The position numbers and the translations under genes are program-made. This document shows positions 1 through 64,000 of a DNA stretch of 64,000 nucleotides, piece after piece. The stretch comes from Glycomyces sambucus. GTDB lineage: Bacteria; Actinomycetota; Actinomycetes; Mycobacteriales; Micromonosporaceae. The DNA lies in NCBI RefSeq assembly GCF_900102815.1, contig NZ_FNGF01000006.1, positions 248,001 to 312,000 on the forward strand, written 5' to 3'. The first letter of the stretch is position 1. Every line of letters begins with the position of its first letter. The notes below the pieces were generated by a model. That model had not been told where the DNA came from. It saw only the letters and a list, made by a program, of their open reading frames with translations, and made no database searches.

Positions 1-456
1 CTCCACGACCACGTCGGCGTCCGGGGCGAGCCAACCCTGCTCGACCAGGGCTTCGAGCACGCCCGCGACCGCGGCGTCGGCGACCGCGTAGGGCGGATCG
101 GCGAAGACGATGTCGTACGGCTCGGCCGGGGCGCTCTGGAGCGCCTTCTCGACGGGGGCGCAGATCACTTCCGCGCCGGTGACGCCGAGGTCGGCGAGGT
201 TGCGGCGCAGGAGCTTCGCGGTGAGGGCGTGCGACTCCACGAACAGGGCCGCGGAAGCGCCCCGCGAGAGCGCCTCGATGCCGACCGCGCCGGAGCCGGC
301 GTAGAGGTCGGCGAACCGAAGTCCGTCGAGGTCGCCGCCGGGCGCGAGCGAGTTGAACAGCGCTTCGCGGACCCGGTCCGAGGTCGGCCGGGTGCGGTCC
401 CCGGGGGGCGTGGCGAGGCGGCGGCCCTTGAGGCTGCCGGCGATGATCCTAGTCAT
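1..456 (-). CDS. rsmD: 16S rRNA (guanine-966-N2)-methyltransferase RsmD, 3' end off window
   Basis: SAM-dependent methyltransferase that modifies the guanine of helix 31 in 16S rRNA during 30S assembly. The protein begins MTRIIAGSLKGRRLATPPG, the usual RsmD opening (sheet plus GRxL and P.G.xxRPTSDRVREALFN). A SAM-binding segment FADLYAGSGAVGIEALSRG follows. The catalytic DPPY motif (FADPPYA) falls near residue 117. The ATG at 454-456 is preceded by a perfect palindrome rather than by a good ribosome binding site. 152 codons lie in the window; the family is about 185 residues, so roughly the last 30 are missing on the left. It is the last visible gene of a DAK2-recG-rsmD run, but it also has its own -10-like TAGACT. 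Confidence 0.9.
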   Translation of the reverse strand, partial: MTRIIAGSLKGRRLATPPGDRTRPTSDRVREALFNSLAPGGDLDGLRFADLYAGSGAVGIEALSRGASAALFVESHALTAKLLRRNLADLGVTGAEVICAPVEKALQSAPAEPYDIVFADPPYAVADAAVAGVLEALVEQGWLAPDADVVVE

Positions 457-457
457 G

Positions 458-485
458 TGGGCCCAATCATTTGGGCCCAAGTCTA
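458..485 (-). promoter_or_regulatory. Perfect palindrome and -10-like box in front of rsmD
   Basis: Arms TGGGCCCAA (458-466) and TTGGGCCCA (471-479) flank a 4-base loop, ending one base before the rsmD ATG. Directly upstream on the minus strand is TAGACT (480-485), a good actinobacterial -10 hexamer. No clear -35 is seen. A start about 7 bases after the -10 would fall inside the palindrome, so the site could be an operator. Alternatively, as RNA it would form a hairpin hiding the start region. It could also be a weak recG terminator, but it has no T tract. Confidence 0.5.
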
Positions 486-501
486 GACCGCTCCGCGCGC
501 C

Positions 502-2682
502 TCAGCCCTTCTCCAGGAACTCGCCCCGGTCGGCCGCGAGATCGTCGACGAGCGCGGCGAACCCGGGGAACCGTTCGAGCTGCGGATCGGCCTCGACGAG
601 CGCGGTGGCCTCGGCCCGCGAGGCCGCGATGATGTCGGCGTCCTTCAGCAGCGACAGGAGCTTGACGTGGGACTTCATGCCGGACTGGGCCGCGCCGAGG
701 ACGTCGCCCTCGCGGCGCTGCTCCAGGTCGAGTTCCGCCAGCGCGAAGCCGTCGGTGGTGGAGGCGACCGCGTCCAGGCGCTCCCGTGCGGGCGTCCCCT
801 CGAACGCCTCGGAGACGAGCAGGCACAGGCCCGCGTGGCTGCCGCGGCCGACGCGGCCGCGGAGCTGGTGGAGCTGGGAGATGCCGAAGCGCTCGGCGTC
901 GAGGACGACCATCGCGGTGGCGTTGGGGACGTTGACGCCGACCTCGATGACGGTGGTCGCGACGAGCACGTCGATGTCGCCGGCCGCGTAGGCGCGCATG
1001 ACGCGGTCCTTCTCCTCGGGGTCGAGGCGGCCGTGGAGCAGGCCCAGGCGCAGGCCGCTGAGCTGGTTGGCACGCAGTTCTTCGACGATGTCGGTGACGG
1101 CGAGCGGCGGGCGCTTCTCGTTGGTGCCGGGGTCCTCGGTGTCGTCGCCGCCGACGCGCGGGCAGACGACGTACGCCTGGCGCCCGGCCGCGGCCTCCTC
1201 GCGGATGCGGGACCAGGTGCGGTGCATCCAGCGCTGGTCGGTGTAGGGCACGACGTGCGTGGCGATGGGGCTGCGCCCGGCCGGGAGCTCGGTGAGGCGG
1301 CTGGTCTCCAGATCGCCGTAGACGGTCATCGCGACGGTGCGCGGGATCGGGGTGGCGGTCATGACGAGCGTGTGCGGGGGCTTCTTGGCCTTGGCGCGCA
1401 AGGCGTCCCGCTGCTCGACGCCGAAGCGGTGCTGCTCGTCGACGACGACGAGGCCGAGGTTGGCGAAGTCGACGCCGTCGTAGAGGAGCGCGTGGGTGCC
1501 GATGACGATCCCGGCGGTGCCGGTCCTGACGGCGTCGAGGACGGGGCGGCGCTGGGCGGCGGTGGCCGAGCCGGTGAGGAGCACGACCTGGGTGGCCTCG
1601 GTGGGGGCGCCGAGCTGGCCGCCGTCGGCGAGGTCGCCGAGCATCTCGGCGATGGACCGGTGGTGCTGGGCGGCGAGGACCTCGGTGGGGGCCAGGAGCG
1701 CGGCCTGGCCGCCGTGGGCGACGACCTGGAGCATGGCGCGCAGGGCCACGAGGGTCTTGCCGGAGCCGACGTCGCCTTGGAGGAGGCGGTGCATCGGGTG
1801 CTCGCGGGCGAGTTCGGCGGCGATCTCGGCGCCGACCTGCTCCTGGCCCGCGGTGAGCGCGAAGGGCAGGCGCGCGTCGAAGGCGTCGAGGATCGCGCCG
1901 CCCTCGGGGTACGGGTCGGCGGCCTCGCCCGCGGAGGCGGCCTTGCGGCGCACGAGGACGGTCTGCATGACCAGCGCCTCCTGCCATTTGAGGCGCTTCT
2001 TGGCCGCGCCGAGGTACTCGTGGGAGTCGGGGCGGTGGATCTGGTGGAGCGCGGTCCCGTAGTCGAGGAGGCCCAGGCGCTCGCGCAGGGGCGCGGGCAG
2101 CGGGTCGGGCGGACTGGGGACGAGGCCGAGGACGGTGTGGACGGCCTTGGCGACGTTCCAGGTCGGCATCTCGGCGGTGGCGGGGTAGACCGGGATGAGC
2201 GTCCCGGCGAACTCCTCGATGGCGCTGCCGGGGTCCTCGGCGTCCTCGGCGAGGAGCTGGTACTGCGGCGAGTTGAGCTGGAGGCGGCCGCGGAACTGCG
2301 CGACCTTGCCGGCGAACAGGCCCCAGCGGCCGGCGACGAGCTCCTTCGACCGCCAGCCCTGGTTGAAGAACGTGAGGGTGAGCGAGCGCCCGGCCTCGTC
2401 GGCGACGATCACCTCCAGCAGCTCGCCGCGCCCGCGCCCGCGGCTCTTGCCGGAGCGGGGCGTGAACGTCTTCTTCACGGCGGCGCGCACCTGGGCGGCC
2501 ACGGTGACGTCGTCGCCGATGCCGAGCGAGGCGAGGTCGGTGCGCTCGCCGCGCTGGGCGTAGCGGAACGGGTAGTGCCCGAGGAGGTCCCCGGCGGTCT
2601 CGAGGCCCAGTCCTTCGGCGAGGGTGTCGGCGGTCTTCTTGCCAAGGACCTCGCGCAGCCGGGTGTCCAGCCCAACGGTCAT
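502..2682 (-). CDS. recG: ATP-dependent DNA helicase RecG
   Basis: Branch-migration helicase that reverses stalled forks and processes Holliday junctions. It has 726 residues. The N-terminal wedge (OB-fold) domain covers about 50-160. The helicase core has Walker A GDVGSGKT at 303-310, motif II DEQH at 415-418 followed by RFGVEQRDALR, the MTATPIPRT motif, and the C-terminal QLRGRVGRG and RREGDVLGAAQSG motifs of RecG. An in-frame extension upstream to 2961 exists. The ATG at 2680-2682 is preferred because it overlaps the stop of the DAK2 gene by four bases (ATGA), implying coupled translation, and because it starts at the family's usual place. Length is close to other actinobacterial RecG. Confidence 0.95.
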   Translation of the reverse strand: MTVGLDTRLREVLGKKTADTLAEGLGLETAGDLLGHYPFRYAQRGERTDLASLGIGDDVTVAAQVRAAVKKTFTPRSGKSRGRGRGELLEVIVADEAGRSLTLTFFNQGWRSKELVAGRWGLFAGKVAQFRGRLQLNSPQYQLLAEDAEDPGSAIEEFAGTLIPVYPATAEMPTWNVAKAVHTVLGLVPSPPDPLPAPLRERLGLLDYGTALHQIHRPDSHEYLGAAKKRLKWQEALVMQTVLVRRKAASAGEAADPYPEGGAILDAFDARLPFALTAGQEQVGAEIAAELAREHPMHRLLQGDVGSGKTLVALRAMLQVVAHGGQAALLAPTEVLAAQHHRSIAEMLGDLADGGQLGAPTEATQVVLLTGSATAAQRRPVLDAVRTGTAGIVIGTHALLYDGVDFANLGLVVVDEQHRFGVEQRDALRAKAKKPPHTLVMTATPIPRTVAMTVYGDLETSRLTELPAGRSPIATHVVPYTDQRWMHRTWSRIREEAAAGRQAYVVCPRVGGDDTEDPGTNEKRPPLAVTDIVEELRANQLSGLRLGLLHGRLDPEEKDRVMRAYAAGDIDVLVATTVIEVGVNVPNATAMVVLDAERFGISQLHQLRGRVGRGSHAGLCLLVSEAFEGTPARERLDAVASTTDGFALAELDLEQRREGDVLGAAQSGMKSHVKLLSLLKDADIIAASRAEATALVEADPQLERFPGFAALVDDLAADRGEFLEKG

Positions 2683-4289
2683 TCGGCTCCGATCAGCAGC
2701 AGCGGCTCGATGTCTCCGGCGGGCAGCCCCTGGGTCTCCACGGTCGGCCACGCCTCGCGCACATGATGACTCAAGGCTGTGACAATCCCGTCGTCCGACC
2801 CGGCGCCGGGCAGGAACGTGAGCAGTTCCGCCCCAGCGGAACACAGGCGGTCGGCGAGGTCGCGGGCCGCTGCGGCCCCGTCCGCCGCGGTGGCGGCGGC
2901 CTCGCCGCCGACGACCACGGTGAAGGCCCCGTCGTCCGCTCGGACCTCGCCGACGCGGCACGCGGCGGCGGCCTCGGCCATCGCGATGACGTCGTCGTCG
3001 AAGTGCCGGTCGGGGTCGTGGACGGCGACCGCGGCGAGACTCTGCACGACCGCGCCCGTGGGGACCACGGTGGTGCGGAAGCCCTCGCGGCGGACCTGCT
3101 GGGCGGCCCTGCGGGCCGTGCGGGCGGCGTCGGGGGTGTCGACGAGGACGACGGCGCTGCGGGCCCCGCCGTCGCGCACGGCGGCGAGCTCGTCGGCGGC
3201 CGTGTCGGCGGTCGCGGTGCGGCAGCCCTCGCCCGCGAGGAGCCCGCGGATCCCGGCGCTCTCGGTGACCACGAGGACGACGCGCTCACGGGTCTCGGCG
3301 GGCTCCTGCGGGGCGGTCGCGGGCTCCTGGTGGGCGTGGACGGCGCCGTCGGCGAAGCGGGTCACGGAGATCCGGTGGACCCGGCCGCGCTCGATCCCGG
3401 CCTCGATGGCCGCGCCGATGTCGTTGACGTGCACGTGGACGTTGAACGTCGTGACGTCCCGGGCGGCCCGGGAGCCGATGATGACGACCGAGTCGCCGAG
3501 GTCGGTGAGCTGGTGGCGCAGGTCCGAGGCGGCGGCGGCGTTCGCCTCGAGCAGGTACTGGACCTCGTAGCCGTACGTCTCCGAACCGGTCTCGCGCGGG
3601 ACCTGCTCGGCCTCCTCGACCGCGCGCACGCGGTGGCGTTCGAGGAGGTCGAGGGCACCGGTGGGGACCGAGCCGGTGAGGGTCTCCACGAGCGCTTCGA
3701 GGAGCAGCGCGAGCGCGAGTCCCCCGGCGTCGACAACCCCGGCGCGGGCGAGCGCGGGGAGCTGCCCGGGGGTCGCGGCGACGGCCTCGGCGGCGCCTTC
3801 GGCGGCGGCGCGGGCCGCGGACACCAGCCCGAACGGGGCGGCCTTGCGGGCCGCGGTCGCGGCGGCCTCGGCGACGGTGAGGATCGTCCCGGCCATGGGG
3901 ACGGCGACCGCGCCGGTGGCGGCGTCGGTGGCCGAGCGCAGGCCGGCGGCGAAGCCCTTGGCGTCGACGGCGTCGGCGTTCCAGACGTCGGCGAGGCCGC
4001 GGAGCATCTGCGCGAGGATCACCCCGGAGTTGCCGCGGGCCGAGAGCAGGGCCCGCCCGGCGGCCTCGTCGAGAAGCGCTTCGAGGCCGAGGCCGGGGGT
4101 GCCGCCCTGGAAGGCGGCCTGGAGGGTCGCGACCATGTTCGTCGCGGTGTCGGAGTCGGCCACGGGGAACACGTTCAGTTCGTCGACGCCGCGCCGGTGG
4201 CGGGTCAACGTGTCGATGCCGCGCGCGGCCCACTCGCGCATGATGTCCGCGTCGAGGGCCTGGCGTCCGGTCTCAGGGATTTCCACCAC
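2679..4289 (-). CDS. DAK2 (DhaL-like) domain protein, FakA/YloV family
   Basis: A 536-residue protein of the family that includes fatty-acid kinase FakA, which phosphorylates fatty acids held by DegV-like FakB proteins. The N-terminal DhaL-type ATP-binding domain (about 1-200) has the hallmark ELNVFPVADSDTATNM. The metal-binding aspartates are kept, but both glycines of the usual DGDTGTN are replaced by Ser and Ala. A central domain and a C-terminal DegV-like half follow. Likely start is GTG GTG at 4284-4289; no strong ribosome binding site is visible. It precedes recG and rsmD, a conserved actinobacterial arrangement downstream of rpmB. The substrate is unproven, and no fakB gene is in the window. 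Confidence 0.85.
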   Translation of the reverse strand: MVEIPETGRQALDADIMREWAARGIDTLTRHRRGVDELNVFPVADSDTATNMVATLQAAFQGGTPGLGLEALLDEAAGRALLSARGNSGVILAQMLRGLADVWNADAVDAKGFAAGLRSATDAATGAVAVPMAGTILTVAEAAATAARKAAPFGLVSAARAAAEGAAEAVAATPGQLPALARAGVVDAGGLALALLLEALVETLTGSVPTGALDLLERHRVRAVEEAEQVPRETGSETYGYEVQYLLEANAAAASDLRHQLTDLGDSVVIIGSRAARDVTTFNVHVHVNDIGAAIEAGIERGRVHRISVTRFADGAVHAHQEPATAPQEPAETRERVVLVVTESAGIRGLLAGEGCRTATADTAADELAAVRDGGARSAVVLVDTPDAARTARRAAQQVRREGFRTTVVPTGAVVQSLAAVAVHDPDRHFDDDVIAMAEAAAACRVGEVRADDGAFTVVVGGEAAATAADGAAAARDLADRLCSAGAELLTFLPGAGSDDGIVTALSHHVREAWPTVETQGLPAGDIEPLLLIGAE

Positions 4290-4306
4290 GGGCCATGAGG
4301 ATACGC

Positions 4307-4354
4307 CTCCGGGGGAGGACGCGGTACCCGTCGGTGCCGCCTCCTCCCCCGGAG
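4307..4354. terminator. Strong hairpin between the proline-rich protein and the DAK2 gene
   Basis: Arms CTCCGGGGGAGG (4307-4318) and CCTCCCCCGGAG (4343-4354) form a 12-bp stem. After a 2-nt internal mismatch, GCGG (4321-4324) pairs with CCGC (4337-4340). It lies 10 bases past the stop of the upstream minus-strand gene and 17 bases before the DAK2 start. No T run follows, so termination strength is uncertain. It may equally act as an attenuator for the DAK2-recG-rsmD run. Confidence 0.6.
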
Positions 4355-4363
4355 ACCGTCTGA

Positions 4364-5539
4364 TCAGGCGCCGAAGCTGACGCTGTCGCGGGCCGCCTGC
4401 AGGGCCTGGACCTGCTCGGCCGTGGCCGTGCCGACGAAGCCGACGTAGGTGTCGCCGTTCTGGACGACCCCGGTCATGACCGTGTTCCCGGCGACGGTGA
4501 AGGTGCTGAAGTACGCCTCACGGGCGTCGACGCGGTACAGGCTGCCGACGGGCGCCTCGGCGGCGCCGCCGGCCCAGGTGGCGGCGAGGGCTTCGAGGTT
4601 CGCTCCGAGCGTTTCGATGCCGACCTCCTCGGCGACCCCGATCGCCGCGTTGTCGAGCGTGCCGATGTACATGGTGGGGCCGTCGGCGCCGAGCACGCTG
4701 CCGGTGGCGTCGGTGAACACCGGGGGCGGGCTCGTGGCCTCGGTGGAGCCCTCGGGGACGACGATGTTCAGGCCCGACGCCTCGTTGACGAGGGTCGGGG
4801 GGCCACTGGGAGCTTCTGCGGACGCGTCACCAGTGGGGTCCTGCGAGATCGTGCCGGTCTCGTCGCCACCGGGCTCGCCGCCCGGGTTGAACAGGATGAA
4901 GCCGCCGACGCCGAGCGCGGCGGCGATCACGACCACGCCGACGAGCAGGAGCCACATCGGGCCCTTGCCCTTCTTCTTGCGCTTGATGGTGTCCGGGGCG
5001 CCCCACGGCTGCGCGCCGCCGCCGGAGACCGGGACGAGCTGGCCGCCCTGGGGGCTGAACTGGCCCCCGCCGAACGGCGGCTGGCCGTAAGGGGGCTGCT
5101 GGCCGTACCCCGCCGGGCTCGACACCGGCATCCCCGAGGCCGGGATCGACGACACCGGGGGCATTCCCGAGACCGGCATGCCGGAGACCGGCATCCCGCC
5201 GCCGCCTCCGAACGGGTCGGCCGCGGGCATCTGGTGCGGCATGGGGGGAGGCGTGTGCTGAGGGGAGTGCATCGGCTGCGCGGGCTGGTCGAACGGGGAG
5301 ATCGGGACGCCCGGGGGCGGGCCGTACGGCGGCGGCGACTGCTGGCCGGGCCCGCCGACGTACTTCACGGTCCCGTCGGCCTCGACAGGACCCGGCTGCT
5401 GCTGGCTCATCCCCGACATCCGCTGGCTCTCCGGCGACCACGGCGGCGGTTCCTCCGGAGGCTGCTCGTTGGGGCGGTACACCGGGGGCTGTTGCGGGGA
5501 CTGCCATCCGTCGGCAGGCTGCTGCGGGGTGTTGCTCAT
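4364..5539 (-). CDS. Proline-rich single-pass membrane protein, unknown function
   Basis: 391 residues of no recognised family. Residues 1-185 are a low-complexity Pro/Gln/Gly/Met segment with short tandem units (GMPVS repeated near 115-140). A basic stop (IKRKKKGKG, 185-193) precedes one membrane helix at about 194-217. Residues 218-391 would face outside: an acidic linker, then a roughly 150-residue domain with alternating strands and no cysteines or recognised catalytic motif. Topology is therefore N-inside. Actinobacteria carry many such Pro-rich, one-helix proteins, some lying next to Ser/Thr kinases, but no kinase is near here. Start ATG at 5537-5539. It is divergent from rpmB, with 273 bases between. 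Confidence 0.75.
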   Translation of the reverse strand: MSNTPQQPADGWQSPQQPPVYRPNEQPPEEPPPWSPESQRMSGMSQQQPGPVEADGTVKYVGGPGQQSPPPYGPPPGVPISPFDQPAQPMHSPQHTPPPMPHQMPAADPFGGGGGMPVSGMPVSGMPPVSSIPASGMPVSSPAGYGQQPPYGQPPFGGGQFSPQGGQLVPVSGGGAQPWGAPDTIKRKKKGKGPMWLLLVGVVVIAAALGVGGFILFNPGGEPGGDETGTISQDPTGDASAEAPSGPPTLVNEASGLNIVVPEGSTEATSPPPVFTDATGSVLGADGPTMYIGTLDNAAIGVAEEVGIETLGANLEALAATWAGGAAEAPVGSLYRVDAREAYFSTFTVAGNTVMTGVVQNGDTYVGFVGTATAEQVQALQAARDSVSFGA

Positions 5540-5749
5540 GTTCGACTCACCAAAGAAGCTATGGGCATCGGCACATCATCTGTATGCGGCCAGCCTACGG
5601 GATTACCGCCCATCCTAGAGTCACCGACGGTAGCGGACCGCGGCAGCCGCCACAGTACAGAGCAGTGGAGGGACGTCCTGGAAGGACGCGCCGAGACGGC
5701 TGTGGCGTAGGTCCCCTGACCTGGATGGGCGGGGGTTCTCCGGGTCCGT

Positions 5750-5781
5750 TAGAATTGCCGGGTTGCCCGCCGTCAGGCGGG
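5750..5781 (+). promoter_or_regulatory. Possible -10 box and leader hairpin of rpmB
   Basis: TAGAAT at 5750-5755 matches a -10 hexamer; no good -35 is seen at 17-18 bases. Eleven bases downstream the leader can fold: CCCGCC (5766-5771), loop GTCA, GGCGGG (5776-5781). The rest of the 5540-5812 gap holds nothing else I can assign. Confidence 0.35.
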
Positions 5782-5812
5782 TCGAATGAACGTCAAGCAG
5801 GAGTTTTGGATT

Positions 5813-6004
5813 ATGTCGAGCGTGTGTGAAGTCTGTGCCAAGCGCCCCGGCTTCGGCAACAACGTCCCGTGGTCCCACAAGAAGACCCGTCGTCGTTGGA
5901 ACCCGAACCTGCAGACCATCCGCATCGCGACTGGCTCCGGCGACAACAAGCGCCGCGCCAAGGTCTGCACCTCGTGCATCAAGGCCGGCAAGGTCACCCG
6001 CTAA
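5813..6004 (+). CDS. rpmB: 50S ribosomal protein L28
   Basis: A 63-residue L28 opening MSSVCEVCAKRPGFGNNV, followed by the conserved SHKKTRRRWNPN block. Two CxxC pairs (CEVC and CTSC) mark it as the zinc-binding form. An ATG further upstream (5786) is in frame. The start at 5813 is chosen because AGGAG lies about nine bases before it and because L28 begins with a short tail before the CxxC. Transcribed alone, with terminators immediately downstream. Divergent from the proline-rich membrane protein gene. Confidence 0.95.
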   Translation: MSSVCEVCAKRPGFGNNVPWSHKKTRRRWNPNLQTIRIATGSGDNKRRAKVCTSCIKAGKVTR

Positions 6005-6016
6005 GGGCTGACGCCG

Positions 6017-6060
6017 AGAAGACTTTCGCCGCCGGGGCCCGTCCTCGGCGGCGCTTCTTC
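6017..6060 (+). terminator. rpmB terminator
   Basis: Stem CGCCGCCG (6027-6034) with CGGCGGCG (6046-6053), flanked by GAAGA on the left and CTTCTTC on the right, which can lengthen the stem. It starts 13 bases past the rpmB stop. Confidence 0.65.
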
Positions 6061-6084
6061 GTGCGTTGATCACGTGATCTCGCT

Positions 6085-6110
6085 AACGCCCGGGCCCGCG
6101 CCCGGGCGTT
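6085..6110. terminator. Second, perfect hairpin terminator after rpmB
   Basis: AACGCCCGGGC (6085-6095) and GCCCGGGCGTT (6100-6110) form an 11-bp perfect stem with a CCGC loop. On the plus strand it runs into TTTTCG. It could serve both rpmB and the converging thiL transcript. Confidence 0.75.
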
Positions 6111-6155
6111 TTCGTCGTACCCGGAGCGCAGTTTTGGCGGCGGGGCTCGGGGGCT

Positions 6156-6176
6156 CTACCCACCCTGGGTGGGTAG
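6156..6176. repeat. 21-base palindrome with CCCACC arms, copy 1
   Basis: CTACCCACCC (6156-6165) and GGGTGGGTAG (6167-6176) are perfect inverted arms around a single T. A loop of one base is too tight for a terminator hairpin, so a protein-binding site or repeat unit is more likely. A related palindrome lies at 8968-8984. Confidence 0.45.
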
Positions 6177-6330
6177 TGCGCCCGCCCGCGCGAGCTGGGG
6201 GACGGCCGCAGGCGAACCGACAGGTCGGCCCGATGCGCGGTCGGCTGCGGCTGCGGCTGCGGAGCGAAACGCTCCCGAAGCGGCGCCGAGCAGCGATCGG
6301 CCGGCGCGAAGGGGCGCCCCGCGGGTCACG

Positions 6331-7281
6331 TCACGTGGTCGCGAAGTGGTCCCAGCCGGTCGGGCCGGTCCAGCGGCGGCCGTCGACGGTGACGCCCGTG
6401 CCGTCGGCGACGGTGCCGATGCGGCGCCAGCCTTCGGGGAGCAGCACGTCGGCGGGGAACGCGGCGGCCAGCGCGTGGTCTTCGCCACCGGTGAGGAGCC
6501 AGCGGCGGGCGTCCGAGCCCAGAGCCTCGGCGGCGTTGCGCATGGCTTCGGGGACCGGGAGCGCGGTGGTGTCGACGTCGATCGCCACGCCCGAGGCGGA
6601 CGCGATGTGGCCGAGGTCGGCGAGGAGCCCGTCGGAGACGTCGATCATGGCGTTGACGCCCATGAGCGCGGCGTCGCGCGCGGCCGCGTACGGCGGCTGC
6701 GGCCTGCGGTAGGCGCCGACGAGGGCGCCCGGGGAGCGGAAGCCGCGCGAGAGGACGTTCAGGCCGCCCGCGGCCCAGCCGATCCGGCCGGCCAGCGCGA
6801 TGACGTCGCCGGGGCGGGCGCCGCCGCGGGTGACCGGGGCGCGGCCTTCGAGGTCGCCGAGGGCGGTGACGGTGATGGTGAGCTGGTCGCCGCGGGTGGT
6901 GTCGCCGCCGACGACCGCGGCGCCGACCGCGGACGCCTCGTCGGCGAGGCCGATCGCGAGCCCTTCGAGCCATTCGGCGGGCGTGTCCTGGGGGGCGCAG
7001 ACGGCGGCGAGGAGCGCGGTGGGGCGGGCGCCCATGGCGGCGACGTCGGCGAGGTTCACGGCCGCGGCCTTGTGCCCCACGTCGGCCGCGGAGCACCAGT
7101 CGCGCCGGAAGTGGTTGCCTTCGACGAGCGTGTCGGTGCAGGCGACGACCCGGCCGTCCGGGGCGGCCACGACGGCGGCGTCGTCGCCGGGGCCGAGGAG
7201 CACCGCGTCGGTCGTGCCGAAGTGGCGGGTGAAGCGCTCGATGAGGCGGAACTCGCCGACCTCTGCGACGGTCTCGCTCAC
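6331..7281 (-). CDS. thiL: Thiamine-monophosphate kinase
   Basis: Phosphorylates thiamine monophosphate to thiamine pyrophosphate with ATP, the last step of cofactor synthesis. 316 residues of the PurM/ThiL fold. Seen are the N-terminal LLGPGDDAAVV metal site, CTDTLVEGNHFRRDW, GHKAAAVNLADVAAMGA, the VGGDTTRG motif, MIDVSDGLLADLGH and the C-terminal LTGGEDHAL. The GTG at 7279-7281 is chosen because GAGGAA lies about ten bases before it and the only nearby ATG runs into a stop. Divergent from the RAM-domain protein. In related genomes thiL sits in this same neighbourhood with DUF3515 and rpmB genes. Confidence 0.93.
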   Translation of the reverse strand: MSETVAEVGEFRLIERFTRHFGTTDAVLLGPGDDAAVVAAPDGRVVACTDTLVEGNHFRRDWCSAADVGHKAAAVNLADVAAMGARPTALLAAVCAPQDTPAEWLEGLAIGLADEASAVGAAVVGGDTTRGDQLTITVTALGDLEGRAPVTRGGARPGDVIALAGRIGWAAGGLNVLSRGFRSPGALVGAYRRPQPPYAAARDAALMGVNAMIDVSDGLLADLGHIASASGVAIDVDTTALPVPEAMRNAAEALGSDARRWLLTGGEDHALAAAFPADVLLPEGWRRIGTVADGTGVTVDGRRWTGPTGWDHFATT

Positions 7282-7303
7282 TGTCGGATCATTCCTCGGT
7301 CGC

Positions 7304-7332
7304 TTGAAGGTCGGTGGATCACTCGGTAATCT
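7304..7332 (+). promoter_or_regulatory. Promoter for the RAM-DUF3515-glycosylase run
   Basis: -35 TTGAAG (7304-7309), 17-base spacer, -10 TAATCT (7327-7332). Both hexamers are close to the housekeeping consensus. The predicted start near 7339 gives a leader of about 87 bases before the ATG at 7426. Confidence 0.6.
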
Positions 7333-7425
7333 TCGCTCAACGGCGAACAGGATGCGGTCAGGCCCGCCCGTGTCGGGTCGGGGCCCACGTCCGCTCGTCG
7401 CCGCACGGGGAGGTGGCCTGCGGTC

Positions 7426-7659
7426 ATGGTCCAGGCGTACATGCTCATCCAGACCGAGGTCGGCATGGCCGACTCGGTCACCGCGGCCGTGTCCGCGATC
7501 GAGGGCGTGGTCCGGGTCGACGCCGTGACCGGCGCATACGACGTGGTCGTGCTCACCGAGGCCGCCACCGCAGACCACCTGGGGGACGCGGTGGTGAGTA
7601 GAGTCCAGCGGGTGGCGGGCATTACCCGCACGCTGACCTGTTCGATCCTCAAGATCTGA
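7426..7659 (+). CDS. Stand-alone Lrp/AsnC ligand-binding (RAM) domain protein
   Basis: 77 residues matching only the C-terminal RAM domain of Lrp/AsnC regulators, the beta-alpha-beta-beta-alpha-beta fold that forms rings and binds small effectors such as amino acids. There is no DNA-binding half. Seen: MVQAYMLIQTEVG, then VRVDAVTGAYDVVVLTEA, and the closing ITRTLTCSILKI strand. Such free-standing RAM proteins are common in actinobacteria; their role is unsettled. Start ATG at 7426 behind GGGGAGG. The next gene begins 11 bases after its stop, so the two are probably co-transcribed. Confidence 0.88.
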   Translation: MVQAYMLIQTEVGMADSVTAAVSAIEGVVRVDAVTGAYDVVVLTEAATADHLGDAVVSRVQRVAGITRTLTCSILKI

Positions 7660-7670
7660 GGGGGCGCCCG

Positions 7671-8213
7671 GTGGGCGAGTCGAGGCTTCCGGCGGTCATC
7701 GCGACCGTCGTGGCGGTGCCGGTCGCGGTCGTCGCGGGCTTCATGATCTTCAACGCGATGGTCCCGGCGGCCGAGGAGCACTCGGACCTGGTCCAGGCGG
7801 ACCTGTCGCCGGTGTCGGTCACGGTTCCGGAGCTGAGCGCGGAGGACGCGGTGTTCTGCCTCGCGCTCACGGCGACCGCACCGGACACGGCCGGCGGTCT
7901 GGAGGCGCGCCCGGTCGAGGGCGGCGAGGGCGCGGCCGAGGCGGTGCTCGCGTACGGCGACCCGGCGGCGGTGGCGACCTGCGGCGCCGAGGCGGTCGCG
8001 GTCGAGGACACCGCCGCGGTGTACAAGCTCAACGGCGTCTGCTGGTACTCCGACGACGCGGGCCTGGAGTGGACGACCCTCGACCGGCAGGTGCCGGTGG
8101 GAGTGATCGTCCCTGAGGAGGTCGAGCAGCCGGTGGACATCCTCAACGACCTGTCGAAGGTCGTCGAGGACAAGATCCCGGCCGCTGAAGACGCCCCGAC
8201 CGGATGCGCGTGA
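7671..8213 (+). CDS. DUF3515 family membrane-anchored protein
   Basis: 180 residues starting at GTG 7671. One N-terminal membrane helix or uncleaved signal (about residues 6-26, LPAVIATVVAVPVAVVAGFMIFN) precedes an extracellular DUF3515 domain with conserved cysteines near 64 (VFCLALT), 104 (ATCGAEA) and 126 (GVCWYSDD), and a final cysteine at 179. DUF3515 is an actinobacterial family of unknown function usually encoded beside thiL, as here. The next gene starts 10 bases downstream. Confidence 0.85.
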   Translation: MGESRLPAVIATVVAVPVAVVAGFMIFNAMVPAAEEHSDLVQADLSPVSVTVPELSAEDAVFCLALTATAPDTAGGLEARPVEGGEGAAEAVLAYGDPAAVATCGAEAVAVEDTAAVYKLNGVCWYSDDAGLEWTTLDRQVPVGVIVPEEVEQPVDILNDLSKVVEDKIPAAEDAPTGCA

Positions 8214-8223
8214 GTCGGACCAG

Positions 8224-8910
8224 GTGAAGCGGCGCCCGGAGAACGAAGGCCGAGCCGAGCACGGCTCGGTGGAGCGGGTTCCGGCTGAACTCGACACAGT
8301 GAAGCCGGGGCGCCTGCTCGACCGGTCGTTCTTCGCGCGGGACTCGGTCGTGGTGGCTCCGGAGTTGTTGGGCTGCATCGTGACCGCGAACGGCGTGTCG
8401 GTGCGGCTGACGGAGGTCGAGGCGTACCGCGAGGACGACCCGGCCTCGCATTCCTTCCGTGGGCGCACGCCGCGCACGGCGGTGATGTTCGGGCCCGCCG
8501 GGTTCCTCTACGTGTACTTCACCTACGGAATGCACTACTGCGCGAACCTGGTCTGCGGCGAGGACGGCGCCGGTGCGGCGGTGCTGCTGCGGGCCGGGGA
8601 GGTCATTGACGGCGAACCGATCGCGCGCGGACGCCGCGGCGAGACGGTGAAGGACCGCGACCTCGCACGAGGCCCGGCGAGACTCGCGCAGGCGCTGGGC
8701 TGGGGCCGCGAGGACAACGGCCGAGACATGGTCGGCGCGGTCCGCGCAGGCGAGCCGACACTGTGGGCTGCAGGCCCGCGCACCGGCATCACGAAGGCGG
8801 CGGACACCCCCTGGCGATTCGCGATCCCGGGCGACCGCTTCGTGTCCCCCTACAAGCGCCACCCCAAAGCCCCTGCCGCAGAGCAGGACCAAGCGCCTCC
8901 GGCGAAGTAG
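8224..8910 (+). CDS. DNA-3-methyladenine glycosylase (AAG/MPG family)
   Basis: Base-excision repair enzyme that removes alkylated purines. 228 residues with the family's signature stretches: LLDRSFFARDSVVVAPELLG, the catalytic region LTEVEAYREDDPASHSFRG, and GFLYVYFTYGMHYCANLV. Also seen are the RGPARLAQALG helix and the C-terminal KAADTPWRFAIPGDRFVSPYK. The AAG family acts as a monofunctional glycosylase with water activated by the glutamate of EVEAY. About 25 residues precede the conserved core, so a start further downstream is possible. Ten bases after the DUF3515 gene; no dedicated promoter seen. Confidence 0.92.
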   Translation: MKRRPENEGRAEHGSVERVPAELDTVKPGRLLDRSFFARDSVVVAPELLGCIVTANGVSVRLTEVEAYREDDPASHSFRGRTPRTAVMFGPAGFLYVYFTYGMHYCANLVCGEDGAGAAVLLRAGEVIDGEPIARGRRGETVKDRDLARGPARLAQALGWGREDNGRDMVGAVRAGEPTLWAAGPRTGITKAADTPWRFAIPGDRFVSPYKRHPKAPAAEQDQAPPAK

Positions 8911-8967
8911 GCGCACTCGGCGCCGGACTGCGGGCGGCGGGCTCCGAGCTGCGGGCGGCGGCCCTCC

Positions 8968-8984
8968 CCCACCCACTGGGTGGG
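8968..8984. repeat. CCCACCC palindrome, copy 2
   Basis: CCCACCCA (8968-8975), one C, TGGGTGGG (8977-8984). It shares the CCCACC/GGTGGG core and the one-base loop with the palindrome at 6156-6176. The two copies bracket the thiL-RAM-DUF3515-glycosylase block. Just before it, CTGCGGGCGGCGG occurs twice as a direct repeat. Confidence 0.4.
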
Positions 8985-9082
8985 TATGTCTAGCACCCAC
9001 CGTCCCGCCGGGGTCCGACAGAACAGCCGGTGTCGCCGCTTCAATGCGGTGAGGATCACTCGCCGCCATCGCCGCAAACGTC

Positions 9083-9118
9083 TGTGGCCGGGCCCGCCTT
9101 TCGGCGGGCCCGGCCACA
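9083..9118. terminator. Perfect 16-bp hairpin between converging genes
   Basis: TGTGGCCGGGCCCGCC (9083-9098), loop TTTC, GGCGGGCCCGGCCACA (9103-9118). It lies between the converging glycosylase (ends 8910) and GH26-like gene (ends 9179), so it is probably a bidirectional terminator. Confidence 0.8.
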
Positions 9119-9178
9119 ATCGCGGTACTCGACTGGGCGCCCGGTTGGCGGTTCGCGGTCCGGGGCTCGCTTCCGTCC

Positions 9179-11146
9179 CTACTCGAGCCTGACGTCGAAG
9201 AACGGGGAGCGCATCAGGTCTCTGAACGCCTCCAGGGCGCCGTCGTCCAAGTGGATCTCGGAGTTCCTGCCGCCGTTGGAATCCGAGGGCGTCTCGAAGT
9301 AGACGATGGCCTTCAGGCGCGGGTAGTGCGCCATCTGGTACCGCGCCGCCTCGAAGACCGCGGTCTGGTGGTCGGGGTACTCCTCTTCGTGGAAGACGCC
9401 CCACTCGGCGAGCATCATCGGCTTGCCGGGGTGCTCCTTGGCGATCCAGTGGTAGAACCCGGGCCAGGCCGTATCGCCCTTGGTCTGGTCGACGATCTCG
9501 CCGAAGTCCGAGCGGCCGTCGTCGTGGAGGGACTGGCCGTAGCCCGAGAGCCCGATCCAGTCGACCACGTCGTCGCCCGGGTAGAGCTGGTCGTGCCAGG
9601 GCTTCTCGACCCACTTGAGGTAGCCCATGTAGTTCATGACCGACACCAGGTTGTCGGCCCCGTGCGAGCGCAGCCGCTCCACGACGTACCGGAACATGGC
9701 CGCGTAGTCGGCGGCCTCCATGCCGGACCCGTCGCGCTGGATCACGTCGTTCTCGGGCTCGTGGTGGACGGTGAAGAAGAACGGCTTGTCGAAGTTCGCG
9801 GAGATGTGGGCCGCGAGGCGGTCGAGGTAGTCGTCCACTTCGGGGTCCCCGGCCGCGATCTCGGCCCAGGAGGCCATGCGCGGCTTCCAGTTGATGAACA
9901 GCGTGCGCGGGCGCTCGGGGTCCTCGGTGAGCGCGATCTGCGCGTCGGTCGGGAACAGGCGGGCGTCGCCGCGCTCGTAGGCGTGGTAGATCTGCTGCGT
10001 GTGCTGGACGCGCTCCTCGAACGCGAGGAGTTCGTCCTCTTTGACGCGGCTGGTGTGCGCGGCCGGCGCGACGCCGACGAGGGCGCCGCAGGTCGGGATC
10101 AGCTTGTCGCCGGTGGAGCAGACGCTCAACTGGTCCTCGGACTGGCCGGACTCGGGCTGCGGTTCGGTCGGCTCCGCGGCCGGGAGGCCCGGGATCGCGG
10201 ACGGGACCGGTGATCCGGCCGGGTCGACCGGGAGCACCGGCGGACCCGAAGGCGGGCCGGTCGGCGACGGTGACGCGGACGGTGAGGCCGAAGGTGACGG
10301 CAGCGCCGTGGACGGCGCCGGCGTGTCGGTCGGTGCCGGCAGGTCCGAGGGCGGGTCCGTCGGTGCGCCCGTGGGCGGTTCAGTCGGTGTGCCCGAAGGA
10401 GGCTCGGTGGGCGTGTCCGTCGATGCCGGCGGCAGGGTCGGCGGGAGCCACGGGTCGGTGGGCGGCGCGGTGGGCGGGGGCGGACCGGTCGGGGCGTCCG
10501 GTTCGGAGACCGTGCGCAGGGCCGGGCCCGTGTTGTACTCGGCGCCTTCGAGTTCGAGGTACGCCTTGCGGTCGGGGCTGGTGACGGCGAAGCCGTACCG
10601 GCCGGGTGCGTTGATGGCGCCGGTGACGTCGAAGACGATCTCGGTGGTCGCGGCGTTCACCTCGACCGCGTCCCAGACCCTGCCGTAGGGCGGCGCGGTG
10701 GCGGCGGTGAGCGAGCACAGGCAGCTCACCGGGTGGACCGAGGCGACCTCGACGGTCATGCCCTCGGAGTCGGGCGGGACGGCCACCGGCAGCCGGAGCT
10801 CCGCGGTGTGCGCGGGCCGGACCGTGGTCTCGTCGACCGCGAACTGGAGGTGCGCGACCGCGATGCCGAGGTCGTCGGAGTAGCCGACGGGCAGCACCGT
10901 CGGCGCGTCGGGGGCCCGCCCCTCGACCCCGGTCGCGGTGAAGGAGGCCGCGAGCGGCCGGTGGTCCACCGTGCCCTCGCCGCCCTCCCACGCCTCGCGG
11001 ACGGCGTCGCCGAAGCGGCCGCCCTCCGTGCCGACCCCGTACCCGACCACGAAGCCCGCCAGGACCAGCGGGAGGACCGCGAGGACGGTCACGATCCCGC
11101 GGCCGGTCGCGAGCGGAAGCCGCTGTCGCCCGTCTGCGCCGCCCAT
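9179..11146 (-). CDS. Membrane-anchored GH26-like glycoside hydrolase with Pro/Thr linker
   Basis: 655 residues. A membrane helix or signal (about 17-36, GIVTVLAVLPLVLAGFVVGYG) is followed by a DNRLRE-like beta domain (about 60-205) with SCLC cysteines. A repetitive Pro/Thr/Ser linker covers about 215-335. The C-terminal catalytic domain (about 345-655) resembles clan GH-A family 26: HHEPE with the likely acid/base Glu463, and MLAEWG with the likely nucleophile Glu581. GH26 enzymes cut beta-mannans and related beta-glucans. The ATG at 11144-11146 is preferred over an upstream TTG because AGAAGG lies six bases before it. It is divergent from the polysaccharide operon, so trimming or releasing that polymer is a natural guess. 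Confidence 0.82.
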   Translation of the reverse strand: MGGADGRQRLPLATGRGIVTVLAVLPLVLAGFVVGYGVGTEGGRFGDAVREAWEGGEGTVDHRPLAASFTATGVEGRAPDAPTVLPVGYSDDLGIAVAHLQFAVDETTVRPAHTAELRLPVAVPPDSEGMTVEVASVHPVSCLCSLTAATAPPYGRVWDAVEVNAATTEIVFDVTGAINAPGRYGFAVTSPDRKAYLELEGAEYNTGPALRTVSEPDAPTGPPPPTAPPTDPWLPPTLPPASTDTPTEPPSGTPTEPPTGAPTDPPSDLPAPTDTPAPSTALPSPSASPSASPSPTGPPSGPPVLPVDPAGSPVPSAIPGLPAAEPTEPQPESGQSEDQLSVCSTGDKLIPTCGALVGVAPAAHTSRVKEDELLAFEERVQHTQQIYHAYERGDARLFPTDAQIALTEDPERPRTLFINWKPRMASWAEIAAGDPEVDDYLDRLAAHISANFDKPFFFTVHHEPENDVIQRDGSGMEAADYAAMFRYVVERLRSHGADNLVSVMNYMGYLKWVEKPWHDQLYPGDDVVDWIGLSGYGQSLHDDGRSDFGEIVDQTKGDTAWPGFYHWIAKEHPGKPMMLAEWGVFHEEEYPDHQTAVFEAARYQMAHYPRLKAIVYFETPSDSNGGRNSEIHLDDGALEAFRDLMRSPFFDVRLE

Positions 11147-11334
11147 CGTCCACCTTCTTCCGTCCAATGTGATCCGGACTCGGTATTGCGAATCACCATA
11201 TTAGCGAACAAATTGGCTTCTACTCGTCTCCTCTCCCGATTACAACCCTTGTCGCGCGTGGCGCGGCGCGGCCGTCACCTTTCGGACACATCACTCGTTA
11301 CTCATTCGAGATCCCTAGAACGAGAGAGGGCTTC
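11147..11334. promoter_or_regulatory. A+T-richer divergent promoter region of the polysaccharide locus
   Basis: 188 bases between the GH26-like gene and the Wzz-type gene. The stretch 11185-11245 is clearly richer in A+T than its surroundings and contains TAATAT on the minus strand and TATTAG on the plus strand as -10 candidates. No hexamer pair is good enough to fix a start. No reading frame is supported here. Confidence 0.4.
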
Positions 11335-12999
11335 GTGTTGAGGACCCCTGCCGCCCGCACGCTCGCCGATTACGGCGTCATCGTCCGCCGCTCCTGGTGG
11401 CTCGTCGCGGGCACCGTCGCCGCGGCGCTCGCCGCAGGCGTGGCCTACACCGAGCTGAGCCAGGAGGTCTACGAGTCGACCGCGTCGGTCCTGGTGCTGC
11501 CGACCGCGGGCGACACCGAGGTCCAGGGTGCCCGCACCGCCGGGCAGGTCAACCTGGACACCGAGGCGCAGCTCGTCAAGTCGACCGAGGTCGCCGAGGC
11601 CGCCGCCGCGGCGCTCGGGGCCGACCCGGCCGCCGACCTCGTGTCGCAGGTGTCGGTCACCGTGCCGCCCAACACCGCGGTGCTGGAGATCAGCTTCCAG
11701 GCCGGCACGCCGCAGGCCGCGCGGGAGGGCACCGTCGCGTTCAGCGAGGCGTACCTCGCGCACCGGCTCTCCGGCGCCACCGCGTCGATCGAGCGCGAGA
11801 TCGGCGCCGCGAACGTGGAGCTGGAGACCGTCCGGGCCGAGATCGACGCCGCCGAGGAGCGGCTCGACGGGATGGGCGACGGGGACGGCGGCCGCGCCGG
11901 ACTCGAGTCCGATCTGGACGACCTGGAGCGCCAGGCCGGGGAGATCGAGGCCGCCGTCGCGGGCCTGCGGGCCCAGACCGACGCGGTCTCGCCGGGCCGG
12001 ATCATCAACCAGGCGTCGCTGCCGCAGGCCCCGATCAGCCCGAACGCGATGTTCAACCTCGCCGCGGCCCTCGGCGCCGGGCTCCCGCTGGGCCTCATGC
12101 TCGCGTGGGCGCGCCACCGCCTGGCCCGCCGCGTCTCCTACCCGGCCGACCTGGTCGAGCGCTGCGAACTCGACGTGCTCGCCTCCGTGCCGCCGGCCGT
12201 GAAGTTCCAGCGGCGCGAGGTGTTCGGGGCCTACAGCCCCGGCGGGCGGGTGTTCTCGCAGCTGCGGAACATCGTCGCCTCGCAGCTCACCCGCGACCAG
12301 CGCGTCATCGTCGTCGCCGGGGTCGCGCCCGGGCCGGCCGCGAGCGTCGTCGCCGCGAACCTCGCCACCGCGATGGCCCGCGCGGGCGACCGCGTCACGG
12401 CCGTCGCCGCGAACCCGAGCACCACCGTGGGCCTGCCGGAGCTGTTCGGCACCGACCCGGTCCCGGGCCTCGCCGACGCGTGGTCGGGCCGGATCGACCT
12501 CGCCACCGCGGTCCAGGCCGCGCCGCGGCAGCCGAGCCTGTCGGTGATCGGCCCCGGCGCCGCCGCGCGCGCCGCCGGGCCCACCAGCGAGGCCGCCGCC
12601 GAGACCTTCGCGAAGCTCGCCGAGGCGGGCCGGTTCGTGGTCGTCGACGCGCCGCCGCTGTCGTGCTCGGCCGACGCCCAGCTCCTCGCCGGGCACGCCG
12701 ACGCCGTGATCCTCGCCGTCCAGTCGCAGCGCGACGCGATCGCCGAGACCGCGGCCGCCGCGGTCGCCATGCGGCAGATCGACACGCCGCTGCTCGGCGC
12801 GGTCCTGCTCCCGGGCGTGCTCGGGCCGATGAACACCGTGCCGCTGCCGACCGCGCGCCGCGAACTCATGTCGCGCCGCGTCCCCACCGCCGACGAGACG
12901 CCGACCGACTCGCTCGAACCGGTCGACGACGCCGCGGCCACCGAGGTGATCCCCGCGGTGGGCACCGCGTCGGCGGCGCCCGCCGCCGAGCCGCGATGA
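11335..12999 (+). CDS. Wzz-type chain-length/tyrosine-autokinase-like protein with lost P-loop
   Basis: 554 residues with the layout of actinobacterial Wzz-CpsD fusions. A Wzz domain has membrane helices near 22-38 and 238-258, separated by an extracellular coiled part (about 45-235). It continues into a cytoplasmic MinD/BY-kinase-like domain (about 320-490). The nucleotide-binding signature is damaged: the Walker A region reads VAPGPAAS (330-337) instead of PGEGKS/T, and the A' box reads VAANPSTT without its aspartates. The VVVDAPP Walker B strand is kept. The C-terminal tail has no tyrosine. It can probably still set chain length but not autophosphorylate. Start GTG 11335 behind GAGAGGG. 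First gene of a coupled operon. Confidence 0.85.
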   Translation: MLRTPAARTLADYGVIVRRSWWLVAGTVAAALAAGVAYTELSQEVYESTASVLVLPTAGDTEVQGARTAGQVNLDTEAQLVKSTEVAEAAAAALGADPAADLVSQVSVTVPPNTAVLEISFQAGTPQAAREGTVAFSEAYLAHRLSGATASIEREIGAANVELETVRAEIDAAEERLDGMGDGDGGRAGLESDLDDLERQAGEIEAAVAGLRAQTDAVSPGRIINQASLPQAPISPNAMFNLAAALGAGLPLGLMLAWARHRLARRVSYPADLVERCELDVLASVPPAVKFQRREVFGAYSPGGRVFSQLRNIVASQLTRDQRVIVVAGVAPGPAASVVAANLATAMARAGDRVTAVAANPSTTVGLPELFGTDPVPGLADAWSGRIDLATAVQAAPRQPSLSVIGPGAAARAAGPTSEAAAETFAKLAEAGRFVVVDAPPLSCSADAQLLAGHADAVILAVQSQRDAIAETAAAAVAMRQIDTPLLGAVLLPGVLGPMNTVPLPTARRELMSRRVPTADETPTDSLEPVDDAAATEVIPAVGTASAAPAAEPR

Positions 13000-14375
13000 C
13001 CCTGCTCGCGGCCGCCCGCTCGGCCGGCAGGGAGCGCGCGACCGCCGAGCGGTCCGAGGGCGCCTCGCTCACGTGGCTGCTCGCGGCCTACCCGCTGTGG
13101 TGGGCGCTCGGGCTGGGCGTGCTCGCGATCCCGTTCGTCGCCGCCGTCGCCGCCGTGAAGCTGGTGCGGCGCCGCTCGATCGCGGTCCCGCCCGCGTTCG
13201 GGTGGTGGCTGCTGTTCCTGCTCGCGGTGGTGCTCAGCCTCGCGAACCTCGGCGTCGACCCGCCCGGGGTGGTGCCCGAGACGTTCCTGTCGAGCCTCCC
13301 GGGGGCGACCTACCGGTTCGGGTTCTACTGCTGCGTCACGCTCGTCGCCCTGTGGGCGTACAACCTCGTCCTCGAAGGGAAGCTCCGGCGCGAGCGGTTG
13401 ATCCGGCTGCTCGCGTGGCTGTTCGCCGTCACCGTCGCGGGCGGGCTCCTCGGCACGTTCTTCGGAGGCTTCGAGTACACGTCCCCGGTGGAGGCGATGC
13501 TGCCGAACGCCGTGGCGAAGGACGGGTTCGTGCAGTCGCTGGTGCACCCGCAGGCGGCCCAGACCATGGACTTCCTCGGCTACGAGACGCCGCGCCCGGC
13601 CGCCCCGTGGGGCTACACGAACACGTGGGGCAACAACTACGCGATCACCGCCGTCTGGTTCACCGTGGCCGCGTTCTGCCTGCCGCTCAAGACGAAGTGG
13701 CGCGTCGCCGCGGTCGCGCTCCTGGCGGTCTCGCTGGTCCCGGCGGTCTACTCGATGAACCGCGGCCTGTGGCTCGGCCTCGCCGCCATCGCCGTGTTCA
13801 CCGCGCTGCGGCTGCTGGTCTCCGGCCGGCCCGGCGGGATGCTCGCCCTCGGCGGCGCCGGATGCGCCGCGGTGCTCCTCGTGGTCCTGACGCCGCTGGG
13901 GACCGTGGTGCAGGCCCGCATGGACAACGGCCACTCCGACGAGGGCCGGGCGTTCTCCTCCGAGCGCGCCACCGAACTGGTCGTGGAGCACTCGCCGGTC
14001 CTCGGCTTCGGGTCCACCAGGAAGACCCTCGGGTCCGGCGAGTCGATCGCCGTCGGCCCGACCCCCGAGTGCCCCCGCTGCGGCGGGCGCACCCTCGGCG
14101 GGAACGGGCAGCTGTGGCAGGTCATGTTCGCGCACGGGATCGCCGGGACCGCCGCGTACCTCGGGTTCGCGCTCGCGGTCCTGTGGCGCTTCAGGTCCGA
14201 CCACTCAGCGGTCGGCATCGCCGGGAGCGCCGTGGTCGGGTTCTCGCTGCTCACGATGTTCTACTACAACTCGCTGGTGACGCCCCTCCTGCTCACGCTG
14301 CTCAGCTACGTCCTCCTCGCCGCCAACAGAACCACCGCGCCCGGTGCCCAGGGCCCAGAGACGGAGAACCGATGA
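12996..14375 (+). CDS. O-antigen ligase/polymerase-like membrane protein
   Basis: 459 residues, about ten or more membrane helices, with the large periplasmic-side loop typical of Wzy/WaaL proteins. Helices alternate with short loops from about residue 28 on. The loop after VYSMNRGLWLGL and the late loop containing FGSTRKTLGSG, CPRCGG and TLGGNGQLW are features I associate with actinobacterial exopolysaccharide polymerases. Likely role: joining lipid-linked repeat units outside the membrane. The ATG at 12996 overlaps the previous stop (ATGA), so it is translated together with the Wzz-type protein, its expected partner. Whether it is polymerase or ligase cannot be told from sequence. Confidence 0.82.
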   Translation: MTLLAAARSAGRERATAERSEGASLTWLLAAYPLWWALGLGVLAIPFVAAVAAVKLVRRRSIAVPPAFGWWLLFLLAVVLSLANLGVDPPGVVPETFLSSLPGATYRFGFYCCVTLVALWAYNLVLEGKLRRERLIRLLAWLFAVTVAGGLLGTFFGGFEYTSPVEAMLPNAVAKDGFVQSLVHPQAAQTMDFLGYETPRPAAPWGYTNTWGNNYAITAVWFTVAAFCLPLKTKWRVAAVALLAVSLVPAVYSMNRGLWLGLAAIAVFTALRLLVSGRPGGMLALGGAGCAAVLLVVLTPLGTVVQARMDNGHSDEGRAFSSERATELVVEHSPVLGFGSTRKTLGSGESIAVGPTPECPRCGGRTLGGNGQLWQVMFAHGIAGTAAYLGFALAVLWRFRSDHSAVGIAGSAVVGFSLLTMFYYNSLVTPLLLTLLSYVLLAANRTTAPGAQGPETENR

Positions 14376-15616
14376 GTCGAGCACTGAAGACCGCCGACGA
14401 CCTGCGCAGGCGGGCGACCTACCTCGCGGAGGTGGTCGACCAGCTCTACCCCGGCGGCAGCGCCGGGGACGCGCCCGCCAGGCCCTACATCGTCGTGCCC
14501 GGGCGCCGCAAGCCGCGCGTCCTCATCCCGGCCGCCGACCGGAAGGTCGCCGCCGCGGCGCTGTCGCGGTACGCGCGCCCGGCCGCGCGCGGCGCCCGCC
14601 TCAAGCGCGACGCCGCGGTCCTGGCGCTGCGCCTGGGCCTGGACCGGCTGCTGCTGCCGCACCGCGTCAAGGTCGGCGGCGCCGAGGGCATCGACGACCA
14701 CCTCGCGGCGGTCCTCGGCCACGAGGTCCACCTGAGCGTCCACATCGGCCCCGCGCGAGCGAACCGCAAACCGGTGCTCCAGATCCTCGACGGGGACGCG
14801 AACACCGTCGCGTTCGCGAAGCTCGGCGTCAACGCGCTCACCCGCGAACTCGTCGACGCCGAGACCGCCGCCACCAAGCGCCTGAGCGAGTTCTGCGACC
14901 TCCGGCTGCTGCGCGTGCCGCGGCTCCTGCACTCCGGGAACTGGAACGGCCACAACCTGATGGTGACCTCGGCGCTCCCGGCCTGGGAAGCGCCCGCCGA
15001 TCTCGGGACGGCCCGCCGCACCGCCGCCATGCGCGAACTCGCCGACGCCTGCGGCACCTCGCGGTTCCCGCTCGGGGAGTCCGACTACGCCGCGCGGCTG
15101 CGCACCAGGCTCAAGGCGCTCACCGAGCGCGGCGAACCCGACGCCGACACGCTCCAGACCGCCGGGGAGACCCTCCTCGACCGGTACGGGTCCTCGTCGA
15201 TGACCTTCGGCGCGTGGCACGGCGACTGGTCGCCGTGGAACACCCGCGAGACCGAGGAGCGCATCTACCTGTGGGACCTGGAGCGCTTCGAGACCGGCGT
15301 CCCCTACGGGTTCGACGCCGTCCACTTCCGGCTCCAGGACGACATCGTCACCAAGGCGACCGACCCGACGACGGCCGTGCTCGGCCTCGTCGCCGACGCG
15401 CCCGCGATCCTCGCGCCGATGGGGGTCGCCCCCGCGGAGGCCGAGCCGACCGCGCTGCTGTACCTCGTGGACCTCGCCGCCCGCTACATGGGCGACCAGG
15501 CCGAGCGCGCCGGGGCGGCGCTGGGGGCCCTCGGCCGCTGGCTCCTGCCGACCCTGCTGCGCCACATCGCCCGCCAGCGGACCGCGCAGGCCGGCTCCAC
15601 CGACGGCACCTGTTGA
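14372..15616 (+). CDS. APH/choline-kinase-fold phosphotransferase in the polysaccharide operon
   Basis: 414 residues. The C-terminal half has the aminoglycoside-phosphotransferase-type catalytic loop GAWHGDWSPWN (about 286-296), where the aspartate is the catalytic base and the asparagine binds metal. The downstream IYLWDLERF supplies the metal-binding aspartate. The N-terminal half is less conserved but has a lobe with EVHLSVHIGPAR and KPVLQI strands, as in the family's N-lobe. The start at 14372 overlaps the previous stop by four bases. Substrate unknown; the setting favours phosphorylation of a sugar or lipid-linked intermediate over antibiotic resistance. Confidence 0.75.
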   Translation: MSRALKTADDLRRRATYLAEVVDQLYPGGSAGDAPARPYIVVPGRRKPRVLIPAADRKVAAAALSRYARPAARGARLKRDAAVLALRLGLDRLLLPHRVKVGGAEGIDDHLAAVLGHEVHLSVHIGPARANRKPVLQILDGDANTVAFAKLGVNALTRELVDAETAATKRLSEFCDLRLLRVPRLLHSGNWNGHNLMVTSALPAWEAPADLGTARRTAAMRELADACGTSRFPLGESDYAARLRTRLKALTERGEPDADTLQTAGETLLDRYGSSSMTFGAWHGDWSPWNTRETEERIYLWDLERFETGVPYGFDAVHFRLQDDIVTKATDPTTAVLGLVADAPAILAPMGVAPAEAEPTALLYLVDLAARYMGDQAERAGAALGALGRWLLPTLLRHIARQRTAQAGSTDGTC

Positions 15617-15633
15617 GCGGCAAGGAACATCGA

Positions 15634-16518
15634 ATGACCCAGCGGACTCTGCGCGAGCGCATCCCGACCCAGCTCAAGGCCGTCGTCGGCCACTCCTCGC
15701 GCACCTTCGGGCGCCTGACGGCCTCCTCGCGGATGCTGCCGGGCCTGCTGGTGTGCGGCGGCCAGCGCTGCGGCACCACCTCCCTGTACCGGGCCCTGGC
15801 CCAGCACCCGGCGATCCTGAAGCCGGTGTTCCACAAGGGCGTGCACTACTTCGACACGAACTACCAGCGCGGCCCGGCCTGGTACCGCGGGCACTTCCCC
15901 ACGCAGGGGGCGGGCGCGCGCGTCGCCGACCGGACCGGCCTGGTGCCGATCGCGTTCGAGTCGAGCCCGTACTACCTGTACCACCCGCTCGCGGCGGCGC
16001 GCTTCGCGCGGGACCTGCCGGACGTCAAGGTGATCGTGCTGGTCCGCGACCCGGTCGAGCGGGCGTGGTCGCACCACGCGCACGAGGTGGCGCGCGGGTT
16101 CGAGCCGATCGCGGACTTCGCCGAGGCCGTGGAGGCCGAGCCGTCGCGGCTCGACGGCGTCGAGGCGCGGCTGCGGGCCGACCCGGCGCTGTACAGCTTC
16201 GCGCACCAGCACCACGCGTACACCGCGCGCGGGCAGTACACGGACTTCCTGGAGCCGCTGGCGGCGCAGGTGGGCCGCGACCGGGTGCTGGTGCTGGACT
16301 CGGGCGAGTTCTTCACCCGGCCCGAGGACGCGTTCGAGCGGGTCCTGCGGTTCCTGGGCCTGCCGTGGATCGGCGAGTTCGCGTTCGCGCGCCACAACGC
16401 GCGCGGGCGCCCCTCCCCCATGTCCGCGGAGCTGCGGGAGCTGCTGACCGAGCACTACGGGCCCTACGACGAGCGGCTCGCGGACTGGCTCGGAGGGGTG
16501 CCGAGTTGGCGGCGCTGA
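15634..16518 (+). CDS. PAPS-dependent sulfotransferase (Sulfotransfer_1 type)
   Basis: 294 residues. The 5'-phosphosulfate loop is CGGQRCGTTSLYRAL (from residue 41), and the 3'-phosphate site is VIVLVRDPVERAWSHH (about 131-146) with the usual Arg and Ser. ESSPYYLYHP and the C-terminal FLGLPW segment also match carbohydrate sulfotransferases of the NDST/heparan type. It would transfer sulfate from PAPS to a sugar hydroxyl or amine of the repeat unit on the cytoplasmic side. Start ATG at 15634 with AAGGA ahead of it, 17 bases past the kinase stop. PAP produced here would be a substrate for the CysQ encoded at 51.8 kb. Confidence 0.88.
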   Translation: MTQRTLRERIPTQLKAVVGHSSRTFGRLTASSRMLPGLLVCGGQRCGTTSLYRALAQHPAILKPVFHKGVHYFDTNYQRGPAWYRGHFPTQGAGARVADRTGLVPIAFESSPYYLYHPLAAARFARDLPDVKVIVLVRDPVERAWSHHAHEVARGFEPIADFAEAVEAEPSRLDGVEARLRADPALYSFAHQHHAYTARGQYTDFLEPLAAQVGRDRVLVLDSGEFFTRPEDAFERVLRFLGLPWIGEFAFARHNARGRPSPMSAELRELLTEHYGPYDERLADWLGGVPSWRR

Positions 16519-17966
16519 CCGCGCAGGACGCGGAGGCGGGGACCCGGGAGGAGCTGCGCGGCACCGCCCGCGGGGGCCTGGCGAACCTGGTCGGGGCCGC
16601 GGTCTCGGGGCTCGGGGGCCTGGCGGTCACGTGGCTGGCGGCCGTCGCGCTGAGCCCCGCCGAGGCGGGCGCGTTCTTCGCGGCGACCTCGGTGTTCATG
16701 CTCGCGGGCGCGCTCGCGCGCCTGGGGACCCCGACGGGGCTCGTGTACTGGGTCGCCCGGCTGCACCGGAACGGGCGGGACGGGGCGATCGGGTCGGTGC
16801 TGCGGCTGGGCCTGTGGCCGGCCGCGATCGCGTCGTTCGCGGCGGCGTTCGCGCTGCTGCTGACGGCGCCGCTGTTCGCGAGCCCGGACCTGGTGCGGCT
16901 GCTCGCGGTGTTCATCCCCGCGTCGGTGGCGATGGAGTCGCTGCTGGCGGCCACGCGCGGGTACCGTCTCATGGGCCCGTCGGTGGTCATCGACAAGCTC
17001 GGGCGCACGGTCGCCCAGCTCCTCGGCCTCGGGGCGATCGCCCTGGCGGGGACGGCGACGGCGCAGTGGATCACGTTCGCGTGGGTGCTGCCGTACTTCC
17101 CCGCGGCGCTCGCCGCGGGCTGGTACCTGCTGCGGCGCCACCGGGCCTCGGGCGCGGACCGGGAGTTCCCCGACCGGGTCTCAGCGCGGGCGTTCTGGGG
17201 GTTCACCGCGCCGCGGGCGGCGGCGAGCGTGGCGCAGCTGGGGCTCCAGCGGCTCGACATCATCATGGTGGCGGCGCTCGCGGGCCTGGGCGCGGCGGCG
17301 GTCTACACGGTGGCGACCCGGTTCGTGATCGTCGGCCAGATGGCCTCGGGCGCGGTGGGCCAGTCGGTGCAGCCGCGAGCGGCGGCGGCGATGGCCGCGG
17401 GCGCGCCCGCGTCGGCGCGGGCGCTGTACCAGGAGTCGACGGCGTGGATCGTGTCGCTGACCTGGCCGGTGTACCTGGCGGTGGGCCTCCTCGCCGACTG
17501 GTACCTGCGGGTGTTCGGCGGCGAGTACGCCACGGACGAGGCGCGCACGGTGGTGTGGGTGCTGGTCCCGGCGATGATGTGCGCCTCGGCGTGCGGGGTG
17601 GTGGACTCGATGCTGTCGATGGCGGGGAAGACCTCCTGGCAGCTGATCGACGTCTCCGTCTCACTCGTCGTCAACGTCGGGTTGAACCTGGCGCTGATCC
17701 CCACGATGGGCGTCGTCGGCGCGGCGATCGCGTGGTCGGCGGCGGTCCTGGTCAATAATTTGGTTCCACTCGCGCAGCTCTGGCGCGCCTTCGGGCTGCA
17801 TCCGTTCGGGGCGCTGACGCGGCGTGCGCTGCTCGCGGCGGGCCTCGGGTTCGGGGTCCTGCCGCTGGCGGTCTCGCCGTTCGGTCCGGTGTGGACGCTC
17901 GCCGCGCTGGCGGCGGCCGGTGCCGCGTGGGCGGTGGCGCTGCTGCGCTACCGGACCAGGATCTGA
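16506..17966 (+). CDS. Polysaccharide flippase (Wzx/MATE-like)
   Basis: 486 residues with about 12-14 predicted membrane helices from residue 20 to the end, in the pattern of the MOP/MVF flippase superfamily. Typical pieces are GAFFAATSVFMLAGALARLG, the central FWGFTAPRAAASVAQLGLQRLD and IPTMGVVGAAIAWS. Likely role: moving lipid-linked repeat units across the membrane to the polymerase. Start is probably TTG at 16506, 13 bases inside the sulfotransferase gene and about seven bases after GGAGGGG. No ATG or GTG is better placed. Overlap implies coupling. Confidence 0.85.
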   Translation: MAALTAQDAEAGTREELRGTARGGLANLVGAAVSGLGGLAVTWLAAVALSPAEAGAFFAATSVFMLAGALARLGTPTGLVYWVARLHRNGRDGAIGSVLRLGLWPAAIASFAAAFALLLTAPLFASPDLVRLLAVFIPASVAMESLLAATRGYRLMGPSVVIDKLGRTVAQLLGLGAIALAGTATAQWITFAWVLPYFPAALAAGWYLLRRHRASGADREFPDRVSARAFWGFTAPRAAASVAQLGLQRLDIIMVAALAGLGAAAVYTVATRFVIVGQMASGAVGQSVQPRAAAAMAAGAPASARALYQESTAWIVSLTWPVYLAVGLLADWYLRVFGGEYATDEARTVVWVLVPAMMCASACGVVDSMLSMAGKTSWQLIDVSVSLVVNVGLNLALIPTMGVVGAAIAWSAAVLVNNLVPLAQLWRAFGLHPFGALTRRALLAAGLGFGVLPLAVSPFGPVWTLAALAAAGAAWAVALLRYRTRI

Positions 17967-17977
17967 GGGGGAGCACC

Positions 17978-18709
17978 GTGGCAGCCAACTACACCGAGGT
18001 CTTCCGGGACCCGACGGCGGTCGAGAAGTACGCCGAGCGCACCTACGCGCCCGGGACGTTCTCGTCGATCGTGTCGAGCCGGCAGACGGGCTGGCTGCGC
18101 GGTTTCGTGCCGCACGCGTTCGGGATGCCGCCGGTGCACCACGACTTCGCGTCGGGGACGGGCCGGGTCGCGCGGATGCTCGCGGGCCTGGTGTCGGTGT
18201 CGCACGGGTACGACACGTCGGAGGCGATGCTCCAGAAGGGCCGGGAGCTGGGCACGCCGGGGCACGCGCACCTGGTGGCGCCGGGCCTGGCGGTGCCGGA
18301 GCCGGACGAGACGCGGCCGCGCCTGGTGACGGCGTTCCGGTTCGTGCTCAACGTGGACCTGCACCTGCGGGACCAGTTGATGGACTTCGCGTCGATGGCG
18401 CTGCCGGACCCGGACTCGGGGCTGCTGCTGGTGGAGAACCACGGGAACGCGTCGTCGCTGCGGCACCTGCGCAAGACCTTCGGGCGCCTGGACGCGCACA
18501 CGTGGTTCCAGGAGCTGTCGCACGAGGAGATGGCGGAGCTGTTCGACCGGCACGGGTTCGAGCTGGTCGGCATGCAGGGCTTCACGATGTTCACGCAGGG
18601 GTGCTACCGGCGGCCGTGGATCTGGGCGTCGAAGGCCGCCGACACGATGCTGTGCTCGCCGATGTCGAAGTGGGCCACGGACGTCGTCTACATCGCCCGC
18701 AGGCGGTAG
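17978..18709 (+). CDS. Class I SAM methyltransferase-like protein
   Basis: 243 residues opening AANYTEVFRDPTAVEKYAERTYAPGTFSS. A Rossmann-type motif I is recognisable but weak (VHHDFASGTGRVARMLAG). The next acidic position is HGYDTSEAMLQKG, where the YDxSxxML pattern usually contacts SAM, and the later AFRFVLNVD and SGLLLVENHG strands follow. This suggests an O-methyltransferase decorating the polysaccharide or a precursor. Start GTG at 17978 behind GAGGGGGAG, 11 bases after the flippase stop. Last gene of the operon before a hairpin. Confidence 0.75.
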   Translation: MAANYTEVFRDPTAVEKYAERTYAPGTFSSIVSSRQTGWLRGFVPHAFGMPPVHHDFASGTGRVARMLAGLVSVSHGYDTSEAMLQKGRELGTPGHAHLVAPGLAVPEPDETRPRLVTAFRFVLNVDLHLRDQLMDFASMALPDPDSGLLLVENHGNASSLRHLRKTFGRLDAHTWFQELSHEEMAELFDRHGFELVGMQGFTMFTQGCYRRPWIWASKAADTMLCSPMSKWATDVVYIARRR

Positions 18710-18711
18710 AC

Positions 18712-18736
18712 GCACTGCCCGGCGACCGGGCGGTGC
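18712..18736. terminator. Hairpin between converging methyltransferase and WecG-type genes
   Basis: GCACTGCCCG (18712-18721) and CGGGCGGTGC (18727-18736) pair over ten positions with one G-U, around a GCGAC loop, two bases after the methyltransferase stop. Confidence 0.6.
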
Positions 18737-18758
18737 CGTCCGGTCCGCAGGGGCGCGC

Positions 18759-19580
18759 TCAGGGCCGGTTCCGGCGTGCTCCCGCGGCCTCGGCGAGGAG
18801 CCGCAGCGCCTCGGGGAGGTCGTCGCGGAGGTAGCGGCGCACGAGGCGGCGGGGCTCCGAGCACATCCGGAACAGCCATTCGGTGCCGGTGCGCCGCATC
18901 CACTTCGGGGCGCGGCGGCGGTATCCGGCGATGAAGTCGATGCTCGCGCCGCAGCCGAGGAGCCACGCCCTGGGGGCCGCGGTGCGCAGGCGCACGCACA
19001 CGTGCTCCTGCTTCGGGAACCCCAGGCCGACGTAGACCAGGTCGGGGGCGGCGGCCTGGACGCGCTCGACCAGCGCGCGCCACTGCGACTCGTCCGTGTC
19101 GAAGCCCATCGGGGGGCACCAGGCGCCGACCACCTTCAGGCCCGGGTAGCGGGCTTCGAGGATCTCGGCGGCGCGCTCGGTGGGGCGCGCGGCGCCATCG
19201 GGCGTGCCGCCCAGGAGCGCGATGCGCAGGCCCCGTTCGGAGGCCGCGGCCGACAGGCTCCACACCAGGTCGGAGCCGGCGACCCGGGCGGGCAGCGGCG
19301 TGCCCGCGAGCCGGGCCGCCCACACCAGCGGCGCCCCGTCGGCGGTGACGAGGTCGGCGGCGTCGACGACCGCGCGCAGTTCGGGGCGGCGGCGCGCGGC
19401 GGCGACGATGTCCACGTTCGGGGTGACGATCCGCCCCCCGCGGCCGGCCTCGATCGACGCGAGCACGCGCGCAACCGCCTCGGCCTCCGTGACGGGGTCG
19501 ATGCCGATGCCGCCCAAGCGGACTCGTGGGGAAGGTCTGCCGCTCGCGCCTCCGGCGCGCGCAGGGCCCAAGCGCTCCAT
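18759..19580 (-). CDS. WecG/TagA/CpsF family glycosyltransferase (GT26)
   Basis: 273 residues. The family signatures are present: GGIGIDPVTEAEAV, IVTPNVDIVAAAR, the catalytic region LVTADGAPLVWAARL, LRIALLGGTPD, PDLVYVGLGFPKQE, and the CGASIDFIAGYRRRAPKWMRRTGTEWLFR tail that mediates membrane contact. GT26 enzymes add the second sugar to polyprenyl-diphosphate-linked saccharides. In this locus it would act just after the priming transferase. Start ATG at 19580; a -10-like TAGCGT lies eight bases upstream, so the message may be nearly leaderless. It points against the operons on both sides. Confidence 0.88.
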   Translation of the reverse strand: MERLGPARAGGASGRPSPRVRLGGIGIDPVTEAEAVARVLASIEAGRGGRIVTPNVDIVAAARRRPELRAVVDAADLVTADGAPLVWAARLAGTPLPARVAGSDLVWSLSAAASERGLRIALLGGTPDGAARPTERAAEILEARYPGLKVVGAWCPPMGFDTDESQWRALVERVQAAAPDLVYVGLGFPKQEHVCVRLRTAAPRAWLLGCGASIDFIAGYRRRAPKWMRRTGTEWLFRMCSEPRRLVRRYLRDDLPEALRLLAEAAGARRNRP

Positions 19581-19691
19581 GACATCAGACGCTAGAGCCC
19601 GGCGGGCGGTTTTCCGGGTTTTTTCGGTCCAGGGCGTGTCCCCGACCCCACCCCGGCTCGTTATAGGAGTCGATACAGGGGGAGCACGAGG

Positions 19692-20726
19692 GTGAGCGAG
19701 GGTTCAGTGAGCTGGAGAACGGCCGAGCAGTCCGAGCAGTCCGAGAACCGCGTCAAGGTGGTCTTCATCGGGGGCCTGGGCCGCTCCGGCACCACGCTCC
19801 TGGAGCGCCTGCTGGGGCAGCTGCCCGGGGTCGTCCCGCTCGGGGAGATCACCCACCTGTGGGAGCGGGACCTGGTCGGCAACGAGATGTGCGCGTGCGG
19901 CGCGACCTTCTCGCACTGCGAGTTCTGGCAGCGCATCGGCTCGCGCGCGTTCGGGTCCTGGGAGGACGTGGACGTCGAGCGGCTGAACGCCCTGAAGCAC
20001 ACCGTCGACCGCACCCGGCACATCCCGGCGCTCGCCGCGAAGAAGCTCGCGCCCGCGCAGCACCAGCTCGTCACCGAGTACGCCGAGTACTTCGAGAAGA
20101 TCTACGCCGCCGCCGCGAAGGACACGCGGGCGCAGGTCGTGGTCGACTCCTCGAAGCACGCGTCACTCGCGTACTGCCTGCGCTGGTCCCCGAAGATCGA
20201 TCTGCGGGTCATGCACGTCGTGCGCGACTCGCGCGGCGTCGCCTACTCGTGGACGAAGCAGGTGCGCCGTCCCGAGTCGCCCACCGGCGACCAGATGACC
20301 CGCTACTCCCCCGCGAAGGCCGCGATGCTGTGGAACGCGCAGAACGCCGCGTTCAGCCTCCTGGCCCGCCGCGGGGTCCCGGTGCGGCGGGTCCGGTACG
20401 AGCGGATCATCCAGCGCCCCAGGCGGGTCATCGCCTCGCTCGCGCGGTTCTGCGGGCTCGACCTGGTCGAGTCGGACCTGAACTACATCGGCGACGGCTG
20501 GGCCGACCTGGGCCCGAGCCACTCGGCGGCGGGCAACCCGATGCGGTTCACCGTCGGGCGCATCCCGATCTTCCCCGACGAGGCGTGGACCGAGGACCTC
20601 TCGGACGGCACCCGCAGGATGGTCTCGACCTTGACGCGGCCCCTCCTGGGGAGGTATGGGTACCTGAGCGAGGACGATGCGCCGCTGGAGGATCCCGCAC
20701 GCGAAGAGGTGAGCGCACGTGACTGA
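19692..20726 (+). CDS. Second sulfotransferase
   Basis: 344 residues. 5'-phosphosulfate loop GGLGRSGTTLLERLLG from residue 27; VVVDSSKHASLAYCL and the 3'-phosphate segment LRVMHVVRDSRGVAYSW follow. This pattern (DSSK, RDSRG) is that of the Sulfotransfer_3/tyrosyl-protein-sulfotransferase-like group and differs from the enzyme at 15.6 kb, so the two are not recent duplicates. A CACGATFSHCEFW cysteine cluster lies near 60-70. Start GTG at 19692 after GGGGAG; the first residues contain a small 9-base tandem repeat coding EQSEQSE. The next gene overlaps by eight bases. Confidence 0.85.
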   Translation: MSEGSVSWRTAEQSEQSENRVKVVFIGGLGRSGTTLLERLLGQLPGVVPLGEITHLWERDLVGNEMCACGATFSHCEFWQRIGSRAFGSWEDVDVERLNALKHTVDRTRHIPALAAKKLAPAQHQLVTEYAEYFEKIYAAAAKDTRAQVVVDSSKHASLAYCLRWSPKIDLRVMHVVRDSRGVAYSWTKQVRRPESPTGDQMTRYSPAKAAMLWNAQNAAFSLLARRGVPVRRVRYERIIQRPRRVIASLARFCGLDLVESDLNYIGDGWADLGPSHSAAGNPMRFTVGRIPIFPDEAWTEDLSDGTRRMVSTLTRPLLGRYGYLSEDDAPLEDPAREEVSARD

Positions 20727-21648
20727 CTGGCCTTCCGTCGGGGTCGTGATCCCGACGCACGACCGCCCGCAGCAGATGCGGGCCGCCCTGCGGTCGGTGC
20801 TGACCCAGTTCTACCCCGGCGCGATCGAGGTCGTCGTGGTCTTCGACCGGGCCAAGCCCGACCCGGGCCTGGAGGCGGAGCTCAACGGCGGGCCCGCCGC
20901 GACCGAGGGGCGCCCGGTGCGGGTGGTCCGCAACGAGCGCACCCCGGGCCTGGCGGGGGCCCGCAACACCGGGATCGCCGCGGTCGAGACCGACCTGGTC
21001 GCGTTCCTCGACGACGACGACGAATGGCTGCCCGGGAAGCTCGCCGCGCAGGTCGCGGCCCTCGGCACCGAGGCCGAGCTGTGCACCACCGCGATCGAGG
21101 TCGACTACCGCGGCAAGCGGAACGCGCGGCTCGCGCTCAAGTCGACCGTGCGCCACGTGGACCTGCTGCGGTCGCGGATGATGATGCTCCACTCCTCGAC
21201 GTTCCTGTTCCGCCGCTCGGCGCTCCTGGGCGGGCTCGGGCTCGTCGCGGAGGACGCCCCGGGCTCGCAGAACGAGGACTGGGACATGCTCCTGCGGGCG
21301 TCCCGGCGCCGGCCGATCGCGCACGTGGACACGCCGTACGCGCTCGTGAACTGGGCCGGGTCGCACTTCGAGACCCGCTGGGACACCAAGATCTCCTCGT
21401 TGCGGTGGATCCTCGACCGCCACCCCGAGATCCACGGCAGCCCCGAGGGCGCCGCGCGGGTCTACGGGCAGATCGCGTGCTGGCACGCGGCGATCGGCGA
21501 CCGCAAGGAGGCCCTGCGGTGGGCCCTGCGCGCCACGAAGGCGAACCCGGGCGAGCCCCGCGCGGCCGTCGCCGCCGCCGCGGCGGCCGGCATCGTGGGC
21601 GTCCCCGCGGTGATGGCGGCCCTGCACCGCCGCGGCCGCGGCATCTGA
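20719..21648 (+). CDS. Family 2 glycosyltransferase
   Basis: 309 residues of the GT-A fold. Seen: SVGVVIPTHDRPQQMRAALRSVL, RNERTPGLAGARNTGIAAV and the metal-binding FLDDDDEWLPGKLAAQ, with the acceptor-side region NEDWDMLLRASRR. After about 240 the chain becomes helical and Ala-rich (tetratricopeptide-like spacing), possibly a docking tail. Start GTG at 20719 inside the end of the sulfotransferase gene, so the two are coupled. It likely builds the repeat unit of the same polysaccharide. Intergenic sequence to 21814 then carries the regulatory repeats. Confidence 0.85.
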   Translation: MTDWPSVGVVIPTHDRPQQMRAALRSVLTQFYPGAIEVVVVFDRAKPDPGLEAELNGGPAATEGRPVRVVRNERTPGLAGARNTGIAAVETDLVAFLDDDDEWLPGKLAAQVAALGTEAELCTTAIEVDYRGKRNARLALKSTVRHVDLLRSRMMMLHSSTFLFRRSALLGGLGLVAEDAPGSQNEDWDMLLRASRRRPIAHVDTPYALVNWAGSHFETRWDTKISSLRWILDRHPEIHGSPEGAARVYGQIACWHAAIGDRKEALRWALRATKANPGEPRAAVAAAAAAGIVGVPAVMAALHRRGRGI

Positions 21649-21719
21649 ACCGGCACGGCGTCTGCACCTTCGCTGTATCCGAACGGCCGCGGCCCTTCCC
21701 GTTCACCGCTTGTCCGCTC

Positions 21720-21764
21720 GTTATTCACTGCTTAGCGGCCGCTTAACCTCCGGCCCAATACGGT
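21720..21764 (+). promoter_or_regulatory. Three 11-bp direct repeats and -10 box before the DUF4956-VTC operon
   Basis: Head-to-tail 11-mers: GTTATTCACTG (21720-21730), CTTAGCGGCCG (21731-21741) and CTTAACCTCCG (21742-21752). A -10-like TACGGT lies at 21759-21764, 17 bases from the start of the last repeat. Three repeats one helical turn apart, abutting the -10, are the usual pattern for an OmpR/PhoB-family activator. The same arrangement recurs at 25194-25226 beside the response regulator gene. Confidence 0.65.
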
Positions 21765-21814
21765 TCCTCCCATGCCGCCCGACCGGGCGGCGCCCCGGCC
21801 CCCGAGGAGGAACC

Positions 21815-22420
21815 GTGAGTCTCGCGCTCGCACTCGCCCTGCCCGTCGACCTGTTCGCGATCACCGTGCTCGCGTGCGCGATCTACTACCGGCGGCACCA
21901 CCGCACCGACCTCGCGCTCGCGTACGTCGCCCTGAACGTCGGGGTCTTCGCGGTCTCGGCGCTCATGCTCTCGCAGCAGGTGAGCCTCGGACTCGCGTTC
22001 GGGCTCTTCGGGGTCCTGTCGATCCTGCGGCTGCGCTCGGACCAGATCTCCCAGCGCGACGTCGGCTACTACTTCACGGCCCTGGCGCTCGGCCTCATCA
22101 ACGGCATCGGGTCCTCGCGGCCGCTGGTGATGATCGGGCTGTCGGTCCTGCTGGTGGTCACCATGTTCGTGGCCGACCACCCGCGCCTGGCGTACCGGTC
22201 ACGCCACCGCATGGTCGTGCTCGACACGGTCCACCGCGACGAGGCGCGCCTGCGGGAGGACCTGGAGCGGCGCCTGGACGCCTCGGTGCGCAAGTTCGAG
22301 GTGGTCGACACCGACTACGTGCGCGAGACGATGACCGTCGACGTGCGCTTCGTGCCGCACGGGTCGCCGTCGCGGCGGGTCCCGGCCGAGCGCACCGTGC
22401 CGCTGGCGAGGACCCGGTGA
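21815..22420 (+). CDS. DUF4956 family membrane protein
   Basis: 201 residues starting GTG 21815 behind GAGGAGG. About five membrane helices span residues 4-120 (PVDLFAITVLACAIYY, YVALNVGVFAVSALML, LGLAFGLFGVLSILRL and two more). A cytoplasmic C-terminal domain of about 75 residues follows, with an ACT-like strand-helix pattern (RMVVLDTVHRDEARLREDLERRL, then VDTDYVRETMTVDVRF). DUF4956 proteins are regularly encoded next to VTC-domain proteins, as here, and are thought to work with them at the membrane; the function is not established. It overlaps the VTC gene by four bases. Confidence 0.88.
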   Translation: MSLALALALPVDLFAITVLACAIYYRRHHRTDLALAYVALNVGVFAVSALMLSQQVSLGLAFGLFGVLSILRLRSDQISQRDVGYYFTALALGLINGIGSSRPLVMIGLSVLLVVTMFVADHPRLAYRSRHRMVVLDTVHRDEARLREDLERRLDASVRKFEVVDTDYVRETMTVDVRFVPHGSPSRRVPAERTVPLARTR

Positions 22421-23172
22421 GCGGCCTCGGCGCGTTCGGCGCCATGGGGCTCGACGAGGTGGTCGCCGCCGCGGACCTCCAGACGCGCGTCGACACGAAG
22501 TACCTGCTGACGCCCGAGCGGTACCGGTGGTTCCAGGACCGCCTGGCGGACACCGGCGAGTGGTCGTGCCTCGACATCGGCGGGCGGCGCCGGTTCGCGT
22601 ACGAGTCGGTGTACTTCGACACCCCGGACCTCTTGACGTACCGGCAGCACCGGCAGGGCCGGCGGCGGCGCTTCAAGGTCCGCACCCGGCTCTACGCGGA
22701 CTCGGGCGACTGCGCGTTCGAGGTGAAGGTGAAGGGCGCCAGGCAGGACACGGTCAAGGAGCGCCTGCCGTACGCCGCGGCCGACGCCGCCCGGATCACC
22801 CCCGAGGCCGCCGCACACCTGGCGCGGGCGCTGCGGGAGGCGTACGGGATGGGCGTCCCGCCGGGCCTGGAGCCGCGGCTGCGCACCGACTACCGACGGC
22901 ATACGCTCGTGAACCCGGCTGCGGGCGTGCGCATCACGTGCGACGAGGACCTGCGGTGCGTCACCGCCTCCGGCACGGTGGCCGCGCGGCCGCGGTGCCT
23001 CGTGGAGGTCAAGGCGGCCCGGCCGGGCGGCTCGGCAGACCGTCTCCTGTGGTCGATGGGGGCGCGGCCGGTGGCGGTCTCGAAGTACTGCCTCGCGGTG
23101 GCGGTGCTCGCGCCCGGGATGCACGGGAACCCGTGGGCGCGGGCGCTCAACGAGTGCTTCCCGGGACGGTGA
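22417..23172 (+). CDS. VTC-domain protein (polyphosphate polymerase-like)
   Basis: 251 residues of the VTC/CYTH tunnel fold, related to the catalytic domain of yeast Vtc4, which makes polyphosphate from ATP. The tunnel residues expected in the family are visible: TKYLL near 26, YESVYFDTPDLLTYRQHRQG with RRRRFKVRTRLY, the FEVKVKG metal/phosphate strand, RTDYRRHTL, CLVEVKAA with its glutamate, and the late SKYCLAV lysine. The GTG at 22417 shares GTGA with the DUF4956 stop. No CotH-like gene, a frequent partner elsewhere, is present. Polyphosphate synthesis is inferred from the fold, not shown. Confidence 0.85.
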   Translation: MSGLGAFGAMGLDEVVAAADLQTRVDTKYLLTPERYRWFQDRLADTGEWSCLDIGGRRRFAYESVYFDTPDLLTYRQHRQGRRRRFKVRTRLYADSGDCAFEVKVKGARQDTVKERLPYAAADAARITPEAAAHLARALREAYGMGVPPGLEPRLRTDYRRHTLVNPAAGVRITCDEDLRCVTASGTVAARPRCLVEVKAARPGGSADRLLWSMGARPVAVSKYCLAVAVLAPGMHGNPWARALNECFPGR

Positions 23173-23194
23173 GCGGTGCGGTTTCGGTTGCGGC

Positions 23195-24454
23195 TCAGCC
23201 GAGTTCGAGCCTGATGAGCGCGCCCCTGCCGCCCGGGCCCTGGCCGAACACGAGCTGGCCGCCCGAGGCGGCGGCGGCGCGCCCGGCGATGTCGAGGCCC
23301 AGGCCCGTGGAGCCGCCTTCGGAGCGGCCGCGCTGGAACACCCCGAGGTTGGGGAGCCCCGGCCCTTCGTCCGCGACGTCCACTGTGGCACCCGACTCGT
23401 AGCGGGGCACGAGGCGGACCTCGAACGCGGTCCCGTCCGGGGTGTGCGCGAAGACGTTGGCGAGCAGCGAGTCCATGGCGGCGGCGAGGTCGGCGGCCGA
23501 CAGCGACACCGGCAGCGGCCCCGGCGCGAGCCGGACCCGGCACTCGCGGGCGGTGTCCTCCGCCAGCGCCGACCAGAACTCGACCCGCTCGGCCACGACG
23601 GCGGCGGCGTCGCAGGTCCCGGCCTGGGCCGGGTTGCGGGCGTCGCGGATCGCCTCGTTCACAGCCCGCTCCACATCGGCCACGGCCCGCTCCACGGGTT
23701 CGCGCTGCGCGTGGTCCCCCAGGGCCTCGGTCTCGAGTCTGAGGACGGTGAGCGGGGTCCGGAGCCGGTGCGAGAGGTCGGCGACCCGCTCGCGCTCGGC
23801 CTCCAGGAGCTCCCGGATGCGGTCGGCGAGGGTGTTCAGCGCGGTGCCGACGTTCCGCAGCTCCGCCGGGCCCGCGGCGTCGGCGCGGGCGTCGAGGTCG
23901 CCTCTGGCGAGGCGGTGGGACACGGCCGCGAGGTCGTGCAGCGGCACCAGGATCACCTGCGCGAGCCGCCACGCCAGCAGCAGCCCGAACCCCAAGAGCA
24001 GCAGGGCGATCGCGCCGAGGAGCAGCCACGAGCGGGCGACGCCGGCGGTGAGCTGGTCGTCGGAGACGTAGACGCGGATGACCGCGGCCCGCCCGTCGAC
24101 GTTCACGTTAAACAGGACCTCGCGGCCCCCGTCGGCCTCGGCGGTGATCGAGGACCCGGCCGCGGCGAGTTCGACCGCGTTCGAGCGCGGCGCGTCGACG
24201 CCGATGACCGACCCGTCGGGCCAGAACACCGTGACCGGGTACAGCCCGGCGACGTTGTAGCTCTCCACGGCCGCCTGCGTCGCGGCCCGGTCGCCGGAGC
24301 TGACCGTGCTCACGAGGGTCTGGCCCTCCTGCTGCGCGCTGTCGACCGCGTGCTGGGCCGCGCTGTTGCGCAGCAGGATCGCCATGGGGATCGAGAACGC
24401 CAGGAGGATGAGGCTCGCGGTGGCGGCCACGAGCAGCGTCAGCCGGGCCCTCAT
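23195..24454 (-). CDS. Two-component sensor histidine kinase
   Basis: 419 residues. A first membrane helix (about 5-28), an extracellular sensor loop (about 30-140, without cysteines), a second helix (about 142-163), HAMP (about 164-218), and a HisKA domain with H-box DLSHRLRTPLT, phospho-acceptor His229. The ATPase domain has the N-box LLANVFAHTPDG, G1 DEGPGLP and G2 STGLGLDIA. The ATG at 24454 overlaps the regulator stop (ATGA), so both are one transcript from the regulator side. It converges on the VTC gene with only 22 bases between and no clear terminator. The signal sensed is unknown. Confidence 0.92.
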   Translation of the reverse strand: MRARLTLLVAATASLILLAFSIPMAILLRNSAAQHAVDSAQQEGQTLVSTVSSGDRAATQAAVESYNVAGLYPVTVFWPDGSVIGVDAPRSNAVELAAAGSSITAEADGGREVLFNVNVDGRAAVIRVYVSDDQLTAGVARSWLLLGAIALLLLGFGLLLAWRLAQVILVPLHDLAAVSHRLARGDLDARADAAGPAELRNVGTALNTLADRIRELLEAERERVADLSHRLRTPLTVLRLETEALGDHAQREPVERAVADVERAVNEAIRDARNPAQAGTCDAAAVVAERVEFWSALAEDTARECRVRLAPGPLPVSLSAADLAAAMDSLLANVFAHTPDGTAFEVRLVPRYESGATVDVADEGPGLPNLGVFQRGRSEGGSTGLGLDIAGRAAAASGGQLVFGQGPGGRGALIRLELG

Positions 24455-25143
24455 GCCGCGCCGCCCGCGGGGTCGACGAGCTTGACGCCCACGCCGCGCA
24501 CGGTGTGCAGGAACCGCGGCGCCTGCGCGGTCTCGCCGAGCTTGCGCCGCAGCCACGCCAGGTGCACGTCGACGGTCTTGTCCGCGCCGCCGAACGGCAG
24601 GTCCCACACGTCGGTGAGGAGCTGGCGCTTGGCGACCACCTCGCCGGCGCGGGCCGCGAGGTAGTGCAGCAGGTCGAACTCCTTGGGGCTCAGTTCCAGC
24701 GGCTTCCCGTCGAGGTGCGCGGCGCGTCCGCGCGGGTCGATGCGCAAGGGCCCCACGGTGACCGTGGGGTCGGCTGCTGGGCCGCCGACGCGGCGCAGCA
24801 CGGCCTGGATGCGCGCGTCGAGCTGCTTGGCGGTGAAGGGCTTGACCACGTAGTCGTCGGCGCCCGAGCCGAGGACGCGCACGATCTCGTCCTCGTCGTC
24901 GCGGGCGGTCGCCACGATCACCGGCACGTCGGAGACGCCGCGGAGCATCCGCAGCATCTGCGCGCCGTCGAGGTCGGGCAGCCCGAGGTCAAGCACGACC
25001 AGGTCGGGGCGGTGGTCGATCGCGGCGCGCAGGCCCGTCATCGCGTCGGGCGCGGAGGCGACCTGGTGGCGCAGGTCCCGCAGCGAGCGCATGAGCGTCG
25101 TGCGGACCCGCTCGTCGTCCTCGATCAGGAGCAGTTGGGCCAT
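24451..25143 (-). CDS. OmpR/PhoB-family response regulator
   Basis: 230 residues from ATG 25143. Receiver domain (1-115) with acidic pocket IEDDE, phospho-acceptor Asp52 in VVLDLGLPDLDG, Thr79 in VIVATARDD and Lys101 in VVKPFT. The winged-helix DNA-binding domain (about 130-225) has ELSPKEFDLLHYLAARAGEVVAKRQLL and VDVHLAWLRRKLGE. A longer in-frame start exists at 25182; the shorter one begins exactly where the receiver should. The three 11-bp repeats in its upstream gap suit the tandem binding of OmpR-family dimers, so autoregulation is likely. Confidence 0.93.
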   Translation of the reverse strand: MAQLLLIEDDERVRTTLMRSLRDLRHQVASAPDAMTGLRAAIDHRPDLVVLDLGLPDLDGAQMLRMLRGVSDVPVIVATARDDEDEIVRVLGSGADDYVVKPFTAKQLDARIQAVLRRVGGPAADPTVTVGPLRIDPRGRAAHLDGKPLELSPKEFDLLHYLAARAGEVVAKRQLLTDVWDLPFGGADKTVDVHLAWLRRKLGETAQAPRFLHTVRGVGVKLVDPAGGAA

Positions 25144-25193
25144 GGCCGGAAGCCTATGCGGAAGAACGCGAACCGGCCACACCCTGACCAGGG

Positions 25194-25238
25194 CTTAGAC
25201 CCGTCTTATCGCGGCCTTAACCATCGGGGCCGCATCCT
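25194..25238 (+). promoter_or_regulatory. Three 11-bp direct repeats and -10 box before the Asp-rich exported protein
   Basis: Head-to-tail 11-mers: CTTAGACCCGT (25194-25204), CTTATCGCGGC (25205-25215) and CTTAACCATCG (25216-25226). CATCCT at 25233-25238 sits 17 bases from the start of the last repeat, exactly as TACGGT does at 21759. It keeps the key second A and sixth T of a -10. A start seven bases later would coincide with the ATG at 25245, predicting a leaderless message. The same gap serves the divergent regulator gene. Confidence 0.65.
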
Positions 25239-25244
25239 GGGGCC

Positions 25245-25754
25245 ATGCAGAGGAAATGGGCGGTGGCCGGGTGGGTGACGTTCGCGGCGGTCGCCGTGGC
25301 GGCGGGGATCGGCGCGGTGGCGCTGGCGCAGGGCGGGAGCCTCGCCGGGCCCGAGCAGCCGATGTCCGAGGACGACGTGCTGGAGCAGCTCGCGGACGCG
25401 GACCACGCGGGGACCACCGACGAGCCGTCCGCGAGCGGGACGCCGACGGGCGCTGAGACCACGGCGGCCTCCGAGGCGCCGCCGACCGAAGCCGGGGGCC
25501 ATGTGCTCGGCGGCGACGGCGGCACGTTCATGGCGGTGTGCGAGGGCGACGAGGTCCGCATCTCGTGGTGGACGCCAGCGCAGGGCTGGAACGCCGCCGC
25601 CGTCGACCAGGGGCCCGGCCCGCAGGCGTCGGTCACGTTCACCGCCGCGGGCGATGACGACGACGATGACGACGGCTTCCACTACATCGCCACCTGCACG
25701 GCCGGCGTGCCCGCCGCCGCGCTCCAGTCCGGCGACGACGACAACGACGACTGA
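25245..25754 (+). CDS. Exported or membrane-anchored acidic protein with an Asp7 run
   Basis: 169 residues; I know no named family for it. An N-terminal hydrophobic segment (about 6-29) is either a signal peptide or an anchor. A Thr/Ser/Glu/Ala linker (about 40-85) follows, then a small beta-rich domain with FMAVCEGDEVRISWWTPAQGW and HYIATC. Cys99 and Cys151 could form a disulfide. Between these strands lies a run of seven aspartates (137-143), and the chain ends DDDNDD, both plausible divalent-cation sites. Calculated charge is strongly negative. Its position behind the repeated regulatory sites, divergent from the regulator, marks it as a likely output of that system. Confidence 0.75.
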   Translation: MQRKWAVAGWVTFAAVAVAAGIGAVALAQGGSLAGPEQPMSEDDVLEQLADADHAGTTDEPSASGTPTGAETTAASEAPPTEAGGHVLGGDGGTFMAVCEGDEVRISWWTPAQGWNAAAVDQGPGPQASVTFTAAGDDDDDDDGFHYIATCTAGVPAAALQSGDDDNDD

Positions 25755-25779
25755 CCAGCGTTCCACCAAGGGGGAAAGG

Positions 25780-25817
25780 CGAACGGCCCCGGAACCAGTC
25801 GGTTCCGGGGCCGTTCG
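25780..25817. terminator. Bidirectional terminator between the Asp-rich gene and atpD
   Basis: A perfect 17-bp inverted repeat, CGAACGGCCCCGGAACC (25780-25796) and its complement at 25801-25817, around an AGTC loop. It lies 26 bases past one stop and 21 bases past the atpD stop. It closes the ATP synthase operon at the place where atpC would normally follow. Confidence 0.85.
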
Positions 25818-25837
25818 TCGAGTACTGCGAAGAAGGG

Positions 25838-28206
<2,369 letters not shown>

Positions 28207-28208
28207 GG

Positions 28209-29843
28209 CTAACCCTTCTTGACGCGCTTGACGGTCTCGACGTCGACGTCGCCCTCAAGGGCGTCCTCGGCGACGTCGGTCACGTGCAGGTCGTCGGCGT
28301 TGGCCTTGAACATCTGCTTGAACTTGGCGACGGCGCGCTTGAGGGTGTCCTCGATGTCGCCCGACACCTTGTCCTTGCCCGCGTTGAGCTGGGCGACGAC
28401 GTCCTTGTGGTTGGAGCGCATGTACGAGAGGAACTCGCTCTCGAAGCGGCGCACCTCGCCCACCGGGATGTCGTCGAGCTCGCCCGCGGTGCCGGCCCAG
28501 ATCGAGATGGTCTCCTCGCCCATCGGGAGCGGCGCGGCCACACCCTGCTTGAGAAGCTCGACCATGCGCAGACCGCGGTCCAGCTGCGCGCGGGACGCGG
28601 CGTCCAGGTCCGACGCGAAGGCGGCGAACGCCTCCAGGTCGCGGTACTGGGCCAGGTCCAGACGCAGCGAGCCGGCCACCGAGCGCATGCCCTTGGTCTG
28701 GGCGGCGCCGCCGACTCGGGAGACGGAGGTGCCGACGTTGATCGCCGGCCGCACGCCCGAGTTGAACAGGCCCTCTTCGAGGAAGACCTGGCCGTCGGTG
28801 ATCGAGATGACGTTGGTCGGGATGAACTGCGAGATGTCGCCGGCCTTGGTCTCGATGATCGGCAGACCGGTCAGCGAGCCCGCGCCCAGCTCGTCGGACA
28901 GCTTCGCGCAGCGCTCCAGCAGACGGGAGTGCAGGTAGAAGACGTCGCCGGGGAACGCCTCGCGGCCCGGGGGACGGCGCAGCAGCAGCGACACGGTGCG
29001 GTACGCCTCGGCCTGCTTCGACAGGTCGTCGAAGACGATGAGGACGTGCTTGCCGCCGTACATCCAGTGCTGGCCGATGGCCGAACCGGTGTAGGGGGCG
29101 AGGTACTTCAGACCCGCGGGCTCGTCGGCGTTGGCCGCCACGATGGTGGTGTACTCCATCGCGCCGTGCTCTTCGAGCATGCCCTTGATGCCGGCGACCG
29201 TGGAGCCCTTCTGGCCGATCGCGACGTAGATGCAGCGCAGCTGCTTCGTCGGGTCGCCGGACTCCCAGTTCGCGCGCTGGTTGATGATCGTGTCGATCGC
29301 GACCTGCGTCTTGCCGGTCTTGCGGTCGCCGATGATGAGCTGGCGCTGGCCGCGGCCGATGGGGGTCATCGAGTCGATGGCCTTGATGCCGGTCTCGACC
29401 GGCTCGCCCACCGACTGGCGGTTGATGACGTTCGGGGCCTGGGCCTCGAGCTCGCGCTCGCCCTCGGCCTCGATCTCGCCGAGGTCGTCGATGGGGTTGC
29501 CCAGGGCGTCGACGACGCGGCCCAGGAACTTGTCGCCGACCGGCACCGAGAGGACCTTGCCGGTCCGCTTGACGGGCTGGCCCTCGCCGACCTTGGTCGG
29601 GTCGCCGAGGAGCACGGCGCCGATCTCGCGCACGTCGAGGTTCAGGGCGAGGCCCATGACGCCGCCCTCGAACTCCAGGAGCTCGTTGGCCATGACGGAG
29701 GGCAGGCCCTCCACGACGGCGATGCCGTCGCCGGCGGAGGTGACGGTACCGACCTCTTCGCGGGTGATCTCCGGCCGGTACGACGAGACGTACGCGTCGA
29801 GCGCGTTGCGGATCTCGTCAGAGGAGATGGTCAATTCAGCCAT
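28209..29843 (-). CDS. atpA: F0F1 ATP synthase subunit alpha
   Basis: 544 residues. Regulatory nucleotide-binding subunit of the F1 head. N-terminal [15 protein letters not shown] helix that meets delta, beta-barrel domain to about 100, Walker A GDRKTGKT at 172-179, and Walker [14 protein letters not shown] with the arginine-finger region [10 protein letters not shown]. The C-terminus is extended ([22 protein letters not shown]...), as in mycobacteria and other actinobacteria, where the extra tail restrains ATP hydrolysis. Start ATG 29843, 34 bases after atpH. Everything expected of alpha is intact. Confidence 0.97.
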
Positions 29844-29877
29844 CTGAACGTTTCCCTTTCTGTTGCTACCGGCTGGA

Positions 29878-30699
29878 TCAGCGTCCGGCCAAGGCTTGGC
29901 GGGCTTCGTCGAGGCGGCGCGAGACGGAGCCGTCCCACAGGTCCGAGCCGACTTGCACCCGGATGCCCCCGACGATCGCGGGGTCGACGGTGACCTTGAG
30001 CGCCACCGGGCGGCCGTAGACGAGCGACAGCTTGGCGCCGAGCTGGCGCTCGCCGTTCTCGTCGAGCGGCTTGGCCACGGTCACGTAGGCCACGGACTCG
30101 TCGCGGGCCGCCGCGGCGGTCTCGACCAGGTGGGCCAGTGAGGCGTGGAAGCTGCGCCCGCCGATGCCGTGGCATGCGGCGGCCGCGAGCTTCACGGTCA
30201 CGGGTTCGGCCTTGCCGTCGAGCAGGCGCTCGGTCAGCGAGGCCCGGCCCTTGGGGTCGGTGCCGGAGGCGCCGAGGACCGAGGCGAGCTCGGCGTCGCC
30301 GTCGACGAGCCGTCCGAAGCGGAACAGCTGGTCTTCGACGTTCGCCAGGCTGCCGTCCTTGGCGGCGGCGAGCAGCAGCGCCTCGAGGGCGAGGTGCTCG
30401 GTGCCGTCCACCAGTTCGGACGGGGTGCCCCAGCGGCCGCGCACGAGCGCGGCCACCACGTCAGCGGCGGTGTCGCCGACTTGACCGGTGAGGAGCCGGC
30501 GGAGCAGCCCCTCGCGGTCGTCCGCCGCGCGGGCGGGGTCGGACAGGGCGCGACGCAGCCGAGGCTGGTCGACGAGGAACCGCGTCACTTCCAGCAGCTG
30601 ATCGCCGCACTCGGTGAGCTGCTCGGCCGAGGCGCCGGAGGCGGCGGCCTCCAGCACGGCCCGGCCGGCCTCGATGCTCTCGCGTCCAGTCGTCGACAT
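29878..30699 (-). CDS. atpH: F0F1 ATP synthase subunit delta
   Basis: 273 residues, longer than the 180 of typical bacteria but usual for actinobacterial delta. The six-helix N-terminal domain includes [23 protein letters not shown]; the C-terminal part has [65 protein letters not shown], the delta signature that ties the b stalk to alpha. The ATG at 30699 shares one base with the atpF stop (TGATG), hence coupled translation. A longer in-frame reading upstream to 31389 is a shadow of atpF and atpE. Confidence 0.95.
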
Positions 30700-31247
30700 C
30701 AGCGCGCTCCGCTCGTCTCGGCCGTCTCGTCCGCGATCTCGGCGAGGAACCGGTCGACCGTGGCGGTCGTGTCGGCGTCGCCGGCGAGCCGCTGGCCGAT
30801 GATCTTCCCGGCCAGGTCGACCGCCAGGTTGCCGACCTCGCTGCGCAGCTCGCGGATGAGCTGCTGGCGCGACGCCTCGGCCTGGGCGTGGCCGGCCGCG
30901 ATGATGCGGGTGGCCTCTTCGCGGGCGGAGACCAGGATCTCCTCCTTGCCGGCCTCGGCCGTCGCACGGGCCTCGTCGCGGATCGCCGCGGCCTCCTCCT
31001 GTGCGGTGGCGAGCTTGCGGCGGTACTCCTCGAGCGTCTGGTTGGCCTCTTCCTGAGCACGCTCGGCGCGCTCGATGCCGCCTTCGATCGCGTCCACTCG
31101 TGCTTCGAACGTCTTCTCCATGCGGGGGAAGACGAACTTCATGAGCACGAAGCACAGCAGACCGAAGGCGATGGCTCCGACGAGCATCTCTTGCCAGATC
31201 GGGAAGAGGATGCCCGCTCCACTTTCTTCGGCGGCGTGAATCATCAT
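30699..31247 (-). CDS. atpF: F0F1 ATP synthase subunit b
   Basis: 182 residues. One N-terminal membrane helix (about 21-41, MLVGAIAFGLLCFVLMKFVFP) followed by a long charged helix (about 45-165) that makes the peripheral stalk: EKTFEARVDAIEGGIERAERAQEEANQTLEEYRR. Separate b and delta genes are present, so this is not the fused b-delta arrangement of mycobacteria. Starts at the first of two tandem ATGs (31247), with GGAGCG immediately upstream. Confidence 0.95.
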   Translation of the reverse strand: MMIHAAEESGAGILFPIWQEMLVGAIAFGLLCFVLMKFVFPRMEKTFEARVDAIEGGIERAERAQEEANQTLEEYRRKLATAQEEAAAIRDEARATAEAGKEEILVSAREEATRIIAAGHAQAEASRQQLIRELRSEVGNLAVDLAGKIIGQRLAGDADTTATVDRFLAEIADETAETSGAR

Positions 31248-31262
31248 CGCTCCGGTTGTCTG

Positions 31263-31469
31263 CTAGGAAAGGGCGAAGGCGAGGACCAGGCCGAAGAGGG
31301 CCAGAACCTCGACGAGGGCGAAGCCCATGAACAGCATCGGGCGGGTGATGCCGGCCGACTCGGGCTGACGCGCGGTGGCGGTGATCCACGCGGCGAAGAT
31401 CAGGGCAACACCGATACCGGGGCCGATCGCAGCGAGGCCGTAACCGACGACGTTGAGAGTGCCTTCCAT
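31263..31469 (-). CDS. atpE: F0F1 ATP synthase subunit c
   Basis: 68 residues forming the two-helix hairpin of the rotor ring. Helix 1 has the GYGLAAIGPGIGVALI glycine pattern, the polar loop is ARQPE, and helix 2 carries the ion-binding glutamate in FMGFALVEVLALFGLV. The residues after the glutamate do not match the sodium-binding pattern, so proton coupling is expected. Start ATG 31469. The gap to atpB is 95 bases, longer than elsewhere in the operon. Confidence 0.96.
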   Translation of the reverse strand: MEGTLNVVGYGLAAIGPGIGVALIFAAWITATARQPESAGITRPMLFMGFALVEVLALFGLVLAFALS

Positions 31470-31564
31470 GGCGTTTTTCTCCTAGGTGTCAGCGTGGCGT
31501 GTCCGTCACGCGCACGATGTTGTTCAATTGCGAAAACTGATTGAGGGGCGGAAGTTCGTGGGAG

Positions 31565-32386
31565 CTAGTGCTCCTCCGCGAGGGACCCCTGGATGTACAT
31601 GCCCGTCAGCAGCGTGAACACGTACGCCTGGAGCAGGATGACGATGAGCTCGAAGAGCGTCATGCCGATGCCCATGGCGAACGAGAAGACCGACAGGCCC
31701 TGGATGAAGAAGTTGCTGGAGTTGAGCATCTCGAACCCGCCGAGGATGAACACCAGCAGGATGAGGTGGCCGGCGAACATGTTCGCGAAGAGCCGCAGGG
31801 CCAGCGTGATCGGCCGCAGGAAGATGTTCTGCAGGATCTCGATCGGGACCAGGAGCGGGTAGATGAACCCGGGGGCGCCCGGGGGCACCACGGTCATCTT
31901 GAACCACTTGGCGAAGCCGTGGGTCTTGATGCCGACCCAGACGTAGATGATCCACGACAGGACCGCCAGCATCGCCGGGAACGCGATGTGCGACATCGGC
32001 GAGATCTGGATGCCGGGCACGATGGCCCAGAAGTTCATGAGGACGATGAACAGGAACAGCGTCGCGAGGTACGGGGCGAACCTGACGCCGTCCTTCTTGC
32101 CCATCAGGTCGATGGCGACGGTGTTCCGGATGAAGCCGTAGGCGGACTCCGCCATCCACTGCTTCTTGGTGGGGACGATCTGGGGCTTGCGGTTGGCCCA
32201 CAGGAAGAAGATGATCAGGATCGCGACGGTCGCCCAGACCACCATCGTGATGGTGGTGAACATGTGGGCGAGCGCGGTCCCGGTGAGCCCGGAGAACCAG
32301 TCGGCAAAGTCAAAGCTGTGGATACCGGGCGGGAAGTGGGACTCCCCTTCGGCCAGCACGATGGCTGAGTCGGTCACGCGAGCCAC
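31565..32386 (-). CDS. atpB: F0F1 ATP synthase subunit a
   Basis: 273 residues with about five or six membrane helices. The proton-channel arginine is in PITLALRLFANMFAGHLILL, and the last helix has the conserved ELIVILLQAYVFTLLTGMYI. The N-terminal part (FPPGIHSFDF, WMAESAYGFIRN) is typical of actinobacterial a subunits. Start GTG at 32386 or a second GTG at 32377; GAGAGG sits better for the second. It follows atpZ after 25 bases. Confidence 0.95.
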   Translation of the reverse strand: MARVTDSAIVLAEGESHFPPGIHSFDFADWFSGLTGTALAHMFTTITMVVWATVAILIIFFLWANRKPQIVPTKKQWMAESAYGFIRNTVAIDLMGKKDGVRFAPYLATLFLFIVLMNFWAIVPGIQISPMSHIAFPAMLAVLSWIIYVWVGIKTHGFAKWFKMTVVPPGAPGFIYPLLVPIEILQNIFLRPITLALRLFANMFAGHLILLVFILGGFEMLNSSNFFIQGLSVFSFAMGIGMTLFELIVILLQAYVFTLLTGMYIQGSLAEEH

Positions 32387-32411
32387 GCCTCTCAGTCAGT
32401 GTCGGTCAAAA

Positions 32412-32630
32412 CTACGGCGACATCTGCTTGATGAGCAGGTACATCCCCGCTCCAGCACCGACCAGCATCCCTACCAGGAGCCCGACTTTGGGCAGTCCGA
32501 GCCACAGGTCGACGAGATATCCGAGACCACCCCAGACGATGATCCCGGACAGCAGATATCCCAGAGCGCGCCAGCCCATGTCAGAACCGTCAGGCTGGGG
32601 CTTGCGTTCGGGGGGTTCCATGTCGGCCAT
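32412..32630 (-). CDS. AtpZ-like small membrane protein of the ATP synthase operon
   Basis: 72 residues: a short polar N-terminus (MADMEPPERKPQPDGSDMGW) and two membrane helices (GYLLSGIIVWGGLGYLVDLWLG and VGLLVGMLVGAGAGMYLLIK). The GxGxxxD and GxxxGxxxG patterns match the AtpZ/AtpI group that assists c-ring assembly or magnesium movement. The start at 32630 leaves a reasonable N-terminus; a second ATG at 32621 is possible. It is the first gene after the likely atp promoter. Confidence 0.8.
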   Translation of the reverse strand: MADMEPPERKPQPDGSDMGWRALGYLLSGIIVWGGLGYLVDLWLGLPKVGLLVGMLVGAGAGMYLLIKQMSP

Positions 32631-32683
32631 GTCGGATTGAACTCTAACAGCTACTACGCAGGAACTGCCCAGCGGGTTCGCTG

Positions 32684-32713
32684 AGATGAGCGCCATCGGT
32701 GCGCAATTGTCAA
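32684..32713 (-). promoter_or_regulatory. Likely promoter of the ATP synthase operon
   Basis: A perfect -35 TTGACA (32708-32713, minus strand), an 18-base spacer and a poor -10 TCATCT (32684-32689). Transcription would begin near 32677, giving about 47 bases of leader before atpZ. Another -10-like TAGAGT lies closer to the ATG without a matching -35. Confidence 0.45.
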
Positions 32714-32724
32714 CCTCCACGAAA

Positions 32725-32741
32725 CACCGCGTGTCGCGGTG
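32725..32741. terminator. Small hairpin between the atpI-like gene and atpZ
   Basis: CACCGCG (32725-32731), loop TGT, CGCGGTG (32735-32741), 20 bases past the stop of the atpI-like gene and just upstream of the atp promoter. It could end transcripts arriving from the prfA-prmC side. Confidence 0.45.
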
Positions 32742-32761
32742 CCGGGGGCGTCAAGGAAGCG

Positions 32762-33163
32762 TCAAGATCCCTGGTTCAGCTCGATGTAGGGGATCTTCGC
32801 CTTATAAGCCCAGACAGCCTGGGTCGCGAGCCACACCACGGCGCCGCCGACGATCCCCCAGGCGAACGGGAGGAGGGCATCGGGGACCGTCGATTTCACT
32901 GTCCACAGTGCAAAGAACGCGATCATCAGCTTGACCGCGTATGTGATCAAAGCCATAGGGAGAGTGAGACGCAGGTCAATTCGCTCCACGGCGGCCACCG
33001 CCTGCACCGAACCGGCGAACCCCAAGGCCGCCAATGCGACGCCCGCGGGGGCCGCCCAGGCGCCGACGGCGCCCGCGAAGACCCAGCCGAGGACGGCCGC
33101 GAGCACCGCCGCGGCGCCCGCGACGGCGAAGCACGGCTTGAGGAACCCCCGCGCGGACTTCAC
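32762..33163 (-). CDS. AtpI-like membrane protein
   Basis: 133 residues with four predicted membrane helices (about 8-28, 34-58, 67-90 and 97-120), the size and pattern of ATP synthase protein I in actinobacteria (LPMALITYAVKLMIAFFALW resembles its third helix). It is probably an assembly helper for the c ring. Start GTG 33163 shares GTGA with the phosphatase stop, so it is coupled to the upstream genes, while the main atp operon begins again 131 bases further on. Confidence 0.75.
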   Translation of the reverse strand: MKSARGFLKPCFAVAGAAAVLAAVLGWVFAGAVGAWAAPAGVALAALGFAGSVQAVAAVERIDLRLTLPMALITYAVKLMIAFFALWTVKSTVPDALLPFAWGIVGGAVVWLATQAVWAYKAKIPYIELNQGS

Positions 33164-33711
33164 GCGTCCCCTTCCAGGGCCGCCGCGACGGGCTTGAGCG
33201 CGGTCTCCAGCTGGTCGGCGATCCGGGCGTAGTCGGCGCGGCTCAGGCCCCAGGGGTCGGCCAGGTCGACCGCCTCGTACCTGTCCCGGCGCAGCTCGGC
33301 GAGGGCCACGAGCGCCTTGCCGCGGGTGTGCACGTCGCCCTCGGGAAGCTCCGCGGCGACGTCGGCCGCGAGGCTGCCGAAGGTCCGCACGAGGAAGGTC
33401 TTCCCGGCGGCCTCGGGGTAGTGCTCGGTGACGAAGTCGAGGTGGCCGCCGGTGGCGACCAGGACGAGGTCCGAGGCTTCGACGTGGGCGCGGGTGAGGT
33501 GGCGCGCGCCGTGCCCGGCGCTCTCGTAGCCGCGGTCCTCCAGCTCGCGCGCGGAGAACGGCTGCATGTCGTCCCCTTCGTGCCACGAAGAGGTGCCGGC
33601 GCCGTGGTTGTACACCCCGTCGCCGGTGAGCCCGTCGAGGATGCGCTCGGACATGGGCGACCGGCAGATGTTGCCGGTGCACACGTGGAGCACGGAGAAC
33701 GGGCCGCTCAC
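33160..33711 (-). CDS. Low-molecular-weight protein-tyrosine phosphatase family protein
   Basis: 183 residues. The active-site loop CTGNICR (Cys11 to Arg17) is followed by SPMSERIL, the standard LMW-PTP start. The general-acid aspartate appears to be in DLADPWG. The DP(Y/W) position has Trp rather than Tyr. Commonly found between sua5 and atpI in actinobacteria. It might act on tyrosine-phosphorylated polysaccharide kinases, but the Wzz-type protein here has lost its kinase signature, so that link is weak. Start GTG 33711 overlaps the Sua5 stop (GTGA). Confidence 0.88.
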   Translation of the reverse strand: MSGPFSVLHVCTGNICRSPMSERILDGLTGDGVYNHGAGTSSWHEGDDMQPFSARELEDRGYESAGHGARHLTRAHVEASDLVLVATGGHLDFVTEHYPEAAGKTFLVRTFGSLAADVAAELPEGDVHTRGKALVALAELRRDRYEAVDLADPWGLSRADYARIADQLETALKPVAAALEGDA

Positions 33712-34451
33712 GCGGAGGTCTCCTCGCTCGGGGCGTCCGCGGGTTCGTCGGCGGTCTCGCCGGGCTCGTCGGCCTCCTGGTCCTCGGGGCGCTGGCCGGG
33801 GCCGTAGCCGTCGCGGTCGAGCGTGTCGGGGACGATCTTGCGGATCTGCTCCAGCGTCAGGGCGCCCTCGCGCAGCACCTGCGGGGGGTGCGCGACGCAG
33901 TCGACGATGGTCGAGGGCAGGTTGTCCTCGCTGGGGCCGGCCTCCAGGTACACCGAGACGTCGGAGCCGAGCTGGGCCTTGGCGTCGGTGGCGGTCTCGG
34001 CCGGGGGCTGGCCGTGCTTGTTCGCGGAGGACACGGCCATGGGGCCGGTCTCCTTGAGCAGTTCGAGCGCGAGCGGGTGCAGCGGCATGCGCACCGCGAC
34101 GGTGCCGTCGGTGTCGCCGAGGTCCCAGGTCAGGGTCGGGGTGTAGGGCACGACCACGGTGAGCGGGCCGGGCCAGAACGCCTCGATGAGGTCCTTGGCG
34201 GAGTCGGGGACGTCGGAGGCGATGCCGTCGAGGGCGCGCTTGGAGCCGATGAGGACCGGCGGGGCCATGTCGCGCCCGCGGCCCTTGGCGGCGAGCAGCG
34301 CCTTCACGGCGGCGTGGTTGAACGCGTCACAGCCGATCCCGTACACGGTGTCGGTCGGGATGACGACCAGGCGGCCGCCGGTGACGGCGCGCGCGGCGGA
34401 CTTGACGCCCGTGGCGCGGTCCTTGATCTTCCTGCAATTGAACAGCCTCAC
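33708..34451 (-). CDS. L-threonylcarbamoyladenylate synthase (Sua5/YwlC/YrdC)
   Basis: 247 residues. Makes threonylcarbamoyl-AMP from threonine, bicarbonate and ATP for the t6A37 modification of ANN-decoding tRNAs. Motifs: [56 protein letters not shown] and the [14 protein letters not shown] loop. The last 50 residues are an acidic, disordered-looking tail ([21 protein letters not shown]) with no Sua5-type second domain. Start GTG 34451 overlaps the prmC stop. The frame stays open well upstream, but that is a prmC shadow. Confidence 0.92.
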
Positions 34452-35305
34452 GGCAGCAAGCCTAGCCTTCCGGTCGCGAACCTCGGCCGGCCGGCGAGGT
34501 CGTCGTGGTCCTCGGCATCGGTGAACCCGCTGACGCGGAGGATCTCCGGTGCGACGGTCCCGTGCGTGTCGTCGTGTTCGAAGCCGAACCAGCCGCCGGG
34601 CCGGAGCCAGTTCGCCGCGCGCACGGCCAGCGGCTGGATGACGGCGAGCCCGGCCTCGGCGGCGTAGACGGCACCGCTCGGGTCGAAGTCGACCTCGGGG
34701 GCGACCTCGATCTCGAAGGGCACGTACGGCGGGTTCGCGGTGACGAGGTCGACCTGGCCGTCGAGTTCGGCGAGCGTGCCGGAGGCCACGGCGTCGGCGA
34801 GCACGGGGACGGCCCCGGTGCCCTCCAGGTTCGATTCGAGCCATTCGAACGCGTCGGGGTCGACCTCGACGGCCCACACGCGGGCGTCCGGGCGCTCGGT
34901 GGCGATCGAGTACGCGACCGCGCCCGAGCCCGAGCACGCGTCGATGACGGTGCCGCCTTCGGGGAGGTGCGCGAGGGCCCAGTCGACCAGCAGCTCAGTC
35001 TCGGGCCGGGGCACGAACACGCCGGGTCCGACCGCGAGTTCGCCGTAGCGGAACGCGGCCGAGCCGGTGAGGTGCTGGAGCGGTTCGCGGGTGGCGCGGC
35101 GTGCGACGAGGGCGTCGAACTCGGCGCGGCGGGCCGCGTCGGGCCCGTCGGCGACGAGCAGTCGCGCGCGCCGCAGCCCGGAGACGTGGGCGGCCAGCAG
35201 CTCGGCGTCGACCCGCGGGGAGGCGACGCCGGCCGCCGCGAGTCGCTTCGCGGCGGCGGCGACCGCTTCGGCCCAGGTCACCGCGCCGTCCGGGTCATTC
35301 GGCAC
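34448..35305 (-). CDS. prmC: Peptide chain release factor N5-glutamine methyltransferase
   Basis: 285 residues. Methylates the glutamine of the GGQ motif in release factors. It is encoded directly after its substrate prfA. The N-terminal helical domain (1-80) includes [15 protein letters not shown], the SAM site is [16 protein letters not shown], and the catalytic NPPY lies in [13 protein letters not shown] (about 186-199). Start GTG 35305 lies 11 bases inside prfA. Typical length. Confidence 0.94.
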
Positions 35306-36380
35306 CGCGCGCCATGCGGTCGGCGCGGTCGGCGGCGGCGAGGGCGTCGAGGACCTCGTCGAGGGCGCCGTCCATGACCTGGTCGAGGTTGTACGCGGTG
35401 AACCCGATGCGGTGGTCGGTGAGCCGGTTCTGCGGGAAGTTGTAGGTGCGGATGCGCTCGGAGCGGTCGGCGGTGCGCACCTGGAGGAGCCGGGCGGCGC
35501 CGGCCGCGGCGGCGGCCTCCTCCTGCTGCTTGGCGAGGAGGCGGGCGCGCAGGACCTTGATCGCGGCCTCCTTGTTCTGGAGCTGGCTCTTCTCGTTCTG
35601 CGAGGTGACGACCACGCCGGTGGGCACGTGGGTGAGGCGCACGGCCGAGTCGGTGGTGTTGACGGACTGGCCGCCGGGGCCCGAGGACCGGTACACGTCG
35701 ACCCGGACGTCGTTCATGTTCAGCTCGAAGTCGACCTCCTCGGCCTCGGGCATGACCACGACCGCGGCCGCGGACGTGTGCACCCGGCCCTGGGACTCGG
35801 TGACGGGCACGCGCTGGACGCGGTGGACCCCGCCCTCGAACTTCATGCGCGACCACACGCCGTTGCCGCCCTCGGGGTTGCCCTTGGTGCGCACGGCGAT
35901 CGAGGAGTCCTTGACGCCGCCGAGGTCGGTGGGCACCATCTCCAGGGTCTCCACGGCCCAGCCCTGGCGCTCGAAGTAGCGCAGGTACATGCGCATGAGG
36001 TCGCCCGCGAACAGGCCGGACTCCTCGCCGCCCGCGCCGGCCTTGATCTCGATGATGACGTCCTTGGAGTCGTCGGGGTCGCGCGGGACCAGCAGCTCGG
36101 CGAGCTTCTCCTCCAGCACGGGGATGCGCTGGCGCAGGCCCTCGGCCTCGGCGGCGAAGTCGGCGTCCTCCTTGGCGAGCTCCTCGGCGGTCTCCAGGTC
36201 GTCCTTGGCCGCGGCGATGTCCTCGGCGGTCTTGGCGATCGGGGACAGCTCGGCGTAGCGGCGGCCGACCCGCCGGGCCTGGGCCGGGTCGGCGTGCAGG
36301 GCGGGGTCGCCCATCTGGACCTCGAGGTCGCGGTACTCGGCGAGCAGCGACGCCAGGCGGTTGTCGGCAGCGGTCGTCAT
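35295..36380 (-). CDS. prfA: Peptide chain release factor 1
   Basis: 361 residues. Recognises UAA and UAG and triggers peptidyl-tRNA hydrolysis. PVT tripeptide (192-194) for stop-codon reading, as in RF1 rather than the SPF of RF2, and GGQ at 236-238. [23 protein letters not shown] and the C-terminal [14 protein letters not shown] are standard. The ATG at 36380 has AAGGAA in front. An in-frame upstream extension crosses the rpmE terminator and is discarded. Confidence 0.97.
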
Positions 36381-36426
36381 GTCAGGTTCCTTACGGAGAG
36401 AGCCTTGCGAACGGTCATCGGAGACG

Positions 36427-36465
36427 AAAAACGCGGCGCCCGCGTCAACAGACACGAGCGCCGCG
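36427..36465 (-). terminator. rpmE terminator with T tract
   Basis: On the minus strand: CGCGGCGC (complement of 36458-36465), an 18-base loop, GCGCCGCG (complement of 36432-36439), then five T (36427-36431). It starts 8 bases past the rpmE stop and ends before prfA. Confidence 0.75.
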
Positions 36466-36473
36466 AGGCAAAG

Positions 36474-36704
36474 CTACTTGCCGGCCTGGGCCTTCTCGGC
36501 AGCCTTGGCGTAGCGGGCCTTGAACTTGGCCACGCGACCGCCGGTGTCGAGGATGCGCTGCTTGCCGGTGTAGAACGGGTGGCACTTGTTGCAGGTCGCC
36601 GCCTGGATCTTGCCGCTGGCCACCGTCGACCGGGTGGTGAACGCGTTCCCGCAGGAGCAGGTCACCTCGGTGACGACGTACTCAGGGTGGATGCCCTCTT
36701 TCAT
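36474..36704 (-). CDS. rpmE: 50S ribosomal protein L31
   Basis: 76 residues, [22 protein letters not shown]... with CSC and CNKC cysteines for zinc (the C+ form) and the [20 protein letters not shown] signature. AAGGGAAG lies before the ATG at 36704. A TTGACT -35-like element at 36779-36784 has no convincing -10 partner. Genes for zinc-binding L28 and L31 are both present in the window; no cysteine-free paralogue or Zur-type box was seen. Confidence 0.96.
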
Positions 36705-36821
36705 GACTTCCCTTTCATATCGGTCGCCGGGTCGGCTTCGCCGTGAACCGGTACCGCGTTTCGCCCCGGAGGGCGCTTAGTCAAAGTGCGCGACCTGCGC
36801 ACCAGCGTTCAATGGTAAGGC

Positions 36822-36852
36822 GTGAGGCCGCTCTCAACCAGGGCGGCCTCAC
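36822..36852 (-). terminator. Hairpin after rho
   Basis: GTGAGGCCGC (36822-36831) and GCGGCCTCAC (36843-36852), perfect 10-bp arms around 11 bases, beginning nine bases past the rho stop. No T run follows. Confidence 0.6.
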
Positions 36853-36861
36853 ACTTCGCGG

Positions 36862-38799
36862 TCAGTCGCCCGGCGTGCTCTTGACGATGGACATCAGGAA
36901 CTCGGCGTTCGTCTGGGTCTTCTTCAGCCGGTCGATGAGCAGCTCGATCGCCTGCTGCGGCTCCAGCGAGGACAGGACCCGGCGGAGCTTGAGCATGACC
37001 GCCTGCTCCTCGGGGCTCATCATGAGCTCGTCCTTGCGGGTGCTCGACTGGTGCACGTCGATCGCGGGCCAGGTGCGCTTCTCGGCGATCTTCCGGTCCA
37101 GCTTGAGCTCGGCGTTGCCGGTGCCCTTGAACTCCTCGAAGATGACCGTGTCGCCCATGGAGCCGGTCTCGACCAGCGCCGTGCCGATGATCGTCAGCGA
37201 ACCGCCGTGCTCGATGTTCCGCGCGGCGCCCAGGAAGCGCTTCGGCGGGTAGAGCGCGGTCGAGTCGATGCCGCCGGACAGGATGCGTCCGGACGCGGGC
37301 GACGAGTTGTTGTACGCGCGGCCCAGGCGGGTGATCGAGTCGAGCAGCACGACCACGTCGTGGCCGAGCTCCACGAGGCGCTTGGCGCGCTCGATGGCCA
37401 GCTCGGCGACCGTGGTGTGGTCCGACGGCGGGCGGTCGAAGGTCGAGGCGATGACCTCGCCCTTCACCGAGCGCTGCATGTCGGTGACCTCTTCGGGCCG
37501 CTCGTCCGCGAGGACCACCATGAGGTGGCACTCGGGGTTGTTCGTGGTGATCGCGTTCGCGATCGCCTGGAGCACCATCGTCTTGCCGGCCTTGGGCGGG
37601 GAGACGATGAGGGCGCGCTGGCCCTTGCCGATCGGGGCCACGAGGTCTATCACCCGCGTGGTCAGCGCGTTCGGCTCGGTCTCCAGGCGCAGGCGCTCCT
37701 GCGGGTACAACGGCGTGAGCTTGTAGAACTCGTCGCGCTTCTTCGCGTCCTCGGGGTTCATGCCGTTGACGGTGTCGAGGCGCACGAGCGGGTTGTACTT
37801 CTCGCGGCGCTGCTTGGCCTGCTGGCTGTTGCCGTTCCCGGGCTCCTCGCCGCGGGTGGGCTTGACCGCGCCGGTGATGGCGTCGCCGCGGCGCAGCCGG
37901 TACTTGCGGACCTGCGACATCGAGACGTACACGTCGTCCGGTCCGGCCAGGTAGCCGGTGGTGCGGATGAACGCGTAGTTGTCGAGGATGTCGAGGATGC
38001 CGGCGACCGGGACGAGGAGCTCGTCGTTCTGCTGCGGCTGGCCGCCGCGCTGCTCGGCCTCGTCGCGCCCGCCGCGCTGGCGGCGGTCGGAGCGGTCGCG
38101 GCGCTTGCGGCGGCGGCCTTCGCCGTCCCCGTCGCGGGGACCGCGGTCGTCGTCGTAGTCGTCCCGCTCATTGCGCTCGTTGCGGCGCTCGCGCGACTCG
38201 CTCCGGGCCTCGGGCTGCTCGTCGCGGCGGCCGTTCTCGCGACCCTCCGGGCGCCCGTTCTCACGGGTGCGGCGGCGGCGCTGCGGCCGGTCCTCATCGG
38301 ACTCGATCACGGCGACGGACGCGGGGGCCTCGGCGGCCCCGGTCTCGGCGACGTCCTGCGAGCTCGACTGGGACTCCTGGCGGCGACGCGGCTGAGGCGG
38401 GCCGGCCGGGCGGGTGGCCCGGCGGACGGCGGTGCCGCCCTTGGCATCGGCGCTCTCGGAGCCGTTGTCGCTCGGCGCGGAGTCGACAGTGGTCTGCGGA
38501 CCCTCGGCGGTCGGTGTGTGTTCGGAGTCAGGCACTGGCGGGGCCTCCTGTTCTGCGCGGGCACCGCCGGGCTGCGAGCCCGCATCCTGCCGTTCCTGGA
38601 TGGCGGCGATCAGCTCGCTCTTGCGCATCCGGCCAACGCCGGTGATGCCGAGCGATTGGGCCATCTGCTGGAGCTCGGGCATCAGCAGAGATGCCAGACC
38701 GGTTCCTGCCCGACGGCGCTTCTTGGCCTCCGGAGTTTCTTCCGAAGCAGACGCCGCATCGCTCATCCGGTCCGACGTCGTGCCGGTGGTGTCGCTCAA
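36862..38799 (-). CDS. rho: Transcription termination factor Rho
   Basis: 645 residues. Hexameric RNA helicase that ends transcription. An N-terminal Rho_N helix domain (about 35-72) is interrupted from the RNA-binding domain (about 255-325) by roughly 180 charged, Arg/Asp/Glu/Gln-rich residues, the insertion typical of high-GC Gram-positive Rho. Walker A PPKAGKT at 401-407, Q-loop and R-loop regions ASTFDRPPSDHTTVAELA and DSITRLGRAYN follow. Start is probably TTG 38799, because AAGGAA lies four bases before it; a later ATG at 38766 is the alternative. Stands as its own unit between thrB and rpmE. Confidence 0.95.
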   Translation of the reverse strand: MSDTTGTTSDRMSDAASASEETPEAKKRRRAGTGLASLLMPELQQMAQSLGITGVGRMRKSELIAAIQERQDAGSQPGGARAEQEAPPVPDSEHTPTAEGPQTTVDSAPSDNGSESADAKGGTAVRRATRPAGPPQPRRRQESQSSSQDVAETGAAEAPASVAVIESDEDRPQRRRRTRENGRPEGRENGRRDEQPEARSESRERRNERNERDDYDDDRGPRDGDGEGRRRKRRDRSDRRQRGGRDEAEQRGGQPQQNDELLVPVAGILDILDNYAFIRTTGYLAGPDDVYVSMSQVRKYRLRRGDAITGAVKPTRGEEPGNGNSQQAKQRREKYNPLVRLDTVNGMNPEDAKKRDEFYKLTPLYPQERLRLETEPNALTTRVIDLVAPIGKGQRALIVSPPKAGKTMVLQAIANAITTNNPECHLMVVLADERPEEVTDMQRSVKGEVIASTFDRPPSDHTTVAELAIERAKRLVELGHDVVVLLDSITRLGRAYNNSSPASGRILSGGIDSTALYPPKRFLGAARNIEHGGSLTIIGTALVETGSMGDTVIFEEFKGTGNAELKLDRKIAEKRTWPAIDVHQSSTRKDELMMSPEEQAVMLKLRRVLSSLEPQQAIELLIDRLKKTQTNAEFLMSIVKSTPGD

Positions 38800-39314
38800 T
38801 GGATTCCTTCCCTGGCGGAACTTCGAATGGGATTCGAGGAGTTTCCGCGTCTTTCAAATAGCCGCAATGCCGATGTTCTGGTCTGCGTCCCGCCATCGCT
38901 TCGACCGCCTCGGCCCTGCCGGGCGCGGCGGATGGAAGACGACGGTTGACACCGGGTGCAACACCCCTGGGCTGTCCGCTGAGCGGACGGTCCTGATCGA
39001 GGCTCTGTGACCGGCGGGCTGGCGCTGAATGATCGTGCACGGTGAGACACGTGCCGCCGATCCCCGCTGATTGCGATCCATGCGGACAGCGGCTGTTCCT
39101 TCGTCGAAACCGTGCCATGCCACGCTGGAGCTATGCAAAGTCACAAATCCATGGTTGAGGGTGATGACCCAAACAAGAGATCAGGCGTGCGCTGGATGCG
39201 CCGCAGCTGTTGTGACCACAAGCATAAGCAAGGCTTCGAGCAGTCACGACACCGGGTGGTCGTCTAACTGGAATAGTAGCGCACTCCCGCCATTCCCAAC
39301 AACGGACCCGAGGA
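38800..39314 (-). other. 515-base rho leader region
   Basis: No gene with family resemblance in any frame. The part nearest thrB (39060-39310) is lower in G+C than the rest of the window. A promoter just after thrB would give rho a leader of about 465 bases. Two hairpins stand side by side in it: GGGTG/CACCC (38954-38966) and GTCCGC/GCGGAC (38974-38988). Long leaders fit the known autoregulation of rho by premature termination, but the mechanism here is inferred. Confidence 0.5.
39273..39302 (-). promoter_or_regulatory. Candidate rho promoter
   Basis: Minus strand: -35 TTGTTG (39297-39302), 18-base spacer, -10 TACTAT (39273-39278), 13 bases past the thrB stop. Predicted start near 39266. Confidence 0.45.
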
Positions 39315-40217
39315 TCACTCGTTCACAACGGCGGGGACCTGCACGGCGCCGTCGGCGACTCGCAGGCGCCGCAGCTCGAAGCCCGGTGGGGCTTCGGGGA
39401 CCTCGGCGCCGTCGACCGTCAGCGCGAGCACAGTGGGCCCCGCGCCCGAGACCGCGGCGGCGATCCCGGCGGTGCGCAGCTCTTTCAACAAGCGCGCGCT
39501 CTCGGGCATTCCCGAGGCGCGGAACCGCTGGTGGAGGCGGTCGTCGGTGGCCTCGAACAGCCGCGAGGGCTGGCGCGAGACGGCCGCGACGAGCAGCGCG
39601 GCGCGGGAGAGGTTGAACACCGCGTCGGCGTGCGCGACCTTCTCCGGGAGCGCGGCGCGGGCGACCGAGGTCAGGCCCTTCGACCGCGGGATGTAGACCC
39701 ACGGGTGGATGCGCGGCGACGGGTCGAGCGCGACCGCCTTCGCGCCGTCCTCAGTGGAGTACGCGATGGCGAAGCCGCCGAGCAGGCACGGGGCCACGTT
39801 GTCCGGATGGCCCTCGATCTCGCTGGCGAGGACCAGCTTCTGGCCGCGCGTCATGCCGGCGCCCGCGAGCGCGTCGGCGAGCATGATGCCCGCGACGATC
39901 GCCGCCGACGAGGAGCCGAGGCCGCGCGCGTGCGGAATCCTGTTGCGGCACTTGATCTTCAGGCCCGGGGCCGCGAGGTCGAGTGTCGTGAAGGTACGGA
40001 GCATGGCGGCGGCGACGAGGTGGCGCTCGTCGCCGGGGACGGTGCCGACCCCCTCGCCCTCGACCTCGACGGTGATCGCGGTGCCGCTCGTGGCCTCGGC
40101 CGAGACCTCGTCGCAGAGGTCGAGCGCGAGGCCGAGCGAGTCGAAGCCCGGTCCGAGGTTCGCTGACGTGGCCGGGACGCGGACCGTCGCGCGCGGCCCG
40201 GTGCTGAAGGACTCCAA
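39315..40217 (-). CDS. thrB: Homoserine kinase
   Basis: 300 residues of the GHMP kinase fold. Phosphorylates homoserine for threonine synthesis. ATVRVPATSANLGPGFDSLGLALDL is motif 1, PHARGLGSSSAAIVAG the phosphate loop (motif 2), and AAVSGAGPTVLAL motif 3. Start is TTG 40217, one base after the thrC stop; no ATG or GTG is available before the first conserved strand. Last gene of hom-thrC-thrB. Confidence 0.95.
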   Translation of the reverse strand: MESFSTGPRATVRVPATSANLGPGFDSLGLALDLCDEVSAEATSGTAITVEVEGEGVGTVPGDERHLVAAAMLRTFTTLDLAAPGLKIKCRNRIPHARGLGSSSAAIVAGIMLADALAGAGMTRGQKLVLASEIEGHPDNVAPCLLGGFAIAYSTEDGAKAVALDPSPRIHPWVYIPRSKGLTSVARAALPEKVAHADAVFNLSRAALLVAAVSRQPSRLFEATDDRLHQRFRASGMPESARLLKELRTAGIAAAVSGAGPTVLALTVDGAEVPEAPPGFELRRLRVADGAVQVPAVVNE

Positions 40218-40218
40218 G

Positions 40219-41301
40219 CTAGAGCCCCAGCGCGGTCGCGGTCTTGAGCACGTCGACCGGGACGGTCTGCGGCTGCGGCGCGGTGGAGACGGCCCAGTCG
40301 GGGTCCTTGAGGCCGTTCCCGGTGACGGTGCAGACGATGGTCTGCCCCGGCTCGATCCACCCGGCCTCGGCCTGCTTGAGCAGGCCCGCCACCGAGGCGG
40401 CGGAGGCGAGCTCGACGAAGACGCCCTCGGAGCGGGCGAGGAGCATGTACGCGGCGTGGATCTCGCGGTCGGTGGCGGCGATGATGTCGCCGTTGGACTC
40501 CCGCTTCGCGTCGAGGGCCTTGGTCCAGGACGCGGGGTTGCCGATGCGGATCGCGGTGGCGATGGTCTGCGGGTGCTCCACGACGCGGCCGTCGACGATC
40601 GGGGCCGAGCCGGCGGCCTGGACGCCGAGCATCCGCGGCAGCTTCGTCGCGGCGCCGGCGGCGTGGTCCTCGTTGTAGCCCAGCCAGTACGCGGTGATGT
40701 TCCCGGCGTTGCCGACCGGGAGGCAGTGGAGGTCGGGGGCGTCGCCGAGGACCTGCACGACCTCGTACGCGGCGGTCTTCTGCCCGAGGATGCGGTTGTA
40801 GTTCAAGTGGTTGACGAGGGTCACCGGGTACTCGATCGCGAGCTTGTCGGCGATGGTGAGGCAGTCGTCGAAGTTGCCGTCGACCTGGAGGACCTTCGCG
40901 CCGTGGACGAGCGCCTGGGCGAGCTTGCCGAGGGCGATCTTCCCGGCCGGGATGAGCACCGCGCAGGTGATCCCGGCGCGCGCGGCGTAGGCCGCGGCCG
41001 ACGCCGACGTGTTGCCGGTGGAGGCGCAGATGACGGCCTTCGAGCCGTCCTCGACGGCCTTGGACACCGCGAGCGTCATCCCGCGGTCCTTGAAGGACCC
41101 GGTCGGGTTGAGGCCCTCGATCTTGAGGTACACGTCGCAGCCGGTGCGGGCCGACAGCGACGGGACGGGCAGGAGCGGCGTGCCGCCCTCCTGGAGCGTG
41201 ACGACGGGGGTGGCGTCCGAGACCGGGAGCCGGTCGCGGAACTCCTCGATCAGGCCGCGCCACCCCGGGCGCATGGCGGCGTTGTGCACGGAAGCGGACA
41301 T
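40219..41301 (-). CDS. thrC: Threonine synthase
   Basis: 360 residues, PLP-dependent. Converts O-phosphohomoserine to threonine. The PLP lysine is in [13 protein letters not shown] (about 48-60); [34 protein letters not shown] and [13 protein letters not shown] are conserved. The short form (about 350-360) typical of actinobacteria. Start ATG 41301, six bases past the hom stop. Confidence 0.96.
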
Positions 41302-41307
41302 CTCGTC

Positions 41308-42585
41308 CTATTCTCCTTCGACGCGCATGACGCTGGTGACCTGGTGCACCGACGTCAGCTGCGACAGTTCGTCCACGGTGTCCGACAACTGCTTGTCGGC
41401 GGCCGTGTGGGTGACCACCACCAGCTGGGCGTCGTCGCCGCGGCCGGACTGGTGGACGGTGGCGAGGCTGACGCCGTGGTGGGCGAAGGTGGCCGCCACG
41501 CGGGCGAGCACGCCGGGCTCGTCCACTACGTCGAGGCTGACGTGGTAGCGGGTGCGGGCCTCGCCGATGGGTTTCACCGGCAGGTCCTGGTAGGCGGCCT
41601 CGGGCGGGAACGCGGTGATCCCGCCGCGCTTGTTGCGCGCCACGGCCACGATATCGCCGAGCACGGCCGACGCGGTCTCGGTGCCGCCCGCTCCCGCTCC
41701 GTAGAACATGAGGCGGCCGGCGGACTCCGCCTCGACGAACACGGCGTTGTAGGCGCCGTTGACGTTCGCGAGCGGGTGGTTGCGCGGGATCATCGCCGGG
41801 TGGACGCGCACGGACACGCCGTCGGCCTCCCGGGTGGCGATGCACAGCGGCTTGACGACGCGGCCCTCGGCCGCGGCCGAGGCGATGTCGGCGGCGGAGA
41901 CGCCGCGGATGCCCTCGCGGTAGACCTCGCCGAGGTCGATGTGGGTGTGGAACGCGAGCGAGGCGATGAGCGCGGCCTTCGCGGCGGCGTCGTAGTTGTC
42001 GACGTCGGCGGTCGGGTCGGCCTCGGCGTACCCCAGTTCGGTGGCCTCGCCCAGGGCCTCCTCGAAGGAGGCGCCGGACTGCGACATCTTGCTGAGGATG
42101 TAGTTGGTGGTGCCGTTGACGATCCCCAGGACCCGGTTGATCGTGTCGCCGTGCAGCGACTCGCGCAGCGGGCGCATGAGCGGGATCGCGGCCGCGGCGG
42201 CGGCCTCGTAGTAGAGGTCGGCGCCGCCGGCCTTCGCGGCGGCCGACAGGGCCGGGCCGTCCTCGGCGAGCAGGGCCTTGTTCGCCGTCACCACGGACTT
42301 GCCCTCGCCGAGGGCGGTGGTGATCCAGGTGCGGGCGGGCTCGATGCCGCCGGCGACCTCCACGACGATGTCGACGTCCTCGCGCTTGACCAGGCCCAGC
42401 GCGTCGTTGGTGAACATCTCCGGCCCGACCGGCAGGTGCGAGCGGTCCCGGTCGAGGCGGCGCACGGCGATGCCGGCGATCTCGACCGGCTCGCCCACGC
42501 GCGCGGCCAGCTCCTCCCCGCGCGTTCGCATGAGGCGTACGACTTCACTGCCGACGTTGCCGCATCCGAGTAGCGCGAGTCTCAT
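41308..42585 (-). CDS. hom: Homoserine dehydrogenase
   Basis: 425 residues. NAD(P)-dependent reduction of aspartate semialdehyde to homoserine. LALLGCGNVGSEVVRLM is the dinucleotide-binding loop, VVTANKALLAEDG and GIVNGTTNYILSKMSQ the substrate-site motifs, and DPTADVDNYDAAAKAALIASLAF the catalytic core. Residues about 345-425 form an ACT domain (YHVSLDVVDEPGVLARVAATF), the site of threonine feedback in this family. Start ATG 42585, 42 bases after the lysA stop. Confidence 0.97.
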   Translation of the reverse strand: MRLALLGCGNVGSEVVRLMRTRGEELAARVGEPVEIAGIAVRRLDRDRSHLPVGPEMFTNDALGLVKREDVDIVVEVAGGIEPARTWITTALGEGKSVVTANKALLAEDGPALSAAAKAGGADLYYEAAAAAAIPLMRPLRESLHGDTINRVLGIVNGTTNYILSKMSQSGASFEEALGEATELGYAEADPTADVDNYDAAAKAALIASLAFHTHIDLGEVYREGIRGVSAADIASAAAEGRVVKPLCIATREADGVSVRVHPAMIPRNHPLANVNGAYNAVFVEAESAGRLMFYGAGAGGTETASAVLGDIVAVARNKRGGITAFPPEAAYQDLPVKPIGEARTRYHVSLDVVDEPGVLARVAATFAHHGVSLATVHQSGRGDDAQLVVVTHTAADKQLSDTVDELSQLTSVHQVTSVMRVEGE

Positions 42586-42627
42586 CGCTGGTGTCCTCTT
42601 TCCGTGGTGTGGCGCGGAGCGCCCGGG

Positions 42628-44025
42628 CTAGCCGACGTCGAGTCGAAGGAGATCGTCGACCGTTTCACGTGCCAGGATCACCCGGGCCTGGCCGTCGCGG
42701 ACTGCGACGACCGGCGGGCGCGGCACGTGGTTGTAGTTCGAGCCCATGGAGCGGCAGTAGGCGCCGGTCCCCGGGACCGCGAGCAGGTCCCCCGGCCGCA
42801 CGTCCGCCGGGAGGAATTCATCTTTAACAACAATGTCGCCGGATTCGCAATGCTTTCCCACTACGCGGGCGAGCGCGGGCGTCGCGGCCGACGCCCGCGA
42901 GGCGAGCGTCGCCGAATAGGTGGCGTCGTAGAGCGCGGTCCGGATGTTGTCGCTGATGCCGCCGTCGACCGAGACGTACAGGCGCGACGCCCCGCCCGAG
43001 AGCGTCACGGGCTTGACCGTGCCGACCTCGTACAGCGTGAACATCGTCGGACCGATCAGGGTCCGGCCGGGCTCGATCGACAGGCGCGGGACGTCGATCC
43101 CGGCGGCCGCGCACTCGTCGGCGACGATCTTCCGCAGGCTCGCGGCGATCTCGGCGGGCGGCTGCGGGTCGTCCTGGGTCGTGTAGGCCATGCCGAAGCC
43201 GCCGCCGAGGTCGAGCTCGGCGAGGACCACGCCGAAGTCGGCCTGGAGCTTGGCCTGGAGGCGGGCCACGCGCGCGGCCGAGACCTCGAACGCGGCGGTG
43301 TCGAAGATCTGCGAGCCGATGTGCGAGTGCAGGCCCAGCAGGTGCAGGTGCTCGGCGGCGATGACGCGGCGCGCGGCGTCGTAGGCGACCCCGTCGGCCA
43401 GCGCGAACCCGAACTTCTGGTCCTCGTGGGCGGTGGCGATGAACTCGTGCGTGTGCGCCTCGACGCCCACGTTGACGCGGACCATCACGTTCGGGCGCTT
43501 CCCGAGCTCCTTCGCGATGGCCTCGAGCCGCTCGATCTCCTGGAACGAGTCGGCGACGATGCGGCCCACGCCGATCGCGACGGCCTGGTGCAGCTCCGCG
43601 GGGGACTTGTTGTTGCCGTGCAGGCCCAGGCGGGCGGGCTCGATCCCGGCCGCGAGGGCGACGGCGAGCTCGCCCGCGGTGCACACGTCGACGGACAGGC
43701 CCTCCTCCGCGGCGGCGCGGAGCACGGCCTTGGAGCAGAACGCCTTGGAGGCGTAGAAGACGTCGGCGTCGGCGAACGCCTCGGTCCAGGCGCGGCAGCG
43801 GGCGCGGAAGTCGTCCTCGTCGAAGACGTACGCGGGCGTGGCGAACTCGGCGGCGAGCTTCTCGACCGAGAGGCCGCCGATGTGCAGGACGCCGTCCTCG
43901 GCGCGTTCGACACCGCCCGACCACAGCTGCGGGAGGATCGCGTTGACGTCCTCGGGCACGCTGAGCCAGGACGGGCGCAGCGAGGCGAAGTCGCCGTGCA
44001 GTGCACCGGCTTCGTGGGTCCGCAT
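42628..44025 (-). CDS. lysA: Diaminopimelate decarboxylase
   Basis: 465 residues of the alanine-racemase-fold type III decarboxylases, the last step to lysine. PLP lysine in DVFYASKAFCSKAVLR, GLHGNNKSPAEL, HSHIGSQIFD, the ELDLGGGFGMAY glycine loop, IEPGRTLIG and VPGTGAYCRSMGSNYN. The ATG at 44025 shares one base with the argS stop (TAATG), a better start than the long in-frame extension to 44436, which is antisense-type shadow over argS. It links lysine and threonine branches in one run argS-lysA-hom-thrC-thrB. Confidence 0.96.
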   Translation of the reverse strand: MRTHEAGALHGDFASLRPSWLSVPEDVNAILPQLWSGGVERAEDGVLHIGGLSVEKLAAEFATPAYVFDEDDFRARCRAWTEAFADADVFYASKAFCSKAVLRAAAEEGLSVDVCTAGELAVALAAGIEPARLGLHGNNKSPAELHQAVAIGVGRIVADSFQEIERLEAIAKELGKRPNVMVRVNVGVEAHTHEFIATAHEDQKFGFALADGVAYDAARRVIAAEHLHLLGLHSHIGSQIFDTAAFEVSAARVARLQAKLQADFGVVLAELDLGGGFGMAYTTQDDPQPPAEIAASLRKIVADECAAAGIDVPRLSIEPGRTLIGPTMFTLYEVGTVKPVTLSGGASRLYVSVDGGISDNIRTALYDATYSATLASRASAATPALARVVGKHCESGDIVVKDEFLPADVRPGDLLAVPGTGAYCRSMGSNYNHVPRPPVVAVRDGQARVILARETVDDLLRLDVG

Positions 44026-45677
44026 TACATCCGCTCCGGGGCCGAGACGCCGAGCATGCCGAGCGCGTTGGCGAGGACGGTGCGGGTGGCGTTCGCCAGC
44101 CAGAGGCGGGCGACGTTGACCGGTCCGGCCTGCTCGCCGACCTTGGGCACGACGAGGCTGTCGCTGTTCTGGAACCGGTGCCAGGCGCCGGCGAGCTCCT
44201 CGGCGTAGCGGGCGATCCGGTGCGGCTCCCGCAGCTCCGCGGCGGTCGCCACGACCGACGGGAACTCCGCGAGGGCCTTGAGCAGGTCGTTCTCCTGCGG
44301 CTTGTGCAGCAGCGAGGCGTCGTAGCCGTCGCCGAGCACCAGGCCGCGGTCGCGCGCGGTCCGCAGGACCCCGTTGGTCCGGGAGTGCGCGTACTGCACG
44401 TAGTAGACCGGGTTGTCGTTGCCGTGCTTGGTCCACAGCTCGATGTCGAGGTCGATCATCGAGTCGGCGGAGTAGCGGGTGAGCGCGTAGCGGGCGGCGT
44501 CGACGCCGACGGCCTCGACGACGTCGTTGAGCGTGATGATGTTCCCGGCCCGCTTCGACAGCCGGATCGGCTCGCCGTTGTCGAGCAGGTTCACGAACTG
44601 GCCGATGAGGATCTCCATCGTGCCCGGCTCGTCGCCGAAGGCCCGGCTGATCGCCTGCATGCGGCCGACGTAGCCGTGGTGGTCGGCGCCGAGCATGAAG
44701 ATGAGCTTCTCGAAGCCGCGCTCGCGCTTGTCGAGGTAGTAGGCGCAGTCGGAGGCGAAGTAGGTCCAGGCGCCCTTCGAGTTCTTGAGGACCCGGTCCT
44801 TGTCGTCGCCGAACTCGGTGGTGCGCAGCCAGGTCGCCCCGTCGGCCTCGAAGACGTGGCCGAGGTCGGCGAGCCGCTGGACGGCCGTGTCGATCTCGCC
44901 CCGGTCGTGCAGGCCCTTCTCGCTGAAGAACACGTCGAAGTGGGTGCCGAAGTCGGCGAGCGTGCTCTTGATGTCGGCGAGCATCAGCTCGAGCCCGACG
45001 GTCTTGAAGACCTCGTAGGGGTCGTCGGCGCTGAGCGCGTCGGGGCGCGTCCTGAGGACGTCGGCGGCGATCTCGTCGATGTAGGCGCCGACGTAGCCGT
45101 TCTCGGGGGTCGGCTCGCCCTTGGCGCGGGCCAGCAGCGAACCGGCGAAGTGGTCGATCTGGGCGCCCGCGTCGTTGACGTAGTACTCGGCGGTGAGCTT
45201 GGCGCCGGAGGCGCGCATGACCCGGGCGAGCGCGTCGCCCATGGCGGCCCAGCGGGTGCCGCCCGCGTGGATCGGGCCGGTCGGGTTGGCGGAGACGAAC
45301 TCGAGGTTGGCGTAGACGCCTTCCATGGAGTTGTTGGTGCCGTAGGCGTCGCCGGCGGCGACGATCTTCCCGGCGATCTCGCCCGCGGCGGCCGCGTCGA
45401 GGGTGATGTTCAGGAAGCCGGGTCCGGCGATGTCGACCTTGGCGATGCCGTCGGCCGCGGCGAGCAGTTCGCTGATCTTCTCGGCGAGCGCGCGCGGATT
45501 GGTGCCGGCCTTCTTCGCGGTCTGGAGCGCGATGTTGGAGGCGTAGTCGCCGTGCTTGGAGTCCCTGGGTCGCTCCACCGCCGTGCGGGTGGGGAGTACG
45601 GCGGCGTCGAGGCCGAGGGCCTCGAAGGCTTCGCGCGTAGCGGACAGCACTTTCTCTGCGAGCGTCTCAGGAGTCAC
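44025..45677 (-). CDS. argS: Arginyl-tRNA synthetase
   Basis: 550 residues from GTG 45677. Class I synthetase: HIGH-equivalent SANPTGPIHAGGTRW and KMSK-equivalent LSKRAGN, both in forms usual for high-GC Gram-positives. The N-terminal Arg-specific domain includes HGDYASNIALQTAKKAG, and the C-terminal anticodon domain has YVQYAHSRTNGVLR. A GTG at 45707 is in frame; the later one is preferred because the protein then starts VTPETLAEKV, as in relatives. TACGAT, a -10-like hexamer, lies six bases upstream, hinting at a leaderless message. Confidence 0.95.
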   Translation of the reverse strand: MTPETLAEKVLSATREAFEALGLDAAVLPTRTAVERPRDSKHGDYASNIALQTAKKAGTNPRALAEKISELLAAADGIAKVDIAGPGFLNITLDAAAAGEIAGKIVAAGDAYGTNNSMEGVYANLEFVSANPTGPIHAGGTRWAAMGDALARVMRASGAKLTAEYYVNDAGAQIDHFAGSLLARAKGEPTPENGYVGAYIDEIAADVLRTRPDALSADDPYEVFKTVGLELMLADIKSTLADFGTHFDVFFSEKGLHDRGEIDTAVQRLADLGHVFEADGATWLRTTEFGDDKDRVLKNSKGAWTYFASDCAYYLDKRERGFEKLIFMLGADHHGYVGRMQAISRAFGDEPGTMEILIGQFVNLLDNGEPIRLSKRAGNIITLNDVVEAVGVDAARYALTRYSADSMIDLDIELWTKHGNDNPVYYVQYAHSRTNGVLRTARDRGLVLGDGYDASLLHKPQENDLLKALAEFPSVVATAAELREPHRIARYAEELAGAWHRFQNSDSLVVPKVGEQAGPVNVARLWLANATRTVLANALGMLGVSAPERM

Positions 45678-45781
45678 CCGGTAATCGTAGACTCCCGGCT
45701 TGCGCACCCGCGAGTGAGAAAGGCCGGTGTGGCCAGCACCGGTAGGTTGAAGTCGGCAACTCCGACGGAAGGCTTCCGAAC

Positions 45782-46483
45782 ATGCGCCCGCTTCGCACCT
45801 GGACCGCGGTCACCCCCCTCCTCGCCCTGGTCGCGCTCGCGGCCTGCACCCCGTCCTCGGACCCGTCGGCGGACGGTGGCGCCGCCGCCGACCCGGGTGC
45901 GATGCCGGGCGGCGGCAGCGCGCCCGACATCAGCGGTGTGACCAGCTTCTACGGCGAGTACGGCGACTACGCGACGGTGATGGCCGCGATCCAGACCGGG
46001 GACGTCACGGCGGAGGAGCTGGACTACCCGTTCGTGGCGCAGCAGGACCACGTGGACGCCCAGAACGGCTGGGACGGGCAGCCGCCGGTGTACGAGATGC
46101 AGCCGCCGGTCGGCGGGAACCACCTCGGGCAGTGGCAGACGTGCACCGGCTCGGTGTACGACGCGCCGCTGGTCGACGGGCACGCCGTCCACTCCATGGA
46201 GCACGGCGCGGTGTGGCTGACGTACGACCCCGAGCTGCTCGACCAGGCGTCGGTCGACGCGCTGGCGCTGCTGATCCAGAACCGGGACTACTCGCTGATG
46301 AGCCCGTACCCGGGGCAGGGCGTGCCCGTGTCGCTCCAGTCGTGGGGGAACCAGTACCAGACCGACGACCCCGCCGACCAGGTGATCGAGGACTACCTGG
46401 ACGCGTTCGTCCTCAACGACCGGTTCAACCCCGAGCCGATGGCGACGTGCGCGGGGGGCGTGAACACGACGATCGGGGGGTAG
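45782..46483 (+). CDS. DUF3105 lipoprotein
   Basis: 233 residues. Signal peptide with lipobox LVALAAC (lipidated Cys22), a Ser/Asp/Gly-rich spacer to about 52, then a DUF3105 domain. The core YEMQPPVGGNHLGQWQTCTGSVYDAPLVDG and VHSMEHGAVWLTYDPELL contains histidines and a cysteine suitable for metal binding. A second cysteine is in MATCAGGVN near the end. Function unknown. A paralogue follows at 46626. Hairpin CCGGTG/CACCGG (45724-45742) and a -10-like TAGGTT (45743-45748) precede it. Confidence 0.85.
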   Translation: MRPLRTWTAVTPLLALVALAACTPSSDPSADGGAAADPGAMPGGGSAPDISGVTSFYGEYGDYATVMAAIQTGDVTAEELDYPFVAQQDHVDAQNGWDGQPPVYEMQPPVGGNHLGQWQTCTGSVYDAPLVDGHAVHSMEHGAVWLTYDPELLDQASVDALALLIQNRDYSLMSPYPGQGVPVSLQSWGNQYQTDDPADQVIEDYLDAFVLNDRFNPEPMATCAGGVNTTIGG

Positions 46484-46625
46484 AGGAGGGCGAACGGGGC
46501 GCGCTCTGAAGAAGCGGCCGGGTCCGACCGGGTAAGGTGGCCTACGCGAGTGGTGTTCATGCCGGGCCCTCCCCCGGTGCCGCTCCGGCTCCACCCGTCG
46601 TCGACGAAGAGGCACGCCCCGCGAT

Positions 46626-47651
46626 ATGGCTACGAAGAAGCAATCCGCCACCAAGAGCGCCGGCAAGGGCAGCACTGGCAAAGGCACCGACAAGGGCTCG
46701 ACCGCGGAGTCCGCCGAGGAATCGGCGAAGGCTCCGTCGAAGGACGCCGCGAAAAGCACCGCAGAGAAGGGCACGGCTCAGAAGAGCACGCCTGAGAAGA
46801 GCACGGCCAAGAAGGCCGCCGCGAAGAAGGCGGCCGCGAAGAAGGCGGCCGCGGGCAAGAGCCCCGCCAAGGGCGCGGGCAAGGGCCCGGCCAAGGGCGG
46901 CTCCAAGAGCGCCTTCGACAAGGACGCCGTCAAGGCGGTGCCCTCCCGCAAGGGCCGCGCCGTCCAGGTGAAGCAGCCGAAGCCGTGGGGCATGATCCTC
47001 ACCTTCGCGGGCGTCGGCGTCGTCGCGCTCGGCCTCATCGGCGCCGCCGTGTTCGTCGTGTGGGACCGGAGCCAGCCGCCCGCGGGCGTCACCGACTACT
47101 ACGGCCAGTACGCGAACTACTCGGAGGTCTCCGCGGCGCTGTCCGACGGCGACATCACCGAGGACGACCTGGAGCACCCGTGGGTGGTCCAGCAGACGCA
47201 CGTCGACGGCGACGAGGACACCGCGAACGACACCCCCGTCTACGAGACCGTCCCGCCGACCGGCGGCAACCACCTCGGCCAGTGGCAGACCTGCACCGGC
47301 TCGGTGTACGCCGCCGCGATCGTCGACGGCAACGCCGTCCACTCCCTGGAGCACGGCGCCGTGTGGCTCACCTACGACCCGGCGCTGGTCGACGGCGACG
47401 GCATCGCGAAGCTCTCCGAGAAGATCAACGGCCGCGACTACTCCCTCATGAGCCCCTACCCCGAGCTCGGCACGCCCGTCTCGATCCAGGCGTGGGGCGT
47501 GCAGTACCAGACCGAGGACCTCGACGACCCGAAGCTCGACGAGTTCCTGGACTTCTACATCCAGAACGCCGACAACACGGCCGAGGCCAACGCGGTCTGC
47601 TCCGGCGGCGTCTCGACCACGGTCGAGGACGCCGGGATGCCCACGGGCTGA
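46626..47651 (+). CDS. DUF3105 protein with long Lys/Ala-rich cytoplasmic tail
   Basis: 341 residues. Residues 1-119 are Lys/Ala/Ser/Gly-rich with KKAAA units repeated near 62-76, much like the tails of bacterial histone H1-like and HupB proteins. One membrane helix (about 121-146, WGMILTFAGVGVVALGLIGAAVFVVW) follows, then an outside DUF3105 domain (150-341) close in sequence to the lipoprotein upstream (shared GGNHLGQWQTCTGSVY and LEHGAVWLTYDP). The positive-inside rule puts the tail in the cytoplasm. A -10-like TAAGGT (46533-46538) lies in the gap, so it may be transcribed separately. Role unknown. Confidence 0.82.
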   Translation: MATKKQSATKSAGKGSTGKGTDKGSTAESAEESAKAPSKDAAKSTAEKGTAQKSTPEKSTAKKAAAKKAAAKKAAAGKSPAKGAGKGPAKGGSKSAFDKDAVKAVPSRKGRAVQVKQPKPWGMILTFAGVGVVALGLIGAAVFVVWDRSQPPAGVTDYYGQYANYSEVSAALSDGDITEDDLEHPWVVQQTHVDGDEDTANDTPVYETVPPTGGNHLGQWQTCTGSVYAAAIVDGNAVHSLEHGAVWLTYDPALVDGDGIAKLSEKINGRDYSLMSPYPELGTPVSIQAWGVQYQTEDLDDPKLDEFLDFYIQNADNTAEANAVCSGGVSTTVEDAGMPTG

Positions 47652-47735
47652 CGGGGGCGAACCTTTCGGGCCGACACTCGTTAGGCATCACGGAGGCGCG
47701 GGCGCTCCCCAGGGGCGCCCGCCGGAGGAGGACGA

Positions 47736-48356
47736 ATGACCGGCTTGTGGCGCAGGCCCGCGGTGCTCATCGCGATCACCGCCGTGCTCATGCTCGCCGC
47801 GGGCGGTGCGGTCGGCTGGGTGGCCGGCACGTCGAGCCCGGGCAACGACTCGGTCGAGGCGGGCTTCGCCCGCGACATGATCACGCACCACCAGCAGGCC
47901 GTCGACATGGCCATGCACGAGTGGCAGCACGGGTCCGACGAGACCATGAAGGCCGTCGCGTACGACATCGCCACCGCGCAGAGCGCCGAGATGGGCATGT
48001 ACCGGACCTGGCTGCGCCAGTGGGGCGTGCAGCTCTCCAGCGGCGAGCCGATGGCCTGGGCGGGCGAGGAGCACGCCCACGACACCGAGTCGAACGGCGG
48101 CCTCATGCCGGGCATGGCCACCGACGAGGAGATGACGGCGTTCAAGGCCGCCTCCGGCACCGACGCGGACGTCATGTTCGCGAACCTCATGATCGACCAC
48201 CACATCGGCGGGGTCGACATGGCGAAGGCCGCGCTGGACCTGAGCGACAACGCACTGGTCGCGGACGCGGCGCAGCGCACGATCACGGTGCAGCAGGCCG
48301 AGATCGAGAACCTCGAAGGCCACCGCGACCGGATCCTCTCGACCGTCGAGAACTAA
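47736..48356 (+). CDS. DUF305 family exported protein
   Basis: 206 residues. N-terminal signal-anchor (about 8-29, VLIAITAVLMLAAGGAVGWVAG), then a helical, His/Met-rich DUF305 domain of the ferritin-like type. It has two repeats of the family signature: FARDMITHHQQAVDMAMHEW and FANLMIDHHIGGVDMAKAAL. DUF305 proteins are often found with copper-related genes, and the His-Met spacing fits metal binding, but the function is unproven. GGAGGAGGA precedes the ATG. In actinobacteria this family often lies next to DUF3105, as here. Confidence 0.87.
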   Translation: MTGLWRRPAVLIAITAVLMLAAGGAVGWVAGTSSPGNDSVEAGFARDMITHHQQAVDMAMHEWQHGSDETMKAVAYDIATAQSAEMGMYRTWLRQWGVQLSSGEPMAWAGEEHAHDTESNGGLMPGMATDEEMTAFKAASGTDADVMFANLMIDHHIGGVDMAKAALDLSDNALVADAAQRTITVQQAEIENLEGHRDRILSTVEN

Positions 48357-48366
48357 GGAGTCCGCC

Positions 48367-49056
48367 GTGAGCGACAACTGGGGCCCGCGCTACGGGGACC
48401 CGACGCACCCGACCACGGGCGAGCTGCCCCGGGTCGGCGACGGGCGCGGGACCGACGAGCTCAAGACCGTCCAGGTCGACACCGTCGACGGATCGGTCCC
48501 CCCGATGCGCGAGCCCTCCCGCCCGCGCTACTCGTGGGAGAACCCCGACCACGGCCGCACCGAGCCCTCCGCGCCCCGCGAGGAGTCCGGCTGGTCCGTG
48601 CCCCGCGCGGGCCGGGACGGTTCACCGTCGTCGGATACGCAGGCGAACCGGTTCCGGTACTCGTGGGAGACCTCGCAGCCGCGCATGGAGCCCTCGCGGC
48701 CGCGCGCCGACGACACGACGCAGTTCGCGCGGGTCGGCGACGGCATGCGCGGCGCGGTCGGGCCCGTCACCGTCCAGGTCGACCACGTCCGCATCGACGG
48801 CGGGGTCCGCTCCGACGACACGCAGCTCCTCCCCACCTCCGCGTTCATGCGGCCCAAGCCCGAGGAGATCCCCGAGGCGGTCGAGTCGCCCCGGCCCGAG
48901 CCCGGGACCGGGTCGATGCCGGCGATGCGCCACCAGATCGGGCCCGACTGGACCCAGACCCCGCTGCGGCTCCTCGCCGCGGCCGTCGTCGCCACCGCGG
49001 TCCTCGGCGCCTCCGCTGCGAGCCTCATCACGATCGGCAACTGGATCAACCCCTGA
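48367..49056 (+). CDS. Tail-anchored protein with internal repeats, unknown function
   Basis: 229 residues from GTG 48367, ten bases past the DUF305 stop. No recognised family. Mostly polar and Pro/Arg/Ser-rich, with two internal duplications: EPSRPRYSWE near 41-50 is echoed by FRYSWETSQPRMEPSRPR near 94-111, and LPRVGDGRGTDELKTVQVDTV near 20-40 by FARVGDGMRGAVGPVTVQVDHV near 119-140. One membrane helix near the C-terminus (about 200-223, LRLLAAAVVATAVLGASAASLITI) leaves only a few residues outside. Codon usage is like its neighbours. Confidence 0.7.
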   Translation: MSDNWGPRYGDPTHPTTGELPRVGDGRGTDELKTVQVDTVDGSVPPMREPSRPRYSWENPDHGRTEPSAPREESGWSVPRAGRDGSPSSDTQANRFRYSWETSQPRMEPSRPRADDTTQFARVGDGMRGAVGPVTVQVDHVRIDGGVRSDDTQLLPTSAFMRPKPEEIPEAVESPRPEPGTGSMPAMRHQIGPDWTQTPLRLLAAAVVATAVLGASAASLITIGNWINP

Positions 49057-49095
49057 GGGCCTGAATATGTCGCACCCATGCGGGAACATGGACAT

Positions 49096-49455
49096 ATGGC
49101 TACCTGGGACGACGTGGTCGAGATCGCGATGCGCTACCCCGAGGTCGAGGAGACCACCAGCTGGCAGACGCCCTCGCTCAAAGTGAAGGGCCGCTTCTTC
49201 GCACGCCTCCGCACCGAGGCCGAGGGCGGCCTCGCCATCGTCTGCGACCCGAGCGAGAAGGCCGCCCTCCTCGCCTCCGCGGACCCCGCCTTCTACACCA
49301 CCAAGCACTACGACGGCTACGCCATGATCCTCGTCGACCTCGAACGCGTCGACGACACCCGCCTCGCCGACCTCATAGAAGATGCCTGGCTCCTCAAAGC
49401 CCCCGTCAGAGTCCGCAAGGCGTACGAGGCGTCGAAGACCGCGACCGACGAGTGA
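49096..49455 (+). CDS. MmcQ/YjbR family protein
   Basis: 119 residues from ATG 49096. CyaY-like fold family: WDDVVEIAMRYPEVEETTSWQTPSLKVKGRFFARL and KHYDGYAMILVDLERVDDTRLADLIEDAWLLKAP are the characteristic stretches. Members are small proteins, sometimes annotated as DNA-binding, without an agreed role. An in-frame ATG at 49078 would add only six residues. Ends 18 bases before a strong terminator. Confidence 0.85.
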   Translation: MATWDDVVEIAMRYPEVEETTSWQTPSLKVKGRFFARLRTEAEGGLAIVCDPSEKAALLASADPAFYTTKHYDGYAMILVDLERVDDTRLADLIEDAWLLKAPVRVRKAYEASKTATDE

Positions 49456-49472
49456 ACCAACGGCACGCGAAA

Positions 49473-49499
49473 GGGCCCGGCCGCATTGCGGCCGGGCCC
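49473..49499. terminator. Bidirectional terminator between YjbR-type gene and cysN
   Basis: GGGCCCGGCCGC (49473-49484), loop ATT, GCGGCCGGGCCC (49488-49499): a perfect 12-bp stem between converging genes. Confidence 0.8.
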
Positions 49500-49515
49500 G
49501 ATCTCGTTGTGCCGC

Positions 49516-50793
49516 TTAGACGATGATCCCCGCGCCGACGGTGCGGTTGTCGGATTCGTCGATGATGATGAAGCCTCCGGTGGCGCGGTTGCGGCGGTAG
49601 TCGTCGCAGAGGAGGGGCTTGGTGGTGCGGAGGGTGACGCGGCCGATCTCGTTGAGCTTCAGCTCGTTCGCGGACTCGTCGCGGTGGAGGGTGTTGACGT
49701 CGAGCTGGTACTGGACGTCCTTCACCACGGCGCGCGCGTCGGAGGTCGTGTGCTTGATCGCGTACTTGCCGCGCAGGCGCAAAGGCCGCGCCTCGTCCAT
49801 CCAGCAGACCATCGCCTCGATGTCCTGCGAGACGCGCGGCTGGTTCCCGGGGCGGCACAGCATGTCGCCGCGGGAGACGTCGAGTTCGTCCTCCAGGCGC
49901 ACCGTGACCGACAGGGGCGGGAACGCCTCGTCCAGGGGCCCGTCGGCGGTCTCGATCGAGGCGATGCGGGAGGTGAAGCCGCTGGGCAGCACCATGACCT
50001 CGTCGCCGGGCTTCATGACGCCGGAGGCGATCTGCCCCGCGTAGCCGCGGTAGTCGTGGTTGTCGCTGGAGTGCGGCCGGATCACGTGCTGGACGGGGAA
50101 CCGCACGTCCACGAGGTTGCGGTCGGAGGCGATGTGGACCTTCTCCAGGTGGTGGAGCAGGCTCGGCCCCTGGAACCACGGCATGTGCTCGGAGCGGTGG
50201 ACCACGTTGTCGCCCTTGAGCGCCGAGATCGGGACGACGGTGAGGTCGGGGACCTCCAGCTTGGTCGCGAACGCCTTGAACTCGTTCTCGATCCGCTTGA
50301 ACACGGCCTCGTCGTAGTCGACCAGGTCCATCTTGTTCACGCACAGGACCATGTGCGGCACCCGCAGGAGCGAGCACAGGAACGCGTGCCGCCGCGACTG
50401 CTCGACCAGGCCCTTGCGGGCGTCCACGAGGATGAGCGCCAGGTCGGCGGTCGAGGCGCCGGTGACCATGTTCCGCGTGTACTGGATGTGCCCGGGCGTG
50501 TCCGCGATGATGAACTTCCGCTCGGGCGTGGCGAAGTAGCGGTAGGCGACGTCGATCGTGATGCCCTGCTCGCGCTCGGAGCGCAGCCCGTCGGTGAGCA
50601 GGGCGAGGTCGGTGTACTCGTCGCCGCGGCCGGCGGAGACGGCCTCGACGGCGTCCCACTGGTCGTCGAAGAGGGACTTCGAGTCGAACAGGAGGCGCCC
50701 GATGAGCGTGGACTTGCCGTCGTCGACCGAACCGGCCGTGGCGAAGCGCAGCAGCTCGTGCGTGTCCTCGCGCGAGGTCAGCGTGTCGGTCAT
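49516..50793 (-). CDS. cysN: Sulfate adenylyltransferase subunit 1 (GTPase)
   Basis: 425 residues. GTPase that drives ATP sulfurylase. P-loop GSVDDGKSTLIGRLL, switch II DTPGHIQYTRNM and NKMD, then EF-Tu-like barrel domains 2 and 3. The chain stops after domain 3 (ESDNRTVGAGIIV), so no APS kinase (CysC) is fused, unlike the CysNC of mycobacteria. The ATG at 50793 abuts the cysD stop with no gap. PAPS synthesis therefore needs a cysC elsewhere. Confidence 0.95.
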   Translation of the reverse strand: MTDTLTSREDTHELLRFATAGSVDDGKSTLIGRLLFDSKSLFDDQWDAVEAVSAGRGDEYTDLALLTDGLRSEREQGITIDVAYRYFATPERKFIIADTPGHIQYTRNMVTGASTADLALILVDARKGLVEQSRRHAFLCSLLRVPHMVLCVNKMDLVDYDEAVFKRIENEFKAFATKLEVPDLTVVPISALKGDNVVHRSEHMPWFQGPSLLHHLEKVHIASDRNLVDVRFPVQHVIRPHSSDNHDYRGYAGQIASGVMKPGDEVMVLPSGFTSRIASIETADGPLDEAFPPLSVTVRLEDELDVSRGDMLCRPGNQPRVSQDIEAMVCWMDEARPLRLRGKYAIKHTTSDARAVVKDVQYQLDVNTLHRDESANELKLNEIGRVTLRTTKPLLCDDYRRNRATGGFIIIDESDNRTVGAGIIV

Positions 50794-51696
50794 CTAGAAG
50801 TACCCTTCCCGCTTGCGGTCTTCCATGGCCGCTTCAGAGGTCTTGTCGTCGCCGCGGGTCGCGCCGCGCTCGGTGATGCGCGAGGACTCGACCTCGGCGA
50901 TGATCTCCTCGATCGTCGTCGCGCCGGAGCGGACCCCGGCGGTGAGGTTCGCGTCGCCGACGGTGCGGTACCGGACGGTCTCCTTGAAGACCTCCTCGCC
51001 GTCGCGGACCTGGACGAACTCGTTGACGGCGTACAGCATCCCGCCCCGGTCGACCACTTCGCGCTCGGAGGCGAAGTACACCTCGGGCAGCGGGATCGCC
51101 TCGGTGCCGATGTACCGCCACACGTCGAGCTCGGTCCAGTTCGACAGCGGGAACACGCGGATCTGCTCGCCCGGGTGCACGCGCCCGTTGTACAGGTTCC
51201 ACAGCTCGGGCCGCTGGTTCTTGGGGTCCCACTGGCCGAAGTCGTCGCGGAAGGAGAACACGCGCTCCTTGGCGCGGGCCTTCTCCTCGTCGCGGCGGGC
51301 CCCGCCGAACAGCGCGTCGAACTGGTACTTCTCGGCGGCCTCCAGGAGCACGGGCGTCTGGATGCGGTTGCGGGTGCCGTCCGGCGGCTCGGTGACCATG
51401 CCGCGGTCGATCGCGTCCTGGACGGAGGCGACGATGAGCTGCACGCCGGTCTCGGCGACCCGGCGGTCGCGGTAGTCGATGACCTCCGCGAAGTTCTGCC
51501 CGGTGTCGACGTGCATCACCGGGAACGGGACGGGCGCGGGCGCGAACGCCTTCTGGGCCAGGTGCAGCATGACGATCGAGTCCTTGCCGCCCGAGAAGAG
51601 CAGCACGGGGCGCTGACAGGTGGCCGCGACCTCACGGAAGATGAAGATCGCTTCGGCCTCCAGCGCGGCGGTATGGCTGATTCGATAGTCGCTCAC
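50794..51696 (-). CDS. cysD: Sulfate adenylyltransferase subunit 2
   Basis: 300 residues. Makes APS from ATP and sulfate together with CysN. PP-loop LLFSGGKDSIVMLHLAQ near 35-49, HVDTGQNFAEVIDYRD, GGARRDEEKARAKERVFSFRD and FPLSNWTELDVWRYI are typical; it ends in the usual GYF tail. Start GTG 51696, 75 bases after the cysQ stop. Feeds either cysteine synthesis or, with an APS kinase, the two sulfotransferases of the polysaccharide locus. Confidence 0.95.
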   Translation of the reverse strand: MSDYRISHTAALEAEAIFIFREVAATCQRPVLLFSGGKDSIVMLHLAQKAFAPAPVPFPVMHVDTGQNFAEVIDYRDRRVAETGVQLIVASVQDAIDRGMVTEPPDGTRNRIQTPVLLEAAEKYQFDALFGGARRDEEKARAKERVFSFRDDFGQWDPKNQRPELWNLYNGRVHPGEQIRVFPLSNWTELDVWRYIGTEAIPLPEVYFASEREVVDRGGMLYAVNEFVQVRDGEEVFKETVRYRTVGDANLTAGVRSGATTIEEIIAEVESSRITERGATRGDDKTSEAAMEDRKREGYF

Positions 51697-51771
51697 CGGC
51701 GCAGTGCTCCTCTCGGCTCGACCCCGGACGGGGTGTCGGTCATTCTTGCGGCCCTGTCGGACCGGGTGCGG

Positions 51772-52593
51772 TCAGTGTCCCTTGACGGCGGCGAGCAGCG
51801 GCTCGGCCAGGTCGGGGCGACAGACCAGCAGGTCGGGAAGGTAGGGGTCGGCCTCGTTGTACCGCAGCGCAGCGCCGTCGATCCGCGTGGCGTGCCAGCC
51901 TGAGGCGAGGGCCACCGCGACGGGCGCGGCCGAGTCCCACTCGAACTGGCCCCCGGCGTGGACGTAGGCGTCGACGGTGCCGCCGACCACGGCCATGACC
52001 TTGGCCCCCGCGGAGCCCATCGGGACGAGTTCGGCCCCGAGCGCGGCCTCGGCGGCGAGCGCCTGGGCCGGCGGGCGGGTGCGCGAGACGGCGATCCGCG
52101 GCTTCGCGGGCGTCGCGGCGGGCACCGGGTACGCCCGGTCGGTGCGCAAGGTCACGCCCTGCGCGGGGAGGGCGACGGCGGCGGCGGTGAGGCCGAGGCC
52201 GCGCTGCCAGAGCGCGACGTGGACGGCCCAGTCGTCGCGGCCCTCCTCGGCGTACTCGCGGGTGCCGTCGAGCGGGTCGATGATCCAGACCCGGTCGGCG
52301 CCGAGGCGCTCGGTGCCGACGCGGCCGGACTCGCCCTTGCCCTCCTCGGAGAGCACGGCGTCGCCGGGGCGCTCGGCGCTGACGCGCCCGAGCAGGAAGT
52401 CGTTGGCGCGCAGGTCGCCCGCGGTCTTGAGCGCGCGGGAGTCGGCGAAGCCGAGTTCGGCCCTGATCCGCAGCAGGAGTTCGCCCGCCTCGGTCGCCAG
52501 CGCGGCGGCGAGGTCGGCGTCGGCGGGCGCCGCGGCCTCGGGCGTGGCGGTGGGGGCTCCGGTCGGGGACGCGGGGCCTGGGGCGTCGTGCAT
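51772..52593 (-). CDS. cysQ: CysQ-type 3'(2'),5'-bisphosphate nucleotidase
   Basis: 273 residues of the inositol-monophosphatase superfamily. Removes the 3'-phosphate of PAP (and PAPS), relieving product inhibition of sulfotransferases. Metal site VLSEEGKGE and [14 protein letters not shown]; the second aspartate site is [16 protein letters not shown] near the end. About 25 Pro/Ala/Thr-rich residues precede the fold. The ATG at 52593 is chosen over an upstream in-frame start at 52665, because a good promoter sits exactly where a leaderless message would begin at this ATG. Leads the cysQ-cysD-cysN run. Confidence 0.9.
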
Positions 52594-52600
52594 GCCGCTC

Positions 52601-52629
52601 AGTCTACGCTGCGGCCCTTCCCCGTCCAA
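52601..52629 (-). promoter_or_regulatory. cysQ promoter, leaderless type
   Basis: Minus strand: -35 TTGGAC (52624-52629), 17-base spacer, -10 TAGACT (52601-52606), and the cysQ ATG seven bases further on. The start of transcription and of translation should coincide. Confidence 0.65.
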
Positions 52630-52696
52630 ATGCTGAGCGATCGTGTCCCGGGATTCGGGAGTCATGGGCGGCCTTCCGGAGCGGGCGGGCAGGAGG

Positions 52697-54238
52697 TCAG
52701 TACGCGCCCTGCGGGCGCAGGATCGCGGTGACGGTGCGCAGCAGGATCACGAAGTCGAGCGAGAGCGTCCAGTGCTCGACGTAGCGCAGGTCGAGGCGCA
52801 CGGCCTCCTCCCACGGCAGGTCCGAGCGGCCGGAGACCTGCCACAGGCCGGTCATGCCGGGCTTGACGGCGAGGCGGCGGCGCATGTCGGACTCGTAGGC
52901 GGCGACCTCGACGGCGAGCGGCGGGCGCGGCCCGACCAGGCTCATGTCGCCGCGCAGGACGTTGACGAGCTGCGGGAACTCGTCGATGGAGAAGCGGCGC
53001 AGGTACTTCCCGACGGGGGTGATGCGCGGGTCGTCCTTCATCTTGAACAGGACGCCGTCGCTCTCGTTGAGGTGCGCGATCTCGGCGAGGCGCCGCTCCG
53101 CGTCGGTGTACATGGTGCGGAACTTCCAGATGGTGAACGGCTGGCCGTCCTTGCCGATGCGCTCCTGCTTGAACAGGGCCGGGCCGGGCGAGCCGCACCG
53201 GATGAGGAACGCGGCGCCTAGCAGCAGCGGGGAGAGCAGGAGCAGCATGAGGGCGGCGCCGAGGCGGTCGACGGCGTCCTTGGCGACGCGGCGCACCCCG
53301 GTGAGGCGGGCGTGGTCGAGGTGGAGCATGGGGAGGCCGTCGACGGGGCGCACGGTGGTGCGGTCGCCGGCGACGTCGACGAGGGCGGAGGCGACGATGA
53401 GGTCGACCTCGCTGCGTTCGAGCTTCCAGGCGAGGCGGCGCAGGGCCTGGCCGTCGATCTCGGGGCAGGACAGGACGATCACGGTGTCGGCGCGCTCGGC
53501 GGCGACGGCCTCGGCGATGCGGTCGAAGCTGCCGCGGACGCGGGTGTTGAACTCCAGCAGGGCGCCCCGCGGGCGCTCGGTCGGCAGACAGGCGGCGACG
53601 ACGTTGAGGCCGTGGTAGTGCTCGCGGCGCAGCTGCACGATGAGGGCGGCGACGGAGGACTCGTGTCCGACCAGGACGACCCGCTTCATGCACCTGCCCG
53701 AGCGGCGCAGCCGGTGGAGCCACTTGCGCCACGCGAAGCGGGCGGTGATGGAGAAGGCCGCGGCCGTGGGGATCGCGATGAGGACGAACACGCGCGAGGT
53801 CGGCACTTCGAGTCCATAGGAGACGATGGCGACGACGGCGGTGAGGCCGACGGCGGCGTGCACGACCCGCTGGTACTCCTCGGTCCCCACGAACAGGTAC
53901 CGCTTCTCGAAGGCGCGCGAGAGCCCGAGCGCGAAGAGCCACACGGCGGGCAGGGCGACGAGCGAGAGCGCGTAGACGCGGGTGTGCCCGTCGAGGTGGC
54001 CGAAGCGGGCCGCGAACGCCAGGGCCGCACCGAGGACGCCGGCGGCGACGTCCGAGCCGATGATCCCGGCGAAGTACTTCCGCTGCCACGCCGGCTGCCC
54101 GCCGTACGGGCGGCTCGCCTGCGGGCCGATGGAGTAGACGCGCCCGCGCGTCTCGATGCCCTGGATGCTCTCGCGTGCCTCGGTAACCGTCACAAGGGAA
54201 CTAACGAGCGAGTGGACGAAGAGTGACGGAGAAGTCAC
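52697..54238 (-). CDS. Exopolysaccharide polyprenyl glycosylphosphotransferase (WbaP/CpsE type)
   Basis: 513 residues. Transfers a sugar-1-phosphate to undecaprenyl phosphate, the first committed step of capsule or exopolysaccharide assembly. Four N-terminal membrane helices (about 55-165), a cytoplasmic CoA-binding-like domain (about 185-310), a fifth hydrophobic segment (about 330-350), and the C-terminal catalytic domain: [51 protein letters not shown] and [33 protein letters not shown]. Start GTG 54238 or a GTG at 54193; no ribosome binding site decides it. Lies 31 kb from the main polysaccharide genes, which contain no transferase of this kind. Confidence 0.92.
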
Positions 54239-54316
54239 GCTCAGGAGTACATGAGGGGAGTCCGCACTGGAGGATTCACTCGAAGGTGTTGCGGTGCAGG
54301 GCGAAGGAGACGCGGG

Positions 54317-54925
54317 CTACCGGACTTCCGGTTCGCTCCGCTTCACTGCGTTGACCGCGTTCTGCGCCATGACGAAGCCCTTCTCGATGATCGCCTCGAC
54401 CGCGTCGGCGGCGAGCTCGATCCCGAGGTCCACTTCGGGCCGTTCGGCCTTGGCGAAGTCCTTGAGGACGAAGTCGGCGGCGTCCTGGCGGCCGGGCGGG
54501 CGGCCGACGCCGAAGCGGACCCGGGCGTAGTCCTTGGTGCCGAGGGACTTCGAGAGCGAGCGGAGGCCGTTGTGGCCGCCCTCGCCGCCGCCGCGCTTGA
54601 TGCGGATCTCGCCGAAGGGGATGTCGAGCTCGTCGTGGACGGCGATCACCGATTCGGAGGCGATCCCGTAGTACTGCGCGAGCGGTGCGACCGAGTCGCC
54701 CGAGAGGTTCATGAACGTCATCGGCTTGACGAGGATGACGCGAGGCCCGCCTACCCCCAGGCGGGCCTCGCAGACTTCGGCGCGGGCCTTGCGGACCACG
54801 GCGAACTTGCCGCCGACGCGTCGGGCGAGCGCGTCGGCGACCATGAAACCGACGTTGTGACGGTTCGCGGCGTACTTCGGTCCGGGGTTGCCCAGGCCGG
54901 CCACGAGCGTCGGAGTGTCGGTCAT
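54317..54925 (-). CDS. pth: Peptidyl-tRNA hydrolase
   Basis: 202 residues. Recycles peptidyl-tRNA dropped from ribosomes. VAGLGNPGPKYAANRHNVGFM with catalytic His23, KPMTFMNLSGDSV, AVHDELDIPFGEIRIKRGGGEGGHNGLRSL and DYARVRFGVGRPPG are all in place. ATG 54925, nine bases past the rplY stop. Confidence 0.97.
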   Translation of the reverse strand: MTDTPTLVAGLGNPGPKYAANRHNVGFMVADALARRVGGKFAVVRKARAEVCEARLGVGGPRVILVKPMTFMNLSGDSVAPLAQYYGIASESVIAVHDELDIPFGEIRIKRGGGEGGHNGLRSLSKSLGTKDYARVRFGVGRPPGRQDAADFVLKDFAKAERPEVDLGIELAADAVEAIIEKGFVMAQNAVNAVKRSEPEVR

Positions 54926-54934
54926 GAGTCGAAT

Positions 54935-55555
54935 CTACTCCGCGGCGGACTCGGCCTCGGCGGGCGCTTCGGCGGCCTCGGACTCGGTGTCGTCGTCGGC
55001 GGCAGCCTCGGCGCGCGGCTCGGCGACGGTGGCCACGGTCTGCTCGCCGTCGTTGAGGATCACGACGCCCTTGGGCGCGGTGATCTCGGCGACGGTGCGC
55101 TGGGAGCCGATGGTCAGGCCCTCGAGGTCGACCTCGATGGACTCGGGGATGCTGGTGGCCTCGGCCTCGACGGACAGGCTGGTGAGCTCGTGCACGACCA
55201 GGCCGCCCTTCTCCACCTCGCCGGAGAAGGAGATCGGGACGTCGGTGGTGATGGTCTCGCCGCGGCGGACGATGAGCAGGTCGGCGTGGACGACCTCGTC
55301 GCGCAGCGGGTCGCGCTGGATGTCCTTGGGGATCACCAGCTCGCGGGTGCCGTCGGTGACTTCGACCTGGATGAGCTGGTTGAGGCCGCCCTTGCGGAGG
55401 ACGGCGGCGAACTCGAGACCGGGAAGGGAAATGTGGCGCGGCTTCTCGCCGTGGCCGTAGACCACCGCGGGAACCTTTCCAGCCCTGCGCGTACGGCGGG
55501 CACCGCCCTTCCCGAAGTCAGTGCGAGGCTCTGCGCTGATACGAACTTCGGACAC
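54935..55555 (-). CDS. rplY: 50S ribosomal protein L25 (CTC form)
   Basis: 206 residues. Binds 5S rRNA. The N-terminal L25 domain (about 1-95) has ISAEPRTDFGKGGARRTRRAGKVPAVVYGHG. The C-terminal TL5/CTC domain follows, with a Glu/Ala-rich acidic end. Starts at GTG 55555: GGGGAG lies seven bases ahead, and the protein then begins VSEVRISAEPR as in relatives. The in-frame ATG at 55585 is less likely. Linked to pth, prs and glmU as in most actinobacteria. Confidence 0.95.
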   Translation of the reverse strand: MSEVRISAEPRTDFGKGGARRTRRAGKVPAVVYGHGEKPRHISLPGLEFAAVLRKGGLNQLIQVEVTDGTRELVIPKDIQRDPLRDEVVHADLLIVRRGETITTDVPISFSGEVEKGGLVVHELTSLSVEAEATSIPESIEVDLEGLTIGSQRTVAEITAPKGVVILNDGEQTVATVAEPRAEAAADDDTESEAAEAPAEAESAAE

Positions 55556-55702
55556 GGAAATACTCCCCTGTTTTTCAAGTGACATTTCATGCGGCGCTCG
55601 ACGCTCACGTCGGCATTCAGAAGGGCACAGCAGCCCTGAAAAGACCTAACGCCATCTGCGTCGATTACGGCGCCCTCTGGAGGACACCCTCGCCGTCGGC
55701 AA

Positions 55703-55734
55703 CCCCACCAGAGTACTACGCGCATCCGGTGGGG
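55703..55734 (-). terminator. Hairpin after prs
   Basis: CCCCACC (55703-55709) and GGTGGGG (55728-55734) around 18 bases, 26 bases past the prs stop. On the minus strand it ends in GTTGCC without a T run, so it may be weak; the loop also holds -10-like sequences for rplY. Confidence 0.45.
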
Positions 55735-55759
55735 CTTGAAACGGGCATCGATGTGTGAC

Positions 55760-56743
55760 TTAGGAGAGGCCGCCGAACAGGGTGGTGACCGAGCCGTCGT
55801 TGAAGACCTCCCAGATGGCCTTGGCGACGAGCGGCGCGATGGAGAGGGTGGTGATCTTGGCGAGGTCCTGCGCCTCCTTGGGGAGCGGCAGGGTGTTGGT
55901 GACGATGACCTCGGAGACGGGGGCGGCGGCGAGGCGCTCGACGGCGGGGCCGGACATGATCGCGTGGGTGGAGGCGATGACGATGTCCTCGACGCCGGAC
56001 TTGGCGAGCATCTCGGCGGCGGAGCAGATGGTGCCGGCGGTGTCGATCATGTCGTCGATGAGCAGGCAGGTGCGGCCCTCGACGTCGCCGACGACCTTGT
56101 GCGCGACGACCTGGTTGGGCTTGAGCGGGTCGCGGGTCTTGTGCACGAACGCGATCGGGCAGCCGCCGAGGCGGTCGGACCAGCGCTCAGCAAGGCGCAC
56201 GCGGCCGGTGTCGGGCGAGACGATCGCCATCGGGCGGTCGCCGTACTTCTCCTCGACGTACCGGGCGAGCGTGCCCATGGCGAAGAGGTGGTCGACGGGG
56301 CCGTCGAAGAAGCCCTGGATCTGCGCGGTGTGCAGGTCGACGGTGAGGATGCGGTCGGCGCCGGCGGTCTTGAACAGGTCGGCGACGAGGCGGGCCGAGA
56401 TGGGCTCGCGGCCGCGGTGCTTCTTGTCTTGGCGCGCGTAGGGGTAGAACGGGAGGACGATCGTGATCCGCTTGGCCGAGCCGCGCTTGAGCGCGTCGAT
56501 CATGATGAGGGTCTCCATGACCCACTCGTTGATCGGGGCGGGCATGGACTGCACGACGAAGGCGTCGCAGCCGCGGACTGACTCCTGGTACCGCACGAAC
56601 AGCTCGCCGTTGGCGAACGAGTAGGCGCTCATCGGGGTCGGCGCGACCCCGAGGTGCTTGCCGATCTCCTCGGCCAGCTCCGGGTACGCGCGCCCGGAGA
56701 ACAGCATGAGCATCTTGGAGTTGACAGCGGACATGCTCGCCAT
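55760..56743 (-). CDS. prs: Ribose-phosphate pyrophosphokinase
   Basis: 327 residues. Makes PRPP from ribose 5-phosphate and ATP. LFSGRAYPELAEEIGKHLG, FANGELFVRYQESVRGCDAFVVQS, the flexible-loop segment YPYARQDKKHRGREPISARL, DLHTAQIQGFFDGPVDHL and the PRPP loop CLLIDDMIDTAGTI are complete. ATG 56743, four bases after GGGGAG. Separated from glmU by a hairpin. Confidence 0.97.
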   Translation of the reverse strand: MASMSAVNSKMLMLFSGRAYPELAEEIGKHLGVAPTPMSAYSFANGELFVRYQESVRGCDAFVVQSMPAPINEWVMETLIMIDALKRGSAKRITIVLPFYPYARQDKKHRGREPISARLVADLFKTAGADRILTVDLHTAQIQGFFDGPVDHLFAMGTLARYVEEKYGDRPMAIVSPDTGRVRLAERWSDRLGGCPIAFVHKTRDPLKPNQVVAHKVVGDVEGRTCLLIDDMIDTAGTICSAAEMLAKSGVEDIVIASTHAIMSGPAVERLAAAPVSEVIVTNTLPLPKEAQDLAKITTLSIAPLVAKAIWEVFNDGSVTTLFGGLS

Positions 56744-56802
56744 TGGGCTCCCCCATAGGTCGTCTCACCTGAACCTGTGACGGCTCCAGTGTCCCCGACC
56801 GG

Positions 56803-56826
56803 CCCGGTCGGCGGAAGCCGACCGGG
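56803..56826 (-). terminator. Hairpin between glmU and prs
   Basis: CCCGGTCGGC (56803-56812), 4-base loop, GCCGACCGGG (56817-56826), a perfect 10-bp stem beginning 15 bases past the glmU stop. It may separate or attenuate glmU from prs. Confidence 0.6.
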
Positions 56827-56841
56827 GCGTTTAGTGTCGCG

Positions 56842-58281
56842 TCACGCTTCGGACACTCCCGCCTCACCTTTCGCTCGCCTTGCTGCTTGGTCGGAGACGG
56901 TGCCGGGGCGCTTCTTGGCGACCCAGTCGGTGAGCGCGGCCTGGCGGGCGCGGGCGACGGCGAGGTCGCCGGGCTCGACGTCCTTGACGATGGTGGAGCC
57001 GGCGCCGATGTAGGCGCCGTCGCCGACCGAGACGGGCGCCACGAGCACGCTGTCGCAGCCGACGAACGCGCCCTCGCCGATCTCGGTGCGGTGCTTCTTG
57101 ACGCCGTCGTAGTTGGCGACGATGACGCCGCAGCCGATGTTGGCGTCGGCGCCCACGGTGACGTCGCCGAGGTAGGCGAGGTGCGCGGCCTTGGCGCCGG
57201 CGCCCATCTCGAGGTTCTTGGTCTCCACGAACGCGCCGATCTTGGACCGCTCGGCGAGCTTGGAGGCCGGGCGCAGGTGCGCGAACGGGCCGACGTGGGC
57301 GCCGGGGCCGATGTGCGCCTGCGTGGCGTGGGACCGGACGACCTCGGCGCCGGCGCCGACGATGGTGTCGGTGAGGGTCGTGTCGGGCCCGATCTCGGCG
57401 CCGGAGTCGACGGCGGTGGCGCCCTGGAGCTGCACGCCCGGGTGCAGGTGCACGTCGGGGGCGACCTTGACGGTGGCGTCGATCCAGGTGGTGGCCGGGT
57501 CGTCCATGGTGACGCCGGACTTCATGAGGTCGGTGTTGATGCGGCCCTGGAGGATGCGGCGCAGCTCGGCGAGCTGGGCGCGGTCGTTGCAGCCCAGGGT
57601 CTCGGTGGGGTCGTCGACGACGACGGCGCCGACGGTGTGCCCGGCCTCGCGGGCGAGCTCGATGATGTCGGTGAGGTAGTACTCGCCCTGGTCATTGGCG
57701 GTGCTGAGCCGGTCGAGCTGCTCGCGCAGGACGTCGGCGTCGCACGCGAACGTGCCGGAGTTGATCTCGCGGATAGCAAGCTCGGTGAGGTCGGCGTCGC
57801 GGTGCTCGACGTTGCGGAGCACGTTGCCCTCGTTGTCGCGCACGATGCGGCCGAGGCCGGTGGGGTCGTCGACGACGGCGGTGAGGACCGTGACGGCGTT
57901 GCCCTTCTTCTCGTGCACCTCGACCAGCTCGGCGATGGAGCTGGAGCGCAGGAGGGGGGCGTCGCCGAACGCGACGACGACGGTGCCCTGGAGGTCGGGG
58001 TTGGCGTCCATGGCGATGCGCACGGCGTGGCCGGTCCCGAGCTGCTTGTCCTGGAAGACCGTGTCGGCCTCGGGGGCGACCTCGGCGAGGTGGGCGCGGA
58101 CCTGGTCGGCGGCGGCGCCGACGACCACGATCTGGCGCGCGGGCCGGATCGCCCGGACGCTGCGGAGGACGTGGCCCACGAGGGTGCGGCCGAGCACCTC
58201 GTGCAGGACCTTCGGTTTGGCGGACTTCATGCGGGTGCCCAGGCCGGCGGCCAGGATGATCGCAGAACGCTCACTGCTCAT
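56842..58281 (-). CDS. glmU: Bifunctional GlcNAc-1-P uridyltransferase / glucosamine-1-P acetyltransferase
   Basis: 479 residues. Makes UDP-GlcNAc, the precursor of peptidoglycan and many polysaccharides. The uridyltransferase half (1-230) starts with AIILAAGLGTRMKSAKPKVLHEV. The left-handed beta-helix acetyltransferase half (about 255-450) has hexapeptide repeats, FVETKNLEMGAGAKAAHLAYLGDVTVGADANIGCGVIVANYDGVKKHRTEIGE and the C-terminal arm. ATG 58281. Divergent from the ABC transporter with 178 bases between. Confidence 0.97.
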   Translation of the reverse strand: MSSERSAIILAAGLGTRMKSAKPKVLHEVLGRTLVGHVLRSVRAIRPARQIVVVGAAADQVRAHLAEVAPEADTVFQDKQLGTGHAVRIAMDANPDLQGTVVVAFGDAPLLRSSSIAELVEVHEKKGNAVTVLTAVVDDPTGLGRIVRDNEGNVLRNVEHRDADLTELAIREINSGTFACDADVLREQLDRLSTANDQGEYYLTDIIELAREAGHTVGAVVVDDPTETLGCNDRAQLAELRRILQGRINTDLMKSGVTMDDPATTWIDATVKVAPDVHLHPGVQLQGATAVDSGAEIGPDTTLTDTIVGAGAEVVRSHATQAHIGPGAHVGPFAHLRPASKLAERSKIGAFVETKNLEMGAGAKAAHLAYLGDVTVGADANIGCGVIVANYDGVKKHRTEIGEGAFVGCDSVLVAPVSVGDGAYIGAGSTIVKDVEPGDLAVARARQAALTDWVAKKRPGTVSDQAARRAKGEAGVSEA

Positions 58282-58397
58282 GATGGGCCATGGTAGTCGG
58301 TGGCGCCGACGTGAACGGCCCGGGCCGCCGGACCGGCGAGTACTCGTCCCATTACCGAATCGTTACGAATGGAACACGTTCTCCATCCCCCCGGATC

Positions 58398-58437
58398 TTG
58401 TGCGGACTGTGTCGGCCATCATATGTTGCAGTCAACA
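58398..58437 (+). promoter_or_regulatory. Promoter and operator of the sugar ABC transporter
   Basis: -35 TTGTGC (58398-58403), 18-base spacer, -10 TATGTT (58422-58427). The inverted repeat TGTTG (58424-58428), spacer CAGT, CAACA (58433-58437) overlaps the -10, so a repressor bound there would block the promoter. The ROK protein at the end of the operon is the obvious candidate. GGAGGT precedes the ATG at 58460. Confidence 0.6.
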
Positions 58438-58459
58438 ACAAATCTCGGAGGTACCTCTC

Positions 58460-59554
58460 ATGCACTCCACCCACAGCCCGCTCCGACTCGTCGCCGCGCT
58501 GGGCGCGGCGGCGGCGCTCGTCTTCACCATGACCGCCTGCGGCGACGACGAGTCCGGCGGCGGCGGGGACACCCCGCTCATCGGCGTCATCCTCCCCGAC
58601 TCCGCCTCGTCCGACCGGTGGGAGACCGCCGACCGCAAGTACCTCGAAGAGGCGTTCGAGGCCGCCGGCGTCGACTACGACATCCAGAACGCCCAGGGCA
58701 GCCGCGAGGACTTCCAGACCATCGCCGACCAGATGCTCACCAACGGCGTCGACGTCCTCGTCACCGTGAACCTCGACTCCGGCACCGGCAAGACCGTCAT
58801 CGAGAAGGCCAAGTCCCAGGGCGTGGCCACCATCGACTACGACCGCCTCACCGAGGACGGCGGCGCCGACTACTACGTCAGCTTCGACAACGAGCAGGTC
58901 GGCGTCTTCCAGGGCGAGGGCCTCGCCGCGTGCCTCGAAGGCGTCGACACGCCGCTCGTGGCCGAGCTCAACGGCTCGCCCACCGACAACAACGCCACCC
59001 TGTTCAAGAACGGCTACGACTCCGTCCTCGACCCGCTGTACGCCGACGGCACCTTCGAGAAGGGCCCCGACGAGTGGGTCCCGGACTGGGACAACGCCCA
59101 GGGCGGCACGCTCTTCGAGCAGATGCTCACCGACACCGGCGCCGAGATCGACGGCGTGCTCGCCGCCAACGACGACCTCGCCCACGCGGTGATCACCGTG
59201 CTCCAGCGCAACAACCTCAACGGCACCGTCCCGGTCACCGGCCAGGACGCGACCATCCAGGGCCTCCAGAACATCCTCACCGGCGACCAGTGCATGACCG
59301 TCTACAAGCCGGTCAAGCAGGAGGCCGACGCCGCCGCCGAGCTGGCCATCGCCCTCGCGAACGGCGAGACCCCCGAGACCGGCGGCAGCGTCATCGACCC
59401 GATCAGCTCCGAGGAGGTCCCGGCGGTGCTCCTGGAGTCCATCTCCGTCACCGTCGAGAACATCCAGGCGGTCGTCGACGACGGCTACGCCGACCCGGCC
59501 GAACTGTGCGCCGGCGACTACGCGGCCCTGTGCGAACAGCACGGGATCGGTTAA
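58460..59554 (+). CDS. Sugar ABC transporter substrate-binding lipoprotein (XylF/RbsB type)
   Basis: 364 residues. Signal peptide with lipobox FTMTAC (Cys27), a Gly-rich spacer, then a periplasmic-binding-protein-type-1 fold: LIGVILPDSASSDRWETADRKYLEEAFEAAG, DYDIQNAQGSREDFQTIADQMLTNGVDVLV, and GVLAANDDLAHAVITVLQ. The SSDRWETAD opening and the DQMLTNGVDVL region resemble D-xylose-binding proteins. Substrate is therefore probably an aldopentose or related sugar. 13 bases separate it from the ATPase gene. Confidence 0.88.
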   Translation: MHSTHSPLRLVAALGAAAALVFTMTACGDDESGGGGDTPLIGVILPDSASSDRWETADRKYLEEAFEAAGVDYDIQNAQGSREDFQTIADQMLTNGVDVLVTVNLDSGTGKTVIEKAKSQGVATIDYDRLTEDGGADYYVSFDNEQVGVFQGEGLAACLEGVDTPLVAELNGSPTDNNATLFKNGYDSVLDPLYADGTFEKGPDEWVPDWDNAQGGTLFEQMLTDTGAEIDGVLAANDDLAHAVITVLQRNNLNGTVPVTGQDATIQGLQNILTGDQCMTVYKPVKQEADAAAELAIALANGETPETGGSVIDPISSEEVPAVLLESISVTVENIQAVVDDGYADPAELCAGDYAALCEQHGIG

Positions 59555-59567
59555 AGGAGAACGATAA

Positions 59568-60332
59568 GTGCTGCTCGAACTCACCGGCATCTCGAAGCGC
59601 TTCGGACCGGTGGAGGTCCTCTCCGACGTCGATCTCGCGATCGACGCCGGAGAGGTCTGCGCCCTGGTCGGCGACAACGGCGCAGGGAAGTCCACCCTGG
59701 TCAAGTGCGTGGCCGGCATCCACGGCGTCGACGGCGGCGAGGTCCTCGTCGACGGGGAGCCCCGCCACATCGCCAGCCCCCGCGACGCCGCCAACCTCGG
59801 GATCGAGGTCGTCTACCAGGACCTCGCCCTGTGCGACAACCTCGACGTCGTGGAGAACCTGTTCCTGGGGCGCGAGAAGCGCCGCGGGATCTTCCTGGAC
59901 GACGACGCCATGGAGCAGCTCGCCGCCGAGACCCTCCAGTCCCTCGCCGTGCGCACCATCCGCAACCTCCGCCAGCCCGTCGCGAGCCTCTCGGGCGGGC
60001 AGCGCCAGACCGTCGCCATCGCCAAGGCGGTCCTGTGGAACTCCCGGCTCGTCATCCTCGACGAGCCGACCGCCGCCCTCGGCGTGGCCCAGACCCGCCA
60101 GGTCCTCGAACTCATCCGGCGCCTCGCCGACCAGGGCCTGGCCGTCCTCTACATCTCCCACAACCTCAACGACGTCTTCGCCGTCGCCGACCGGATCGCC
60201 GCGCTCTACCTGGGCCGCATGGCCGCCGTGCTCGACGCGGCCGACACCACCCAGTCGCAGGTCGTCGAGCTCATCACCAGCGGCCGCTCGGGCCAGCTCG
60301 GCCTCACCGACCAGAACGGAGTCCGGCCGTGA
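59568..60332 (+). CDS. Sugar ABC transporter ATP-binding protein (XylG-like, single domain)
   Basis: 254 residues. Walker A GDNGAGKST near 35-43, Q-loop VVYQDLAL, signature SLSGGQRQ near 145, Walker B LVILDEPTAAL and the H-loop YISHNL. Only one nucleotide-binding domain is present, whereas the classical XylG and RbsA have two in tandem; single-domain forms are common in actinobacteria and would dimerise. Start GTG 59568. The permease start overlaps its stop. Confidence 0.92.
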   Translation: MLLELTGISKRFGPVEVLSDVDLAIDAGEVCALVGDNGAGKSTLVKCVAGIHGVDGGEVLVDGEPRHIASPRDAANLGIEVVYQDLALCDNLDVVENLFLGREKRRGIFLDDDAMEQLAAETLQSLAVRTIRNLRQPVASLSGGQRQTVAIAKAVLWNSRLVILDEPTAALGVAQTRQVLELIRRLADQGLAVLYISHNLNDVFAVADRIAALYLGRMAAVLDAADTTQSQVVELITSGRSGQLGLTDQNGVRP

Positions 60333-61591
60333 CCACCGACGTCGAGACACCTCCCGCGGCCCCGCCCGGGCCCGGCGCCGCCCGCGCCGTCGCCGACCAC
60401 GCCCGCAACTACTGGGCGAACGTCCGCTCCGGCGAGGTCGGGGCCCTCCCGGCCGTCGCCGGGATCATCGCCCTGTGCGTGTTCTTCGGCCTGAGCAAGC
60501 CCGTGTTCCTGTCCGTGGGGAACCTCGCGAACCTGTTCGGGCAGGGCGCCGCCGTCGCGTGCATCGCGATGGGCCTGGTGTTCGTGCTCATCCTCGGCGA
60601 GATCGACCTGTCGGCCGGGTTCGCGTCCGGCGTGTGCGCGTCGATCATGGCCGTGATCCTCACCGACTGGGGCCTGCACTGGTCGCTCGCGATCGGGGCG
60701 GCCCTGGCCACCGGCGTCGTCATCGGGCTCGTGCTCGGGACGCTCGTCGTCAAGCTCGGCATCCCGTCGTTCGTGGTCACCCTCGCGGCGTTCCTGGCCT
60801 TCCAGGGGATCGTGCTCATGATCCTCGACGAGGGCAGCAACATCTCCATCAACGACGAGACGGTCAAGACCATCGCCGGGGGGAACCTGGAGCGCTGGCA
60901 GGGCTGGGCGCTGCTCGCGGTCACCGTCGCGGCGTACGCCGCGATCCAGGTGCAGCGCTGGCGGCGCCGCGTCGCGCGGTCGCTCGTCCACGAACCGCTC
61001 GCGGTCGTCCTCGCCCGCATCGGCGCCCTCGCGGCGCTGCTGGCCGCGGGCGTGTTCCTGCTCAACCTGGAGCGCTCGGCGAACCCGCAGATCATCTCGC
61101 TCACCGGCGTGCCGGTGGTGGTGGCGGTCATCGGGTTCCTGTTCGCGGTGTGGACGTTCGTCCTGCACCGCACCAGGTTCGGGCGCCACCTGTACGCGGT
61201 CGGCGGGAACCCCGAGGCCGCGGTGCGCGCGGGCGTGAACGTCGACCGGGTCCGCATCGCCGCGTTCGTCATCTGCTCGGGCATGGCCGCGGTCGGCGGC
61301 GTGGTCGCCGCCTCCCGCGCGGCCTCGGTGGACCCCAACACCGGAGGGTCCAATGTGCTGCTGCTTTCCGTGGGGGCCGCGGTCATCGGCGGTGCTAGCC
61401 TCTTCGGAGGCAAGGGCACGGTGCGGGCTGCCCTCCTGGGAGGAGCGGTGGTGGCGATCATCAACAACGGCATGGGGCTCATGGGCCTCAGCGCCGGGGT
61501 GCGGTTCGGCGTCACCGGTGCGGTCCTGCTCCTCGCGGCGGGCGTCGACGCCATGTCGCGGGGCCGGGGCAAGCTCTTCGGCAGGCACTGA
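60329..61591 (+). CDS. Sugar ABC transporter permease (XylH-like)
   Basis: 420 residues with about ten membrane helices. BPD_transp_2 family: GLVFVLILGEIDLSAGFASG is the diagnostic IDLS motif, followed by LVVKLGIPSFVVTLAAFLAFQGI. The cytoplasmic coupling segment is RTRFGRHLYAVGGNPEAAVRAGVNVDRVRI. The longer form (over 400 residues, with an extra helix pair in the middle) is typical of xylose permeases. Start GTG 60329 overlaps the ATPase stop (GTGA). Confidence 0.92.
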   Translation: MTTDVETPPAAPPGPGAARAVADHARNYWANVRSGEVGALPAVAGIIALCVFFGLSKPVFLSVGNLANLFGQGAAVACIAMGLVFVLILGEIDLSAGFASGVCASIMAVILTDWGLHWSLAIGAALATGVVIGLVLGTLVVKLGIPSFVVTLAAFLAFQGIVLMILDEGSNISINDETVKTIAGGNLERWQGWALLAVTVAAYAAIQVQRWRRRVARSLVHEPLAVVLARIGALAALLAAGVFLLNLERSANPQIISLTGVPVVVAVIGFLFAVWTFVLHRTRFGRHLYAVGGNPEAAVRAGVNVDRVRIAAFVICSGMAAVGGVVAASRAASVDPNTGGSNVLLLSVGAAVIGGASLFGGKGTVRAALLGGAVVAIINNGMGLMGLSAGVRFGVTGAVLLLAAGVDAMSRGRGKLFGRH

Positions 61592-61594
61592 CCG

Positions 61595-62680
61595 GTGGCC
61601 CGGACCGGGACCGAGGAGCTGCGGCGACGCAACCGCGCGGCGCTCGTCGAGCAGCTCCACCGGCACGGTCCCCAGACCCGCGCCGAACTCACCGAGGCCC
61701 TGGGGCTCAACAGGTCCACGATCGGCGCGCTCGCCGCGGACCTCGCCGAGGCGGGGTACGTCCAGGAGACGACGGGACGGTCGACCGGTTCCGCCGGCCG
61801 GCCCTCCACACTCGCCGAGTGCGTCCCCAAGGCCGCCACCGTGACCGCGGTCGAGATCCGCGTCGACCGGGTACGGTTCGCGCTCGTGGGCCTGGGCGGC
61901 GAGGTCCTGGAGCGCGCCGAGACCGCGCTCGACGGCGCCGATCCCGTGGACGCCATCGAGGTGGTGACCGGCGGGACGGCCCGCGACGCCCTGGAGGCGG
62001 TCGCGGCCGTGCCCGGCCTGGTCGACGCCGGCGAGGTCGCGCACTCCACCGAACTGGGCTGGGCCGGCCGCGACCTGGCCGGCGACCTCGCCTCGGCCAC
62101 GGGCCGCGAGTGGCAGGTCGTGGACACCGCGACGGCCGCCGCCGTCGGCGAGTGGTCCCGCGGCGACGCCCACGAGGCGACGAAGCTGCTGTACCTGCAC
62201 GGCGGGCGCGGGCTCACCGCCGGGCTCGTCGTCGACGGGCTCGCGCCGCGCGGCGGCTCGATCCAGTTGGGGCACATCGTGGTCCAGCCGGGCGGGCGCG
62301 AATGCGCGTGCGGGCTGCGCGGGTGCCTGGAGGCGGAGATGGAGGTCTTCGGCTACGCCGAGGACATCGAGTACGCGACCCTCGCGGCGGGCATGGGCGA
62401 CGCCGCCGCGCGCGACGGACTGCGCCGCTCCGGCGAGGACCTCGGCCGCGCCCTCGGCGCGGTCGTCACCGCGACCGGCCCCGACGAGATCCTGTTCGGC
62501 GGCTGGCTCCGCGAGCTGTACCTCTCGGCGGCGGCCCCGGTCCGCTCGGCCCTGGCCGAGACGACCCTCCCCCACCTGCGCTCGCGTCTGCGCCTGCGCA
62601 CCCCGGTCCTCGGCGACGAGGGCGCCCTCATCGGGGCGGCGGAGACGGGGTTCGCGACGGTCGTCGACCGCATGCGGTAG
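61595..62680 (+). CDS. ROK-family transcriptional repressor
   Basis: 361 residues. N-terminal winged helix (about 8-65, ELTEALGLNRSTIGALAADLAEAGYV), then a ROK sugar-kinase-like domain. The zinc motif is CACGLRGC (237-244). The glucokinase-type ATP loop is degenerate, as expected of a regulator (XylR/NagC type) rather than a kinase. It begins three bases after the permease stop, so it is part of the operon it probably controls through the inverted repeat at 58424-58437. Start GTG 61595. Confidence 0.9.
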   Translation: MARTGTEELRRRNRAALVEQLHRHGPQTRAELTEALGLNRSTIGALAADLAEAGYVQETTGRSTGSAGRPSTLAECVPKAATVTAVEIRVDRVRFALVGLGGEVLERAETALDGADPVDAIEVVTGGTARDALEAVAAVPGLVDAGEVAHSTELGWAGRDLAGDLASATGREWQVVDTATAAAVGEWSRGDAHEATKLLYLHGGRGLTAGLVVDGLAPRGGSIQLGHIVVQPGGRECACGLRGCLEAEMEVFGYAEDIEYATLAAGMGDAAARDGLRRSGEDLGRALGAVVTATGPDEILFGGWLRELYLSAAAPVRSALAETTLPHLRSRLRLRTPVLGDEGALIGAAETGFATVVDRMR

Positions 62681-62687
62681 GCGATGG

Positions 62688-62759
62688 CTGGCCCGCCAGG
62701 ACTCGAACCTGAAACGACTGAACCAAAATCAGTAGTGTTGCCGATTACACCACGGGCCA
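62688..62759 (-). tRNA. tRNA-Gln (anticodon TTG)
   Basis: On the minus strand the acceptor arm TGGCCCG pairs with CGGGCCA. The anticodon stem ACTGA/TCAGT encloses loop TTTTGGT with anticodon TTG, and the T arm contains GGTTCGAGTCC. Discriminator G is followed by an encoded CCA (62685-62687). 72 bases without CCA. It decodes CAA (and CAG by wobble). Confidence 0.95.
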
Positions 62760-62760
62760 A

Positions 62761-62779
62761 CGGCCGCGCAGAGCGGCCG
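62761..62779. terminator. Hairpin just upstream of tRNA-Gln
   Basis: CGGCCGC (62761-62767), loop GCAGA, GCGGCCG (62773-62779), 15 bases past the stop of the preceding minus-strand gene. Probably ends that transcript before the tRNA. Confidence 0.5.
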
Positions 62780-62794
62780 GAGACAAGGATATCG

Positions 62795-63478
62795 CTATCG
62801 GTCGGGCCACAGGTGCCCGGGCATGTACGCGATGAGGTCGTGCAGGAAGTCGGCCCGCACGAACAGCTCGCTCACCCGCAGCGGCCCCTCGCCGGACGCC
62901 ATCAGCCACGGCCCCTCCAGGCGCCAGCCCGTCGACAGCGCCCGCGCGTCGGCCATCAGCCACTCCATCAGGCGCGGGTGGATCACGTCGTACGCGAACC
63001 GCGGATTCGGCGAGCCGACCGCGAACCGGTCGTTGAACGCGTTGGACTCGAACTCGACCCGCTCGCCCGGGAGCCACGACCGGACGCCCGACGGCGCGAC
63101 GTCGAGGACCGGGAACGAGCCGGGCACCGCGACCGCCACGAACGACACCTCCTCCTCCGAGTCGCCCTCGCCGATCAGCGTGCGCAGGACCGGCCGGTAC
63201 CGGTACGTGTACGCCAGCAGCGGCGCGCCCCGGTACTGCCCGCGCACCACGTGCGCGAACTGCTCGGTGAAGTGGCCGCCGAACGGCCCCCGCTGCGACA
63301 GGTGCAGCGGGGCGTGATCCACCCGCAGGTAGTGCAGCCCGTATATCGCGGCCCACTGCGCGTTCGGATCGCCCAGGGCCCGGCGCCGCGCGTCCGCGCG
63401 CAGGGCGAGCACCGCGCCGACGACCGCCGCGGCGGCGATGAGCGCGAACACCCCGTAGACGGCTACCTGGACCCCCAC
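62795..63478 (-). CDS. Single-pass membrane protein, unknown function, copy 1
   Basis: 227 residues from GTG or ATG 63478. One N-terminal membrane helix (about 5-27, VAVYGVFALIAAAAVVGAVLAL) and a cytoplasmic-looking domain with QWAAIYGLHYL, RGQYRGAPLLAYTYRYRP and the strongly conserved SPNPRFAYDVIHPRLMEWLMAD. This resembles the mostly uncharacterised proteins of the DUF3137-like type, but I am not certain of the family. It is a diverged duplicate of the next gene, 63 bases upstream. No enzyme motif seen. Confidence 0.7.
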   Translation of the reverse strand: MGVQVAVYGVFALIAAAAVVGAVLALRADARRRALGDPNAQWAAIYGLHYLRVDHAPLHLSQRGPFGGHFTEQFAHVVRGQYRGAPLLAYTYRYRPVLRTLIGEGDSEEEVSFVAVAVPGSFPVLDVAPSGVRSWLPGERVEFESNAFNDRFAVGSPNPRFAYDVIHPRLMEWLMADARALSTGWRLEGPWLMASGEGPLRVSELFVRADFLHDLIAYMPGHLWPDR

Positions 63479-63541
63479 GCCGCCCCTCCTCCCGGATGCG
63501 CGCGGGGGCCGCGCCCCGCGGCGCGGCCCCCGGCTGCTCTG

Positions 63542-64000
63542 CTAGCTGTTCGACCAGACGTGCTTGGGCACCTGGCCGTAGATGTCGACGAGGAAGTCCG
63601 CGTAGAAGAAGACCTCCTCCAGCTTCAGCGCCCCGGAGCGGAACGTCATGAGCCACGGGCCCTCGAACCGCCACTGGTAGGAGCGGGCGCGCTGGTCGGC
63701 GAGCATCCACTCCATCGTGCGGGCGTGGATCACGTCGTACGCGAAGCGCCGGTTCGGCGACTTGATCCGGAAGATGTCGTTGAACTGCTGGTTCTCGAAG
63801 TCGATGTCCTTCGCGAACCGCTTGGTCAGGAAGTTCTCCTGGCTGATGTCGAGCAGCGGGCGGGCCTGGGGCAGGCCGATCGCGACCACCTGGTTGGTGT
63901 GCGTCTGCGACTCCTTGCCCGAGCCGGTCGTGTACTGGTACTGGAAGAACACGATGTGCGAGCCCTTGTACATGCCGCGGAACACGTCGATGCCCTTGCG
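63542..64000 (-). CDS. Paralogue of the preceding membrane protein, 5' end off window
   Basis: The frame is open to the right edge, so the start and probably an N-terminal membrane helix are missing. The 152 visible residues contain GMYKGSHIVFFQYQYT and SPNRRFAYDVIHARTMEWMLAD, which align with RGQYRGAPLLAYTYRYRP and SPNPRFAYDVIHPRLMEWLMAD of the neighbour, and both end with a WRxEGPWLM segment and a DFLxD...P.H.W tail. Tandem duplication is clear; function unknown. Confidence 0.75.
   Translation of the reverse strand, partial: RKGIDVFRGMYKGSHIVFFQYQYTTGSGKESQTHTNQVVAIGLPQARPLLDISQENFLTKRFAKDIDFENQQFNDIFRIKSPNRRFAYDVIHARTMEWMLADQRARSYQWRFEGPWLMTFRSGALKLEEVFFYADFLVDIYGQVPKHVWSNS

Follow-up and report, generated by a model that had tools for sequence, protein, structure and literature searches.

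A conserved, predicted operator array of 11-bp repeats belonging to an uncharacterised actinobacterial two-component system

Direct repeats with an 11-bp period form a conserved, predicted operator array of an uncharacterised actinobacterial two-component system, and this array is real. It occurs twice in the window, by which we mean the whole 64,000-nucleotide stretch of Glycomyces sambucus DNA that was analysed, and it is very probably a docking array of the adjacent uncharacterised regulator. We hold with considerable confidence that both copies serve as operators for the response regulator whose gene lies between them, which is predicted to activate a gene for an Asp-rich protein and a DUF4956-VTC operon by stacking over the -35 region. 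In the proposed mechanism, the adjacent kinase would phosphorylate the response regulator, which would then bind head to tail, one subunit per 11-bp (C/G)TTA(A/G)C-N5 repeat, over the -35 region. With the last repeat starting 17 nt before the -10, the bound regulator would recruit RNA polymerase and activate two promoters, those of the leaderless gene for an Asp-rich extracytoplasmic protein and of the DUF4956-VTC operon; in relatives, regulators of this family would work with an unchanged layout on the divergent gene and on a PepSY gene. We infer binding and phosphorylation from sequence, and activation over repression from position only. The best reading of the operator (C/G)TTA(A/G)C-N5 is that it represents a new recognition sequence for an OmpR/PhoB-type regulator, with an unusually clean promoter geometry.

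The putative operator array 1 lies on the + strand at 21720-21752, past a glycosyltransferase gene named from sequence (20719-21648, + strand), and consists of GTTATTCACTG (21720-21730), CTTAGCGGCCG (21731-21741) and CTTAACCTCCG (21742-21752). It is followed by TACGGT (21759-21764, + strand), the putative -10 of an operon made of a DUF4956 gene (PF16316, Pfam E 7.2e-59; 21815-22420, + strand) and an overlapping VTC-domain gene (PF09359, Pfam E 9.1e-32; 22417-23172, + strand). The - strand carries the genes for a sensor histidine kinase (23195-24454; HAMP, HisKA and HATPase_c domains by Pfam) and for the response regulator (24451-25143), whose recognition-helix region reads GGADKTVDVHLAWLRRKL. 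The putative operator array 2 (CTTAGACCCGT at 25194-25204, CTTATCGCGGC at 25205-25215 and CTTAACCATCG at 25216-25226, all on the + strand) precedes CATCCT (25233-25238, + strand), the putative -10 of the Asp-rich gene, whose start codon comes 6 nt further. This gene (25245-25754, + strand) encodes a membrane-anchored protein with an N-terminal helix, a linker, a C-terminal beta domain and an acidic tail, and beyond it lie ATP synthase genes on the - strand, named from sequence. An earlier note on this DNA had described the six 11-mers and the two hexamers; every coordinate was exact, and from the first base of the last repeat to the start of TACGGT or CATCCT the distance is exactly 17 nt in both cases. 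A search of positions 19000-29000 for Rfam elements gave none at gathering score.

The pattern STTAN7CTTAN7CTTA has two matches in the 5.6-Mb genome, which are the two arrays, on the same strand; the reversed-pattern control has none. From the CTTA and GTTA frequencies of the window, with the array copies removed, 2.9e-5 such triples are expected per genome. The genome scan proposed in the earlier note as a check thus came out in favour of the triple repeat, with both matches at the claimed sites only. Within the window, CTTA occurs 18 times on both strands, five of them within the two arrays, and CTTA pairs at spacings of 8-15 bp are found solely at 11 bp (three pairs). The looser two-box pattern BTTAN7BTTA showed no enrichment, with 39 matches in the whole genome versus 73 in the control. 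As such loose pairs are no commoner than in the control, we consider that the signal is the array rather than the pair. The same count is what speaks for the repeats being a chance or composition artefact of a G+C-rich genome, a reading to which we give practically no weight: two triples were found where 2.9e-5 were expected, they flank one gene pair, and an artefact is refuted by the conservation of the arrays, whose phase is kept over 75 loci. Outside the locus, the genome contains two CTTAN7CTTA pairs (C12:104986 and C12:380642), the first of which precedes another response-regulator gene.

The regulator contains the domains Response_reg (PF00072, E 2.5e-24) and Trans_reg_C (PF00486, E 2.9e-24), in agreement with the earlier assignment to the OmpR/PhoB type with 11-bp repeats adjoining both putative -10s. 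Its best solved relative is PrrA (1ys6, E 5.8e-50). No NCBIfam cut-off was reached in the best 25 of 96 matches, and the regulator scored below the equivalog cut-offs of PhoB (171.4 bits against 296.2), MtrA (172.3 against 300) and CseB (173.1 against 350).

By protein search, 12 of the 22 genomes of the genus encode the regulator (87-100% identity); the next among the matches listed have at most 46%. The pattern YTTAN7CTTAN7CTTA matched exactly these 12 congeners and none of the other 10, and its reversed control matched 4 of 22. Ten congeners have two matches each, and G000 and G160 have one; the second array of G000 begins with GTTA and was recovered by the STTA pattern. The co-occurrence of regulator and array gives a Fisher p of 1.5e-6, a value that refers to linked genes in related genomes and not to 22 independent tests. 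Since both lie in one locus, we read the co-occurrence as gain or loss of the two as a unit. An orthologous DUF4956 gene (79-100% identity) accompanies the regulator in 11 of the 12 carriers. The exception, G160, lacks an orthologous DUF4956 gene; it has the regulator and the Asp-rich gene, and its single array lies upstream of the latter. Given this single array, the number of arrays in the 12 carriers equals the number of target promoters. Array 1 recurs with three boxes, in unchanged position, in the 10 further congeners that have the DUF4956 operon and in G452. In a second genus, G014 (L043) encodes the regulator (73%) and DUF4956 (62%), with a four-box array upstream of the DUF4956 gene and a three-box array upstream of the Asp-rich gene. 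The conservation asked for in the earlier note was therefore found for both arrays in two congeners, in a second genus and in further congeners.

Relatives of the regulator at E<=1e-70 are present in 97 of 296 genomes of the class, all helix types counted. Eleven named actinobacterial contigs carry one at 55-72% identity, including those of Streptosporangium amethystogenes, Geodermatophilus siccatus, Actinacidiphila soli and Amycolatopsis. The survey covered 75 loci: those of the 12 congeners, of G014 and of the 11 named contigs, plus 51 chosen among the class-wide matches listed, with large genera thinned; eight further relatives (L312-L318 and L324, all with Q in the recognition helix) were kept outside the 75. 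A match to the kinase was present in 72 loci, to the Asp-rich protein in 40, and to DUF4956 and VTC in 14. In the 220 bp upstream of the regulator, in the direction of the divergent gene, 68 TTA pairs were spaced by 11 bp, 25 by 22 bp and 2 by 33 bp; each of the remaining spacings from 4 to 40 had at most 2 pairs, 0.47 on average. TTA ranked first of the 64 trinucleotides in 11-bp pairing, with or without the 12 congeners. The 63 non-congener loci had 44 TTA pairs at 11 bp, in 33 loci, versus a mean of 0.17 and a maximum of 2 in dinucleotide shuffles.

Defining an array as two or more [CGT]TTA at 11 bp, with at least one C, within 420 bp, we counted 46 of 75 loci with one at the divergent gene, 34 of them among the 63 non-congeners. 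The number of strict boxes per array ranged from two to four, with three or more in 22 loci. By this definition 29 of the 75 loci have no array, or 37 of 83 once the eight later ones are included. A relative of the Asp-rich protein is detectable as the product of the divergent gene in 40 of 75 loci, and in 33 of the 46 array loci; in the others it is either undetected or another protein. The consensus box is (C/G)TTA(G/A)C over 36 divergent-gene arrays (the window's and 35 from outside the genus); at the final two positions of this core, the boxes of the window also show T or A. The array is a trait of a whole regulator family, the usual predicted targets being the divergent gene and often a PepSY gene. 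The idea that the regulator probably activates itself, also put forward in the earlier note, was not supported: an 11-bp pair within 220 bp was oriented toward the regulator in 3 of 75 loci versus 45 of 75 toward the divergent gene.

The presence of an array followed the residue preceding [TS]VDVH in the recognition-helix region. This residue is K in all 46 array loci; in the 29 without an array it is K in 11, Q in 12 and R in 6. Counting the eight later Q-type loci, which have no pair at the divergent gene, arrays stand at the divergent gene in 46 of 57 K-type, 0 of 20 Q-type and 0 of 6 R-type loci. In some Q-type loci, CTTA pairs stand at a different place, roughly 2.1 kb off and behind the gene for the kinase. 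On a tree of the 75 regulators, array status changes 8 times versus 23.4 in shuffles. The link between helix residue and array is phylogenetically confounded, and it looks as a change of specificity would.

The arrays could instead be operators of another regulator, an OmpR-type paralogue or a one-component activator, that controls the locus by chance. Many OmpR-type paralogues are encoded in the genome, where the regulator has 51 matches, and other actinobacterial sequences contain CTTA arrays of 11-bp period with no such regulator nearby. We nevertheless judge this explanation unlikely, as array and regulator are jointly present or absent across the 22 congeners, their adjacency is kept across families, array presence tracks the type of recognition helix, and the genome has no further triple.

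Offsets of the putative -10 were counted from the first base of the last box. TANNNT was found at offset 17 in all 13 DUF4956 promoters with a strict array (11 from congeners and 2 from outside the genus), and at no other offset between 6 and 30. Of 47 divergent-gene arrays, 24 had (C/T/G)ANNNT at offset 17 and 5 had it at 18, and none of the other offsets between 6 and 30 was seen in more than 4; leaving out the congeners, it was at 17 in 12 and at 18 in 5 of 35 arrays. At offsets 17 and 18, TANNNT occurred in none of the 47, the hexamers being solely of the (C/G)ANNNT types; for this reason the putative -10s of the divergent genes, the Asp-rich gene included, are rated weak. The divergent start codon lies 29-31 nt past the last box in 29 of 43 arrays, 4 of the 47 having given no start. 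Ten of the other 14 start codons are at 39-41 or 50-52 nt, shifted by 11 or 22 nt, which would fit one or two worn boxes in between. Expressed modulo 11, the distance is 7 or 8 in 35 of 42 arrays, L228 (22 nt, probably a wrong start codon) being dropped from this tally. The distance from the regulator start to the first box varies from 17 to 287 nt. Because the distance to the divergent start is mostly kept while that to the regulator start varies, the boxes are predicted to serve the divergent gene. Only about six bases separate the putative -10 from the start codon, so the mRNAs of the Asp-rich gene and the other divergent genes are probably leaderless.

The same geometry helps to weigh activation against repression. 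The repeats overlap the -35 region, a position from which the regulator could also block both promoters, making the arrays repressor sites. This seems improbable to us: the -10 stands at a constant 17 nt and no -35 hexamer is visible by eye, an arrangement typical of activators that substitute for the -35, and the arrays comprise two to four strict boxes. PhoB on the pho box is an activator of this kind. Activation is thus the role we predict for the regulator at its targets.

The Asp-rich protein has no Pfam or NCBIfam match. An alignment of seven such proteins (the window's and six relatives) showed a shared N-terminal helix, a variable linker and a C-terminal domain in which G92, G93, C99, P111, G114, F132, C151, G154 and P156 are invariant. 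AlphaFold2 predicted seven strands for this domain (block pLDDT 80-95; 71.5 for the whole model). The protein is given no fold name because a Foldseek search of the PDB with the model returned nothing at E<=0.001, the best match being at 0.26. In other families, a two-box array precedes a gene for a small secreted protein located behind the kinase gene, with 16 such cases among the 75 loci. A PepSY domain scored above the gathering threshold in 13 of the 14 proteins checked, L066 being the exception; of the 16 promoters, L061 (a wrong-frame call) and L265 were left out of this check. Asp- or Asp/His-rich tails end many of the Asp-rich and PepSY proteins; wrong-frame calls (L061 in the PepSY set; L234, L235, L250, L255 and L256 in the Asp-rich set) were left aside. 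In the PepSY-type promoters, one or two worn boxes extend the 11-bp register, and the hexamer 17 nt past the last of them is xAxxxT in 15 of 16 and GAAxxT in 10. Counting from the last strict box instead puts the best -10 at offset 13 in 8 promoters, 16 in 1 and 24 in 7. The placement by way of worn boxes is weaker evidence, since it was set after the sequences had been inspected.

Outside the genus, a DUF4956 operon shares the locus and has boxes in G014 (L043), in G452 (L230, from another family) and in G413 (L256), where two boxes stand 22 bp apart with TAGCGT at offset 17. Sharing both locus and boxes there, DUF4956-VTC seems to be one cargo among several that an old module can carry in turn, and it is a predicted target in a few lineages only. 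The VTC protein had no meaningful match in the PDB by sequence. Twelve loci with other DUF4956-VTC operons (L044-L055, 41-54% identity) contained no [CGT]TTA triple; in L051, a CTTAG series was noticed by eye on the opposite strand.

By itself, the triple motif is not diagnostic. STTAN7STTAN7STTA has matches in 71 of the 296 genomes of the class, and 11 matches in 9 genomes lie within 5 kb of a regulator relative, as judged by reading coordinates. Across the order, the strict CTTA triple was found in 7 of 101 genomes, in 2 of these at the regulator locus, and its reversed control in 8. Many of the other class-wide matches fall in small genomes that the control pattern hits as well, and some of those away from the regulator belong to other families of the same order and class. 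The 11-bp CTTA arrays of L057, L058, L330, L320-L323 and L325-L329 were considered as further targets and rejected, tblastn having found no regulator relative there; some arrays of L057, L058 and L330 precede a short-chain dehydrogenase gene.

For an uncharacterised regulator family with relatives in roughly one in three of the class genomes sampled, the analysis supplies a predicted operator, a promoter geometry and a target list, and it ties an actinobacterial operon of the VTC type (putatively for polyphosphate) to a defined regulator. K-type regulators have arrays and Q- and R-type ones have none at the divergent gene, a contrast that offers a data set on specificity change in the OmpR/PhoB recognition helix. 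The acidic targets suggest cation or cationic-envelope stress as the signal, which is a guess. We tentatively propose, as a possibility that is rather less likely to be right than wrong, that this two-component system, which is widespread in actinobacteria, has no name and uses an operator code of its own ((C/G)TTA(A/G)C every 11 bp, -10 at +17), runs a small extracytoplasmic polyanion programme. Acidic-tailed anchored and PepSY proteins made from leaderless mRNAs and, in a few lineages, the DUF4956-VTC polyphosphate operon would buffer cation or cationic-peptide stress sensed by the kinase, and the anchored proteins would feed back on the kinase.

To our knowledge, neither DUF4956-VTC nor the Asp-rich gene is among the known Pho genes. 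The literature matches listed, mostly from outside subscription papers, included none recognised as describing the motif or module. OmpR/PhoB regulators bind direct repeats, and PhoP of M. tuberculosis forms a tandem dimer, which can be extended to a trimer or tetramer, on 7-bp repeats separated by a strict 4-bp spacer (PMC4832192, available sections); the Streptomyces PhoP box has 11-nt units (PMC6754071, available sections). The arrays described here resemble these PhoB/PhoP operators in the regulator type, the 11-bp direct repeats and the possibility of more than two subunits. They differ in the core, which is (C/G)TTA(A/G)C here versus GTTCACC in Streptomyces or TCACAGC in M. tuberculosis; as the earlier note had held, the consensus over the 36 divergent-gene arrays is unlike the PhoP box, with no GTTCACC-type repeats. 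In the available part of its description, PolS-PolR of Microlunatus phosphovorus is likewise an actinobacterial two-component system with 11-bp direct repeats, tied to polyphosphate genes, but PolR recognises GTTCACnnnnnGTTCaC and targets ppk, ppgk, pit and pstS; 'vtc' is absent from the main text of that paper (PMC6754071). CrsR of Actinosynnema was ruled out as the same regulator, being NarL-type in the part of the paper at hand (PMC12623338). Two further systems come close in motif shape. CtrA of alphaproteobacteria is an OmpR-family regulator whose site, given in partial sources as TTAA-N7-TTAA, shares the TTA core and the 11-bp period; it differs in phylum and targets, three boxes are present here, and our regulator scores 129.1 bits against a CtrA model cut-off of 350. 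CiaR of streptococci (TTTAAG-N5-TTTAAG, likewise from partial sources) has the same period and a TTA core in a different core sequence, and is likened by motif alone. CutR of Streptomyces is of the OmpR type. It is also an actinobacterial two-component regulator, but binds TAWATAAA in the available text (PMC12802291). Among the matches listed, and by the parts of these sources that were available, CtrA and CiaR are nearest by motif shape and PolR is nearest by topic.

Judged from its own putative promoter (window 25144-25160), which has a CATAGG-like -10 about 9 nt upstream of the regulator ATG, the regulator mRNA looks leaderless. Inspection by eye revealed TAGCGT- or TAACGT-like hexamers at about the same position upstream of the regulator in its relatives.

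Relatives with a Q-type recognition-helix region (Q rather than K before [TS]VDVH; loci L272, L275, L277 and L317) were without an array of 11-bp direct repeats at the divergent gene. On the opposite strand, past the kinase gene, these loci did carry CTTAGG-N5-CTTAAGG-like pairs, at a distance of about 2.1 kb.

Some lineages show no evident PepSY gene close to where the kinase gene ends, but have there an open reading frame that would encode a small secreted protein (L066 8026-8436, plus strand; L068 7999-8511, L069 7996-8514 and L071 7972-8577, minus strand). The four predicted proteins contain Asp/His-rich or Asp-rich repeats; a Pfam scan of the L066 protein, the sole one scanned, returned no match.

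Elsewhere in the G. sambucus genome, the sequence CTTATGCGGTCCTTA was found on the minus strand at G000:C12:104986-105000 (L311), approximately 60 bp upstream of the start of another response-regulator gene. This may reflect cross-regulation or chance.

Four genomes of family f31 (G227, G315, G420 and G377) shared further CTTA arrays at promoters distant from the regulator: a CTTAAAT-type triple upstream of a TTGAC-type promoter (L320, L323) and four CTTAAA/CTTAAG boxes (L321, L322). In f8, another family of the order, an 11-bp CTTA array of the form CTTAT.GTGAC-CTTA...-CTTA was conserved across genomes. It was matched on the minus strand at L058 5793, upstream of a short-chain dehydrogenase gene, and at L330 3320, the CTTA boxes being followed by TTTTTCTTA in both. 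Resembling matches occurred in G351, G451, G435 and G376, and less similar ones in G443 and G144 (L057 5618). No regulator relative was found in the stretches containing the f8 array, which possibly belongs to a different regulator with a similar code.
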